This document shows, piece after piece, positions 1 through 64,000 of a stretch of 64,000 nt of DNA. A program made the translations under genes and the position numbers. The stretch is from the NCBI RefSeq assembly GCF_029227915.1, contig NC_079878.1, positions 21,727,501 to 21,791,500 of the forward strand. Reading direction: 5' to 3'. Within the stretch, counting starts at the first letter, position 1. Each line of letters opens with the position of its first letter. Below the pieces are notes generated by a model that saw only the letters and a list, made by a program, of their open reading frames with translations, had not been told where the DNA came from and did not search any database. The stretch comes from Hydractinia symbiolongicarpus. Its lineage: Eukaryota; Cnidaria; Hydrozoa; Anthoathecata; Hydractiniidae.

Positions 1-44
1 CTTCCACAATTTATAAAAGTTTTTCTGATTTTAAACAACACATC

Positions 45-1691
45 GTGAAACTTTCATTAAGTAAAAGTTGGCATGTTGATGTGCAGGATACTTTAGTCAT
101 TGTTACATGTTTTACCACAGATCATATCCTACCAAAGTATGTTTTTTATTCGTTATACAATCGAGCATTTTATAAAATTACACTTTCAAGTTTTATTTTT
201 GAATTAACCAATAACTACATATTATGTGGAGGTATTACTATCCTTGATCCTGGTAAAGAATTTAACTATCAAAAACATGTCATACCTAAAAAGTTTAATT
301 ACCTCTCCTTCCAACAGCAGTCATTTCAATCTTATTTACACCAAGATGAATACTACCGGTTTAATGATTGCAGGATGCTGCTATCCACCAATGACAAACA
401 TCCATGTTTACAGTGTGTTTCTCACAACATAAAGGTTATGTATAGTGACACTCGAAAAGAAAAAAAAGATGCTTGAACCAGCTAAATTGAAGCACTCTGA
501 AAATGTAAGTCCTGCGTTAAGTAAAGATCTAATATCTATTTTTACTGGTTGTGACAGAGAGGCTGTTCCACCTTTTATGAAGTTATTTTGGGAGGAGCAA
601 CAAAAGTATGTGCAATCTTCTAGTCCCCATGGTGTCAGATACCATCCTATGATCATCAAATACTGTCTGAATCTAGCTCCTAAATCTCCCTCTGCATATT
701 CCGACTTGCGATTTGATAAAAACACTGGTTCTGGAATATTAGTCCTCCAGAGTTTGCGTACTCTGCGAGATTACCGAAACTACATTCGCCCAACCAGAGT
801 ATTTAACTATCAAATTATTGAAGATCTTTCTAAGAAAATACCATTATTTTCAGCACCTGAGAGATTTGTCACCACACTATTTGACGAGATGAAGATACAG
901 GAAGATTTGGTGAGAGATAAGTACACAGGTGAACTAATTGGTTTTGTGGACCTAGGTGATATTAATACAAACTTTGCAACACTCAAAAATGTAAAAGAAT
1001 TAGCATCCCACGTCCTCGTTTTTCTTGTTAAAAGCATCGTAAACCTAATGTCATTCAGTTTTGCGACATTTGCTACCACCGGTATTAGCTTATTTCAGCT
1101 CATGCCTATTTTTTGGAAAGCAGTTTCTTATTTAGAGCAAATAAATTTAAAAGTTATTGCTGATACAGCTGATGGTGCTTCTCCAAACCGTCGTTTTTTT
1201 AGAATGCACAAGTTATTATGTGGAGAGTCAGAAAAAAATGTAGCGTATCGTTCCATCAACCTATATGCTACAGATAAACGTTTTATATATTTTTTTGCTG
1301 ATGTACCCCATCTCATAAAACAGCTCGCAATTGTCTGTCCAACTCTGGTTCTGGTACAGCAACACGGTACATGTGGAGCAGTGGGTTTTTTGTACTTTGG
1401 AGTCATATATCTCAGTTATATCATGAAGATCTTGAAAGTGGCTTGAAGTTAGTGCACAAGTTGACAAATGATCACATATATTTGACACCTTATTCTAAAA
1501 TGAGAGTCCGTTTGGCTGCACAAGTACTAAGTGAAACAGTTGGAAATGTAATTAAAGAGTTTGGTCCACCTGAAGCAGCTGGCACTGCACAATTTTGCAT
1601 CATGATGGATAAGTTTTTTGACTGCCTTAATGTGAAAAACACTGTTGACCATGAATTGAATTATTTTTTTCGTTATCCATTACTTCAGTAA
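45..1691 (+). pseudogene. P-element-like (THAP9-type) transposase, frameshifted
   Basis: Three reading frames in succession (45-476, 445-1446, 1371-1691) give one continuous resemblance to the P-element/THAP9 transposase family. Marks include GVRYHPMIIKYCLNLA, LFDEMKIQEDLV (an acidic catalytic position), TGELIGFVDLGD, ADTADGASPNRRFFRMHK, YFFADVPHLIK and FGPPEAAGTAQF followed by FFDCLNVK. These are typical of the RNase H-like core and GTP-binding insertion of this family. The frame changes near 450-476 and near 1350-1371, so it cannot be translated whole. No THAP finger is seen, because the 5' end lies beyond the window or is lost. The protein would cut and paste its own element. It is a dead copy, and family assignment is by remembered motifs only. 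Confidence 0.8.
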
Positions 1692-2145
1692 CTACAGCGT
1701 TCACATCTGCATTAAAAATTGCATCATCGTCAAGAAAACCACCATCAAATGACTGAAACAAGTCATCAAGTTCGTCACCAGCTAAGTAATCTTCCTGTGC
1801 TGAAGCCGCAATGTTTAACTTTTGTGCAATATCGGAGGGTCGTCCTACCTAAGTTAAGGATACATTGCGTAAACAATGTCGGTGGTCGTTGCCTCTAGAC
1901 TATCTTTTTTTCTTATGACTATGCTTAGATATAAATGGATTTTCTTAACTGTAACTGAACTCAAAAGATAAGGTTCGTTTATTGTATTATTCTCATAAAA
2001 ACCTTCTTTGTGTAATGATGTGAACTTTATTACACAAAAGTCACGGGTAATTAAGTTTTATTATTCCTTTAAGCACGTCTAATGTTATATGAGAAACATA
2101 TTGGTTTATTTATTCCCGCTTGAATAGAATTAACAACAAAACGTT
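1692..2145. other. Gap between P-like and Gypsy remnants
   Basis: No convincing gene. On the minus strand about 1690-1855 reads openly as an acidic segment (GDELDDLFQSFDGGFLDDD) that could be the tail of a decayed protein, but nothing around it supports a gene. The rest is AT-rich with no repeat that I could relate to other parts of the window. Confidence 0.4.
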
Positions 2146-3836
2146 TTGACGAAAAGAACAATGAACTTTATGGTTAATTTCGCTCACTATTTCGCTGTTT
2201 TTATTCTGGTAGCTATAGTGGATTTTTCTACGGGACTAAATACTAGTCTCTTAAACATTGTTTTGAAAAGTTCAAAAACAAAACTTTATCCTTATGCTTC
2301 ACAGCCTGTGAAAGTTGTTGGTAAATTCAACGCCCTTTTTGAAACAAAGAAACAATTGTGCTCAAGCGTGATTTACGTAATTGACAAACAAAAAGCTGGA
2401 AATCTATTGGGTATCGACGCCGCAAAACAATTGAAACTAGTAACAATCGTAATGAAATTTCAACCAATGAGAAAATTCGAAATCATTATACCGAAAATCA
2501 AAACGTTGTACCGAATATACCGCAAGAAATAAAAACTTTGATAAACGACTTTGATGAATGTTTTCATGGTACCGGATACGAATGCAAACTACATGTCTAA
2601 CCAGATGTTCAGCCAATTTATCAAAAAATGAAGCGCCATCCCATACATCTTCAAAAACAAATAGAAAGTGAAATTATACGTTTAGAGGAAGCTGGAATTA
2701 TCGAGTCTGTGGAAGGACCGCAAGAATGGGTTTTAAATTTAGTAGCCACACCCAAATCAGACAACTCAGTACGACTATGCTTAGATGCTCGCAGCATCAA
2801 CATTGCGATACAAAGAGAAACGCATCCAATACCGACCCTCGAATCTATACTTGATGACATGCATGGGAGTAAAATTTTCAGTAAAATAGATATGAAAAAA
2901 GCATACACACAAATAATGCTTGAGGAAGAATCGAGAAAACTGACAAATTTTCACACGTCTTTCGGCATTAAAGATTTAAAAGATTGTACTGGAATGGAAT
3001 AAACAATGCTTTTGAAGTATTTCAAAGATTGTTCGATCAAACCATTGGTAAATTATGTAATGTGAAGTGCATTTCGGACGATATTATTGTTTACAACAAA
3101 AATTATGCCGAACATTTAGAAACTTTAAAAGAGTTATTTATAAAAATAAAAGAGCTAGGACTGCGTTTAAACAAACGAAAATGGGTTTTTATAAAAGGGT
3201 CAATCTTATTTTTCGGAGTTGTTATTTCTTCAGAAGGAGTCAAGCCAGACCCAGAGAAAATCCAAAGTTTGGTAGAAGTATCGCACCAAACCTGTTTTTC
3301 TGAACTAAGAAGTTTTCTTGGATTACTTACTTATTTGTCAAGATTTATTGACAATTTTTCAAGGAAAACAGCACCGCTAAGATTATTATGAAAGAAAGGT
3401 ACGAAATTCATATGGGGAGCTGAGCAACAAAAAGCATTTACTAGACAATCCTTCGTTGAAGGACTGTCTAGTAAGCGATAAAGTACTCTCATTTTACGAC
3501 TCGAATCTTAACACGGAATTAATTACCGATGCATCAGATTTTGGTATAGGAGGTGTACTTTTGCAAACCGACTCCGACGGACATCAAAGACCGATCTCAT
3601 TCATATCGAGATCATTAATAGAAACCGAAAAACGATATGGTATAACAGAAAAAGAAGCACTGTTTGTAGTTCGGTGTATTGAAAAATATCATCATTATTT
3701 ATATGGTATGAAATTTAAATTAACAGTTGATCACAAACCACTTCAGTTTATATTTAAACCGCAAGCAAAGTTCAACTATGTTCGTGGAGAGCAAAACATT
3801 GCCGATTTTCTGTCACGACAACGAAATGCCTAACCA
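2146..3836 (+). pseudogene. Ty3/Gypsy retrotransposon pol fragment (PR-RT-RNase H)
   Basis: A decayed LTR-retrotransposon pol. 2146-2532 carries the end of the retropepsin and its linker (LLGIDAAKQLKLV). 2628-3002 is the N-terminal reverse transcriptase (RLCLDARSINIAI, SKIDMKKAYTQI). 2984-3391 holds the palm and thumb, with ISDDIIVYN where the family usually has YxDDI, then SFLGLLTYLSRFI. 3456-3836 is RNase H (ELITDASDFGIGGVLLQ, VDHKPLQFIF, RGEQNIADFLSR). Frames break near 2540, 2990 and 3391, and RNase H has an internal deletion before NYVRGEQ. No integrase, gag or LTR is visible nearby, so this is a truncated, dead copy. Confidence 0.88.
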
Positions 3837-4026
3837 TTGGACAAAGATCGCACAAACCAGTATATCAACTTTATTACGAAACACAGCACACCAATGTCAA
3901 TTAGTCAAAATGAAATCAGAAATGAAATATCTAAGAATTGTGAACTGCAAAAAATATTGTAGAAATATTTGTTTTATTTTTAGAAAATATTTACAAAAAT
4001 CGTTTACCAAAACTTTTATATATATA

Positions 4027-4456
4027 TCATAATAACATCAAATAAAAAAAGCTTGGATTGTTTTTTCTTTTTAATAAGGACAGGCTATAAATTACACAAT
4101 GCAGAACACGATAAAACAAGATATCAGCATGCCGCAACATAGTTATTGGTAATGTTCCTTTTAGAATACTGTAAAATTTTATTCGATTTATTGCTCGTTC
4201 CACATGAAATCTAAGGTTTGCAATATCTTTTGTTTTACGACATTCTGCACTGGTCATTTGGCTCTTTAATCGTGCAGCAGGAGGAATTTGAAAGCATCAC
4301 CATCTGCCATAACTTCATCGTCTCGCTCTAAATGTTCATAAAAACCACTGTCCTTTGTTATAAATTTATCACTTGAACGACCACCATAGCAGTTTGACAA
4401 AAATGAAATAAAGCCAGTAGGTGATATACCAATGAGGAACTTTAGGGTGTTATGAA
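4027..4456 (-). pseudogene. ISL2EU-type transposase, C-terminal fragment
   Basis: Two minus-strand reading frames (4484-4266, then 4257-4027) match the C-terminal half of the transposase at 14121-15704 in this same window: TLKFLIGISPTGFISFLSNCYGGRSSDKFIT, then RDDEVMAD, then MTSAECRKTKDIANLRFHVERAINRIKFY. It therefore holds the end of the DDE_Tnp_4 domain. A frame break lies at about 4260. At 4457 it is cut abruptly by a LINE tail. The THAP domain and first catalytic Asp are absent. It is a third, older ISL2EU relative, distinct from the elements at 11722 and 29056. Confidence 0.8.
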
Positions 4457-4598
4457 AAGAAAATAATTTACAAAGAGGTGGCAAGCCACCGCAATGATGA
4501 ACTCAACCTGTTAGGTCTTTGGAAATAAGCTAGAGGTTGTACTCCTCTAGAGAAAATGTCTCTAAAAGCACAATTCTCCCTTTTTACAAGGATATAAT
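4457..4598 (-). repeat. Solo 3' tail of USP-bearing LINE, type B
   Basis: Reverse complement of the tail at 54048-54190, almost base for base: a CCTTGTAAAAAGGGAGAAT start, an inverted repeat CTAGAGG/CCTCTAG, a central AACAGGTTGAGTTCATCATTG, a second perfect hairpin GGTGGC-TT-GCCACC, and an end at TTGTAAATTATTTTCTT. There is no coding sequence upstream, so it looks like a severely 5'-truncated insertion, here placed in the ISL2EU-type transposase fragment. Confidence 0.75.
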
Positions 4599-4908
4599 CA
4601 AACCAAGTACATGCCTGATGAATTGATTTTGGTTCCCATTTTGATTTGTCACTATTTTCTTGTTTCATTGCATAAAGGCCAGTATCCATACAACCGCATT
4701 TTGCGCCCAGTCGCAAAAAGCGCTATGACTTTTGATCTACGCATGCGCATTATCGGAATAATGTCGCTGACCTCGCGCTTTTGCATGCGCTGGGGCGATT
4801 TTAAAAAAGTTGAATGGGCTCTACTTTTTGTGCTTGAACTTTAACAGCCAATTAAAACGTAGAAATCTACGTGAATTACGAAACAATATTTAATTAGATC
4901 ATTTCAAG
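4599..4908. other. Non-coding stretch before the MADF-BESS gene
   Basis: Locally GC-richer sequence (CGCATTTTGCGCCCAGTCGC, CTACGCATGCGCATTATC) followed by AT-rich DNA with a short inverted repeat (CGTAGAAATCTACG, about 4857-4870). It could be the terminal or promoter part of the Harbinger-like element that follows, but no matching right end was found. Confidence 0.35.
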
Positions 4909-5908
4909 ATGGCTAGCAACAACGTAAGAGATCTCGCTTCTGTGTTAAAATTTTATCAAAGCCAAATGAATGAAGAGAATATATATCAATCAAGTGAAGT
5001 AGAAGATAACGAACAAAATAACATCAATGAATCTGTGGAGGCACAAAGCAAAAAAGTTGTAAATGAAGGGTTGAAACTTTTAGAAGCAAACAGGGAGGAG
5101 TATGATGACGAACTGTAGTTTTTAAATATGATGTGGAAGTTTTTATCAATGAGATTGAAGGCTATCCAGCTTTATGGAATACCTCTGCTCATCTTATCAT
5201 GATCAAGACATAGGAAGAACCTCTTGGGAAGAGTTATCCAAAAAGTTTAATAAGCCAGGTAAGATAAAACTTTGTCTTAAAGTATAAAGATTTTAAGCTA
5301 TTTTTATACAGCTAACTACTTTTGTGGTGCTTGTATATATTTTAGCTAATACGTCTTCTCTTATTTATTTAGTTGAATGAATGCGGGAAAAGCTAAAGAG
5401 ATGCTTGGTGAAGCGGTCTAAAATGATGAAATCTGGGGCAGCGTTCCACACTTTGCCAAAATGTAAATATTTTGCGCAACTACAGTTTCAAGAAAAAGTA
5501 ATGAACAAGGAAAGGTGTAGTAATGTTATGGGATCACCACCATCAGTCGAATTATTTTAAGTCCAGAAACAGTTTCCCGCAAGTACTCCAGGTTGACCTT
5601 ATGCAAAACGCTCTAGTTCTGAATGCAGTTCCAGCAGCAGCAAAAGTAGTTTAAGCAGCAGCAAAAAAATTAAAGAACAGACACCTGCTCAAATGGACAT
5701 GCATGTCCTCGATACGCTTAAAGATATAAGCGAAGCAACAAAAAATATCTCTAGCGAAAAAATTGTCGATGCAGAGGAGGATGAAGACATGCACTTTTGC
5801 AAAAGCCTTGTAGGTACACTTCGGAAAGTCGATTCACGAACAAATAAGATAGCCAAACTCGAAATACAACAACTGCTTTTTGAACTTGAGTTTGGAGAAA
5901 GCGTATAG
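4909..5908 (+). pseudogene. MADF-BESS protein of a Harbinger-like element, degraded
   Basis: Starts with ATG at 4909 after an AT-rich leader. About 5120-5260 reads, with small frame changes, as the start of a MADF (Myb/SANT-like) domain (FINEIEGYPALWNT, then TSWEELSKKFNKP) ending at a GTAAG splice donor. 5370-5510 contains the MADF end (SGAAFHTLPKCKYF in one frame). 5693-5908 carries a BESS motif (DMHFCKSLVGTLRKV ... LEIQQLLFELEF). MADF-BESS proteins bind DNA through MADF and interact through BESS. In PIF/Harbinger transposons a Myb-like partner accompanies the DDE transposase, and one lies convergently at 6153-6720. Stops and frame changes make it a pseudogene. Confidence 0.7.
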
Positions 5909-6152
5909 AGGAAACTTTAATAAAAAAGGGTTGTATTTTTACATACTTTTTCAGTGCAATTATTTATCTGTTCGATGTATAAATATTTTATACATGAAAC
6001 GGACCTATTGTTCTATTGACATAATCCCACTGCCAACTAACAGCACCACTTTGAGAGTTAAAATATAATCGTCTTGTACGTCTTTGGCTGTTTTGATATA
6101 GTTGTTCGAACCTTAAACACCAATATCGATTAGGCCTGTGTAATCAACTGTG

Positions 6153-6720
6153 TCAGATCTCCATTCGCCATGTACACAAAAGTCTACACTCTCCTGGTGG
6201 GCAATAACTACTGTCTCTGTGCATTCTTTGGCTAACAATTACAAAATTGTGCAAACCAACAATAGCTTTTGTTATAGAGTTTACAATATCAACTTGAGCA
6301 ATTATCAGCCTGCGAAAAACTTGAAACCTTGCTTCTGCAATACCGAAACAGCTTTCAATGACACGTCTAGCTCCTAATAACCTGTAGTTAAATATTTTTC
6401 TTTTCTGACATGCATCCAAGCGAGCAAATGGTTTTGACATAAATGGTTTCATCATAAATGCATCGTCTGCAACAAATACATAGAGATATACTTTAGTTCC
6501 TGCGTTTCATATTTGACCAGGTTGTGGTATATTTATTTAATTATTATCAATTACAAAGCCTAACTTGCTATTTTTGTAAACACCACCATCACTTTGTCGG
6601 CCAGCATCTTCTATGTCGAGCAATGTAAACTCATAATTAGCATTACATACGGCCATCAATACTATACTATGTGTTTTTTTATAGTTGAAATAGTCTGAGG
6701 ATCCAGTCGAGAGACAGAAA
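6153..6720 (-). pseudogene. PIF/Harbinger DDE transposase remnant
   Basis: Minus-strand sequence reads as the HARBI1-type core: around 6690-6560 [19 protein letters not shown], then [17 protein letters not shown]. An in-frame stop precedes the next part (6480-6153) with YLYVFVADDAFMMKPF, RARRVIE-like GARRVIESCFGIAEARF and IVGLHNFV. These hold the second Asp (VADDAF) and the terminal Glu (RRVIES) of the DDE_Tnp_4 fold. The N-terminal helix-turn-helix is missing. It is convergent with the MADF-BESS gene, the expected two-gene layout of Harbinger elements. Broken by stops. Confidence 0.8.
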
Positions 6721-7284
6721 ATTTATCTCCACTGGGTCACATAAAGTAGAAAAAAAAAAAAAAAAAGAAACTTGGAACTTAGTATCATTACAAACCAGCT
6801 TTGTACGCAATTATTATTTTGTTAACTGCGTTCAGCAATACTCTGTGTTCGAGGATCAAGAAATACAAAACAAAGGTTAATAAAAGTAGATGTTGATTGT
6901 CCCAAGATATAAAAAGAAATAAGCTGACTTGTCAACTGAGAGATTTTCTATGTTCTTATGTGTCAATATATTGAAACTCGATTATACTACGCTCAATGGC
7001 CCTGTACTATGTCGGTAGATGAAAATTTATTTTTCAATTCGAATATGTTATATTAACGAGTAAACATTCCGTGCTCTTCCGAATTCTATGTTCTAGCTAG
7101 CATTTAAGGCTGGAATAACCTGAAAGGTGTGGTTCAGTGTTTCTTACTTTATTATCGTAGTAATCATTAGTAATCAGGATTGGAATTTTGCTGATATTAT
7201 GTGCTGGTATACTGCTTGTATCTAACTCATAATATTAGAATCCACTATCTGAAAATTTTACATACACATAGGTTTAATAAGAGA
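6721..7284. other. No gene seen
   Basis: AT-rich DNA with an A-run at about 6751-6769. I found no open coding stretch, hairpin or repeat shared with the rest of the window. Confidence 0.4.
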
Positions 7285-8060
7285 AGAAAATAATTTACAA
7301 AGAGGTGGCAAGCCACCACAATGATGAACTCAACTAAAAAAATATAAAAAAATAAAAAGGACACAACACATTTGAAAAGATGAACAGAACTTTAACAAAG
7401 GGAAGGTAGGTTTCGACCCATATTTCTGAACCTAAGTACCCTGGATGTCTAGCTGGGTCACCTCGAAGAGGTCCGCGGACGGTCATCAGCAGAAACTAGA
7501 CATCCATATCTTCCTAAAATAAACTTTGACCACTTTCTGTTCAACTGTGCTATTCTTTGTTTTTATCTCAGGTAATAAGTGGAGTCGTTACTCTCCAAAG
7601 ACAAGATCATGTGTGATCAAACCCTCCTGCTAATATATTTTTTTAACCGGGGTAATAAGTGGAGTTGTCACTCTCCAAAGACAAGATCTAGTATGATCAA
7701 ACACCCTTGCTAACTTAATTTTTATTTGATTTTGTTTACAATTTTATTTTTGACTTGGGTAATAAGTGGAGTCGTCACTCTCCAAAGACAAGACTGAGTG
7801 TAGGCAAGCCCTCTCAGCTCTTCTAAAAAGAAAACATATGACTCGTGGCTGTTAATAAGGCCGTCATCACAGAAAATTACTTCTCTATTGTTGCAATGTA
7901 TCCACCTGTGAACCATTTGGTCGAAGGCTATGGTTGTTTAGTGACCATTATTTAAGTTGGCGCAATGGTTGATAATAGCCCTTAATTGAAAATTTTAACG
8001 AAATATCACTTCTCCATCTACGGTAAAAGGCATGGAAAGGGTACCAGGGTAAGCAGTAAT
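7285..8060 (-). pseudogene. 3' end of USP-bearing LINE (copy C)
   Basis: Reverse complement matches 53480-54190 (copy B). It holds the last part of the ubiquitin-specific protease-like domain (VHRWIHCNNREVIFCDDGL, NSHESYVFFLEELR) and then the 3' untranslated region, ending in the hairpin GGTGGC/GCCACC and TTGTAAATTATTTTCTT. The catalytic Cys region is missing because of 5' truncation. The UTR has a 35 bp motif present three times (7571-7605, 7651-7685, 7758-7792), of which copy B has one. Non-functional fragment. Confidence 0.78.
7571..7792. repeat. Three copies of a 35 bp LINE 3'UTR motif
   Basis: GGTAATAAGTGGAGT(C/T)GT followed by (T/C)ACTCTCCAAAGACAAG occurs at 7571-7605, 7651-7685 and 7758-7792. 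Spacer lengths differ, so this is not a simple tandem array. TGGAG and CTCCA can pair around a short loop. A single reverse-complement copy lies at about 53775-53815, and a diverged one (CTTGTCTTTGGGTGTAACGA) at about 26081 in copy A. Confidence 0.75.
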
Positions 8061-8191
8061 ACAAGAGGCAATTTTTGACACAAGGCCGTTGGCAGTGGCA
8101 AAACGTTTTAGCGTTTAAGGTGGAATGTCTCCATATACAACAAACTTCTTTCTGTTTCTGTCAACAGACTAGTTAGGGTCGAACTTGAACT

Positions 8192-8670
8192 TCATGGGCT
8201 ACAAAATTCTGCCTCAGCTTGGAATGACTCTGCTGATTCTTTAACTTCGGGTTGAGATGGGTCTAAAAAATAAAAACATATACTCCTTTCTAAAAACAAT
8301 GCCCTCTTATGTGAACTAAGAGATGAACAGTCACATTCCGTTTTCAAATTTCTTTTAATTCTTCTGTTAATAAGACCCACGTTGGCTGGGCCCTCATATT
8401 TCTTGACTCTACCAAAAAGTATCGAAGGGACGTAATCTGGGTGTTTTTCAAAGTTTTCTTTCTTCCCTATAAGTAAACAAAAAAATAAATGAGAGAAAGA
8501 GTCATTGTGATAAATGATGTTTCCACATTTTCTCCACCAAAACGTCCAACCAGTTGTAAAATGTTCAGAGCAAACACAAAGATTTCGTGATTAGGGCGAC
8601 CATGCAACTTATGAAACTCGTCTATTTGTGCTCCACCAACACAACAACTTGTTTGTAAATTTTCCCCCAC
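8192..8670 (-). other. Possible coding fragment, unknown family
   Basis: Two minus-strand frames, 8670-8467 (TSCCVGGAQIDEFHKLHGR ...) and about 8460-8192. The second reads from KENFEKHPDYVPSILFGRVK to SLSSHKRALFLERS. The HPDYVPSI segment resembles linkers that I associate with cnidarian zinc-finger or transposon proteins, but I cannot name a domain. It could be a decayed two-exon gene piece. No start or complete splice pair was identified. Confidence 0.3.
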
Positions 8671-8824
8671 GTGCTACTGTCGTTGTTTACGTTTTTTCTC
8701 AAGCCAATATGGTCAACCCTCGTTGCCAGGGTAGTTTCGTAGACCTCAACCACAAGAACTGCGAGGAACATTTGGTTATGAAATTCATAAGGAATAGGAT
8801 ATGCTGGTGATGATTGCTTTTAAC

Positions 8825-9188
8825 ACAAGATAGATAGATAGATAGATGTGCATATTTTACATGGCTAGCCTCACAAATATCGAGGGATATACACTGTCTA
8901 TTATTTCCAGGAGGGGCCATGGCTTAGATGGAGAGTCCTAGAGTATTTAATGCTCACTTTGAGCTACGCAGACCCAATTAGTAGGGCCCACGCTCTACTA
9001 GACAACTCCCGGCAACATCCAACGGCCCACACAGTGTGCCATCTCCCCAATTTCCCTCACATGGCTTGGGTTAACCCGGGGCTATGGTAACATTCACTCG
9101 CCCATGTTGAATCGCCGTCAAGAGGAATCGAACCACGGTCTCCCGCACAGAGTACGAAAGCTATAACCACTAATCTACGGCGCCACAA
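8825..9188 (-). mobile_element. tRNA-derived SINE
   Basis: On the minus strand it begins with a tRNA-like head: GCCGTAGATTAGTGGTTATA resembles box A, and 35-40 bases later GGTTCGATTCC is a good box B (about 9131-9141). The body is distinctly GC-richer than the surroundings, and the 3' end is an ATCT microsatellite (8828-8845). This is the standard layout of a SINE: internal RNA polymerase III promoter, unique body, short repeat tail. The acceptor stem is not complete, so it is not a tRNA gene. No target duplication was established. Confidence 0.7.
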
Positions 9189-9410
9189 AACGCACGTACC
9201 ACTTAATTAACAAGGGCACTCATGAACATAAAGAAAATGTGTGGGTTTCACAAGGTGGAAGTGGCTTTTACAAAAGTAACGTCTTTTTCCGCCTAAAAAA
9301 ATAAGTTTTTCCTCTTACATATACAATGGTCAAGTTGGAGCAAAAAAGGCCAAAAATGGTAAATATATTGTCATAAGGTGTAAAAGTGATGTAGATAAAC
9401 TCGTCTGATA

Positions 9411-11721
9411 ATGGCTGATAAAAACAAATGTCCAAAATGTAGGAAAAAGGTAGGTGAAAATCAAAATTCTGTATGTTGCGACAGCTGCGATTTTTGGTTT
9501 CACCTTCGCTGTAGCGGTGTCTCTCTAAAGGAATTCAAAAAATTAAGTAGCGATCAAAATAGTATTTTCTCTTGTAACTTTTGTGCAAATAGCAAGTGTG
9601 GTAAGTGCTCTCAACCAGTATTTAATCATCATAATGCGCTGCGCTGTGATGGTCTGGGGTGTAACACTTGGTATCATCTTAAATGTTCTAAAGTCTCTTT
9701 ACATTCTTACAATATTCTTAAAACAAAAATGGGTAGTGATCCTTGGCACTGCTTCAAATGCTATGTTTTCCCATTCTCTCACTTATCACAAGATTTATTC
9801 ACAGACAACCAACAACCACTGACTGAGAAATATAGTGATACTTGTACCATGTGTCGGAAAAAGGTTAAAAGTAACAATGTTAGTAACTCTCCAGCATGTA
9901 GTATTTGTAAATGTTTTATTCATAGAAAATGCTCAGGAATACCTATCGCTGAGATAAATAGTCTTCCAAAAAACTACTTTAAAGATTGGAGATGCTTGTG
10001 TTGTAGTGAAAACATATTTCCATTTGTAAATGAATCTTCTGAAAATCTTCTAAAAATGAGTTTTAACTCAATGTATAATTGCCCATGCCAACAAAGAGAT
10101 ATTGAGGTTGTGGACAGAAGGTACCTTTTTGAATTTGATATAACTCAAAATAAGTATGGTCCAGATCCAGATAATCTAATCAACAAAACTTTCACTCCTA
10201 ATGTACACTCTAAATATTATGATACTCATGAATTTCATAAGCTGAAAACTGAAACACACAAAAATAAGTGTTTCTCTGCAATGCATACAAACATAGAGTC
10301 TCTCATGCACAATTTTGATTCTTTACATAGCCTTTTAAGTGACCTTGATCATAATTTTGATGTGATAGCAGTTTCAGAAACTTGGAACTCTAAAGCTAGA
10401 AAATCCACTTTCAGACCAGGTATTCTTGATGGATATCATGAATATGTTGGACAAGTAGGAAATTCATTGAAAGGAGGGTGTGGAATGTACATAAAAGAAA
10501 ATATTAAGTTTAAGGAGCGTAATGATTTAAGTGTTTCTTTTATTGATGAAAATAATGAGTACCAATCAAAATGGATTGAAATTATTAATAATAAAAGTGC
10601 AAATATTTTAACTGCTGTTTTTTATAGGCACCCTAAAAAGTCATCAGACGTAAGCTTTACTAACCATATTGAAAACACCTTACAAAAATTAAAAAAAGAA
10701 CATAAAAACATAATCTTGCTTGGGGATTTCAATTACTGTCTTTTAAATTATGAAACAAATAAGGAAATATGGAGATTTGTGGAGTGTTTATATGATCATT
10801 TTTTGCAACCATTTATAACACAACCAACTCGTACTATTTTAGGTGCCAAACCCAGCTTGATTGACAATATCTTCACTAATATAGTAGATAAGGATATATC
10901 CAGTGGAAATCTCATTAGTAAAATCACTGACCACATGCCTAACTTTATTTTTGTACAAAACCTTGTCAATATGACTCAAAATCATAAAATTACAAAAAGA
11001 GACTTCTCCAAATTCAATGAGGCAAGTTATCTAGAAGAGATTCAAACTATTACAGTAGAACATGTCATTCACCTGAATGACATAGACACGATATATAAAG
11101 ATTTTCAGGAACAACTAATCTCAGTCATCAACAAACATGCACCTCTGAAGACATATTCTAAAAGGGAAAGTAAGTGGATGAGAAAGCCTTGGCTCACAAA
11201 GGGGATACAAAGGTCACTTAGGACTAAAAATGTATTGTATAAAAAATACTTGAAAGATAAAAGTCAAATTTATTTCTTAAGGTATAAATATTATTGTAAA
11301 CATCTAAAACAACTGATCAAAACTTCAAAAGCAAAGAATATTTCTCTGTGCATTTAAACAACTCTAAAAAAGTTTGGAAGGGAGTCAATGAAATCATTAA
11401 CAAAAGGAAAAAAATAGGAGTGGGTAACATATTCCTCAGTGAAAATGATTCTATTGTTACTGATCAGAAAAAAGTTGCCAATATGTTTAATGAATTTTAT
11501 GGAAGTGTCGCCAAAAAACTTGTTGAAAAACTTCCTAAACCAAACACACAATTTCAAGACTATCTAAAAAATCCTAACAAACACAGTATTTTTTTGACAG
11601 AAGTAGATCCAGGTGAAGTTTATTTACTACTCTGCAAGTTAGACTCCAAAAAGGCAGCTGATATTTATGGTATCTCACCAAAATTTTTAAAAATCGGTGC
11701 GCCTGCAATCAGCAGTCCTAT
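9411..11721 (+). pseudogene. CR1/L2-like LINE, 5' part: PHD-like fingers and endonuclease
   Basis: ORF 9411-11357 (648 codons) opens with cysteine-rich PHD-like fingers (CPKCRKKVGENQNSVCCDSC, CDGLGCNTWYHLKC, CTMCRKKV ... CSICKCFIHRKC; residues about 8-200). An APE-type endonuclease follows at about 290-520 (MHTNIESLM, DVIAVSETW, LLGDFNYCL, ITDHMPNF). Such an enzyme nicks target DNA to prime reverse transcription. The frame slips near 11335. 11348-11721 then continues into the start of reverse transcriptase (SKKAADIYGISPKFLKIGAP) and is cut at AT 11720-11721 by the ISL2EU transposon. It resumes at 15892. Confidence 0.87.
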
Positions 11722-11738
11722 ACACCTATTTAACATTA
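11722..11738 (+). repeat. Left terminal inverted repeat of ISL2EU copy 1
   Basis: ACACCTATTTAACATTA; the same 17 bases start the reverse complement of the right end (15875-15891) and the third ISL2EU copy at 56507. A second shared block (GAAAACGAAGTATAAACA) occurs further in on both sides. Confidence 0.88.
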
Positions 11739-11880
11739 TGCGATTACGTAATCCCGGCCGGGAGTCTCGGTACCATTTGGGGGTGCCGCTAAGATTCAGT
11801 ACACTTGAGAAAACGAAGTATAAACATCGCGCTATAGCTATCAAATTATTTACCAACTTTTTAAAACATTTAAAACAAAC

Positions 11881-13599
11881 ATGGATTACGATTTAATATC
11901 AAAAATGTCTGTCGAAGAGTTGAAGAACTACTTGAGAGTTAGAAATTTAAGGATAAGTGGAAGAAAGGAAGAACTAATTGCTCGAGTGTTTTCAGCAGCT
12001 GAGAACTTCGTCCAGCCTGTGAAAACTGCTCAAGAAGTAGAGAGTAATTTAAAAGAGGAGTATCAGAAGAAGCTGAAAATAAACGATAGAACACTTCCAG
12101 ATCCTTTTAAAATACCTCACGGTTGGATGGATGAGCAAGAAGGAATAAAGTTTTGGCCCATGGTGTTGTATCCTGACATCTTTAGCTACCTTATGTTTTA
12201 TCCATCAGAACTAGGTAGTTCAGATTTAAATGACTACAAAAACTCAAAGGCATATAGCTATTATAAATCTGGATGGCTTCAACCTCTCGCCTATCATGAT
12301 TTATCGGGAAGTAATTTTTGCATTTTTAAAGGTACATGCAGAAAGTCGCAAGCGATTAACGATCCTTTCCATAAACTATGGTTAATTCTGGAAAAAAGTG
12401 GTAAGATAATGTCGTGCCATTGTACATGCATGGCTGGAATGAGCCAGACATGTAATCATGTTGCGGCTGCTTTATATCGCATTGAAGCTGCTGTCAGAAT
12501 TGGACTTACAAATACAGCTTGTACAAGCACCGCTAACGAGTGGCTTCCTAACAGAAAGCAAGTAGCTCCAACTAAAATTAAAGACTTGAATTTTAGCAGA
12601 GATAACTTTTCAGACAGAGGAAAGAGAAAGCGCCCTTTAGTATCGACACCTAAAAAGAACTTTGATCCTCTTCAACATTGTGGCGAGAAATTACTTTCTC
12701 TTAACGAAATAGCAGACGAATTAAAAGAAATTATTCCTGAAAGTATTTTATTTACTGCTGTACCAAAACCAGAAATTGACTTTGTTAGAGAGTGTTTAAG
12801 TATTTCTGATGTAACTCAACCATCAGACATATACAGTATAAGTGACATACTTGCAATGTCAAAAACAAAAACTGAATTTGAATGCAATCTAGTGGCATAT
12901 GTAACACCCGAGAAAGTTATTCATATTGAAAAATTAACCCAAGGACAAAGTGAGAATACTGGTTGGTATAATTTTAGAAAGCATGTAATCTCTGCCTCAA
13001 AAGGCCATGAAGTTTTAACAAAAATGAAAAAAGTTAAATCAGGAGGTGGAGGATCCGGTAATATCTGGGCATTAAACCAGAAAGTTTCAGGCATGTCATT
13101 TATTAGCCCTAATATACCAGCACTAAAATATGGTCGTACAATGGAAATAAATGCTGTTAATGCATTTAAAGACAACTTCTTACAAGGGCATAAAAATGTG
13201 AAGGTTTTAGAGTGTGGCTTGTATTTAGATAAAAACACACCTTACATTGGTGCAAGCCCAGACAGAATAATAACATGTGATTGTTGTCTGCCAGCATGTT
13301 TAGAAGTAAAATGTCCTTTTTCGATTAATTACACGACGCCAAAGGATTTAAACGTAAAACTACCCTACTTGACGCACATGGAAGAAAAAACAGTATTGAA
13401 CAAAAACCACAAATATTACACACAATGTGTTATGCAAATGGGAGTAACTGGCTTTTCCCAATGTCATTTTGTAGTTTGGACACCTCATGGGATGGTGCAC
13501 GACATTATAAACTTTGAGCCTGAAGTGTGGAATTCTATGAGAAAAACTTTTATAGAATATTACGACACATTTTATTTAAAATCCATATTTTCAGGATGA
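11881..13599 (+). CDS. SAP-SWIM-YqaJ nuclease of ISL2EU
   Basis: 572-codon open frame. Residues 1-45 form a SAP DNA-binding motif (MSVEELKNYLRVRNLRISGR). Residues about 178-195 are a SWIM zinc finger (CHCTCMAGMSQTCNHVAA). From about 355 a YqaJ-like PD-(D/E)xK nuclease follows: GWYNFRKHVISASKG, ALKYGRTMEINAVNAF, GASPDRII (Asp), CLEVKCPF (Glu-x-Lys) and YYTQCVMQMGV (Gln). The family is known from phage recombination exonucleases, and in ISL2EU it accompanies the transposase; its exact role in transposition is unproven. The ATG at 11881 lies about 160 bp inside the left terminus and no earlier in-frame Met is plausible. All key nuclease residues appear kept. Confidence 0.9.
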   Translation: MDYDLISKMSVEELKNYLRVRNLRISGRKEELIARVFSAAENFVQPVKTAQEVESNLKEEYQKKLKINDRTLPDPFKIPHGWMDEQEGIKFWPMVLYPDIFSYLMFYPSELGSSDLNDYKNSKAYSYYKSGWLQPLAYHDLSGSNFCIFKGTCRKSQAINDPFHKLWLILEKSGKIMSCHCTCMAGMSQTCNHVAAALYRIEAAVRIGLTNTACTSTANEWLPNRKQVAPTKIKDLNFSRDNFSDRGKRKRPLVSTPKKNFDPLQHCGEKLLSLNEIADELKEIIPESILFTAVPKPEIDFVRECLSISDVTQPSDIYSISDILAMSKTKTEFECNLVAYVTPEKVIHIEKLTQGQSENTGWYNFRKHVISASKGHEVLTKMKKVKSGGGGSGNIWALNQKVSGMSFISPNIPALKYGRTMEINAVNAFKDNFLQGHKNVKVLECGLYLDKNTPYIGASPDRIITCDCCLPACLEVKCPFSINYTTPKDLNVKLPYLTHMEEKTVLNKNHKYYTQCVMQMGVTGFSQCHFVVWTPHGMVHDIINFEPEVWNSMRKTFIEYYDTFYLKSIFSG

Positions 13600-14120
13600 T
13601 TTATTTTATGCATAAGCTATCGAAAATTATTTTTGTATATATTTGTCTGTTTAGAAATAAAAGTTTGAAGAGCATATTTATCTTTCTTTGATTTGAACGT
13701 GCTTTACAAATACATTTCAACCAATTTTTTTAAATGCCATCTGTAGCCTGATGTTTCTGCGTTAAAATGACCATGTGTCTTCTAATCAAAATATTCCCTT
13801 AAGAAAAGTATTTGGCATAGGCTACCTCTCATTTAGGCATTAAGTACATACAGTATTTTTTTATATTTCTTTAAACGTTCCATGAGGTATTCTGATAAAT
13901 TTTTGTGTGGCCTCGATTTTCCGACACTTACGGCCATTAACTTTAACTATTTCAAGTAGGTAGGCGAGCCCGAAATATTAGAATGAGTGCGCATGTAAAC
14001 AAAGGGAGATACGAGTAGATAACAATAATTAAAAAAACAGAATAACTCAGACAACTTTTTTTGGTAAAAATATTTACAAAACAAGCAAAAAATGTGAAAA
14101 AAGAAAATTTACAAAAGTGT

Positions 14121-15704
14121 TCAAGTAGTTTTTTCTGGTTTCTTTTTAATTAATACAGGCTTTAGGTTACATAATGCAGCACAGCATTTAACTATATGAT
14201 CTGCATGTTGTAACATTGTAACAGGCAACACTCCCTTGAGTATGCGGTAAAACTTAATTCTGTTAATTGCTCGCTCAACATGAATCCTTAAATTTGCTAC
14301 ATCTTTAGTTTTTTTACATTCAGCACTTGTCATCTGACTTTTTACACGTGCACCTGGTGGAACAACTAATTTGCAAAAACGTAACATTAATTCTTCTCTG
14401 ATTTGAAATCCACGATCTGCCATAACTTTATCATCCCTTTCTAACAAATCGTAAAATCCAGAGTCATTTGTAATAAATTTATCAGACGCGCGCCCACCAT
14501 AACAATCAGATAAAATAGTTATATATCCAGAAGGGCTTATACCAACAAGAAATTTTAAAGTATTGTGATGTTTATAGTCTGACCAAGTAGATGCTTGATT
14601 TGTTAAGGATTTTGGTCTGTCAATGAACACCTCAGCACAATCAATTATAACCCGACATTTGGAATAACCTGCTTTGGCAAATGTTTTAGGCAAGTTATCA
14701 CGAATGGCTTCTCTTGGCAGCCAGACAACAAGTGCATCACCAAAAACTCTACTTATAATTCTAATCCAAGTTACAAATACTTTGGAACATGTTGATGGTG
14801 ATATTCCAAAACGATCTGCAAGGTCCTCTGTCAGTAAGCCCAAACGAAGTTTCATCAAAACTAACAAAAACTTATCACGCTGTGTTAACTTTTTCACATG
14901 TTTAGTTTGACGCTTTATTTTAGTACTTAAACATGCTCGTTTTGACCCCCTCCAATAATTCACTTGCTGTAAGTAAGGCTTTAATAACAATAACAGAGTG
15001 TTAAATAACATGATAGAAGATAGACCAGTGTAATAATTCATTTTGGAATCACTTTTAATGATTCTCCAAGTCATTGTTGTATTTTTAACAATTTCAAAGG
15101 CTTTGCCTCTATACTTCTTCACTTGTACAGTTAAGGAGTTCACTTTACTGACCAAAGATTTGATCATTTCGCTCTTGTCTTTGCATGATTCACATGTAGG
15201 CGGTGAAGAAATAGTGTAAGAGTGGTCTGGTATTGTCGGTGAAAATAATCCTGATGCGTCAGAAATATTTGAGCAACAAGGTTCCTCTTCTTGGGCTTCA
15301 TTGCTGGGAACATCTTCTGAATCAAGAGATGACTTTTCCAGAGAATGTCGAAATAGTTCCCTCCTAGGTTTTTTAGTAACAGGAGTGTCGTACCCCAATT
15401 CTAGTGTTCGGTCTGGATACTTTTGGGAAGGTGTTCCATCAACAAAATGAACAGAGCATACCCTGTCACTTTTTTTTGGTACCCAATCACTTTTATCTGG
15501 GTTAATTCTTCTCATAGCTTTTATCCAACGCTGTCTCTGTTCGTTATTTTTAAGGACGCTTGGAAAGCAATACAAACTAAACGGTCGCTGACATGAACAT
15601 TCTTCATGGTTAACTTCGTGAATTTCACATCGTTCTTTCTTCCATTTTCGCAGCTTCTTAGTGCTATTAAAACAGCCAATAACAGCACAGTTTACACTTG
15701 GCAT
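14121..15704 (-). CDS. THAP-DDE transposase of ISL2EU
   Basis: I start the protein at ATG 15704 (MPSVNCAVIGC), because THAP domains begin at the N-terminus; the frame is open 78 bases further upstream. It is 527 codons long. Residues 1-100 are a THAP C2CH finger (C-x-C pair after MPSVNC, then RWIKAMRR, VCSVHF). A helix-turn-helix follows (LRLGLLTEDLADRFGISPST). The DDE_Tnp_4 core has VIIDCAEVF (first Asp), SDCYGGRASDKF, RDDKVMADRGF (second Asp) and HVERAINRIKFYRIL (Glu). The gene is open and convergent with the YqaJ gene. It binds its own ends and cuts and pastes the element; related copies lie at 4027, 36240/40827 and 56700. Confidence 0.92.
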   Translation of the reverse strand: MPSVNCAVIGCFNSTKKLRKWKKERCEIHEVNHEECSCQRPFSLYCFPSVLKNNEQRQRWIKAMRRINPDKSDWVPKKSDRVCSVHFVDGTPSQKYPDRTLELGYDTPVTKKPRRELFRHSLEKSSLDSEDVPSNEAQEEEPCCSNISDASGLFSPTIPDHSYTISSPPTCESCKDKSEMIKSLVSKVNSLTVQVKKYRGKAFEIVKNTTMTWRIIKSDSKMNYYTGLSSIMLFNTLLLLLKPYLQQVNYWRGSKRACLSTKIKRQTKHVKKLTQRDKFLLVLMKLRLGLLTEDLADRFGISPSTCSKVFVTWIRIISRVFGDALVVWLPREAIRDNLPKTFAKAGYSKCRVIIDCAEVFIDRPKSLTNQASTWSDYKHHNTLKFLVGISPSGYITILSDCYGGRASDKFITNDSGFYDLLERDDKVMADRGFQIREELMLRFCKLVVPPGARVKSQMTSAECKKTKDVANLRIHVERAINRIKFYRILKGVLPVTMLQHADHIVKCCAALCNLKPVLIKKKPEKTT

Positions 15705-15893
15705 GATAAATAATTCTTGAAATAAAAGATTTTGTGCAGATAGATAAATGTAAGCGTGTTGTTTATACTTCGTTTTCATCAAGTTTAACTAAGAAGAACA
15801 CAAGGAAGATTTTATCAGGCACCCCTTCTTAGAACCCAGTTCCCTTCCCTAGCGCGGAATAATAATGGCGCGCGTAATGTTAAATAGGTGTAT

Positions 15894-17377
15894 TGCTCAA
15901 ATTATAAATAAGTCTTTTGAGCTGGGGAAATATCCATCGTTATTGAAAACAGCAAAAGTAATCCCCGTACACAAAAGAGATTCAAAACTGGATGTCTCTA
16001 ATTATAGGCCAATCTCCTTACTCCCTGTAGTAAGTAAGATCTTTGAAAAGGTTATGTTTGATCGTCTATACAACTTTGTAACCAAAATAAATCTTTTACA
16101 CAGTAAGCAATATGGATTCCAAAAAAATAAGTCAACAGCAAGCCATTTTAGATCTTCAGGCAAATATTGTGGAAAGACTGGAAAAGGGAGAGATACCATG
16201 TGCTATCTTTTTAGACTTTGCTAAAGCTTTTGATACTGTTAACCATCGTATACTTATTCAAAAACTAAATTTTTATGGTGTTAGAGGCCTAGCACTAGAT
16301 TGGTTTTCCTCATACATTACAAATCGCACTCAATGTGTATCAGTGAAAAACAGCAATTCACACTTCATAAATATAGAGAATGGAGTCCCTCAAGGCAGTG
16401 TACTAGGTCCACTTCTTTTCTTACTCTACATAAATGACATTGTCACAGCTTCTCCAGTTCTTCAATTTTATTTATTTGCAGATGACACCAGTATATTGTT
16501 CTCGCATAAAAACAGACAAACACTTGAAAAAGTCTTAAATCTTGAACTATCTAAATTATCTGATTGGCTGACTGCAAACAAACTAAGTCTCAATGTTAAG
16601 AAGTCAAGTGTACTCATTTTCCGTCCTAAAAATGCCAATACACTTCTTGATTCTAAAATCTATATTAATGGTCTACAAATTGAGGAGAAGGAACACAGTA
16701 AATATCTTGGCATAATTATTGATAATAAGTTAACTTTTTCCCAACAAATTGCTAACATCAAACTAAAACTAATGAAAGGTAATTGTTTACTTGCAAAGTT
16801 GAGACACTTTGTCCCTGAAGGTCTACTGAGAAATCTATACAATGCGCAAATTCAACCTTTCATTGATTATGGTTCTCTAATTTGGAGCACAGCGTCACAA
16901 GGTTATCTGAATGTTCTATCAAAATCTATCAATAAAAGTGTTCGGATCATTAATTTTTTTTACGAACCGGTAAGTCCTTTATTTGTAAAAACCAAAATAA
17001 TTCCCCTTGATCTCAACATTGAAATGGCCGTAGGTAAATTCTTTTGGAAACTGAAAAATGAACAATTACCAAAAACTATGGAAGACATATTTAAAAATCA
17101 CAATGTATTGCCTAGCCCCTATCACCCGACACGTTTGATTCCTCCATTCAAGAGAACTGAAGTAGGACAAAAATTCATCACGTATAGTGGAGTGAGAGTG
17201 TGGAATAAAAATCCTGAAAATATAATTAAGTCATCCTCCCTTAATATTTTTAAAAAATTCCTACAGAAATCATCTTATTTCGACACTGCAATAAGTGGAA
17301 CTATTTTCTGTCAAGTAAACACTATATCAACCTCCAATAATGTTCTTTATATCTCCTTTTCTTTTAAATTATATTGA
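15894..17377 (+). pseudogene. CR1/L2-like LINE, 3' part: reverse transcriptase
   Basis: Continues the LINE interrupted at 11721. 15894-16130 gives KTAKVIPVHKRD, VSNYRPISLLPVVSKIFEKV and QYGFQKNKST. One frameshift near 16140 passes to the frame of 16112-17377: FLDFAKAFDTVNH, ENGVPQGSVLGPLLFLLYIN, YLFADDTSILF (catalytic FADD), LTANKLSLNVKKS and KYLGIIID. The thumb and C-terminal part follow to the stop at 17377. The order matches APE-type LINEs of the CR1/L2/Jockey group. Two frameshifts and the 4.2 kb insertion make it dead. Confidence 0.9.
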
Positions 17378-17585
17378 AACGACAATGCATATGTTTATTA
17401 ACGTAGCGATTGGTTGACTGCGCATAGACTTGTCAACTGCACATAGACTTGGTACAATTCTCTTTGAGTTTCTTGGGAGGTCTGTGTGCAGTTAACCAAT
17501 TGCTACTTTCCTTTTAAATTCCATTACACATAATTATTAAAAATCATTCTATTTCTATTTCATCATAGCTTTCTTTTTATTATAT
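17378..17585 (+). repeat. Probable LINE 3' untranslated end
   Basis: Non-coding, with two imperfect copies of GACTGCGCATAGACTTG / AACTGCACATAGACTTG and the inverted motif GGTTGACTGCGC / GTGCAGTTAACC, able to form a stem. It runs to the TAT (17583-17585) that flanks the next element. Confidence 0.45.
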
Positions 17586-17603
17586 TAGTCAGGGCGCTGA
17601 GTT
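17586..17603 (+). repeat. Left terminal inverted repeat of Academ-like element
   Basis: TAGTCAGGGCGCTGAGTT; the partner at 23825-23842 differs at one base (A/G at position 6). Flanking TAT is present on both sides. Confidence 0.72.
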
Positions 17604-18121
17604 CTGAAAAATAAACGAGTTTGTGCAAATTCGGGGGAACTTACAAAAACTTCACCAGATGATACATAAATACTTAGTATAAACGATTTTACTTACTGGC
17701 CTTCTTAATTCTACTTGCATATATTCCAAAAACAAAAAATATAAACATGTATGAACGATGTTTTTCTTCGGTCCTTCACCGCCATATTTTTATGAAATCG
17801 AATGTTGCAAAACATTCTTTTATTTCCGATCGAATAATTTCACGGGGGTGAATGTAAAATGAATTCATTAACAATACATTTTATTACCTGTTGTTATCAA
17901 TTTTCAATATTTCATTCTTTTTTTTAAATATATAATGCTTTTGTAAAAGCAGATAGTTTAGATTTTTGTTCTTTCGAAACTAAATATGTTACATTTGAAC
18001 AAACAACACAAACCCCCGTGTTCTTATTCGTGAGCTAAATGTGGTAACGCGGGAGTTTCTACAGCTGGAGGAGGGATAAAAAACAGGTTGCAATGAATGT
18101 GCGAAAGAAAATTTATCGAAA

Positions 18122-21100
18122 ATGAGCTCAAAGAAACCGATGAAACTCGTTCTATCTCCAGCTAAAAAAAGTAAGCAAGAAGTGAAATGTATTATACACA
18201 ACAACAATTACAAGAAAAAAACTAAGTTAAGAGCATTCACAGAAAAATCAGCCGAAAAAGTGAAAATAGCAAGGTATGTTGCAAGTTTGATTATATTGTT
18301 TTATTTTTTAATTTATGGTTTTCATGACTTTATTGTAACAGCGCTATACTTCCGTTTTTTATAGTGAAATTCGAAATGATGAAAATGTCACTGATTTAGT
18401 GAGCGGCGATCTTTCCAATTTGAAATTTCATCAGAAATGTTTAGATGCGTATGTCCACCCAAAAACATTAGCTACCATACAAAAGAAAAAAGAAAAAGCT
18501 GAAGCAAGCGACGATGAAACGGGAGATGTTAACGACATAGAAGAACAACAACCAACTTCAACTATCCGAATGTCACAGAGAAAGAGAGGCAGAACAGGTA
18601 AATATTTATCTTAATTTTATAATTTTATGTTGTAATCGTGCACAAACAGGCTATTCTGACTTTTATATTTCTTGTGACTTTTCTAATGTCTGACTGATCT
18701 TATTTAAGGTCAATCACTTGCCAAGCAAGATGAGTGCTGTATATGCCAAAAAAGAAAAACGAGTACAACAGGTAGTGGCTACGAAAAACTCAGCAAGTGT
18801 ATAACGGAAAGTTCTGCTCTCACGCTACAGACTGCAGCCCTACAAAATGGGGCAAATGATGAGTTGATAGGATATATTTCTGGTCGCGATTGAACGGGAA
18901 TAGTTGCACTTGAATTGCGATATCATGTAACATGCTATCGCGCTTTCACCAAGCCCGTTAAAACACCTTCTGCAATCACTCAAGTAGACAAAGAGGCATT
19001 GCAGCATACTTTCGACTTTGTTGAGCTACATGCTCTAAATAAATGCGAAGTGCTACTACTGAAGGATTTGGTTGACATTTATAACAAGCATTCCGTAAAG
19101 GGCGGTATCACCGATCGAACTATGTTGAAATATGTTACGGAACAATTCACCGATGATATCGGAGTTTGGCAACCTCGGTATGGAGGGACATTTATTTTTT
19201 CTGAAAAAATACCTAAGGGGCTTATAATTGATGTACGGCGACGGAATCTTATTGATCGTGAAAGCCAAAAGCAACGTGATACTGACATTGAAATTATCAA
19301 AATAGCAGCTGAAATAATAAGAGAAGAGATCAGAAACATGCCGTTCACATATCCTATTTGGCCACCGACAGAAAGAAGCATACTATCCGAAAGTACTATC
19401 ATTCCACCAAAGTTAAATCAATTAATTACATCTATTGTGAGCTCGATACCTCAACTTTACAAACGGAAACAGACAACTATAACTTCGATATGTCAGGACA
19501 TTATATATAGCGCTTCAAATACTAAGCACAAAACTTCAAAACATGTATTATTATCGCTTTGTACAAAAAGAAAAACGGGCTCGAAAGATTTGGTTAAATG
19601 GTTGAACAGATTTGGACATTGCATATCATATGACGAAACTGCATACCTGGAAACATTTTTAGCCAACGAAGAAATAAAAAATCAAATGGTGAAGTTTTAT
19701 GTACCCTACTCCGTACAACCATCATCATTCATAACATTTGTTTGGGATAACAATGATATAAACCCGGAAACTTTAAGTGGAACGTCGATGCATTGTACCA
19801 ATGGCATAATAGTTCAATTGAGAAGAGATGATATGGTTGATTTTGATAGCGAACGCATAAATTACGCAAAGCCACCAAGAAGAAGATCGTTCAAATATAT
19901 ACCTGATCAGCTGGAAGAGTACACTACCAAGAAAAGGTGAGTTTCAAAATAAGTATGTAGCAAACTAACAAATGATCAAATTGACGTTATAACGACATTT
20001 GTAACGGTGTTTATGTGGTCATTATATAAATAACAACAGTTACGACATTTTTTAGATTCAACCCTATTTCAATGAAAAATGTTCGTCTTGACTCTATCGA
20101 AGATCATTTATCAACTTCCGCTTGTATCGAGTCCATATGGGCCTTGTTACGCTTTCAAGCGAAACAAAATAATGTTCCACAGTCAATACCTGCATGGACC
20201 AGCTTCAACTATTTGCTTGATGGTGAAGTCACACATCAAACTCATGAAATATCGTATTTACCAGCGATTAATGATTCTCCTACTAAGATGGATGTAGTTA
20301 TGGAGCTTCTGGTTCAATCGAAAGTAAAAGCTGAAGCATTAGGATTGCTAGAAACAGACGTTGTTCTAGATCAAGCTATATATGCTAAAGCCGTAGAAAT
20401 TCTTCAAGATCCTGCCAATGTGGAGCTAAAAACTTTCATTTCACTGAGGATGGGAGCATTTCACACTTCGTGTATTTTCATAGCTGTAATTGGTAAGCGG
20501 TTCGCCGATGGTGGTTTGCGTGACTTGATTATTGAATCTAACATATTGGGTGAGTGTTCCTTTGTTTATATAAGTCCCATGAATTTGAGAGAAGTGTGAA
20601 CCCTGCCTACTACCGAGAAATACGTGAGTCCTGTTCTTAATGAAATGGAGTTTCTTGCTTTTAGGTACACGTTCTGTGGAGAGAACTTTGAATGGAAAGC
20701 ATTACAACCATGCCATATGCACGTTGAAGTACGTTTATGAAGCGCTTTATCGCTTAAAAATTGAACATTTTGAACACTGGTTAGTACAGCATGGTAAAAA
20801 TCTCAATGACTACATTTTAACGGAGGAGTTCCAAACTTGCTTAAAAGAGGTACAAATATTTAGCTTCTTTTGTTTCTTTGGGCCTTTTTTGACTTTTTAG
20901 AGCAGCATGTTTTCAGATGATTATTCCTTTTACTGTTCAGGTTTCATTTCAATCTTTCCAAGATGTGACTGGCCTTGAAGGTCTGTTTGAACTGATGGAA
21001 AAGTACGAACGTGATATTAAACAAGCAGGTAAAACAGCATTGTATTGGTTGTCTTTCATGGAGATGATGGACGTGTTGTTTGGATTTATACGAGGTTTAA

Positions 21101-23443
21101 AAATTGGTAACTGGGAATTGCACCTAGACGCAACACGCCAAATGCTGCCATGGTTTTTTGCATACGACCGTCCCAATTATTCCCGCTATTGTACATTCTA
21201 TGTCATGGAGATGCTGCGCTTGCCAGAAACACATCCCGGAATATGTGAGGAATTCACGTAAGTCTGATATTTCGTAATGCGTTGGCGACTTGTGGTTTAA
21301 ACATGTAGCTTTTTGAGAAAATTTATTAAAACTCTTTAGTAACGGAAATTTTGCGGTTAGAAGATCTCCTGGAAAATTCAATAAAGTTCCCAGTGACCAA
21401 TGCATAGAGCAAACCATTAACAGAGAACAAAAATGTCATGGTGGAATAACTGGATACAGCACTTCTCCTGGGACTATACAAAGATGGGTATTTACTAGCC
21501 ACACTATTGCAAAATGTATAAGTATCCTCGAAGACATGCTGACAATCAAACAAAAAATGTCACATCCCAAAGAATTAGGTAAATCCAGAATGGAATTCGA
21601 CGAAGCTTCTGTTCAGAGATGCTACGACACTTTGGTCTCTTGGGGAAGCCCATTTAACAGCCGAGACAGCCTTGTTCAAATTTGTTCTGGTGTGGAAGCT
21701 ACCACAGTCGTCGAGAAAAACTTACTGGAAGCCCATTCTGTTGGAAAAAAAGAGATGGAAGAATTTGTTGAAAAAAGAATCAAGTCAAATGAAATTTCCT
21801 TCTATGATCGAATTAAAAAAAACCATCTCAAAACGTTTAAGGATGTCGCAGTGAAGAAGGTGTGTAAGGTAAAAGAGAAGAACATTACGATCGCTGCAGA
21901 ACGAAGTGTGTTTGCAAAGTTGTTAATCATTGCACAAAACCGCAATAATATTTCGATGAAGGAAGTCTTGAGTTACCCTTTGAGTCCAATTCCTTGGGCT
22001 CTTGCTCTTCCAGATGGGGGGCTTGTGAAAACAGTCAAGTCTAAGTTGTTGGCGAAAATAGAAGAGGGTATTGACCCAGAAGAATCCTTACCCACGAATT
22101 GTTGTACGATTTTTGATGGAATGGTTTTGCTGCAGCAATTGGATGGTATTCCACTCCTCACATTCGGGGATATATCAGAGTTTCTTTTAAAGAGAATCTT
22201 GCGGTGTAAGTCTCAAATCATCTACTTCGTTACTGACCAGTACTTCCAGAATTCTGTGAAAGGCTATGAGAGAAGCAGACGTACCGCAGATGGAACACTC
22301 CGAGTACGCATCGAACGAAGAGATCAAAAGAAGCCATCTCAGTTGAAGAAGTACATGCGCAACGACGAAAACAAAAAAGAAATCACTCAGTTTTTATTAA
22401 ACGACTGGTCCAATGAAAGTCGATTTGTAGGTCTACTAGATCGTCGTGAAATTTACTTCAATTGTTTGTCAAAATTTTTCAAAATATATGTCTTCAACGG
22501 TCGTGTATGTTGTGAAGAAGAATCGTCCTTAGAAAACCACCAAGAAGAGGCAGACACCAAGGTATTTCTCTGTTGCAACCACGCAAGCGTGACTGGCGTT
22601 GATAATGCATGCATCGTAACCGTGGACAGTGACATTGTCATATATGCTGTACATTTTGAAAATAAAATTGGAATCAACATTTATCTACAGATCGGTTCGG
22701 GTGGACGGAAACGAATCTTAAGTGTGACCAAAATTCGAGATGCTGTTGGTCCCGCAATTGCAGAGGCTCTTCCAGCTTTCCATGCTTTTACAGGTAATGA
22801 CTTCACAAGTGCATTTCACGGCATAGGGAAAGTGAAGCCATACAACTTATTGAAAGCTAACGAAATATTTCAAAATGTGTTTGCCAAGCTAGGTAAATCT
22901 GCGACATTTGATGTTGACCTCTTTCCACACATTGAGCAATTTGTTTGCAAATTATATGGAGTCAGTGCAACTAACACAGATGACGCACGCTACAAAAAGT
23001 TCTGTTCGTGTAAACCTACACCTGAGCCGCAACAGCTTCCTCCAACTCGAGATGCACTACTAAATCATTGTAAAAGAGTTTCATATATCACAGCGATAGT
23101 TCGAAATTCTTTGGTTGCAAATCCAAACCTACCAAGCCCAAATGGACATGGATGGAATGTCAACGGTGAGAAACTAGAGATCATTTGGCTATTAAGACGA
23201 CCTGCACAAGATGCTCTATTGGAAATGGTTTCTTGCTCTTGCCGTAAGTCATCATCTTACGCCAAAGAAACTTGTGTTTGTAGCTCGTACGATTTGCCTT
23301 GCACAGATTTATGCTCCTGTAACTGTGTTGATCAAGGATCAGACAACGACGAGATAATTCTCGAAAATGATGTTGAAGTCGATAGTTCTGATGACGAAAG
23401 TGAGGATGACACAGAAGATGAAGAAACTTTATTTTCAGATTAA
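18122..23443 (+). pseudogene. Academ-like transposon protein with XPG-like nuclease, one stop codon
   Basis: Seven exons with GT/AG borders: 18122-18273, 18365-18597, 18709-19936, 20056-20549, 20665-20849, 20941-21257, 21340-23443. They join in phase to 1,571 codons, with one in-frame TGA at 18891 (GRD-stop-TGI). Exon 3 has a zinc-like CCICQKRK motif near its start. The last exon holds an XPG/FEN-like region: HQEEADTKVFLCC, IVTVDSDIVIYAV, then HAFTGNDFTSAFHGIGK, like the helix-hairpin-helix of flap nucleases. A Cys-rich tail follows (CSCRKSS ... CVCSSYDLPCTDLCSCNC) and an acidic end. The family is common in cnidarian genomes. The role as transposase/nuclease is inferred; the stop could be a mutation or an allele. 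Confidence 0.72.
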
Positions 23444-23842
23444 CATTAATATTCTTGGTTTTTAAGTATATGTTAGATAATAAATTAGTTAGTGTATTTC
23501 CTGTCAAATATTCGATATTTTCTCATACAGAGGTTTGGTGACAAGATTTATGCGCATTAATATCATAATTACGGAGCCGAAAGTAACTTCGGCGTTATTG
23601 AGTCCCATTTTGTTTTACATTTCGACAAAAAATGCTCACGGCAATATGTTTTCTGTGGGGTTTTATAGTTGTGGCTGTTAGCTTTTTTATGCTGTGACGT
23701 CATTTCTAAAAAAAGGGCAAGCAAGAAAATTCAAGAAGGCCAGTAAATGTTTTTTAAATGCTTTTATATATACGATTGTGCTGTGTGAATATCAGAAGTT
23801 CTCCTAAATTTCCCAAAATAAATTAACTCAGCGCCCCGACTA

Positions 23843-24413
23843 TATCCATATTTGAGATTGTTGTCATTGTTGCACTCCTCGGGACATTACGCGCGCGGCT
23901 CATCATGAAAGAGAAAAAAAAAAAAAAGAAAAAAAAAGAAAAAACACGCACACGAAGGGGTACTGAGCTCGGTTGATCCTCTGCGATTATTCTCAGTATC
24001 CTCAATCTACATCAAATTTATAAAAAATAATAATTGTTGTCATTCAGCCATTATCAGATGTTTTTTTTTTAACTTTGTAAATATTGCAACAAACGATGTA
24101 TATACTTAGACTGGAAGATAAACTTCTTATCTTATCTTATCTTATCTTAGTCAATGTGGGTGGACGTTTGGGTGATAACGGGTTACGTCGAAAATTGAGC
24201 AGGGTTAAAAAATGCCGCGGGGAACAATAACAATATTCAGAAAAATCGTGTAGCAAAACGAAATATACTAAAGGGACAGCTTTCATTAGGTCGGTATTCC
24301 ACTAGGCGGATTATTCCTTGCGAAGCGTTCAGCGCAGGGGATATTCTCCGTCTCGCAGAACGCATTTTATTTTATTTCTCCACTAAGCACGGCGCCATTA
24401 TGCAAACAACACC
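23843..24413. other. Low-complexity spacer
   Basis: Contains an A/G-rich run (about 23908-23945) and (CTTAT)n at about 24127-24150. The latter follows TGTAAATATTGCAACAAACG and resembles the short-repeat tail of a LINE or SINE fragment, but no coding part is attached. No gene seen. Confidence 0.4.
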
Positions 24414-25893
24414 ATGAAGTTCAGTCGCCGATTATTAGTTCTTCTTAAAAAATTAAAACTATTGAAATTGTTGGCATTAGAAAATCTTATTTTTCCTGGT
24501 CATATTGCCATAACATCGCTTAGACCAGATCTTGTCCTGTATTCTAACAACAGCAAACGTTTTATTTTAATTGAACTTACATGCCCTTGTGAGGAAAACA
24601 TGGAAACCTGGCACTCCAAAAAGCTCTCTAAATACATCCCTTTGATAAATATCATCGAGCATAATGGATGGCACGTAAATCTGTTCGCGATCGAAGTGGG
24701 TGCACGTGGATATTGCTCTCGGTCAGTTGCAATTTGTTTAAAAAGATTGGGTTTCCCAAACAAAGAAGCTTTCCAAGCCGTCCGGAAATTAGGTGACATT
24801 TGTATGAAAGCATCCTTCTGCATTTGGCTAGCCAGGAACTCAATTACGTGGAACCAAGACAGCTGCAATCTTGTGCCAGGCTCAACATCTGTGCCTACCC
24901 CTCTATTGCCAAAGGTTACAAGCCCGCAGCAACAACAACAGCATCAACAACGAAGGCCAACTGTGGGTAAAAGTCACTCACACCCGGACCCAGAACCGCC
25001 TACCAACAGCACTCCAGCAAAACCAACTCATGATGGTCTGATTAATAAAGGGAATACATGCTATGCTAATTCTATCCTGCAAGCATTATCTGTAACTGCT
25101 GCACTTTGGTCACAAAGTGCATCGGAGTCCTCTTTTGTTTCCCCCCTGGCCAAGTCCTATGTCTCTGTTGTCTAAATCCACCTCAGTTGTAGACCCTTCC
25201 GCCTTTCTCCGAGCGTTACAACGTAAGATGTCCAATGCTAGGAACAACCCATTCAATATTAACACACAGCAGGATGTTCCTGAGATTCTACCTCATGTAT
25301 TGAACGAGTTGACAGGGCCATCAGTTATCGTTAACAATATTATTACCAACAAAGTAACTACAACAATATCTTGTAATTCATGCCTCTTGTCTTCCAGTAG
25401 GGAGGAAAGTATGTCCATTCTGCCACTCCCTGTTTCCAACAACATAACAGGCTCCATTAAAGCTTTTTAGCAACCAGAATATATGTCTGGAAATGACAGA
25501 TGGATGTGCCCACAGTGCTCTTTCCTTCAAGACAGTACCCGGGAAACTGTCTTCACCCAGTGTGGAGATATACTGATCATCTAACTGAAAAGGTTTAACT
25601 GTATCCAAGGAAGATCTGTGAAAAATAATAAATTTGTTTCTTGCCTCGCCCAAGGTCACGACACCCTAAAAGTTTGTTCCCATCCTGCGGAGGATATATC
25701 ATTCACAAACCAATATAAATTAACCGCCACTATTAATCATTCAGGCACACTGGCGGCTGGTCACTACTGGGCTTTTATAAGAGATCAGGGTGTTAATACA
25801 TGGTTAAATTGTAATGATAGGGCAGTGATTAATGTCAAGCCATCTGATCTAGATAACTCCACAGTGTGTGTGTTATTTTTTGTCAAAATTTAA
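24414..25893 (+). pseudogene. R2-like LINE C-terminus: restriction-like endonuclease plus USP domain (copy A)
   Basis: 24414-25175 contains a PD-(D/E)xK endonuclease typical of R2/NeSL-type LINEs (LRPDLVLYS, ILIELTCPCEENMETWHSKK, IEVGARGYCSRSV). A Gln/Pro-rich linker follows and then the Cys box of a ubiquitin-specific protease, GLINKGNTCYANSILQAL. 25117-25470 has NTQQDVPEILPHVLNELT and a CNSC pair. 25618-25893 has the His box INHSGTLAAGHYWAFIR and NCNDRAV. Frames break near 25150 and 25470, so it is dead, yet Cys and His boxes are kept. USPs remove ubiquitin; a role in protecting LINE proteins is inference. The reverse transcriptase is lost by 5' truncation. Confidence 0.8.
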
Positions 25894-26564
25894 ATAGTGT
25901 GAATTCGCACTAAAACGGGAGTACATTATATCAAAAGGAGGAGGGATCTCTTTTCCCTAGCGGTTTGAAATTACCCCTGCTGTGTGTTTTACATACAGTT
26001 TACTGTTATTCACGAGTTCGCTCACTCGCTGCTTTCCTAGAAAGCAATTATAAGAAGCTTAGCAAGGGGGCTTGGCAATTGCCTTGTCTTTGGGTGTAAC
26101 GACCCCACTTATAACCCCAGTTCTGTAGGGAGGCTAAGTTGGCTCACTTAGTCTACAGGGTTAACGATCCTGCTATACCTGATGTTACGAAGAAGCTATA
26201 TAAGGGGTTTTCATTTCTATCTTTCTTGTTTCCGTGACTTTACATCCACGTTCATTACTCCACTGTCTTCAGGCTGGTCCTGACTTACGGCTGGTCCGAA
26301 GCGACAACTACCCGTGTAAGGCTGAGTGTTGGGATCCCGTAACACATGCGGAAAGCTACTGCCAGGTTCACATTTCCTGGCGCTCGGGTGGTTGTCTACT
26401 CTTATAGTTTTATATTTATTTATTTTTATAGTAAAGTCTTTGTTGTATTGTTGTCGTTATGTCTGTCTTCTGTTTTCATGTTGTCACTTTTTGTGTACCG
26501 ACTGTTAGTTGTACGTATTGTATAGTGTAGGGAGGGTTGTTTGGTTCAATTACCTTGAATCTAC
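25894..26564 (+). repeat. 3' untranslated region of LINE copy A
   Basis: Non-coding. At 26056-26120 it carries AGCAAGGGGGCTTGGCAATT and CTTGTCTTTGGGTGTAACGA, diverged relatives of the block after the USP domain in copy B (53740-53820). Beyond that A and B differ, so they are separate subfamilies. It leads into the structured tail. Confidence 0.55.
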
Positions 26565-26705
26565 AGATTATCCTTGCAAAAAGGGAGATCTTGTATTGCG
26601 TTTTGATCTTTAGAGGGTGTAACCTCTACAATTTTAACTTTAAGGGTCGTTAGACCAGTTCCATCATCACAGCTTGCTGTCTTGTTATCTCAAAATCATT
26701 GTCAA
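26565..26705 (+). repeat. Structured 3' tail of LINE copy A
   Basis: Same plan as the type B tail but with different bases: ATCCTTGCAAAAAGGGAGAT, the hairpin TAGAGG-GTGTAA-CCTCTA, then GTTAGACCAGTTCCATCATCAC and CAGCTTGCTGTCTTGTTATC. A tail-only relative lies at 44950-45100. The conserved layout with changed sequence suggests selection on RNA structure, as for the 3' RNA that R2 proteins recognise. Confidence 0.6.
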
Positions 26706-26984
26706 TAGTAAAGGACAAAATAAAAACTAAATAGGGTAGGGTCACCACTCTGCGGACAAACAATAACTTTTCCCTTCCTTGCCTAGCTAAAATGACTTGT
26801 GTTCGGAAATCTCCCTTTCAGAGCAAGAAGTGGTTATTGGCTATACGTTGGAACAACAATCTCGTTTCAAAAAGGTTGTTTCCACCGGCCACTTTGAGTC
26901 AAAACCCTTGTACCCTTTACAGAAGTCCTGTCCTGCTCTCTGTCTGTTTGTTTGTTCATTTTTTGTTCTCATTACCTCCTTGGA

Positions 26985-27115
26985 AAAAGGAAGAATTGTG
27001 TTCCTTTATATGAGAACATTCTTTAGAGAAGCAAAACCTCTCGAATTTAAATTTTAAGACTTAACTGGTCAAGTTTATCATTGTGTGTGCACTTTGTAAT
27101 TTTCATTCTTATTCT
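26985..27115 (+). repeat. LINE 3' tail, third subfamily
   Basis: CTTGGAAAAAGGAAGAATTG, GAAGCAAAACCTCTCGAAT, ACTTAACTGGTCAAGTTTATCATTG: the same plan as the other tails with its own bases. It closely matches 43545-43635. No coding sequence is attached. Confidence 0.6.
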
Positions 27116-27436
27116 TACATAATCGCGGACCAATTGGCAGACACTGAACCAATCAGTGGACACACGAAAATAAAATTTTTTGACTTAGGAATCTGCTTTA
27201 ATCTCACGATATTGAGAAAAAAAGCTTTAAGAAAGAAAACTGTCTATCATACATCCATTAACTTTGAGTTTAACGGCGAAAACAATACTTCACCACTCTG
27301 CGGACAAATCTAATTTTTCGTGTCGTTCCACACACTCTATCTTAATATTCTGTTTTATCATTTATTGTTGACCACATACAGAAATTAAAACAAATATCAA
27401 ATGCATATTTTTTTCTGATAATATAATATAAAATAT

Positions 27437-29053
27437 AGTCATCTAAAAAAAATATATTTTATTTCCATATCCTCTAGATCATCTTCAAGTTCGTCGTCCT
27501 TCAAATGTGTGCACTTGACGTGAAACCATGCGTTGCACCCTTCGCACTCAATCCAAAGAGGCTCGTCTGAACCACCAACATATCTTCCACCACATTCTTT
27601 GCATTCGTTGTTTGCCTTTTTCTTTTTCTTGACAGATCTTTTCGGCAGGTTGTTCTTCGCAACTGTAGCGGTTTTTTCCTTTTCCTTTTCTTTGGCTTCT
27701 CCATTCCTTACGCTTTCTTTCTCTCTGCAGTAAGCTTTCCCAATCTTATTTCTTTGTCCTTTGCTTCTTTAGCGAGTATTTTTTCTTCCAATAATTTCAA
27801 CGATTCGTTGTAATTGATGTGGTGTGAAGACAGAGTATTTTTTTTGGCTGGGAGTTTCCTCTTTTCTGCTAACGGTAGAACCAAGAGTTCTTTTCTGGCA
27901 CCCCGGGTCGTCTTCTTTTGCTGGCAAAAAGACGTCATTTTCTCCAACCGCTCACTTTCCTCTTTCTCCAGAGCTAATTTTAGGGCTTTCCATGCGTTAA
28001 AAACAACATCACGAGCATCGTATCCTTCTTCTATTCGCTTGCGAAATAAAATAAAATTTTCCTTCGATTAACTCCTCTCCATTAATTTTAATGTGTCGCG
28101 GTATTACTGCCTTTCTCGATGGAAGCAGCAATTGGTGTCGAAGTGATAAAGTCCACGTCTTTTGAAGATCCTGGTAACGTTCCTACTGGAGGTACAACTA
28201 TTTCCACGCTTGACGTCAATTTTGTTGAATTAGGAAGAGGCAAAGTTGACAATGGATCTGATAAGATAGTCATTAGACTAGTCGAATCACTACAGCTTGC
28301 TGTTTTGTTATCTCATAATCAAAACTGAAGACTTCTTCAGCTCCAATCACACTGTTGGTTCCAAATGATAACGGTGGTGCGTTGTTAAAAGAAACAGCAG
28401 AGATCACATCGAATGGCTCTGTTGCATCAAAAGTGACACTTTCTGCTGGCAGTATTGGAAATGTTTTTGCTGCCTCCATCTTGCTGAATCCACCGCTTCC
28501 ACATTGATTGGCCACATACCAGTTAATTTAAAGGAGTGGATAACATTCTCCATTCCGCACGACTTCATGTAGCTACTTGAAAATATTCGGCCTAATGTAA
28601 ATTTATGGTGGTTCCAGGATTTGTGTGGTTGAACTGGCTGCGTGCTTTCCTCCACTCTTTCTTGAAAGGTGCGAAGATACCTATCAAACGATATAATATA
28701 TAAGAAGGATATATGAAGAAACGAAAATTAATAGTTAAGGGGTGCTGGGAATGAGGTTTGTGTTTTCTTCTTTTATGTAGAAATTAAAGATAGGAATTTA
28801 AATAATACCGTACCTTTATCTAGAGGTTGTGTGGCATGAGATGTGTGAGGTGGAAGGCATATCAGCTCCGCTCCATTTTCTTTGCAAAACTTTCCAATTA
28901 CGTAGTCAATGTGGCTTGAATGTCCATCCAGTAACAACACTACAGGGCGAATTGATGGAAGGTTTGGTAAAATAGGTGTTTCACCCAGTACTCGAAGGCT
29001 TCCGTATTTATCCATCCGGAATCTGTTGAATAACATAGTGAGCCAGGTGGAAG
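27437..29053 (-). pseudogene. pogo transposase, C-terminal half with PHD-like finger
   Basis: From 29053: LPPGSLCYSTDSGWINTEAF, then VVLLLDGHSSHIDYVIGKF (second Asp) and PPHTSHATQPLDKG (third Asp). An intron follows at about 28683-28815 (GT/AG; phase kept, D-K-G-I-F-A-P-F-K-K-E-W), then FKLTGMWPINVEAVD. A LINE tail piece interrupts at about 28262-28325. Further on, a basic coiled region precedes CKECGGRYVGGSDEPLWIEC-x2-CNAWFHVKC, a PHD-like zinc finger near 27500-27610. Several frame changes show decay. Its N-terminal half lies at 42209-43163, separated by the ISL2EU insertion, and the frame fits across the junction. Confidence 0.82.
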
Positions 29054-29055
29054 AT

Positions 29056-29110
29056 ACGGCTTTTCATAAATTATTGCGTAATACTTGAAAACGAGGCTAG
29101 CGATGTTCCG
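29056..29110 (+). repeat. Left terminal inverted repeat of ISL2EU copy 2
   Basis: Runs to GAGGCTAGCGATGTTCC; the reverse complement at 42152-42206 differs at two bases. Both sides continue into a similar AATGGCGG a little further in. Confidence 0.87.
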
Positions 29111-29242
29111 ATTTTTAATAATGGCGGTTTCAGTAGAAAAACACAACGAAAACTGCTGGCTGACTGGTGTCTTCGACTTATCTTTTCTGAAATTCAAACT
29201 GTTACCATCGAATCATACGACTGTTATTTTACAACATCATAT

Positions 29243-29326
29243 ACAACTGTTATTTTTATAACAACATTCTACAATTGTTATTTTTATAACAACATTCTAC
29301 AACTGTTATTTTTATAACAACATTCT
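29243..29326 (+). repeat. 28 bp tandem repeat, three units
   Basis: ACAACTGTTATTTTTATAAC plus AACATTCT at 29243, 29271 and 29299; the second unit has one change (ACAATTG). It lies in the leader just before the ATG of the SAP gene of ISL2EU copy 2. Confidence 0.85.
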
Positions 29327-30214
29327 ACACAACTACTCAACCTGGCTCAACCATCAATATGGCTCATCATAGCACAGACACAGAGAATCAACCAGAGGAT
29401 AATGAACTGGATTTTGAAGAACTAAAAATCGTAGGTAGGTCAACTAAAGTGTAACTTAGATTAGACTATCTCTACTACTTCTTCAGTCAGCTTTACTTCT
29501 TTTGCTAGTAGTGCTAGCTGCTTTGGCCTCTCTCTTTCTGTCTCTCTCTCTCTCCCTGCCTCTTTACTTTAATTTAATAATACTAATAATAATGTGATTG
29601 AGCTCACCAGGGGCGGATACAGGATTTTTTTCTCCTTAGGCGGATTTGCGAAGCGAAGCCCACGCGCAATTTTTGCTACGCAAAAATTGCGCGTGATAAA
29701 ACAGCTGGGGGTCTTGGGGGGCGCTGTAAGAAGCTTTAGCTTATTTATCTATTTCAGCACTCAAAAATGCAGCAGACAGGACCTTCACATGTCCATTTCT
29801 TATATGTTATTGGAAAAAAAAACAACCATAAAATTCATAAATAAAAGCCAAATAATGTTTTCAGAAAAATTAAGGCTAAAATTAGCCAGCCAGCAAAATT
29901 TCTTCTTTCTTCCAGATTCACATCCAGATAAATGAAATCCAAAAATAACATTTTTTAAAGATTAGAGGATTAAATTAATAATCCAGTCAAAATCTTCTTT
30001 CTTCATTCAAAATCTTCTTTCTTCTTTCTTCCAGCTTGCACATCAGGTAATATAACCAACCATGAACAAAATGAATCTGTCATGAAATGAGTCAAATTGA
30101 TCAATTGTCAAAACCAACCAATGAATAAATGAATGAACAACAATCAAAACTGAAAATTTTAAACTAAATTTCAGTACACCAGGTCAACATGAAGCATAAA
30201 AAAACATACTCCCT

Positions 30215-30356
30215 TATATACCAACTTACTTACCTACTTCCCTTACCTACTTACTATACCTACTTCCCTTACCTACTTCCCTTACCTACTTACTATACCT
30301 ACTTCCCTTGCTTACCTACTTTCCTTACCTACTTCCCTTACCTACTTACTATTATC
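30215..30356 (+). repeat. TTACCTACTTCCC minisatellite
   Basis: About ten irregular units of TTACCTACTTCCC / TTACCTACTTACTA in the left, non-coding part of the hAT element. Confidence 0.85.
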
Positions 30357-30599
30357 ATTGCATTAGGGGAATACTCGCACCCACCAGGCTGACTTAAGAC
30401 AAGTATTATCATTGCAGCTAGCTGTTTTGTTACCTTAACTTAAAGTATAACCGTCTTTAGACAAGTATTATCATTGCAGCTAGCTGTTTTGTTTCCTTAT
30501 TAACTGAATATTATTTATACTACTATCATGGATGTATACAGAATTTATGAAAATAGCCTAAATCTTATCAATCACATCTAAAAAATTTAACAATCAGAT

Positions 30600-30681
30600 G
30601 AAAAGAAAAAGGGCGAGGGGAGGGGGGAGAGAGAGAAAAAGAGCAGAGAGGTAAAAAAGATAACGGGGTGGGGGGGGGGGT
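30600..30681 (+). repeat. Purine-only tract with G-run
   Basis: About 80 bases of A and G with few interruptions, ending in GGGGTGGGGGGGGGG (30666-30680), just downstream of the hAT transposase stop. Confidence 0.7.
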
Positions 30682-30748
30682 AACATGGTAAGTACTATTT
30701 ATTAACATTTCTTTATCATTAGTTATATATCTCAAAACATGTCATGTC

Positions 30749-33680
30749 TTAAAATTTTAGTCTTCTGTTATCAATGGAAAATTTATTTATAACTTCATTT
30801 ATATCAACGTTTATTTCTTTATGGATGTGGAGAAGAGCTAAGCCATTTAGTCTATCGTTAGACATAGTACTGCGGTTATAATTTTTTAATCGTCGTAGTG
30901 CAGAAAAGGACCTTTCACATTCACATGAGGTGACTGGTAATGTGCCTAAAATTCTTAGGGCCACAGTTATATTTTCAAAGCCAGGAAAATGAATTAATTT
31001 AAGTGTAGAGGAAACATTATCTGGTGCATCAAATTTGTACGAAGTCCAATATTCTTCCCACAAGTCCATTTCAGCTTCAATAGCTAAAGAATTAGGCATG
31101 TCTTCTTCGTAAAACTGAACAAAATTTCTGAAGTTATCCTTCCAAGATTTTTGGTGATGGTGATGGTAAAGAAGAGAAATCATGTTGGATGGAATTACTG
31201 CAAGACCAGCATAAGCTGCTAAGGAACTAGGTTCAAATCGTTTACTAAGTTCAGTGCTTAGGTGATCTAGAATTGGAATTGTTAAGCTGCGCAGGTAGTA
31301 ACTAGATATAGTATCAGCTGATACATTACTTCTATGTACCTGCCGAGAACAAACTCTAGGTCTATTTTCTTGCACACGGACTGTAGACGCTAGGGAAACA
31401 GCCTCTTTGTACCAATTGTTGTGATAATCATTTGCAGAAGCTCTTATAGTTAAGGACATATTTTTAAGACTTTGTATAAGATGCAAGCTCGATAAAAGGT
31501 CAATAGTTTTTCCTTGTAAAATCTTTGTAACTGGCAACAATAAGTCCATTACTGACCGTGTTACAACTAGTAAAACAATAAAATCAAAATTAGTAACAAG
31601 ATGCAGAAGGGAGGTAGCTTTTGTAGAAGTATCACGGTTACATTTCTTATCAAGATTCATACTCATGTCCTCCAAAGTGTATACAATTGCAACAAATAAT
31701 TCCTGAAAAATATCTAAGCCAATTATCCGTTCAATCCATCTAATCCGACAAACATCAATTAACTTTTTCTTTTTAGCTTCAGGACAATGTCGTAAAATAT
31801 TTGCCTCTAGGAGCTGTTGCCTAACTTGAGACAGGTTGAAAAAATAGGACAATTCCTTTACTCTTTCTAGGGTATTTTTAACAGATTGGATGGAGCATGA
31901 GCCACAAACACTTAAATTTAAACGATGGCTGTGACAGTGAGTGTATATAGCCTTCCTATTTATTCTTAAAATGTGAGCTGACAGTCCATTTATATGTCCA
32001 GAAACAGACCCTGCCCCATCATATCCTTGCCCACGACAATTTAAAATATCCAAAGATAAATCTTTGGAAACACATTTTAGCAGAACTGAGGCTAAATCTT
32101 TTCCTGCTAACCCTTCCTCACAATAAATATATCTTATAAAATCCTCCCTAATATCACAACTGCTGTCCACAAAACGTAAAACCAGAGACATTTGTTCCTT
32201 ATTAGAACAATCAGCTGCCTCATCTGCAATTATGGAAAAAAACTTATTTCTTTTAACCTCGTTGACAATAGTGTCAGATATCACTGAACCACAACATGAT
32301 ATCAAAGCATTTTTAAACGTTTTCGAGATGTATGTAGCATTCTTACTGGCAGATTGTAAATGTTCTTTTAATACATTGTCTCCTGCACGTACCCTAAAGT
32401 TTAAAAGTTTACGAAAATTTCCAGCCCCCCCTTGCGAGTATTCCCCTATTTTTGGTTGTGAATCAGGACCATCTCTGTGGCCACGCAAAGCTATGCCAAT
32501 TCGCCCACACAAAATAATTGTATCAATGATTGGAATCAGTTTTTGCCTGTTATCGTTAATACTTTTCTGTAAATTTTGGTCAATCAATGTGTCAATTGAT
32601 GGCCTTGCCCCAGACATATTATCAATAAGAGAATTGAAGAGAAGAGAAGTATTTACATGTAAACCCTGCTTAGACGAACAATGACGTTTAAAAGAAGGTA
32701 CTGCATTTGGCCAATGTTTTTGAGGTTCAGAAAAAAGTTTGGTGACCTTATAAGATTTACTGGGAAATCTGTCTCCAAATAGGACACAAGGAAGACAAAA
32801 TGCACCATCCATAGTAGGCGAATATGCCAGCCATGAAAAATCAGAAAGCCATACTGAAATTTCCTGTTACTGACAGGGAAATTGTAAGTGTTATCTGGAA
32901 TGAATAAATTTGTAATAAGTTTACGAATATCACTTTCCTTTAATTTAGCAACTTTTTTTCGAAAAGATCCAACATCATTTTCACAAACATAAACCATTTC
33001 AGGTTCTGTACTATCAACAGTGGAACAATTTTTGGAAATTGTGCTAATACTGGAAGTTATAGCAGGTGATTCATATGTTTTAACTATAGGTTTTGTTAAG
33101 AAATTAAGTTTTGTCTGTAATTTACCACCTACACACATATTACCGTCAGTAAAAATACTTTTTTAGGAAAACATAATTTAAGTGATTGATCAGTCTTTCG
33201 TTTTAAAGAAGAATGAACGAGAGGCACGAAATGGTTGGACTGAAATTTTGAAGATAACATAAGGCCTTCATAACAAAACATTATGTGTAGATCAGCCTTC
33301 ATTGAAACATGCTTACGGGGAATTATTTTTTGGTTCATACAAACCTTAAACTTTTCCTCTCCAATATCAGGGTAATATGAGAATATAATTCTCCCTGTAA
33401 CTGAGGACAAAGCTAAAAGGCAAAGGAAACTTGACCAGTTTTTGTCATTTAAATTTAAGACAGCTTTCTCTTTTATAAGCTCTTCCCCCTCTTTATTGCT
33501 GTCACAAGCAACATGGGAAACACAGAAAAATAGAATATTTTTCAGAGAACTGAAAGAACCTCTCTGCTCTTGAAAGATGGAAGAAAATAGAGGATGATTG
33601 GAATAAAAATTTGGGAAGAGAAAAAGTTCCAACGATACCAGAAGTCGTAGCAAGTCCACCAACATATTGTTACTTCCCAA
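30749..33680 (-). pseudogene. hAT transposase (DUF4371 type) with vertnin/OTU-like N-terminal region
   Basis: ORF 32812-30749 (687 codons) carries a TTF-type zinc start (DGAFCLPCVLFGD), then DUF4371 (FFSIIADEAADCSNKEQMSL, GQGYDGAGSVSG, THCHSHRLNL) and the C-terminal hAT dimerisation domain (TLPVTSCECERSFSALRRLK). Upstream, 33138-32653 supplies the preceding zinc part after a 1-base slip near 32860. 33680-33129 reads LLALSSVTGRIIFSYYPDIG and FQSNHFVPLV, a pattern I associate with vertnin/OTU-like regions. An exon at 34203-33973 ending in a GTAACT donor may be the start. Two frame changes, so this copy is probably inactive. The protein would mobilise the hAT that encloses it. Confidence 0.82.
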
Positions 33681-34363
33681 ACATAAGGATGCTGAACTGT
33701 ATAAACAATTTCCAGAAGCTTCAGATCTACAAAAGTGAACATAAAAAATTTGTTCACTTCACTCTACTGCAAATCTACAACAAGAATAACAGCTGGCTCT
33801 ATTGTTGTCATTAAATAGTCTCGATGACCCAAATAGAAACTTTTTGTTTATTGTAGTGAACCCCCTTTTGTTTATTGTTTAAAAGCTTAATAGCGCTTTG
33901 TCACCACAATACAATTAATTTATTTTTAAACATTCCTTTGGGATTATCAACAAAAGTAAAAATAGATAGTTACCTCAAAGCGACGAATGCTTTCTCTTTT
34001 GCATACCCAGGAATAAAATGTTCAACACTGAAATTTCTGCTTAACAACTTTTTCTCAATCTTTCTCCAATGATCTAATGTTCCAAAATCAGGAAACTCTG
34101 TTATTTTATCTTTCAATATCTTATAAAGACTTTTACATTCGCAAATATCATTGCTTTTAACAGCAAGCACAACCCGATCCCGCAAGCTCCCATCAGAATA
34201 CATGTTGGATCAGAAAGAACTTCAGAATTGCAGTTGGCCGAAGCTGGCCGAACCCATTAAACAGACCGGCTACCGCGAGGCAATAACAATAGGAAGAGTA
34301 AATTATTCCTACGCACCCATCCCCTAATATCAATCTTTCTTTCACCGTAAATTTCGACTAAAG

Positions 34364-34560
34364 AGAGTCCAAAAGTCCACACTTCGGCGAGATTCTTTTT
34401 ACGTCACAAATTCTTTTGTTTTAACCAGAGTCCAAAAGTCCACACCCCGGCGAGATTTTTCTCGACGTCATAATTCTTTTGTGTTTCTTTTGTTTAAGAG
34501 AGTCCAAAAGTCCACACCTCGGCAGCCGCCGAAGTCGACTGTTTTTACGGCAGAAAACAA
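34364..34560 (+). repeat. Subterminal repeats of the hAT element
   Basis: AGAGTCCAAAAGTCCACAC(T/C) followed by TCGGC or CCGGC occurs at 34364, 34427 and 34499, 63-72 bases apart, followed by GAGATTYTT and ACGTCA in the first two. Regularly spaced direct repeats near the transposase-promoter end are the usual binding sites for hAT transposases. Confidence 0.75.
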
Positions 34561-35303
34561 AGGAATCGAGAGAAACAAAGTCAGCGAAATGCGGCAAAAT
34601 GTAGTTCGACTACCGTAAGAACCATAGTACTTCGGCAAAGCACATCGAAGGAGAGTCGAGCCTCGGCAAACACTCCTGAGTGGAGATAAGAATATTACCT
34701 CGGATCCTGGGCGCAAAGGAATCTTATTAAACGCTTATAATAAAAATTATGCGTTGCTTTAAATCAATTTCTATATTTAGATACACATGATTTTCTCATT
34801 GGCAAAATTTCTCCTTAGGCGAGTGCCGAAGTGGCCGAAGTCTAAATCCGCCCCTGCTCACAAAAATTTTAAGATTAAAAGCAATAAAGTTTTAGGTTGG
34901 GGTATATAAGGTTTTTTTGACAGATGTACAATAACAACACTAACAATATAATTTTCATATTTTTTTTACAGATGCTGAGTCTATCGAGTTGACTGAAGTA
35001 GATATTGACGATCCACACATTCATGTCGACATCTCATCATTATCCAAGTACAAGGTTGAACATTTAAAAAGGTGGTTGATATATCGTGGTGATAAACTCC
35101 ACAACATTGAAACATTGAAAAGTGCCCAAGTCAGAGTGCTGGAATACTTTGAAAACAATACACAAGACATTATTATTTATCCAACAACAGACAAAAAATG
35201 GATCAGAAAGAAAGCAGATTCAATGGGAGTGATATTAAGCCCCTTATGGAAGGTTAAAACAAGTGCAGATGCAATTGGCACTTACTTGTCAGACTTGGTG
35301 TGA

Positions 35304-36239
35304 TTTTGTTTTATATACATCTCAAGGACTCATTATTGACAGGGTGAAATTTAGAATTTTAAGAAAGTTAACTAACATTGAATCAATTTTTTTCTCTCCA
35401 GTTCCTCGAAGAGCCAATGCTTTCGATCTCATTCTAATGAAAAATAAAAACCTTTAAAAAAATTACATGATGTTGTTTTGAAGAAGTCTTCAATTTTTTG
35501 TTATTATGTCAAAACCTTTTCCTGGTCTAATTTTGGTCTATCAGACTATATACTAGTAGTAATCTTTAAAACAGTTCAATAACAAAACCAGCGAAAAATT
35601 GGGGTTTGGACAATACTGTTGAATTTGAAAACTTTTAAGTCAGCAGGTTCTTCCCCTTAAAAAATTCATAAGTGAAAAGGAAAATATACCTTGTGTAGGG
35701 TTGTTCAGAATAAAATGTTTGGGGTTTATTAGTTTTAGGGTCAAACCACATATACTGTTTTTCTGGAAGAAGCTGTTGCCTGGATAATTTGAAGGTGACA
35801 AATTTGGCAAAAATTCAATCGAAAAAAGCTGATTTTTTAAATATTAATTTACACCCAGAAAGTAAAGAGAACAATTTGAATTTATATCTAAATGTATTTC
35901 CAGGACCTCAGTTGACTGGTATAATGAACACTAATAGTAATAATACTATATATAGTAAAACAGTGGAAAAAATGTCAAAATTGTTATCAAAAAAATAATA
36001 AAATAATAAAATATTACCTAAGCTAAAAATATTAGTCCCTCTCATACAAAAAAATATGTCTTTTATAAACTAATTTATGTGATTTTCATGTTCAAAGAGG
36101 GTAGGAAAATTTCAAAATCATTATTTATTTGAAAGGAGCAGTTTTCACAGTAGATTTGCTTTTTAACTAATGGCTTAAAATACCTCTTTCTTTTCAAAAA
36201 AGCTATCTATATTTACCATAAAGGAAAATTTGTAAATAT
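35304..36239. other. Decayed interior of ISL2EU copy 2
   Basis: AT-rich, with short plus-strand frames only (for example 35789-35998). It should correspond to the lost end of the SAP/YqaJ gene and the spacer between the two convergent genes. I see no recognisable nuclease motif. Confidence 0.4.
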
Positions 36240-36488
36240 TTCATGAACTTTTATAAAATAGGTTCCTGAAAATTACACAAAAAACCACAAACAGATATCA
36301 TTTGATTCAAAGGTCCCAACATGTTCACAGGGATAACACGATCAAAGATATGAAAACATTTTAACCTCTGAATCATTCGCTCAACATGAATTCTCTCGCT
36401 AGCAATTTGTTGAGTTCAAACCACTTCTTCTGCATCCAATTGTTCACGTCCCTTCAAAAAAGAAGGTATAATTAAATCAACTCCAATT
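36240..36488 (-). pseudogene. ISL2EU copy 2 transposase, C-terminal part
   Basis: Minus-strand reading from 36488: GVDLIIPSFLKGREQL, DAEEVV, then TQQIASERIHVERMIQRLKC (terminal catalytic Glu context), HIFDRVIPVNMLG and a final CGFLCNFQEPI-like end. It joins in frame to YLKPI at 40827 once the DIRS element is removed. One in-frame stop follows EEVV. It is the end of the DDE_Tnp_4 domain. Confidence 0.83.
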
Positions 36489-37063
36489 GAGGATTGTGCA
36501 AGGGCGCGAAGCGCCCGCAGTGCAATCCCGATTTTATAAATAAAATCGAAGCCAACGATCTAATACTGGATAAACGCCCTTTCACGCCTTGAGTAAGAAA
36601 GTCATTATGAATACATACTGCAGGACCTTCGATTTTATTTTATATCAGAGTTGACTTGATACGACAAACATAAAATCGCATATGAGCCAATTCAGAAACT
36701 TGATTTTGGCATGGGAATGCAAAAGAACATAATGAAAGAAAGTTTGTTTATATTTTCACAAATAAAGTATACAGATTATGTACTGCCGCGACCACGATTT
36801 CCACGGTATGCACCACGAAAAGAACCTCTGCCTGAAATATAAATAAAAGTAAATAAATAAATGACGAGGTGGCTGTGAAGCCTGGGTGGGTGAGCAGTAT
36901 TAGATCGTTGGCTTCGATTTTATTTATAAAATCGGGATTGCACTGCGGGCGCTTCGCGCCCTTGCACAATCCTCAATTTCATTGCATAAAATCTCCGCCT
37001 GATCTAATACTGGATAAACGCCCTTTCAGGCCTTGAGGCTGAAAGTCATTACTCAGGACCTCT
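36489..37063 (-). repeat. DIRS 3' terminal repeat and internal complementary region
   Basis: 36489-36570 is a near-perfect inverse of 36897-36976 (GAGGATTGTGCAAGGGCGCG ...). 36977-37063 is the inverse of the other element end (40740-40826). The 3' repeat itself (36557-36612) is the inverse of 40742-40797. So 36897-37063 is complementary to the two element ends placed side by side, exactly what the DIRS circularisation model needs. Confidence 0.88.
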
Positions 37064-37065
37064 GT

Positions 37066-38010
37066 TCAAAGCGTCAAGACAGCAGACTCGAATATTTCAG
37101 GTTCAACTAGGATCTCCTTTCTATAGGTTCTTTCAAAAGTTGTAGAAGTAGTCCAGTGACCTTTTTTCAATATTTCGGTCATAGGTACGCCCTGTACTAC
37201 TGCCTTGGAGGAGGAAGCAGATCTAGTGGAATGCCCCTTGAACGTACTGGTATCTATGCCAGATAGAGTGAGGACTTCTAAAATCCACCTTGAAATTGTA
37301 CAAGGTTTAAACCGCTTTATGAGGTTTCACAAAGCTCAAAAGGAGTTGAAAATTTTCACCTCTCCAGGGAGAGCTCCTCTCTAGATAAACATCAATGTGA
37401 TTGCAAACACATAAATTAAGATCCTCTTTGAAATGCATAAACTTCAAGGGAGGCCGAGGCTTACGTTGCTTGGCTGTTTTAGTAGGCTTGCCAAAATGAA
37501 ATGAATAACCAGAATGGTGTTTAACTAAATATCTGACGTCCAAATAGGCCATTTCATGAGCCCTAGCAGCGGAAGTCAAAGCTAATAGCATTGTCAATTT
37601 CAAAGTTATCATTTTGTCAGAAATGTTCTGCAGACTAATTGATGATAAAAATGTCACTACTCTTTCCACATCCCAAATGAAAGTATATTTAGGTTGAGGA
37701 AACCGCTGATTGTGAACACCTGCCAAAAGAGAAGATACCAAAGGATGTTTACCCACAGCAACCCCATCTATGGGCTCATGGTAAGCAGAAATAGCTGATC
37801 TATACCCAGCAATTGTGCTATGTTCTAATCCCTCGTGAAAAGAGTCAGATAAAAATTCGATTACAAAATTTATAGCACATCGAACGGGATCAACTTGTTG
37901 TCTACGACACCAGCTACTCCACTTATTCCAGGCCGACTGGTAATGGGAGATTGTTCCAGACCTTCTGGATGCTGTGATAAGATTGGAAGCTTTCTGCGAA
38001 ATTCCAATTG
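37066..38010 (-). pseudogene. DIRS tyrosine recombinase, frameshifted near its end
   Basis: The frame 38854-37307 includes, from about 38010, SQKASNLITASRRSGTISHY, STIAGYRSAISAYHEP, KHPLVSSLLAGV and LLALTSAARAHEMAYLD (catalytic Arg). It stops at 37307. The missing end, one base out of frame, reads ISRWILEVLTLSGIDTSTFK, GHSTRSAS (His-x-x-Arg) and a Tyr in RTYRKEI, ending at 37066. All four classical catalytic positions are therefore encoded, but a single-base slip at about 37306-37312 splits them. It would integrate the circular DNA copy. Confidence 0.85.
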
Positions 38011-38883
38011 TTTCGAGACTTCCCCTGAAACTGTCCAAGCCACTAACTGAAGAGTTCGATTTTGAAGAAGCGGGTGGTTTTGTCCCTGTGGGTTTGACAA
38101 TAAATCCTTTTTCAGAGGTAAAAGTATCGGCTTTTGTACAGATAAGTGGAGTAACTGAGGATACCAGGTTTGTGTTTGCCAGGCTGGGGCAATAACAATT
38201 AATGTCGCACAGTCGTACTGGACCTTCCATAACACTTTTCCTATTAGGCAAAATGGAGGGAAGGCGTAACCTCGGATATGTTTCCAACATGCCTGAAATG
38301 CATCCTGTCCCTTGCTGTATGGGTCTATTTTCCAGGCATAATACAGGGGCACTTGATGAGTCAATCTTGAAGCAAACAGGTCTATGCACGGAGTTCCCCT
38401 TGCTTTGCACAGCGCCAGAAACACATTCCGATTCAACATCCATTCGCTTGAGTCTCTCACATTCCGTGACATTAAATCTGCTTCCACATTGAGCTTTCCT
38501 GGGAGGTACTCCACAGTAATCGTGATCTGGTGGTCCAGAAGATACCTCCAGATCTCCCGAGTCACTTTGTTCAATGGTTCGCTTCGAGTGCCACCCATCT
38601 TCTTGAGATAGGTTAGTGCCACAATGTTGTCCATCTGAATGTGAATGGACAGAGCTTCTGGGTGTAACCGATGAAATGAAAGTATTGCTAGTTTTGCCGC
38701 TTTCAATTCTAGAACATTTATATGCAGGTTTTTCTCCGAAGCGGACCATTGACCTCCTGTTTTCTTGCCATTGCAGTAAGCCCCCCACCCCTGAAGGGAT
38801 GCATCCGATGATATTACTAGTTGAGGAGAGGACATGACACCAGACACCGCCCATTTGACAACTGTAGGTTCTGGCACCACCAA
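37870..38883 (-). pseudogene. DIRS RNase H region
   Basis: In another frame from the recombinase: VISSDASLQGWGAYCNGKKT (RNase H first Asp), NVLELKAAKLAILSF (Glu), IQMDNIVALTYLKKMGG (Asp) and LPGKLNVEADLMSR. After these comes the conserved DIRS segment PCIDLFASRLTHQVPLYYAW. The overlap with the recombinase frame is normal for DIRS. The reverse transcriptase thumb that should precede it is missing: the RT frame ends at 38897, only a few codons after the palm. Confidence 0.82.
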
Positions 38884-40574
38884 TTGAGCTCCCCTTTTAC
38901 TTTATTGAGAATCCTAGATGTTGAAGAATGAAAATCAAAGTGTCGCGTGCCATCTCTGCCTTTTGGGCTGTCTCGGCCAGGATTAAACAATCGTCTAGAT
39001 AAATGATGAGGCGGACATTTAGTCGTCTCAACATTGCTATTGGAACCTTCATCAATTTTGAAAAAATTCTTGGAGCAGGTCCTAGACCGAAACAGAGGCA
39101 CACAAACTGGTAAATCTTTTGTCTCCATTGAAACTTTACATATTTCTGAGAGCGTTGGTGAAGAGGAACTGAAAAATAAGCATCTTTCAGGTCTATTTTG
39201 CACATGTAGTCCCCTTTCTTCAAGAGCTCCTTCAACAGACCCAAGGTTTCCATCTTGAAGTGCTCGTATGGAATGTTCTGATTCAATTTTTTTAGATTTA
39301 TGACCGGTCTGTACCCCCCATCCTTCTTGGGAACCAGAAATATCGAGCTTAGAAACTGGTTCCGACCTGGGGAAGCAACCCTCTTTATGGCCCCTTTGGC
39401 TAACATTTCCTGAACCTCTTTTTCTACTAGAGTCTCCTCCTCTGCTGTTAACTTGGGAGGACGAGGAGGATGAGTTTGTTGAGGAACTGACAGAAAAGGC
39501 ACTTGGTACCCTTGGACCCATTGAAGAATCTCTGGATCCTGAGTCAGAACCTCCCAATTCTGAATATAAAAGCTTAGCCTCCCTGCCTGAGATAAATTCG
39601 GTTGCAGTACTTGTGGAAACAAGTCTCTTACTAAAGGATGAACCTTTGTCAAGGAAAGAGGCTCCTCGACCTTTGAACACACAACAGGTACTGAAATTGA
39701 AGGAAGTAGTTTTACCTCTGTTTTGGTTGCTTCCTTTCCACAGGTTGTTCCCCCTGCCTCGCCCTTGAAACAGGGGGCCTTTCCGAAAGGGCCGATTGCC
39801 TGAGAAACCTGATGATGATAAAGCTCCTCTGGAGGAAGAAGTTGATGTCCGTGGTGATTTCAATCCGGTGAAAATGCCTTCAGATTTTTTTAAGGCTTTG
39901 CTATCTTTGATCATTTTTGATTCAAAAGCGTCACCGAACAAACAATCATTGTCTGCCGCATCTAATTCTTTAGATTGGTTTTTCAAGATATCCTTCACTT
40001 TAGTAGTTGAATCAATCAAAGTCGATAACACATTCTCCCTTCTGTGGTAAGCCATAGAATTGTGGGTTTGAGCCAATAGAAGAATCGTTTGTTCAAATAA
40101 GTTCGACACTTCTTTCAGAGCCTCGTCTTTGGGATTCTGCTCTTTTTCTGAATCCATCATGGCCCAAATTTTGGACAGCGGTCCAAAAACCAAATGCAAT
40201 TTGTCGTGGACATTTTTGAATGCTTTTTCCATCTTTAATGTGGAATACTTAGAATTGTCCTGTAATAGTATCTTTATGTAGGAATCCAATTCTGGTACCT
40301 TCCGTATATTTGAAGGCACTGGGTTTTGAGCAAGAACTTTTTCCTTCACATCCTTGTCTGGTATGTGGGATTTCATGTATTTGTGGACGTAGTCGCACAA
40401 AGCAGCTGGTAACTCCCATGAATCATGGGAATCATCGTCGAGCTCGAACCGTGCTCTTTTAGCAGAGGGTTCCTCGACATGCTCTTCATCTCTCTGGGTA
40501 TCACCGGGCGGAACCTCGGGATCCACAGTGTTGTCGTGATCAATTCTATGATACAAACGTTTAAACATCATCAA
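38817..40574 (-). CDS. DIRS gag-like protein
   Basis: Start MMMFKRLYHRIDHDNTVDPE at 40574. The first half is acidic to mixed (SWELPAALCDYVHKYMKSH, then VPELDSYIKILLQDN and NSMAYHRRENVLSTLID), typical of the DIRS/Pao-like ORF1. Then comes a Gly/Arg/Ser-rich stretch (PFRKGPLFQGRGRGNNLWKG). Beyond about 39680 the frame overlaps the reverse transcriptase and is Ser-rich without clear meaning, so the true protein probably ends, or shifts to RT, near 39650. No CCHC knuckle is seen. Function as RNA-binding structural protein is inferred from position. Confidence 0.65.
   Translation of the reverse strand: MMMFKRLYHRIDHDNTVDPEVPPGDTQRDEEHVEEPSAKRARFELDDDSHDSWELPAALCDYVHKYMKSHIPDKDVKEKVLAQNPVPSNIRKVPELDSYIKILLQDNSKYSTLKMEKAFKNVHDKLHLVFGPLSKIWAMMDSEKEQNPKDEALKEVSNLFEQTILLLAQTHNSMAYHRRENVLSTLIDSTTKVKDILKNQSKELDAADNDCLFGDAFESKMIKDSKALKKSEGIFTGLKSPRTSTSSSRGALSSSGFSGNRPFRKGPLFQGRGRGNNLWKGSNQNRGKTTSFNFSTCCVFKGRGASFLDKGSSFSKRLVSTSTATEFISGREAKLLYSELGGSDSGSRDSSMGPRVPSAFSVSSSTNSSSSSSQVNSRGGDSSRKRGSGNVSQRGHKEGCFPRSEPVSKLDISGSQEGWGVQTGHKSKKIESEHSIRALQDGNLGSVEGALEERGLHVQNRPERCLFFSSSSPTLSEICKVSMETKDLPVCVPLFRSRTCSKNFFKIDEGSNSNVETTKCPPHHLSRRLFNPGRDSPKGRDGTRHFDFHSSTSRILNKVKGELNWWCQNLQLSNGRCLVSCPLLN
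38897..39682 (-). pseudogene. DIRS reverse transcriptase, thumb deleted
   Basis: ORF of 261 codons with SSIFLVPKKDGGYRPVINLK, CKIDLKDAYFSVPLHQ (first Asp), FGLGPAPRIFSKLM and IIYLDDCLILAE (YLDD active site). After LGFSI the frame meets a stop where about 140 residues of thumb/connection are expected. The downstream frame picks up at GELNWW just before RNase H, so a deletion plus frame change has inactivated it. It copies element RNA to DNA. Confidence 0.87.
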
Positions 40575-40826
40575 AATCGGAAATTATGACGATATGCATT
40601 CCTCTTATAGCCGAGGATAACAAAATAGTACTATCTCTTACCAAACACGGAATGAATGAAGAGATATTTGTGGATTTAAAATCAAAATATGAAAGAAACT
40701 TACGAAGCGTCCATCTTAATTAGCGTGAATTGGCGAAAGAGGTCCTGAGTAATGACTTTCAGCCTCAAGGCCTGAAAGGGCGTTTATCCAGTATTAGATC
40801 GGGCGGAGGTTTTATGCAATGAAATT

Positions 40827-42131
40827 GGCTTTAAGTAGTCATCAATAGTAAACCCCCGATCAGCCATTATCGCGTCCCCTTTTTCCCATAGTTCGGGGTA
40901 CAGAAGTCCACTTTTTATTACAATGTTTTTATCTGAAATACTCCCAGGAAATGCAGATGAAATAAATGTGAATCCTCCTCCTGGAGCAATCCCCACAAGT
41001 ACTTTTACTGTTGTGTGACTTTTATAGTCAGACCACATCATTTTGTGGTTTATCAGTGAGGAGGGTACTGCCACTTTTAAATTCAACACCGTCGATAATG
41101 ACCCTTGTTTTAGGGAATTTTTCTTTACAAGATTTTGGCATTGTAGCATCAACTTGGGCCCTCGTTGGCCAGATGCAGATTGAACTGAATTGCGCATACA
41201 TGAAATTTATCCACGTAATCACAGTATTGCTGACTGATCCCTCTGAGATGTCAAACAAGAAGCTCAGATGTTCAACGTCAAAGTTTCTTCTAAGGCGAAC
41301 AATGGTTAAAAGAAAACTTTCAAAAGCAGATAAAGTACGTGGTCTACCAACTTCTGATAAGTCTTTGACAGATTGGTTATTGTACAGAATAATGTTCTCT
41401 CCCATGTGGCCAGAGTTAAGTGAGAAAAACACTGATTTAAGAATCCGTTGGAAATGCAGTATAGTGTTTACACATTTTGTCACTTCCCATAACGTGGTCA
41501 ATAAACCGGAATTTCAATGACTGACTCAATTTTAACTGTTCTTGACTCAATTTTGACTGTTGTTTCAATAAATTGTTTTCCTGTAAAAGTTCATGGTATT
41601 TTGCCTTCCAGTCAATTGATTCTTTAATCTCTGGTTCTATGACTGGATCCTGTTGAGGCTCAGGAAAAGGTTCTTGGGTTTCTCTACACTTCTTTCGTGG
41701 GGATGCTCTTGAAGCTGGTGGCTTTCGCTTTTTGGGATTTGTTGTGTTTGTTGAGCTGGCATCTAAAGCTTCATCCTCAGTAAAGTATGGAATGACAGTC
41801 TCTTTATTTGAAAGTCTCTTCTTTGTACCCCCTGGAGGACGATAGATATCTTCTGGTCTGAAATGTTTTTCACAAAGTACAGTTGTTTTGGTTACTTTGA
41901 AGTTGTCCTTTCCGTTTACACGTTTGATACGAGAGCACCAGTATTTGACTCTGTTTGCACTCTCAGGGAACGTAAAAAAGATATCTTTGATGTGACTCTT
42001 TCTCCTCCTTCTTCTCTAAATGTTATGTTATCACATCCATAAGCTGCACATTGTCTTCCAAGTGATTGTTTGTGTTTCCTTTTTGGTTTTTTATTCGATA
42101 TCTCACTGTTTCCCTGCTTGCTGTCCGCCAT
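40827..42131 (-). pseudogene. ISL2EU copy 2 transposase, N-terminal part
   Basis: From ATG 42131: a THAP start (GRQCAAYGCDNITFREEGGE), degraded further on, then a helix-turn-helix region near 41350-41250 (SAFESFLLTIVRLRRNFDVE). The DDE core follows: TRVIIDGVEFKSGS (first Asp), MMWSDYKSHTTVKVLVGI, FPGSISDKNIVIKSG and GDAIMADRGFTIDDYLKP (second Asp). Then it is cut by the DIRS element. The frame changes near 41050-41197, within the THAP region and just after about 42010, so it is inactive. Same family as 14121-15704. Confidence 0.83.
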
Positions 42132-42208
42132 TTTGGTTTGTTATGATTCCGTGGAACATCGCCAGCCTCGTTTTCAAATATTACGCAATAATTTATGAAA
42201 AGCCGTAT

Positions 42209-43163
42209 CGACCGCATACAACGCATTCACCTTTTTTCCAGGGAATATCACGAATAGAGGCATTGTTTTTCCATTGCCACATATACTGATCAGTGTCGTG
42301 ATCTGTGTCTTTGTGCTGCTAGTGATGTGATAAGCAGTTTTCATCTCTGATGCTACGATGACCTAAAAAATGTAATTATTGATTTAAATTTTATATTATA
42401 ACATATAAGGGTTTGTGAATAAGGTTAGACAATTTTGACCAGATGTTGAGAACATAAATAGACAAAGTAGTCAATAACCTTTCCTGCACCCTTCGTTTGT
42501 AATAGAAATCCACTTTCGTCGCAGTTGTAGACTTGAGCTGGTGTTTGAATTCCCAGTTCCACATCTCCGTCTTGTAGTTGTCAAACCAATCCCTCACCTT
42601 TTCTGGACGGCAGGCAATAGCTCTGCTGATTTCAAGCTTCTCAGCAAACGCAGTTTTTAAATCTGGGTGCCGACTTTTGAAACTGCTCCACCAAGCTCGT
42701 GTCTTTGAAAAGGGGTTCTTTTCTTCTGGTCAAATCTAAGATTTTTTTGACCATTTGTTTTAGCTGCGATAGTGTTTGTCAAAACCTCTTTTCGCCATCT
42801 CGAGAATTGTGCTTTTAGAGCATTTTCTCTAGAGGAGTACAACCTCTAGCTTATTTCCAAAGACCTAACAGGTTGAGTTCATCATTGCGATGGCCTGTCA
42901 CCTCTTCGTAAATTATTTTCTTATACCAAATTTTAAGGTCTTTTTCCTCTGCTTCCGTGAGTACAGGTAGTCTACCATGATGGCCAACAGTGGGTTCACG
43001 TTTTCCAGTTATTCTGTTAAATAGTGTGGATTTCGGGATACCATACGTATCTGCGTCTTCTCGGTAGGTCATCACTCCGTTTCGGATATTTGCCAGAGTT
43101 TCATTCAGCGTTTCCTGTGTGTACGTTGGCTTTCTTTTTCGCTGTTGTCCAGGAATGCTGAAA
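42209..43163 (-). pseudogene. pogo transposase, N-terminal half
   Basis: Minus strand from about 43163: GQQRKRKPTYTQETLNETLA, then YGIPKSTLFNRITGKREPTV (Psq/CENP-B type helix-turn-helix) and LTEAEEKDLKIWYKK. A LINE tail (42805-42935) interrupts. Then TPFQRHELGGAVSKVGTQ-like sequence, IACRPEKVRDWFDNYKTE, and in the neighbouring frame PAQVYNCDESGFLLQTKGAG (first catalytic Asp). Near 42300-42210 MPLFVIFPGKKVNALYAV leads straight into the ISL2EU insertion. The C-terminal half is at 27437-29053. Confidence 0.83.
42805..42935 (+). repeat. Solo LINE 3' tail, type B, in the pogo gene
   Basis: TTGTGCTTTTAGAGCATTTT, the hairpin CTAGAGG/CCTCTAG, AACAGGTTGAGTTCATCATTG and TCGTAAATTATTTTCTT. Closely like 54048-54190 and 4457-4598; the second hairpin is mutated here (GATGGCCTGTCACC). 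Confidence 0.75.
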
Positions 43164-44154
43164 TTGAAAGAAAATGATTAAAAATCAAGAGGTGGCCACA
43201 AACAAAACGCCCATCACCCCACCCCTCACATACAATAAGTAATACTCACGTTATAGCAGGATTCGACGTAACGTTATTGCACAATGATTATCACGCATGC
43301 ATTCATTTATTATTTATATCATTCGGGCATGTTCAGGCCATTCCACGCAGTAAAGCGTCCGAATGTTTTTCGAATAAATAAAAAACGTTCGAATGTGAAC
43401 ATGATCTTTTTCCAATGGTTACGTCCTAGTCATGTGACTTGCCGAAAAAGTCCTACGCAAAACACGTTAGAGGAGCATAACTATTTTTTAATTACTTAAA
43501 AAGTCAAATCGACAACGAATTATAACATTTATATAAATTATATTAAGAAGCAAACCCTCTAGAATTTAAATTTTAAGACTTAACTGGTCAAGTTTATCAT
43601 TGCGTGCACTTTGTAATAATTTTCATTCTTCTCTCACAATGGAATACAAGCAATGGTAAAAAAAAATGTTCTGCGTCCGCAGATTGGTTCATCTCGGATT
43701 TCTCGGAGTGTCCATTTCTCGTTGCCATAACTCTTTTTCGCGATAAGCGAACATCATTCCGATTAATTCAGCGAATGTCGGAAGGCTTTCTTGTTTTCTG
43801 AAGCGTTTCCACGACAATCACTTAACGGCTGACGACCAAAATTTGAACTTTTCTTGCATGAATGATTTTTCGTCACACGGATTAAATCTGCCATTTTTAT
43901 TTATCGGAAACTAAAAACAAAACACACAGAAATAGAGTATAGCTGCAAAGATGAAACCAACTATTTTTTTAAAGGTAATTCTATTTGAATTCATATCTTA
44001 GCACGTTTAAAGATAAAAAGAAAAAAAAATGTCCGTGGTACTGTCCGTACAGTGGTGACCCTACCCTAATTTATGTCAGCATGTATAGAAAATGTACATC
44101 CATAGAAATACTGTAAAAAATGTTACATAAAAAATGTTAAAGAGAAAATTAGTT
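43164..44154. other. pogo 5' region and flank, including a LINE tail
   Basis: No gene. It contains the third-subfamily LINE tail at 43545-43635 (GAAGCAAACCCTCTAGAATT, ACTGGTCAAGTTTATCATTG) and the right pogo end (to 44066). An AT-rich leader of the pogo gene lies before 43164. Confidence 0.5.
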
Positions 44155-44586
44155 TTATTCGCATGCCTCATCAAACTTAATTTCAAACATCAGCTGCGAA
44201 GTCTTAATTTTTTCCATTTTGTTCTTTTTGGCAGATAATTTTCTTAAAGTTGGCACCAGGCTACGGCCAAAAAGACTATCTTCACATTCCTCTTTATCAT
44301 CAGCTTTTAATTTTTTCTTTATTGCATCCAACTCTTTCAAAATTCTATTTCCTTCTGCATTCTCACTACGTTTCCTTTTTTCCCGCTTTGCCGTGACAAT
44401 AGCGCTGCCACTGTCCGTAATTTTGTTTAAAATCATAGGAGACTGTGGCGGTGTGAACAAACCTACATCAGGGGGTTGATCAACGCTTTCCTCTGAACAC
44501 GTTTGTTCTGTATTTTCTTTACTCTGTATCCGTACATTGCTTTCAGTTCGGAAGTTCATAGGTGATCTTTCATAAAGAAAGGACAT
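44155..44586 (-). pseudogene. BESS-motif end of a second MADF-BESS gene
   Basis: Minus-strand frame ending in the BESS motif: ECEDSLFGRSLVPTLRKLSA, then KIKTSQLMFEIKFDEACE, the pattern of a C-terminal interaction motif in MADF proteins. The N-terminal part is acidic and Lys/Arg-rich (PPQSPMILNKITDSG, KREKRKRSE). The MADF end lies at 44740-44940 (LKYLKENLKKCLDRRARMTK, SGAAASSIPKCNYFE), separated by a LINE tail (44640-44735); another tail cuts its start (44950). It is a relative of the pair at 4909-5908, so probably also from a Harbinger-like element. Confidence 0.7.
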
Positions 44587-44639
44587 CTGTGTGTGTTTTT
44601 TTCACTGATATTGTATATCCTGCGAAAAGGAACTGTTTT

Positions 44640-45100
44640 ATTGGCAGTAACTTTGGAGGAACAAAACCTCTATGATTTAACCCTAAAATTTAACAGGTTG
44701 AGTATTTCATTGTGCCTTGCTGCAATGTTCAAAATTTTCTTACTTTCCCTCAAAATAGTTACATTTTGGTATTGACGAAGCAGCTGCACCCGATTTTGTC
44801 ATCCTTGCTCTTCTGTCGAGACATTTTTTCAGGTTTTCTTTTAAATATTTTAGTTGTTTTTGAAGGAATTCACCTAAATATGTTAATATATGTTGTTGTT
44901 TTTTGTTTTGTTGTTGCAATATTTGTATTGTCCAGAGGGTTGCTTTTTCAATTAATTCGGTTGTACAGACCATCCTTGTAAAAGGGAGATCTTGCTTTGC
45001 ATAGAGATCTTTAGAGGGTTTAAGCTCTACCACTTAAAATAAGAGTCATTAGACTAGTCGAATCACTACAGCTTGCTGTTTTGTTATCTCATAATCATTT
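44640..45100 (+). repeat. Two solo LINE 3' tails around a MADF fragment
   Basis: 44640-44735: TTGGAGGAACAAAACCTCTA, AACAGGTTGAGTATTTCATTG. 44950-45100: ATCCTTGTAAAAGGGAGATC, TCTTTAGAGGGTTTAAGCTC, GTCATTAGACTAGTCGAATC, ACAGCTTGCTGTTTTGTTAT, the last matching copy A. A shorter piece of the second type is at 28262-28325. Between the tails is the MADF fragment. Confidence 0.6.
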
Positions 45101-45639
45101 TTAACTGTACTTACGTCAAAATAGCCTCGGTTTGGTGATTTTATTCACTTTTTTAATTTGGTAAGGTCCTTATGAATAACTACGTGATTAACTATAAACC
45201 GTTTTTTTAAATCGTCACCATATTATCTGTGAATTTAGAAAGTATCCAATGACACCACATACCCTCAAGTGGCGCGGGCTGTAAAATACGGCGTCTTTAT
45301 TGATTTTTTGTCATTTTACTGACGTATTTTTTATTACGTTGTCAGATTTTTTTTCCGTCATATGAAAGACGCGCAAAAACAACGGGGAAAAAGCAAAGTA
45401 AAAATGTTAGCTTTAGCAAAAAAAATATTTGTGGAATAAAGTAAAAACCATTATGTAAAAACGAAATGTAACGTTACGGCAAATGTTTGTTTCTGAATGA
45501 TTATCATTGTGACTTGACGATGTTTCTGTTAAGTTTTGGGAAGCCGTAAACGTGGAAGAAAGTAAAACGCTGGTAAAATTTCGAGAGTTAAATGTATCTG
45601 TTCTTCAGCTAGTATAATAATATAAAACTACGGTACTAC
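45101..45639. other. No gene seen
   Basis: AT-rich DNA without open frames or repeats related to the rest of the window. Confidence 0.4.
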
Positions 45640-46162
45640 GGTTAGGGCCTTTTAATATGAGACCGGGAAAACTCGGTCCACCGAGATATCCCGCATGACC
45701 GAGATCTCGGATTTGTTTATGTATCATAGTGTATTTCTAATAAAAGACAACAAAAACATGAAACATGCTGAAAACACCAGGTTTCACTAAAATTATAATT
45801 GAGAATGATCTAAGATTAACTTTTAATCCTGTTTCAAGCGTGTGGGAGATTTTAATGAATAATATTTAAATTGGTCAGAAATAATGGAATAACTGAAATT
45901 TTCAAAAAATTTGAGAAATAATTATTAGTGATAACACAATTGTTTCAAGCATCAACAGTATCGCTATCTTTTTTCTGTTGTTGGAAGCTATATTTCCTTA
46001 CATATTCACCCCGCCACGTTTAGTTTCCCGCTAATTTTTCTTCATATAAACCCCGGGATGGGAAATGACAAATTTACATATAAACCCGAGTTGATATTAG
46101 CCCGCTCTACCGGGATACTCGATGGGCAAGTTTCCCAGTTCTCATATAAAAAGGCCCGTACC
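45640..46162. mobile_element. Small non-autonomous inverted-repeat element
   Basis: The ends match as inverted repeats: GGTTAGGGCCTTTTAATATG then AGACCGGGAAAACTCGG on the left, and on the right the reverse complement GGTACGGGCCTTTTTATATG then AGAACTGGGAAACTTGC. The match includes the CCCGG-rich blocks further in. No coding content. It looks like a MITE-type DNA transposon of 523 bp; target duplication not clear. Confidence 0.6.
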
Positions 46163-46376
46163 ATTATGGAAAAACTAGGACACGCGATATAAGATCTACG
46201 TGACCGAAACAATGTAAACAAAAGAGCGAACCCCATAATAGCGCATTACATAAACAAATATAATGCGTCATAAATATCAACACCCCAGCTTGACGAGTAT
46301 TGTTTTGTTTTAAAAATAAATGTTAAAGGGATAATATCCCAACTATCAACGACCGAAAATACAAAGGTTAAATTTC

Positions 46377-46568
46377 TCTAGAAGAAATTTCTTCGGTGGT
46401 TTCGTAAAAATGTGCACAAAGTTGTCGTTCGAAGGTACATAGCTTACATCAACCATAAAATTGACTTAACACTCGCACAAAATGATAACGGATATCGATG
46501 TGTTTAGCTTTAGAATGTTTAGGATTCCGTGAAAGAGCAGTAGCTCCTTGATTGTCGCAAAGAATAGA
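46377..46568 (-). pseudogene. Copia RNase H fragment
   Basis: The reverse complement reads AASILCDNQGATALSRNPKH, then SKAKHIDIRYHFVRE and, after a slip, VDVSYVPSNDNFVHIFTKP. This is the end of Ty1/Copia RNase H, whose KHIDIRYHF and IFTK motifs are very conserved. There is nothing else of the element here; the Copia integrase pieces at 55324-56506 could be from the same family. Dead fragment. Confidence 0.85.
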
Positions 46569-46682
46569 TGCTGCCAAATCAGATTTCAACATTTCATTCA
46601 ACAAGTGTTTCTTGCCTAGTTTTTCATCAATATCACACCAATATGCAACAATGTTGTAGGAGCGAGAGATACGTGATCCATT

Positions 46683-48866
46683 TTATCCGGTTTCACCAGC
46701 AATATACAATTCAGTTGTTGCCATTGCGGAAGGTGGCACTGTTATCTGATAATCAGGATATAAGAATTTGTAGGTTTGGCTAAGGCAATTTAACTCAAGT
46801 TGACAAAATGAATATACTTTGGATTTTCGCACTGTACTTGTAAGGTTGAAATCAAACCATTTTCTGTTCTTTACATTAAATAGGCCTGATGACATTTTCA
46901 GATATGGCACATAATCAGTTATCATTACATCGAAAAGGGCACCACGTTGTTTGGTCGACATACTCAGTTTATTGAAAATATTGTAAGAAAAATTATTTTC
47001 AGCCGGTAAATTCAAACGTAACAATGCGTTATCTCTAATAAATCTTATCATCATTTGCACTTCTATTTGGTGTTTTTTGGTTGGTATGTTTCCCAAAATT
47101 CCATTATACCTTTCAAGACTGAACAGCCAAAATGAGCAAATGGGACCGAAACCCATTATGCATTCACTCAAATGACAATGCAAATGCATATTAGGGGTGA
47201 CTCTTTCACTGCCATACAACTCCTCAAAGGATTTGCAAAATATCAAAAAATAACTGTTAGCTATCATAACATAGTTTTTGTTGATTACACGATTGCATAC
47301 ATAATGGCATACAATAACAAATAGCCTCCAGCATTCTAAGTCTCTTTTTTTTCAAAGCATACAGAGAGAATATAAGTGTGAAATTTTTAACCTCGTCTGC
47401 AGTAAAACCATCAAATCCACTGCTTATTTTACTAGGTAAAGCTCCTATATCATTTGGCACAATAGCAGAAGCGACCTAATTTTGTATGATCATAAATCGT
47501 TCCTTCTTTAAGTATCCCAATTCCTGCCATAAGAAATCATCTTCTTTCCTGTGCCTGAAAATAAATTAATAATAACATTAAAACCAAAATTGTACCAATG
47601 CCCTAGGCTATAATGTCTTTTTGCATATTTTAGAGTATTAAAAATTGGATCATTAATGATTTTCATGCATGGTTATTTTTTTATTCATGATTGTTGTACA
47701 TTGTAATAGAAACAAGAAAAAAGGAACGATTTAGGTAGTTTGTATGAATAAATTTTGTTAAAAGTTTCTTTCTTGAAAATTTCTCCCATTAAAGAGTTAT
47801 TTTGCAGGCAATAACTGGATAAATCTTTTTATCTTTATTAGATTTTTGTGTAAATGCTTAAATATTAGTGTGCATGAAAATTAATATAAAAATAAAGTAT
47901 GAGATGAATATAACTTAAACAATACCTTGAAATAAATTGTACATGGGATCGACAACAGACATTCTGATAGAATCATAGTACGGAAATTCTACAAACACAG
48001 AGTAACGTGTACCAAGCTCAGATTCTAAAGCTCTTGGTAAATTGAGCAGCACTATATAAATGGAACTGACAGATACATTTCTTATATGCTTATAAGGAGC
48101 AAACCAGTCAGCATTCAAAACAGTCAGCATTCAAAACTAAGCCATAGTTCGTTGGTTTGGTGAAGAAATCATGTTTATTGGGGTTATTGAAATCTTTCCA
48201 AATAGCTCCGTGAAACACATCACTCATTATATATTCTTCACTTTTAAGGGATCTCCATAATTCACATTTTTCTTCAAAGCCTTTTCGCTTTAAAAGTTCC
48301 TGGATGCTTTCACGCAAAGGTTTGCAGCAGTAAGTTTTGAAAGGATGTTTCACCCTTTCACCTTTTCATATGATGGTTCTTATTGTCAATGTGACTGCAA
48401 TTTTTCGAATAATCATGAAGTTGGTACAACGAAAAGCACTTGATGCAAACAACATAATTTACGAATTTAGATCTATTATTATGAGTGATGAAACAAATGC
48501 AGTGAAAGGTGGTAAAGCTACTGAAATTGGCCAATTTGTTACTTAACAGTTAAAACAGTTGATAAAAAAACTTGATTAGGACTTCCATAGCAGTATTGGT
48601 TATGCAAAATGCATATTGCCACAATGCAAAAACAAACAAATCCATGTAGCAAGGTTTGCAGGACCAACAAGGCTGAATATATCATTAGAATTTTCATCAA
48701 TATCAAAATCATTGATTATTTCTTCAAATTCTTCATCACCAATGTAGTCTTCTTGAATTGAATCATCATCTATAAAAAAATGCTCTATAAATATTTTTTC
48801 CAGTCTATACCCCTTATAGGAAATAAGAAAAATAACCATTAGTAAGAATTGCAAACTCGAAAACAC
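46683..48866 (-). pseudogene. CACTA-like (Tnp2-type) transposase remnant
   Basis: Minus-strand pieces in order. About 48560-48360: FVNYVVCIKCFSLYQLHDYS with Cys/His pairs. 48353-48108: MSDVFHGAIWKDFNN, FFTKPTNYGLVLNADCF. 48130-47915: VLLNLPRAL, FPYYDSIRMSVVDPMYNLF, with DPMYN probably an acidic core motif. 47460-47257. 47267-46683: YGSERVTPNMHLHCHLSECI, CSFWLFSLERYNGILGNIPT. The order and the NMHLHCHL / FSLERYNGILG block are typical of animal CACTA/EnSpm-like transposases. A 16 bp tandem duplication (48103-48134) shifts the frame. An acidic frame at 48866-48600 may be its start. Confidence 0.7.
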
Positions 48867-49250
48867 TTTTAAAAAAGAAAATATAATATTTTTTGTTAGT
48901 ATTTTGTGGCGTCAAATTTGTTATTCAAGCACAGTATTAACCATTGCAAACTTGTCATGCATAAATAGACATGGTTGTTATGATTTTAAAAAAATCTGAT
49001 TGGTTTAAAAAATTTTGAAACTAAACCGATTTGTTAAAAAAACAATTATAAACAAGCATTGTTTTGATCACTAGTTCCCCATACCGATGACGTTAAGAAG
49101 TTATTAAGCTAAAATATGTATCTTATAAAGAAGATATAATAAGGGTAGTTATTGTACGGTTAGAAATTAAACAAATGATCTGATTGGTTCTTACGAAATT
49201 CGCGCCTGCTTCTATTTCCTTCATTGGCCTTGTCATTAATTTTTCACAAA
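48867..49250. other. Spacer between CACTA remnant and small gene
   Basis: AT-rich, no coding signal. It could hold the promoter of the gene starting at 49251; no defined motif recognised. Confidence 0.35.
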
Positions 49251-52200
49251 ATGTCTTCTCTTTTTAACAAAAGCACTCTTACTTCTACGCCAAAACATGG
49301 TAACTCTCGAAAAGCGGACGATTCTGGTTTGTATTCTCCTGATTTTTCTGATGAATCAACGGTTTCACTAGCGAATTTAGGTGAACTTTTTTCTAATTTT
49401 TTTTTAAGGGTTTTTGTTGGCCCAATGTTTCCAAACTTTATCAGCAGTCAGCTTGATTTTTGTGTGTGTTTATTCTAGCTAGATACTTGATTTAGATCTG
49501 AAAGGATTTTTTCATCAGGATTTCTTTGTCTGGAGATAGAGTATATAGCTAGCTAGCTACATATATAGCTATAACAAAAAAATTGTCATGTGTTGCTTAT
49601 ATTGTTTGTAATTTAATTCTTCAGAATCGCTCAATACACGTAATGTGTGTACCTGTGGCGAAGCAGTGAAAATTATAGCCTTTGCATATTCTTTCACTGT
49701 AGTTCTGAATTTAAACAACCCAAACCATCAAAGCTGCTACAACGATAAGGATATTGATTTTGAGGTAAATAGATCAGCTAATTCTTGCCAGTCAGACCAA
49801 ATTCCTCCCAGTCAGACCAAATTCCTCCCTTGAAAAGGTGCAGCGTCGTCCTTCAGGATATCTTCTCAAAACGTGGTGCTGAAAAGTTTCAGACAACGAA
49901 TGCGTTTCCGGATAAAAACTACACGAACCATTCCTGTGACATTGATGAGAAATATCTTACAGATTTGCGAATCAAAACACCAATAAAATGGGGTAAAATG
50001 ATCAATCCTCTTTGATCTACCTTGGACATAGCTGTTTCCAACAGACTAAGTAGTTGTCTAAACCTATACGAATCATTATCAGCTAAGGTGAAACTTATTG
50101 AAGACACTATACATGAGGAAGGTGCAAAAACATTTGGCCATTCAGAAGCTAAAAAGTTTAAAAATCTTTCTGGGAAAAATAGGAGGACTTTGCGGTCCGT
50201 TAAACTAATACAGTTAAAGAACTGTCTTGTGGCGCAGGTAATGACTGTGTCCGACCCTGTCCAGAAGTCAGACCTACAGGGGCTGCTAACAGAAACGCAA
50301 GAAAAAATTAAGATGATACGTGGTGCAGAGAGACGCTTAAGGAAAAAGATTAGGTTCAGAAAGGCGCAGTTTGCGTTCAGGGCAAACCCGTTTGCAGCTG
50401 GTAAGGCTTTGCTTGATCCAAAATGCAAAGCCACACTTCGTGTTAACCAACAGACCTTAGGCCAACATAAATCTTTTGCTGTTTAGGATAATTTCTATGA
50501 TGTTCCCTTGACGAATCTAGACGGTCTTCCTGCTGCTCTTCCAGCAAGCAGGAGAAACGCTTCGTCTCCTATTAATGCAATTCTTTACAAAGTTTATAAA
50601 AAGTGTCCTAAGATTAATACCCTCTTGTTTAATGTGTTTAAATGTTGTGTCAAAAATTGTGTCGTACCTGTTTAATGGCGTATTGCTCGTGAAATTTATA
50701 TACCTAAATCGAAAACTCCTATGGAGTCAAACATAAAAGACTTTCGACCTATAACAATTTCAAATGTCGAAGATAAGATTCTCTTCAGCCTTGTAACAAG
50801 GTGGTTGGAAGCTCATATCATAACAAACAACAAGTTTATAAATACATCGGTCCAAAAAGGTTGTATGGAAAAGGTTCTGGGCTGCTGGGAACATATGTCA
50901 ATAGTTTGGTCAGCACTCAAAGATGCCCGTTCATCAAAGTCAGATCTAGCAACTATTTGGCTAGACATTGCAAATGCATATCCTTCAATTCCTCACCATC
51001 TTATCTTCTTTGCTCTTCAGCGGTACGGTGTTCCACCACCTTGGATTGCTTGTATTAGAAACTACTATATGGTATCTACAGTAAATCATTTCTGAATATG
51101 CACCAAGTTCTTGGCATAAACACATACGAGGCATATTTGCTGGTTGTACGCTATCCATTGTCCTCTTTTTTGCTTGCATCAATATTATTCTTAAATATAC
51201 CTTATTGGCTTCCGTTCCAGGATTTATCACATCAAGCAAGGTGGCACTTCCCTTAATGAGAGCTTTCATGGACGACATTAACATTATGTTTTTATCTGTT
51301 TCGGGTACTCAAAAGCTGTTAGGCAGATGCGCTACCGCACTCAAAGGGGCTGGTATGGACTTCCGAGCCCAGAAGTCGCGAAGTATTGTTATTATAAAAG
51401 GCATGTCTCTGAATTCTACACCTTTCACTGTCCAAAAGCCTGCAAACCCTACAGACTTCTCTTCCTATAAAACATCTATCCACTCCATGCCAATACGCTT
51501 TTTAGGTCGCGTCATGATGGTTCTATTTCTGATAGGAAGGCTATTGACGAGCTTCAGGAGAAATTATCTGTAGGCCTTTTAACTATAGATAAGTCAGTTT
51601 ACAAAGGTCCCCAAAAGTTGTGGATTTTACAGCACCTTCTAATCCCGCGTATCCAATGCCCATTGCTGATTTATGAAGTCTCAATGTCATGCGCCAGTAC
51701 TCTTGAGCAAAAGGTATCATCCTTTATAAGAAAGTGGCTTCATCTGCATCATTCCACCACCAATTTGTGTTTATACACGTCATGTACACCCTGTCTGTTA
51801 CCGATAAAAAGCCTAACTTCCATACTAAAATCACCTAAAATTAGTGGACACTTGCTGCCAAGGGATTCGAAGGACCCATGGTTTCAGCAGGCTTGCCAAT
51901 ATTAAAGGCGGGTAAATGGAGTGTATTGGACACAGTTAGGACGGCTGAAGCTGAAATGAAGGTTAGATCCATAATAGGTTCACCTCAACATGGTAAAAGT
52001 GGCCTAGGTATGCATCCCAACCCTAAAGTACCCACAGTCAAGGGATGTTACCGTTACAGAAGATTGGTAACAAAAACTGCTAGAGACATCGATGCAGAAT
52101 ACCATATAAGTAAGGCTATGCAGTTACAAGTGCAAGGGTACTGGACCAGATGAGAGAATTACATTTAAAACGATCTCTCCTGGAAATCCTTGCTTAGCAT

Positions 52201-54477
52201 GCCCCCAAACTTTCTTGCTTTTTGTTTAGGCTCTACCTACGATGTTTTCCCATCACCAAGTAATTTAAAGAGGTGGCGTTTCTGCACAGAAACCTCCTGT
52301 TTCTCATGCGGTAAGCAAGTGTGCACCACAGCCCACGTCTTAGGTGGCTGCAAAACTGCCCTTACACAGGGTCGGTTTACATTTCGCCACGATTCTGTTT
52401 TGCGTCTACTTTTACTTCTATCTCTTCCCCGGTAAAGCAACTAAATAACATCAAATTTGTTAAAGCTTGTCCCCCTAGCAAAAAGTCTAAGCCCATAGGT
52501 CTCTTACATCTTGCCTCCGATTGGTTGCTTCTTTCTGACTTAAAAGGTGGATTCGTTTTCCCTGGTCATATCGCAATAACATCGCTTAGAGCAGATCTTA
52601 CAGTAAACGTGTAATTTTGATAAAGCTCACCTGTCCATATGAGGAAAATATGGAAATCTGGCATTCAAAGAAGCTTTCAAAGTATTCACCCTTAGTTGAA
52701 ATTATTAAACAGAACGGGTGGAATGTAGATATTTTCGCAATTGAAGTAGGTGCTCGAGGTTATTGCTCCCGATCAGTGTCACTGTCAAAATGGACTTATT
52801 TCCATATCATCCACACCAACGGGACCTGATTCTCAAATGCCAAAAACAAAAACCTTGCCACAGAAACAAAACCGAACTTACTGTAAGAGCAACCCGTCTG
52901 AAAAGCTTTTCCCTGATTTGCCTACCCACAAGACTGCTTCAATAACTTTACATGCAGGGCTTATAATTAAAGGTAATACTTGCTACGCCAATTCTATTTA
53001 GCAAGCTTTAACTGTAACTCCTACACTTTGGTCACAATGTGCATCTCAGTCCTCTTATGTTTCTCCTCTCTCCAAGTCAGTTTTACTGAACTTATCTCTG
53101 CTGTATAAATCACGCTTTGCTATAGACCCGTCCAACTTTCTCAGAGTTTTGCAGTGTAAGATGTCAAGCCTTAGGGGCGCTCCATTTAATATTAACACTC
53201 AACGGGACGTTCCAGAAATACTTTTACACATATTGGATGAATTAACAAGACCGTCGCTTATTTTAAACAATAGCATTACTAATATGTCATATGTCATTCA
53301 ATTCGTGTCTCTTTTTAACTAGTAGGGAGGAGAGGATTGCGTTGCAAACTCCTTTTACTTGTTTTTCCAACCCGCTGACTGGCAATGACATGTGACTTTT
53401 TCCACAGTGTTCTTTCCTCCAAGATAGTACAAGAGAGACAGCTTTTAGTCAGTGTGGAGATTTGTTTATTCTCCAACTATTTACCTGTACCTTTCCATAC
53501 CTTAACCGTAGATGGAGAAGTGAAATTTCGTAAAAATTTTCAATTAAGGGCTATTATCAACCATTGCGGCAACTTAAATAATTGTTACTACACAACCATG
53601 GCCTTCGACCAAATGGTACACAGGTGGATATATTGCAACGATAGAGCAGTAATTTTCTGTGATGACCGCCTTATTAACAGTCACGAGTCATATGTTTTCT
53701 TTTTAGAAGAGCTGAGATAGATTATTTTAACCGGAATGAGTCAGCAAGGGGGCTTGACTACACTCAGTCTTGTCTTTGGAGAGTGACGACTCCACTTATT
53801 ACCTGAGTTAAAAACAAAGAATAGCACAGTTGAACAGAAAGTGGTCAAAGTTAATTTTAGGAAGATAGGGATGTCTAGTTTCTGCTAATGACCGTCCGCG
53901 GACCTCTTCAAGGTGACCCAGCTAGACATTCAGGGTACTTAGGTTCAGAAATATGGGTCGAAACCTACCTGTCCTTGGTTAAAGTTCTGTTCATCTTTTC
54001 AAATGTGTTGTGTCCTTTTTATTTTATTTTTTATATTTTTTTAATTAATTCCTTGTAAAAAGGGAGAATTGTGCTTTTAGAGGCATGTTCTCTAGAGGAG
54101 TACAACCTCTAGCTTGTTTCCAAAGACCTAACAGGTTGAGTTCATCATTGCGGTGGCTTGCCACCTCTTTGTAAATTATTTTCTTGTATTTTGGTATGAT
54201 CATCTTGACTTTACCTAGTTTTTATATAATTCTTTTTTTCCGAAATATGAAATTAATTTAATGGTTTTCAATCTAGAAACTGAAACGTCGAAAAGCGACC
54301 GTGGCTACTAATAAATTGTTGTCACAAAAAAAACGGAAAAATTATATAGACCTGATACAATTGGAGTACCTTCCTCTGAAAGGGAAGCGGAAGACCAGAA
54401 TGGCCACCAGTGTTCCAGTTACACATTCCAAATTGGAGGCCAAACCGGTTGACAAGAGTCTACAGGGCAATAGATGA
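49251..54477 (+). CDS. Small three-exon gene of unknown function
   Basis: Exons 49251-49380, 49625-49764 and 54277-54477 have GT/AG borders and join in phase to 156 residues plus stop. I do not recognise the protein. The N-terminus is Ser/Thr/Asp-rich (MSSLFNKSTLTSTPKHGNSR), exon 2 has VCTCGEAVKIIAFAYSF, and exon 3 is basic (KLKRRKATVATNKLLSQKKR), suggesting a nuclear or DNA-binding protein. Intron 2 is 4.5 kb because LINE copy B lies in it. It could be a host gene, or the accessory ORF of the adjoining CACTA-like element, to which it is divergent. A following frame (54410-54691) may be a decayed continuation. Confidence 0.45.
49785..53720 (+). pseudogene. R2-like LINE with restriction-like endonuclease and USP domain (copy B)
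   Basis: The longest copy. 49785-50486 gives the N-terminal helical part (SLSAKVKLIEDTIHEEGAKT, RGAERRLRKKIRF). 50721-51095 is the start of RT (DFRPITISNVEDKILFSLVT, ATIWLDIANAYPSIPHHLIF; first Asp). 51205-51573 has KVALPLMRAFMDDINIMFLS (MDD) and IRFLGRVMM. 51618-52153 is thumb/connector, 52190-52435 a Cys-rich segment (WRFCTETSCFSCGKQ). 52500-52790 is the endonuclease (LRADL, LTCPYEENMEIWHSKK, IEVGARGYC). 52950-53330 has the USP Cys box (GLIIKGNTCYANSI) and NTQRDVPEIL. 53385-53720 is the USP end. Stops and frameshifts throughout. Confidence 0.83.
53721..54190 (+). repeat. 3' untranslated region and structured tail of LINE copy B
   Basis: Matches the reverse complement of 7285-7850 for about 400 bp (ATGACCGTCCGCGGACCTCT, AAGTTCTGTTCATCTTTTCA). 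It ends in the type B tail 54048-54190 with two hairpins (CTAGAGG/CCTCTAG and GGTGGC/GCCACC). Beyond it lies normal intron sequence of the small gene. Confidence 0.75.
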
Positions 54478-54851
54478 GTCTTCAAAGAAAGGAATGTCTT
54501 CTTCCACAAGAAGACAATTTCTACCTCGTATTGAAGGAAAAGTAAAAATATGTGATGCACCCAAAGTAATTAATCCTGACTTGGGATGGATTGTTAAGAA
54601 GCAACAACATTTACCCACATTGCGCAGATTATATATCGTTTACAATGTAGTCTTTGTTGTTGCAAAGTTGCAACTCAATATTACTTCTTAAAAATCCATC
54701 AAAGTAACCATATTTGATATGTTCTTTAACTTTCATTTTTTTAATGTTAGTTATACAAAAGGGTTCTCCCGCTCAAAGGAGTATTACAACTTGCATATAT
54801 TTAGTATTAGAAAAGCGTTACTACCTTTTTTAATTAAAAGTGTCTTTTTTA

Positions 54852-55049
54852 CGCTTAATTTTTTATTTATATAGACAAAAACTAAAAAAAAAAATACTAC
54901 AACATAGTTGTACAAGGCGTTATTTTATGCAATGTTATGCAGATGTTTATACTTTTATCTTAATTTTTTATTTAAATAGACAAAAATTTAAAAAATTTTA
55001 TTACAGCATAGTTGTACAAGGTGTTATTTAATTAGTGTTATGCAGATGA
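54852..55049 (+). repeat. Two-copy tandem repeat of about 100 bp
   Basis: 54852-54957 and 54958-55049 share CTTAATTTTTTATTTA(T/A)ATA, GACAAAAA, CATAGTTGTACAAGG(C/T)GTTA and GTTATGCAGATG, with several differences. Non-coding AT-rich DNA, no other gene in 54700-55320. Confidence 0.75.
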
Positions 55050-55323
55050 AGTCAGAACCGTAGATGATTTGTTTAAATTGGATTTTCAGTTAAAGATTCC
55101 AGATTTTCAGTCCTGTTTTAATTGATTTTCTGCTATAATCAGGCATTTTTCTGTAGACCTTTAAAAAAATCCATTCGTATGCGATGGGTTTTAAAATGAA
55201 TGAGATTATTCTATATAATCGATATTTACTCCATTGATTTTCCTAAATGATTGGTCTTTCCAGACTAGATGGTAAGAATAGTTTACCCATTATGTCTCAT
55301 TATGTCGTATATTTTTAAACTGA

Positions 55324-56506
55324 CTATGTACAGAAATGCAAAGATAATACACGATTATTCGAAGTATTCTTAATCAAGCCTACAAAATGTGTTATTTTGT
55401 ACACTGTCTTGATTAACGGGTAGCATACAGAGCCGAATATATGCATATTGACTATGTTAGGCTTTAGACCGGTGATCAATCCGTAAGGTGTACTCGTGAT
55501 ACGTTGACTGTAGCACCTGTTGCGGATATGGGTCACTGTCATTACTGCATACGTCCAGAGAAATTTTGGCAATCCTGATTCCAAGAGTAGTGAGCGGGCC
55601 ATTTCGAGCAATATCCGCCAACTGCACTCTGCCGTTACATTCTGGTGTGGTGAGTGTGGAGCAGACTTCTCATGCTTGATGCTATGTCACAGAGATGCTA
55701 TGTCGCAGAAATAGACTCTCCACCATTGTCGGAGCGTACACGTTTAACATCTCCTGACGGATAAATATCTTCATCCAAACTGAGTGTTTTCACCTTTCCA
55801 TAAGGAGCAATATCGGCCAAGAATTTTTCAATTGCTTGGCAAGCATCAGCTTTCTGCTTCGGAATATATGTAAACTTACAACCAGAAAAGTCATCAGTAA
55901 ATACAATTGTGTATCGAAAACCATCTTTCGCAACCGATTCAATTGGACTTGACAGATCCGTATGAACGAGTTCAAACGGTGGCTCTAGCATCAGGTTCAC
56001 GATTCCTGGTATTCGAATGTTTGGCAAGCGTACACACTTCGCAGTCGAATTTCTCAGTGTCGGTTATCTTCATGTCTTGCACATGTTTTTCCATTTTGGA
56101 AATGTCATTAGGGTTACAGTGTCCTAGAATCTGGTGCCATGTTTTAAGTGATTCAGCTCTCTTACTCTCTTACTAACCCTAACCCTAACCTACTATGGCA
56201 GTTTTGTAGAGGTAGGACAGGCGATCCTTTTGATAGATTGGATACTGGTCCATCTTGAGTGACAAGTTTAGCACTATGATCTTGGAAGTTGAGTTTGCAT
56301 CCATTCTTAGTGGCAGCTTGAACGGAAAAGATGCACTATGGAAAACTGGGGATATAGAGAACGTTTGTCAGTTTAATCTCTACTTCACGACCATTTGTTG
56401 TGTGGAATTTAGTCAAAAATGTTCCTTTGGCTTTTGCCATATCGTTCGAACCCGTAATATCTGCAAGTTCAGCGTAATGCTGTTTCGGATCAAAAGATTC
56501 ATCAAT
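55324..56506 (-). pseudogene. Ty1/Copia protease-integrase fragment
   Basis: Minus strand, from 56506: ESFDPKQHYAELADITGSND, then GTFLTKFHTTNGREVEIKLT (protease end). Around 56160-56030 a zinc-like His/Cys stretch. 56027-55698: FELVHTDLSSPIE (first Asp), TIVFTDDFSGCKFTYI (second Asp) and VRSDNGGE (integrase). After a small duplication of GATGCTATGTC(A/G)CAGA, 55611-55324: MLEMARSLLLESGLPKFLWT, YAVMTVTHIRNR. No RT or LTR. The protease start is cut off by the ISL2EU copy beginning at 56507. Confidence 0.86.
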
Positions 56507-57492
56507 ACACCTATTTAACATTACGTGCGCCATTATTATTCCGCGCTGGGGAAGGGAACTGGGTTCTAAGAAGGGGTCCTTATGTTCTTCTTAGTTAAAC
56601 TTGATGAAAACGAAGTATAAACAACACGCTTACATTTATGTATCTGCACAAAATCTTTTATTTCAAGAATTATTTATCATGTTAACCATAAAGAATGTTC
56701 ATGTCATTGTATTGCTTTCCAAGCGTCCTTAGAAATAAAGAACAGAGGCAGCGTTGAATAAAAGGTATGAGAAGAATTAACCCAGATAAAGTGATTGGGT
56801 ACCAAAACAAAGATACTCTGTTCATTTTGTTGATGGAACACCTTCCCAAAAGTATCCAGACCCAACACTAGAATACTAGAACACTAGAAGGGGTACGATA
56901 CTCCTGTTACTAAAAAACCTAGAAAAGAACTATTTCGACATTCTCTGGAAAAGTTTCTCTTGTTTCATAAAATTTTCCCAGCAGCGAAGCCCAAGAAGAG
57001 GAACCTTGTTGCTCAAATATTTCTGACTCATCAGGATTTTTTTCACCTACAAAACCACATCACTCTTACACTATTTCTCTACTGCCTACATGTGAATCAT
57101 GTAAAGGACAAGAGCAAAATGATTAAATCTATGGTCAGTAAAGTGGACTCCTTAACTGTACAAGTAAAGAAGTACAGAGGCAAAGCCTTTGAAATTGTTA
57201 AAAAAATACAACAATGACTTGGAGAATCATTAAAAGTGATTCCAAAATAAATTATTGCACTGGTCCATCTTCTATCATGTTATGTAACACTCTGTTATTG
57301 TTATGAAAGCCTTACTTACAGCAAATGAATTATTGGAGGGGGTCAAAACGATCATGTTTAAGTACTAAAATAATACCGTAAAACTAAACATGCGAAAAAG
57401 TTAACACAGCGGGATGAGTTTTTGTTTGGGCTTACTGACAGAGGACCTTGCAGATCGTTTTGGAATATCACCATCAACATGTTCCACAGTAT
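56507..57492 (+). mobile_element. ISL2EU DNA transposon (copy 3), right part missing
   Basis: Starts with ACACCTATTTAACATTA after AT (56505-56506), identical to the termini of copy 1. It follows the transposase-side end of copy 1 closely: CGCCATTATTATTCCGCGCT, AAGAAGGGGT, AACTTGATGAAAACGAAGTA. Frames at 56700-57480 are decayed pieces of the THAP-DDE gene (for example MIKSMVSKVDSLTVQVKKYR at 57119, and GLLTEDLADRFGISPSTCS at 57427-57485). The sequence then runs into (ATT)n exactly inside the helix-turn-helix; the rest is gone. Oriented opposite to copy 1. Confidence 0.83.
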
Positions 57493-57901
<409 letters not shown>

Positions 57902-57944
57902 CCACGGCTGTTTCAGAGCGGAAACTAAGACTGCGCATGCGTCA
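57902..57944 (+). repeat. Left terminal inverted repeat of the RAG1-like transposon
   Basis: CACGGCTGTTTCAG, then AGCGGAAACTAAGACTGCGC and ATG(C)GTCAA. The right end matches in two blocks, separated there by 12 extra bases: 14 bp perfect, then CGGAAACT(A/C)AGACTGCGC plus ATG. Confidence 0.93.
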
Positions 57945-58730
57945 ATAATTACGGCCACGTTGAGGCGCAAGATGGCGGGCGCAAATAAAAACAATCATGA
58001 TAAATAAGTAACTAACTTTTTGAAATCGCTTTTGCATGATAGAATCTATTTCAGTGGATTTAATTTAGTTTTTTAAAGCATTTCAACACGCTGGAAGCTA
58101 AATCTTTCTTTTACCTTTGCGACAAGCATGCTGTTGGAGTAATACTGTGGCAGTTTTGAAGGCATACTTTTTTTTGTTAAAATTAACATGGCAACTTGTT
58201 CCAACTAATTTTTGGTTTTGTGGACGTTGCGAAGTTATGTGGCTGGTGTATTATATATTTTTGGAAAGCTGAAAGGCTCATCTACAAGGTAAGAAAAACG
58301 AAAAAACTGTATCAGTACTTCTGAAAGAATGCTAGAGCGCTGAATTCTGGCAATAAAAGTTAGTGTAAAACCTGAAAATTTTAACTCCCTCTTTGACATA
58401 ATCTACTGTATGATTTATTGTAGGCATTAAAACTGTTGTAGTTTACTAAGCTAATATTTCACAGAATAACAACACTAAACAACATTCTATATAAACAATT
58501 CTGTAACTCTAAATAAGGTTTCTGCGTCTCATACACTACTAACGTAAGCTCGACAAAAAGTCAAATAAAAATGAACTATGCATGTAGTAAGCTAATTAAC
58601 TGTTCAATTCTTTTTCTTTCTAGACCAGCTGATCCACCTTTGAAATAATGCAAAGACTAAAGGAGCTTGCAAAGTAATGCTAATATGCAGTTAAAGATAT
58701 AACTAGCTATCTAAGCTGTAAGTCTAAAAG

Positions 58731-61700
58731 TTATTCTTCACGTGCAATTTTTCTTTTTTTAATTTTTGGTTTTAATTGGCTCGATTCAGGATTTACATTA
58801 ACAAAATGTTGCTTTAATGTATTTCGTAACCGCTCCACTGGGTTTTTGATGCAGCTGTACCTGCTCGACATCCTGTTGATTTCATGATGCAAGCTTTCTC
58901 CACCTTAAAAATGTTATAATTTGACATTTAAGCTAGCTAGCTACACATTTTCTGAAAAATAACACATTTTGGTAAAAAACACAAATTTTGGTGTTACCAG
59001 GTTACAAATTTAAGTGGCTGTTTACCTTGTTCGCCATAAAACCCAAATCCAACATTCCATTTTGCTATGAACTCAGTGACATGATCTTCAAGCATATGCA
59101 GTTTTGGTGAAATATTAACTTTTGGCCAGTTAGTTCGCAGATGCATCATGAATTTATTAATTGAAATTTCTAGAATTATGTACTATATGTATATTATTCT
59201 TTCTTTTTGTTTTGTTTTTGGCACATGAAATTTTAAAAAAAACTTATTTATTATTAAAAAAAGGAACAAGTTTCTCACCTAAAGCCAGTATTTCCTCACA
59301 TGACAGATATTTTGCCGAATTGTAAATGTTATGAACTTCTGCAAAGTAAGTAAATAACATGTCGTACTTATCCATTTCTAAATTCACACTGTGAATAAGC
59401 TGGTCATCATGCTTTTGTGCTGCAACAATCTCTTTAATGCTGGATGTTAAATTTTGGATGTTTTCTTTCTATAAGAGCAAGATTGTTTTTTTAATTTTCT
59501 TTAAATATGTTATTTTTAAATTGCTACATTATTGTTAGTATTAACAAACCTTTAGCAATTTATGTACATGGTTGCCGATAAAACTTTGGCCATGGTAGGC
59601 CTGACGTTCAACACCCATTTTTTGCAGCGTTTTATCTATTGAAGAAGCACAAGGACCAACACCTAAAATAAGATGAACAAACTATTAAACATAGCTTTAG
59701 ATTGGAGAGAATATAAGGCTTGCATCATAAGATCAGAATGAAAATTATAATTTTGGAAAGTTTTTTTTCGGGAATTAAATTTCTTGGAATTTCCAGACAA
59801 AAAAACATTTGCGAATATCACAAAAAATTACTTAGGTAATAAAAATGATCATACCCACTAAAATTCTTTTGTTGTTTCCCAAGGTTGAGATTTCTAATTC
59901 TAATTCTGTGATTTTCTTCTCAGTTTTTATTATACTTTTCTCGTACGTCAGTATATTTCGTTGTAAGCCACCAGATATTACAAGCCAGTTTAACTGATCT
60001 TGCTGGTTTGCTAATTTGGCTTTTTCATCTTCCAGCTTTTGCTGCAAGTCATTTGTTTCTTTAAGGACTTCGATGTAGTCACCATAATCTGAATCCAGTT
60101 CATTGTCTTCTGTTGCCAACAGCAGAGCTATTTTTACATCATAGTCTTGGCAAGAAGACTCAAACATTTTAAACATCTTTTGATATACACCCAAGGAAAT
60201 ATGAAGACCAGGAATACAGACCTAAAATTAGGTGTTTATATAGATTTTATTTTGGGATTATTAAATCAACTTGCAGTGGAAAAGCATAAAAATATGATGT
60301 ATACTTGATCAATAGGTATGTCAAAAAATATGTTGTCAATGACATTATAAAATTCTTTCGCATTTTTAGGGCTCCCACCACTTTCACGGAAATCTGCTAA
60401 ATTTTCTTCAAGTGTCGCCAGTGACCTTTTCTTAAATTTCTTGCGAGTAAACACTGGGATGTTCATTAGTTTTGAGGTAATGTTGCAAAACAAACAGCTG
60501 TGACGCCCTAAACACAAATGTTAAAGTATACATATTTTATTAGAAACTTTTAAAAATAAACCATTTTTAACTATGCATTTCCCATATCTGCGTAGTAAAA
60601 ACCCATTGTTAAACTACAGGAACTTTATGAAGTTGCAAAAAAAGTTCTGTAAAAATTAATTAATTTTGATTATCAACTAGCAACTTGCCCCAGATCTTAA
60701 GTAATTAATATTTACCATTTGCACCAGTTATACCATACATTGCACACAGAAATTCGTAGTCGCCATACATAAATACACGGAATATCGACTCTTTATATTT
60801 GACTTGTTGCAGCATTTTTATTTGTGGTCAAAAATTAATTAATTTTGATTATCAACTAGCAACTTGCCCCAGATCTTAAGTAATTAATATTTACCATTTG
60901 CACCAGTTATACCATACATTGCACACAGAAATTCGTAGTCGCCATACATAAATACACGGAATATCGACTCTTTATATTTGACTTGTTGCAGCATTTTTAT
61001 TTGTGGTCGAAACCGTTCAAGGCAGACTCTTAAGTTTGTTCTTGTGTCTTTCCCTAATTTAAAAAAAAAATATAAAAAATGTTTTGATTTCTACTTTAGA
61101 TCACTTAGATCATTTCTACTTTAGATCACAATTAGACATCACATGCATAGAATTTTGGAAATTCCAGTTTTAATTTTTTTTTTTTCATATTTGTAATATA
61201 TTGCATTAATGTTTGTTACCTTCAAAAATGCTAAACATTATTGTGTTTTCCTTCTTGTTTGGGTTTAGAACATTGCCTATTTGATATGCCATTTTAAAAC
61301 TATTTCCTCCATGGTCTCCACCAATTTTAACATGGATCTCATTGTCAGGAATGAAACTATGTTTTACAAGTAAATTGTGACATTCTAGCTTTTTGAGTTG
61401 ATACAGAATGTGGCCAACTACATTATACAGATACCCCCAGGGCCTAGGTATAACGGATACCCTGTTTCCAACTGATAATTTGGTGAGAGGAGCCAGCTCA
61501 ACTCTCAGTCCTTGGCCTACCCATTCAGCAGCGACACTTCTTGCTTTTTTTTCTGATTCAATTTTTATGTTGAATGTTTTCAACCAACGTGATATTTCAC
61601 GTAGTTGATTCCATGGCATGTTTAAATTTGATTTCATTGCTGTGATGTGATTGGCTGGAATAATGACTTCTGTACCCAAATTTTTAATGATAGTATTTCT

Positions 61701-63375
61701 GTCACTTTCTTCCATAGACTTTAGCAGTGCTGTGGTCTGTTTTGTGACAGATTGGGTTTCTTCACCAGACATCAGATGGATTAACTCCTTGGCTGTATTT
61801 GCTCTTTTCCGCACATTCCTTTCACATGTTTCATCAGAAGACTTGCGAGGAATTCTAATGGGTGTTATTGTCAATGGCTAAAATATGGAACATATGTTAT
61901 TAATTTGTTTTATGTAAAATGTAATATTACTATTAAAATTATCATATTGTTACAGACAATTATGTGTACATTATTTTTAATATAACATAGCATAGTTTTG
62001 TATTTTTGTATAAAGTAGTTATACACATTTTTTATATAAGATCACTTAACGATGTAGACGCCTTAGCATTTAGGGTGGGCACATCAAAATTTTAGTAAAT
62101 CTCCTAATATATAGAATGGTTTTTATTGACCCCCAAAACTTCCTATATTCTGTGACCCCTCTAGCCACTTACTTATATTTATTATTATTTTTAATTATTT
62201 ACTCTGAACATTTTAAAATTTGTCTTGTTCTTATTATGGCTTGTTTTTTGTATAAAAAATGTGTATAAGAAACATTTCACTGGAATTGTAAAAAAATGAT
62301 AACCTAGGTATGCACATATATAGACATATACAAAAGCAACTTATTTTCAGTTTTGATTTCAGCCTTAAAATTGCTAAGATCAAAATTTTTTGCTTTATCA
62401 GCCGTTTGAAAATCAGTTGCTTGTTAAAAAAAGTCAATGTCAAATCACTTTTACTGAGTCCACTCCATACATAAGTAATCTTACTTGTGAACTTCCACTG
62501 GGCAATTGGACAGTTTTATTCGGCAAGTTTGACTGCTGCATTTTTATTCCAACCACATGAGCAATGCATTCTTCTACCTTTTTCGGTACAGGCTTGGAAG
62601 GGCTCAACTGCATCATCTCTAGTGTTGTAAATGACAATGCTGGAGAGCATGTGTGCGATTGTGCAGACAGCAGTTTAAATGAACAACCACATGTTCCCTT
62701 GACAACTCGTGTGTTTAAAATCCTGGAAATGCACAAACCAGGCGAGACATCCCCGGGTGTTGTTGGGATGCTGCAGGTGGGACATCTATTTGAATTTTCC
62801 AACCAATTTGTTAAACACAAGGCACAAAACACGTGGTTACATTGGTTTATCATTAATGGCCTTTTTAAAATATTGCTACACAAAGCACAAATCAGATGTT
62901 CCCAGTTGCCTTCACTGATATTTATGTCTGAGAGAACGTTTCCACTATAGTCAAAAAGTTCAGAGGTTTTTCTGTAAATTTTATTAAGTTCTAGGGGTGT
63001 CCAAGTTTTTTCTGCGGAATCCACAGCTTTGTGTGTTGGGTTACCACCGCCCCTTCTTTTCATAGGTTTGCCACCTCTCTTTTTTTGTGCACTTAATATG
63101 CATGTTTTGCACTCGGTGTCTTTATGTGTATACCATTTAACAGGCACAATAGCGGTAGCTGAGTCACGTTTTAGGACATTACTTATTGTAGCAAAGCACG
63201 AGTGACAGAATTTTTTTGGGTGAATGCCTGCCCGATCAGAATAAAAATCAGCTCTGAAAATACTGTCCAAGTTCTTTATGTGCTCTTGGACAATATGTGA
63301 TCGTCCAGGCAGAGTGTTTCCACATATTCGACACAGCTTGTTCAACCGAGCTAGGTGTAAATCCCCAGTAGCCAT
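58731..63375 (-). CDS. RAG1-like transposase with RAG1-type zinc region and RING finger
   Basis: Nine exons (minus): 63375-62485, 61877-61220, 61053-60895, 60507-60305, 60221-59855, 59662-59550, 59468-59279, 59169-59026, 58903-58731; all GT/AG, all in phase, 965 residues and no stop. Exon 1 holds the RAG1 N-terminal zinc region (CRICG at 15-19, IHPKKFCHSC at 51-60, CKTC at 89-92) and a RING finger (163-201). The core keeps, in RAG1 order, Asp485 (GGDHGG), Asp555 (YGDYE), Cys574-x2-Cys577, His885-x4-His890 and Glu907 (YGEQGGES). The Asp555-to-Cys distance (19) equals mouse RAG1 (708 to 727). I start at MATGDLH; an upstream in-frame leader lacks support. It should cut and join its own termini; RAG1 is the closest well-known relative. 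Confidence 0.9.
60651..61008 (+). repeat. 179 bp tandem duplication across an exon-intron border
   Basis: 60651-60829 and 60830-61008 look identical. Each copy contains the last about 113 bases of exon 3 of the RAG1-like gene, its GTAAAT donor and the start of the intron. Only the copy at 60830 is joined to the real exon start with its acceptor (61053). The extra copy has a donor but no acceptor, so it can be spliced out with the intron. Confidence 0.93.
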
Positions 63376-63804
63376 CTTGAACTTTAACAAAAATTTTGAA
63401 AAAAAAGTACCTAATGTTTGATACAATATCAATTCGTAATGTACTGATACACCTACAGTTCTTTTTTTATTCGTATCTCGTAACTATCTTGGAATGATTT
63501 TTATAAAAATTATCTGTGGGATAACTTCGTATCTGAAAATATTTTGCTTTAAGTTGGCATGGTGTCCACAGTCTTCAAAATGGAGGTTGAAAGTTTTTGT
63601 TTTGTTTTAGCTAGGCAACAAGCGAATAGCTTTGTATTTGAATTAATCTTATTGGTATAGGACTATATTTTATTTAAACCACTTAGTTTCCAGTCCTTAA
63701 GTTGGTTTATGTGATTAAAATGCCTATTAAACCTGGTGCTAGCTACCCTAAAATTTGTTTACTTTTAAGCGCAACTCGCCCCAGTCCTTATTTTAAATTT
63801 TTTT

Positions 63805-63855
63805 TTGACATGCGCAGTCTGAGTTTCCGAAATCTCGCTAGCTGAAACAGCCGTG
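63805..63855 (-). repeat. Right terminal inverted repeat of the RAG1-like transposon
   Basis: Reverse complement reads CACGGCTGTTTCAG, CTAGCGAGATTT, then CGGAAACTCAGACTGCGC and ATG-TCAA. AAAC follows at 63856-63859. Confidence 0.93.
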
Positions 63856-64000
63856 AAACAAGCCACTTTTTTACATGACTATTTTTACGTTTGGACAAAA
63901 TTTTTGCTAAAAATCTTTTTGTATCATAACAGCAGTGTAAAAAACCTCCTTAGCTGTCACTTTTAAAGGTGTTTCCACCCAACCGGTGTCAAGAAATTTC
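63856..64000. other. Right flank of the RAG1-like transposon
   Basis: Begins with the second AAAC (63856-63859). The remaining DNA to the window edge has no coding signal. Confidence 0.6.

Follow-up and report, generated by a model that had tools for sequence, protein, structure and literature searches.

Where the N-terminal half of RAG1 and the 12/23 rule came from are open questions on which a transposon family of Hydractinia symbiolongicarpus, an animal kept in laboratories, bears. One member lies in a 64,000-nucleotide stretch of contig NC_079878.1 (hereafter the window), where a first-pass annotation had recognised a complete transposon encoding a RAG1-like protein. What kind of element is it, and how are its ends built? 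With a probability of roughly 0.85, we read it as an autonomous, very recently active Chapaev cut-and-paste transposon with a transposase in RAG1 domain order, bipartite ends and, as we propose, a preference for pairing a short-spacer end with a long-spacer one. Domain order as in RAG1 and bipartite ends of unequal spacing would then occur together outside the Transib/RAGL lineage, in many intact and near-identical copies, which makes it testable whether the spacer difference matters for an enzyme of RAG1 architecture apparently without RAG2.

Boundaries and unequal ends of the element

The terminal 14-mer CACGGCTGTTTCAG was found exactly at both ends of the element, in inverted orientation, and at no other site in the window at up to two mismatches (Table 1). 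The matching termini and the AAAC duplication described earlier were both recovered. As AAAC occupies the four bases on either side, the first base of the element is 57903 and not the 57902 originally given, while the end at 63855 stands. A (TTA)n array (window ~57490–57700) adjoins the left end.

Table 1. Positions of the transposon and its features in the window.
Feature	Positions	Strand	Detail
Whole transposon	57903..63855	-	5,953 bp, gene on minus strand; from termini, duplication, exons and copies
Left target-site duplication AAAC	57899..57902	.	Perfect 4-bp duplication in 27/28 paired copies
Left terminal block CACGGCTGTTTCAG	57903..57916	+	Gene 3' side
Short spacer, 2 nt	57917..57918	.	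Length 2 in 28/28 paired copies
Second end block, left, CGGAAACTAAGACTGCGCATG	57919..57939	+	
Exon 9	58731..58903	-	E911, C-terminus, stop
Exon 8	59026..59169	-	H885-x4-H890 and E907
Exon 7	59279..59468	-	
Exon 6	59550..59662	-	
Exon 5	59855..60221	-	LH motif
Exon 4	60305..60507	-	
179-bp unit, second copy	60651..60829	-	Part of exon 3, donor, intron start
179-bp unit, first copy	60830..61008	-	
Exon 3	60895..61053	-	aa 517–569; predicted catalytic D555 at 60938–60940
Exon 2	61220..61877	-	aa 298–516; putative NBD-like helices (alignment with a relative's model) and start of DUF1280 core
Predicted catalytic D485 (GGDHGG)	61314..61316	-	Invariant in 8/8 aligned rows
Exon 1	62485..63375	-	aa 1–297; RAG1-type zinc region and RING
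RING finger	62773..62889	-	aa 163–201; PF13923, E 2e-11
RAG1 N-terminal zinc ('Chapa') region	63067..63345	-	aa 11–103; PF12560 aa 38–103, E 7e-6
Second end block, right, CGGAAACTCAGACTGCGCATG	63809..63829	-	20/21 identical to left
Long spacer, 12 nt	63830..63841	.	Length 12 in 27/28 paired copies
Right terminal block CACGGCTGTTTCAG	63842..63855	-	Gene 5' side
Right target-site duplication AAAC	63856..63859	.	Flanks right terminus

Across the genome (481 Mb, 76 contigs), the 14-mer has 80 exact matches and its reversed control pattern none, so the further copies with the same ends, whose absence the first-pass annotation had named as grounds for refutation, clearly do exist. Twenty-eight facing pairs of termini were used as element copies. 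The single pair without the perfect 4-bp duplication is L026, and the target sequences vary among the 26 insertions listed, a set that omits L026 and L029. Because they share eight flanking bases on each side, L028 and L029 were counted as one insertion.

Both ends are bipartite, a feature absent from the first-pass annotation. A subterminal 21-bp inverted repeat, consensus CGGAAACT[A/C]AGACTGCGCATG, lies at unequal distances from the two termini, and the match between its copies was not approached by any of 2000 shuffles (largest 16). The core of this second block, GCGCATGCG, resembles an NRF1 site. Spacers of 2 and 12 nt are combined in 27 of the pairs and of 2 nt and another length in one (L022); of the 24 single ends, 10 have the 12-nt spacing and 7 the 2-nt spacing, 5 are family B-like at up to two mismatches and 2 are unclassified. 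Among all 80 exact termini, no block of the A type was found at other spacings.

Seven related proteins were obtained in a first search and eight further ones in a second, and this genome holds several more related families, with matches for example at C8:28539709, C2:28353264 and C14:22780322. Such elements had been called few; relatives proved not to be very few, and some of them lack the zinc region or the RING finger. Four pattern matches in viral contigs yielded no confirmed relative. In a tree of 15 rows, limited to relatives of this family, the window protein has no definite exact sister.

Two further families allow their ends to be compared with those of family A, to which the window element belongs. 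The family B element L039 (5,397 bp, duplication AGGA, 23–30% protein identity in matched pieces) has the block CGCGAACAAAA at 14 and 25, and L044, with a damaged right terminus, has CGCGGACAAAA at 14 and 25. Family C, with a length of 4,549 bp and duplications of TGGA in one copy and TGAA in another, is the family of LOC130613560, with 15 exon copies at 99%. It is 58% identical to the window protein over residues 298–570, contains the zinc region, gave no RING match, and carries GGAATCTAAG at 17 and GGAATTTAAG at 27. This further Chapaev family (L061/L064, C1:8351873–8356421) is annotated as a host locus.

When the best-matching subterminal stretch of the two ends was sought, the block proved to be shifted between them by 10 bp in A, 10 in A2, 11 in two B copies and 10 in C; in families A, B and C the farther block is the one on the gene's 5' side. 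The observed score was reached by 0 of 1000 shuffles for A, 7 for A2, 0 and 3 for the B copies and 102 for C; the family C block is therefore weak alone, and its position equals that in family A. This one-turn shift of the second block, common to three families and combined with a RAG1-like architecture, is the surprising part of the analysis.

In the most probable mechanism, as fold and signature suggest, a transposase dimer would pair the two ends, cleave adjacent to CAC and join the element to its target with a 4-bp stagger. The terminal block would serve cleavage and the second block probably binding, and with the latter one helical turn farther inward at the gene's 5' end, the enzyme may prefer to combine a short-spacer end with a long-spacer one. 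Under a stricter rule for Chapaev, the second block would stand near +16 at one end and near +26/27 at the other and be read by the putative NBD-like domain, which would restrict pairing to unlike ends; such a rule is tentative and, though possible, rather unlikely. If true, the 12/23 logic of V(D)J would predate the RAG lineage or run parallel to it, and would be general to transposases of RAG1 architecture.

The unequal spacing may instead be no feature of the transposase, the second block being a promoter or factor site of the host that moved through an accidental ancestral insertion and was then inherited. We consider this possible, if rather unlikely: the copies share descent, one block lies directly upstream of the gene and the family C block is weak, yet the block is present at both ends, including the 3' end of the gene, and family B has a different block (CGCGRACAAAA) with the same shift. 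Moreover, a subfamily with 71–83% identical end pieces keeps both spacer lengths, that of 12 nt included, while the spacer letters change.

The left end also contains CAAGATGGC (window 57968–57976), which resembles a YY1 site. This sequence is the reverse complement of the conserved TR5 element GCCATCTTG of ProtoRAG, as given in the accessible text of PMC8289069. Similar stretches are AAAATGGC in both ends of family B (L039) and AATGGCGGCC in the left end of family C (L064), and all of these may be due to chance.

The transposase and its classification

The gene runs from 63375 to 58731. Its nine minus-strand exons join into 965 codons and a stop, with GT–AG boundaries at all eight introns, in agreement with the single gene originally described. 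P0015 (99% identical), considered as transcript evidence, runs into intron 1 and so is no proof of splicing. The longest plus-strand frame in the element has 129 residues. A RAG2-like partner was not seen among minus-strand frames of at least 25 residues, nor by Pfam in 10 of the 98 plus-strand frames of at least 20 residues, a scan that short exons could escape.

Matches to PF12560, PF13923 and PF06918 bear out the reported joining of a zinc region and RING finger to a DDE core. The match to RAG1 spans residues 38–229 of the protein (E 4e-11), and a family profile of the zinc region matches RAG1 chain 21wb_A at E 6e-14. The core is of the DUF1280 type (PF06918, E 4e-15) and contains the motifs D485, D555, C574-x2-C577, LH644, H885-x4-H890 and E907/E911, the catalytic residues being predicted. 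Among solved structures, RAG1, RAGL and Transib are nearest in fold to the predicted core of a relative, which appears as an RNase H-like DDE domain whose zinc insertion is split, like that of RAG1; part of exon 2 aligns with putative NBD-like helices of the relative's model. When exon 1 was compared by fold, the 50 matches listed included no RAG1 chain. The likeness of the core to RAG1 lies in predicted fold and motif spacing and is not significant by sequence in hhalign. The domain order would be that of RAG1: zinc region, RING, a putative NBD-like helical part, and lastly the DDE RNase H-like core holding the split zinc insertion.

Its duplication, termini, motifs and core place the element in Chapaev, in keeping with the Chapaev-like setting noted at the outset. 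Target-site duplications of 3–4 bp are a hallmark of this superfamily (PMC4079192, accessible text), and here they measure 4 bp in 27 of 28 pairs, in L039 and in family C. The termini read 5'-CAC ... GTG-3', and C(2)C, LH and H(4)H are found in the DUF1280-type DDE core. Chapaev transposons with a Chapa domain followed by a RING finger, the order found here, have been described by Kapitonov and Koonin 2015 (PMC4411706), so that this is an already known kind, of which the element represents a well-preserved family. Those transposons, too, join a zinc region of RAG1 type and a RING finger to a DDE core from this superfamily; end spacing is absent from the accessible part of their description, and the present family is a hydroid one whose copies are intact and near-identical. 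According to papers that cite Panchin and Moroz 2008, N-RAG-TP of Aplysia is likewise a transposon, with a protein similar to the N-terminal portion of RAG1. The Chapaev3 elements Merrow, Garfield and Conan have the same CAC...GTG termini and C2C, LH and H4H motifs, but duplicate 3-bp TWA sites (PMC4079192, accessible text) whereas the window family duplicates 4 bp at varied sites.

Membership of the RAG-like (RAGL/ProtoRAG) or Transib transposons, and thereby of the direct RAG1 lineage, is highly improbable. The RAG1 N-terminal region with its RING and the predicted core fold, closest to RAG1, RAGL and Transib, would suit it, but we reject it on duplication length, termini and core family: RAGL duplications are 5 bp (according to the accessible text of PMC7204232) and not 4, the termini begin CACGGCT against the ProtoRAG heptamer CACTATG (PMC8289069, likewise), and DUF1280 is assigned to Chapaev. 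The frames scanned for a RAG2-like partner, which yielded none, may also count against it.

Unequal bipartite ends are known from the RSS and ProtoRAG (PMC8289069, accessible part). Lancelet ProtoRAG shares with the Chapaev element CAC termini, bipartite asymmetric ends (27/31-bp spacers in ProtoRAG) and a transposase of predicted RAG1 fold; it differs in working with RAG2L and in its blocks and spacing. Vertebrate RAG1 and its 12/23 signals, as presented in the accessible text of PMC7204232, show the same domain order, the core fold predicted for the relative and bipartite signals that differ from each other by about one turn, 11 bp as compared with 10–11 bp here. RAG1, however, is a recombinase acting with RAG2, and the window element has a very divergent core and no RAG2-like gene seen in those scans. 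For invertebrate RAGL, the same text anticipates rather little sensitivity to end asymmetry. No report of unequal ends in Chapaev, or of Hydractinia with RAG1, was found in a literature search whose scope excluded Repbase and most subscription papers, which makes this weak evidence.

Intact copies and recent mobility

Twenty-three of the 28 pairs were long enough for a test of the gene, the other five being skipped. The full reading frame and every splice site are kept in 19 of these (18 if L028 and L029 are one insertion), L031 has lost 12 bases in frame, and the gene is broken in L012, L021 and L035. Among 18 near-full copies, the median difference is 2 bases in 5,774 and the largest 13, with zero substitutions in 15 of 153 pairwise comparisons. 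The element is thus mobile, complete and very recently active. With stop and gapped codons excluded, dN/dS is 0.22 against the 90%-identical L035, 0.49 against L022 and 0.28 against L045 (147 codons), which indicates that selection acted on the transposase before the decay of those copies. A host gene domesticated from a Chapaev element and no longer mobile would also present an intact nine-exon gene under purifying selection, but the 19 intact scattered copies, with their own duplications and near-zero divergence, refute this and leave it a negligible chance.

Three short copies, L026 (3,475 bp), L032 (287 bp) and L033 (960 bp), have the same termini, resemble the window element near the ends only (71–83%) and look non-autonomous.

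A perfect 179-bp tandem duplication, not mentioned in the first-pass annotation, takes in most of exon 3 together with its donor and the beginning of the intron that follows. Two units are present in 15 of the 28 pairs, one in 5, three in 2 and no exact unit in 6, which makes an assembly artefact unlikely. The unit evidently grows and shrinks between one, two and three within an otherwise near-uniform transposon family (window 60651–61008, L028, L029). Splicing from the first donor would drop the extra units, so that the protein need not change.

Other elements in the window

In the region 9399–17377, a PHD and endonuclease frame and one for a reverse transcriptase enclose a SAP-YqaJ exonuclease frame (11824–13599) and a THAP/DDE transposase (14121–15788); this is perhaps a retroelement interrupted by other elements. 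Long open frames at 18894–19940 (348 aa) and 21317–23443 (708 aa) gave no Pfam match at E 0.001. Frames for a hAT (DUF4371) and a TNP-like RNase H transposase, at 30749–32866 and 433–1446, mark the window as transposon-dense.
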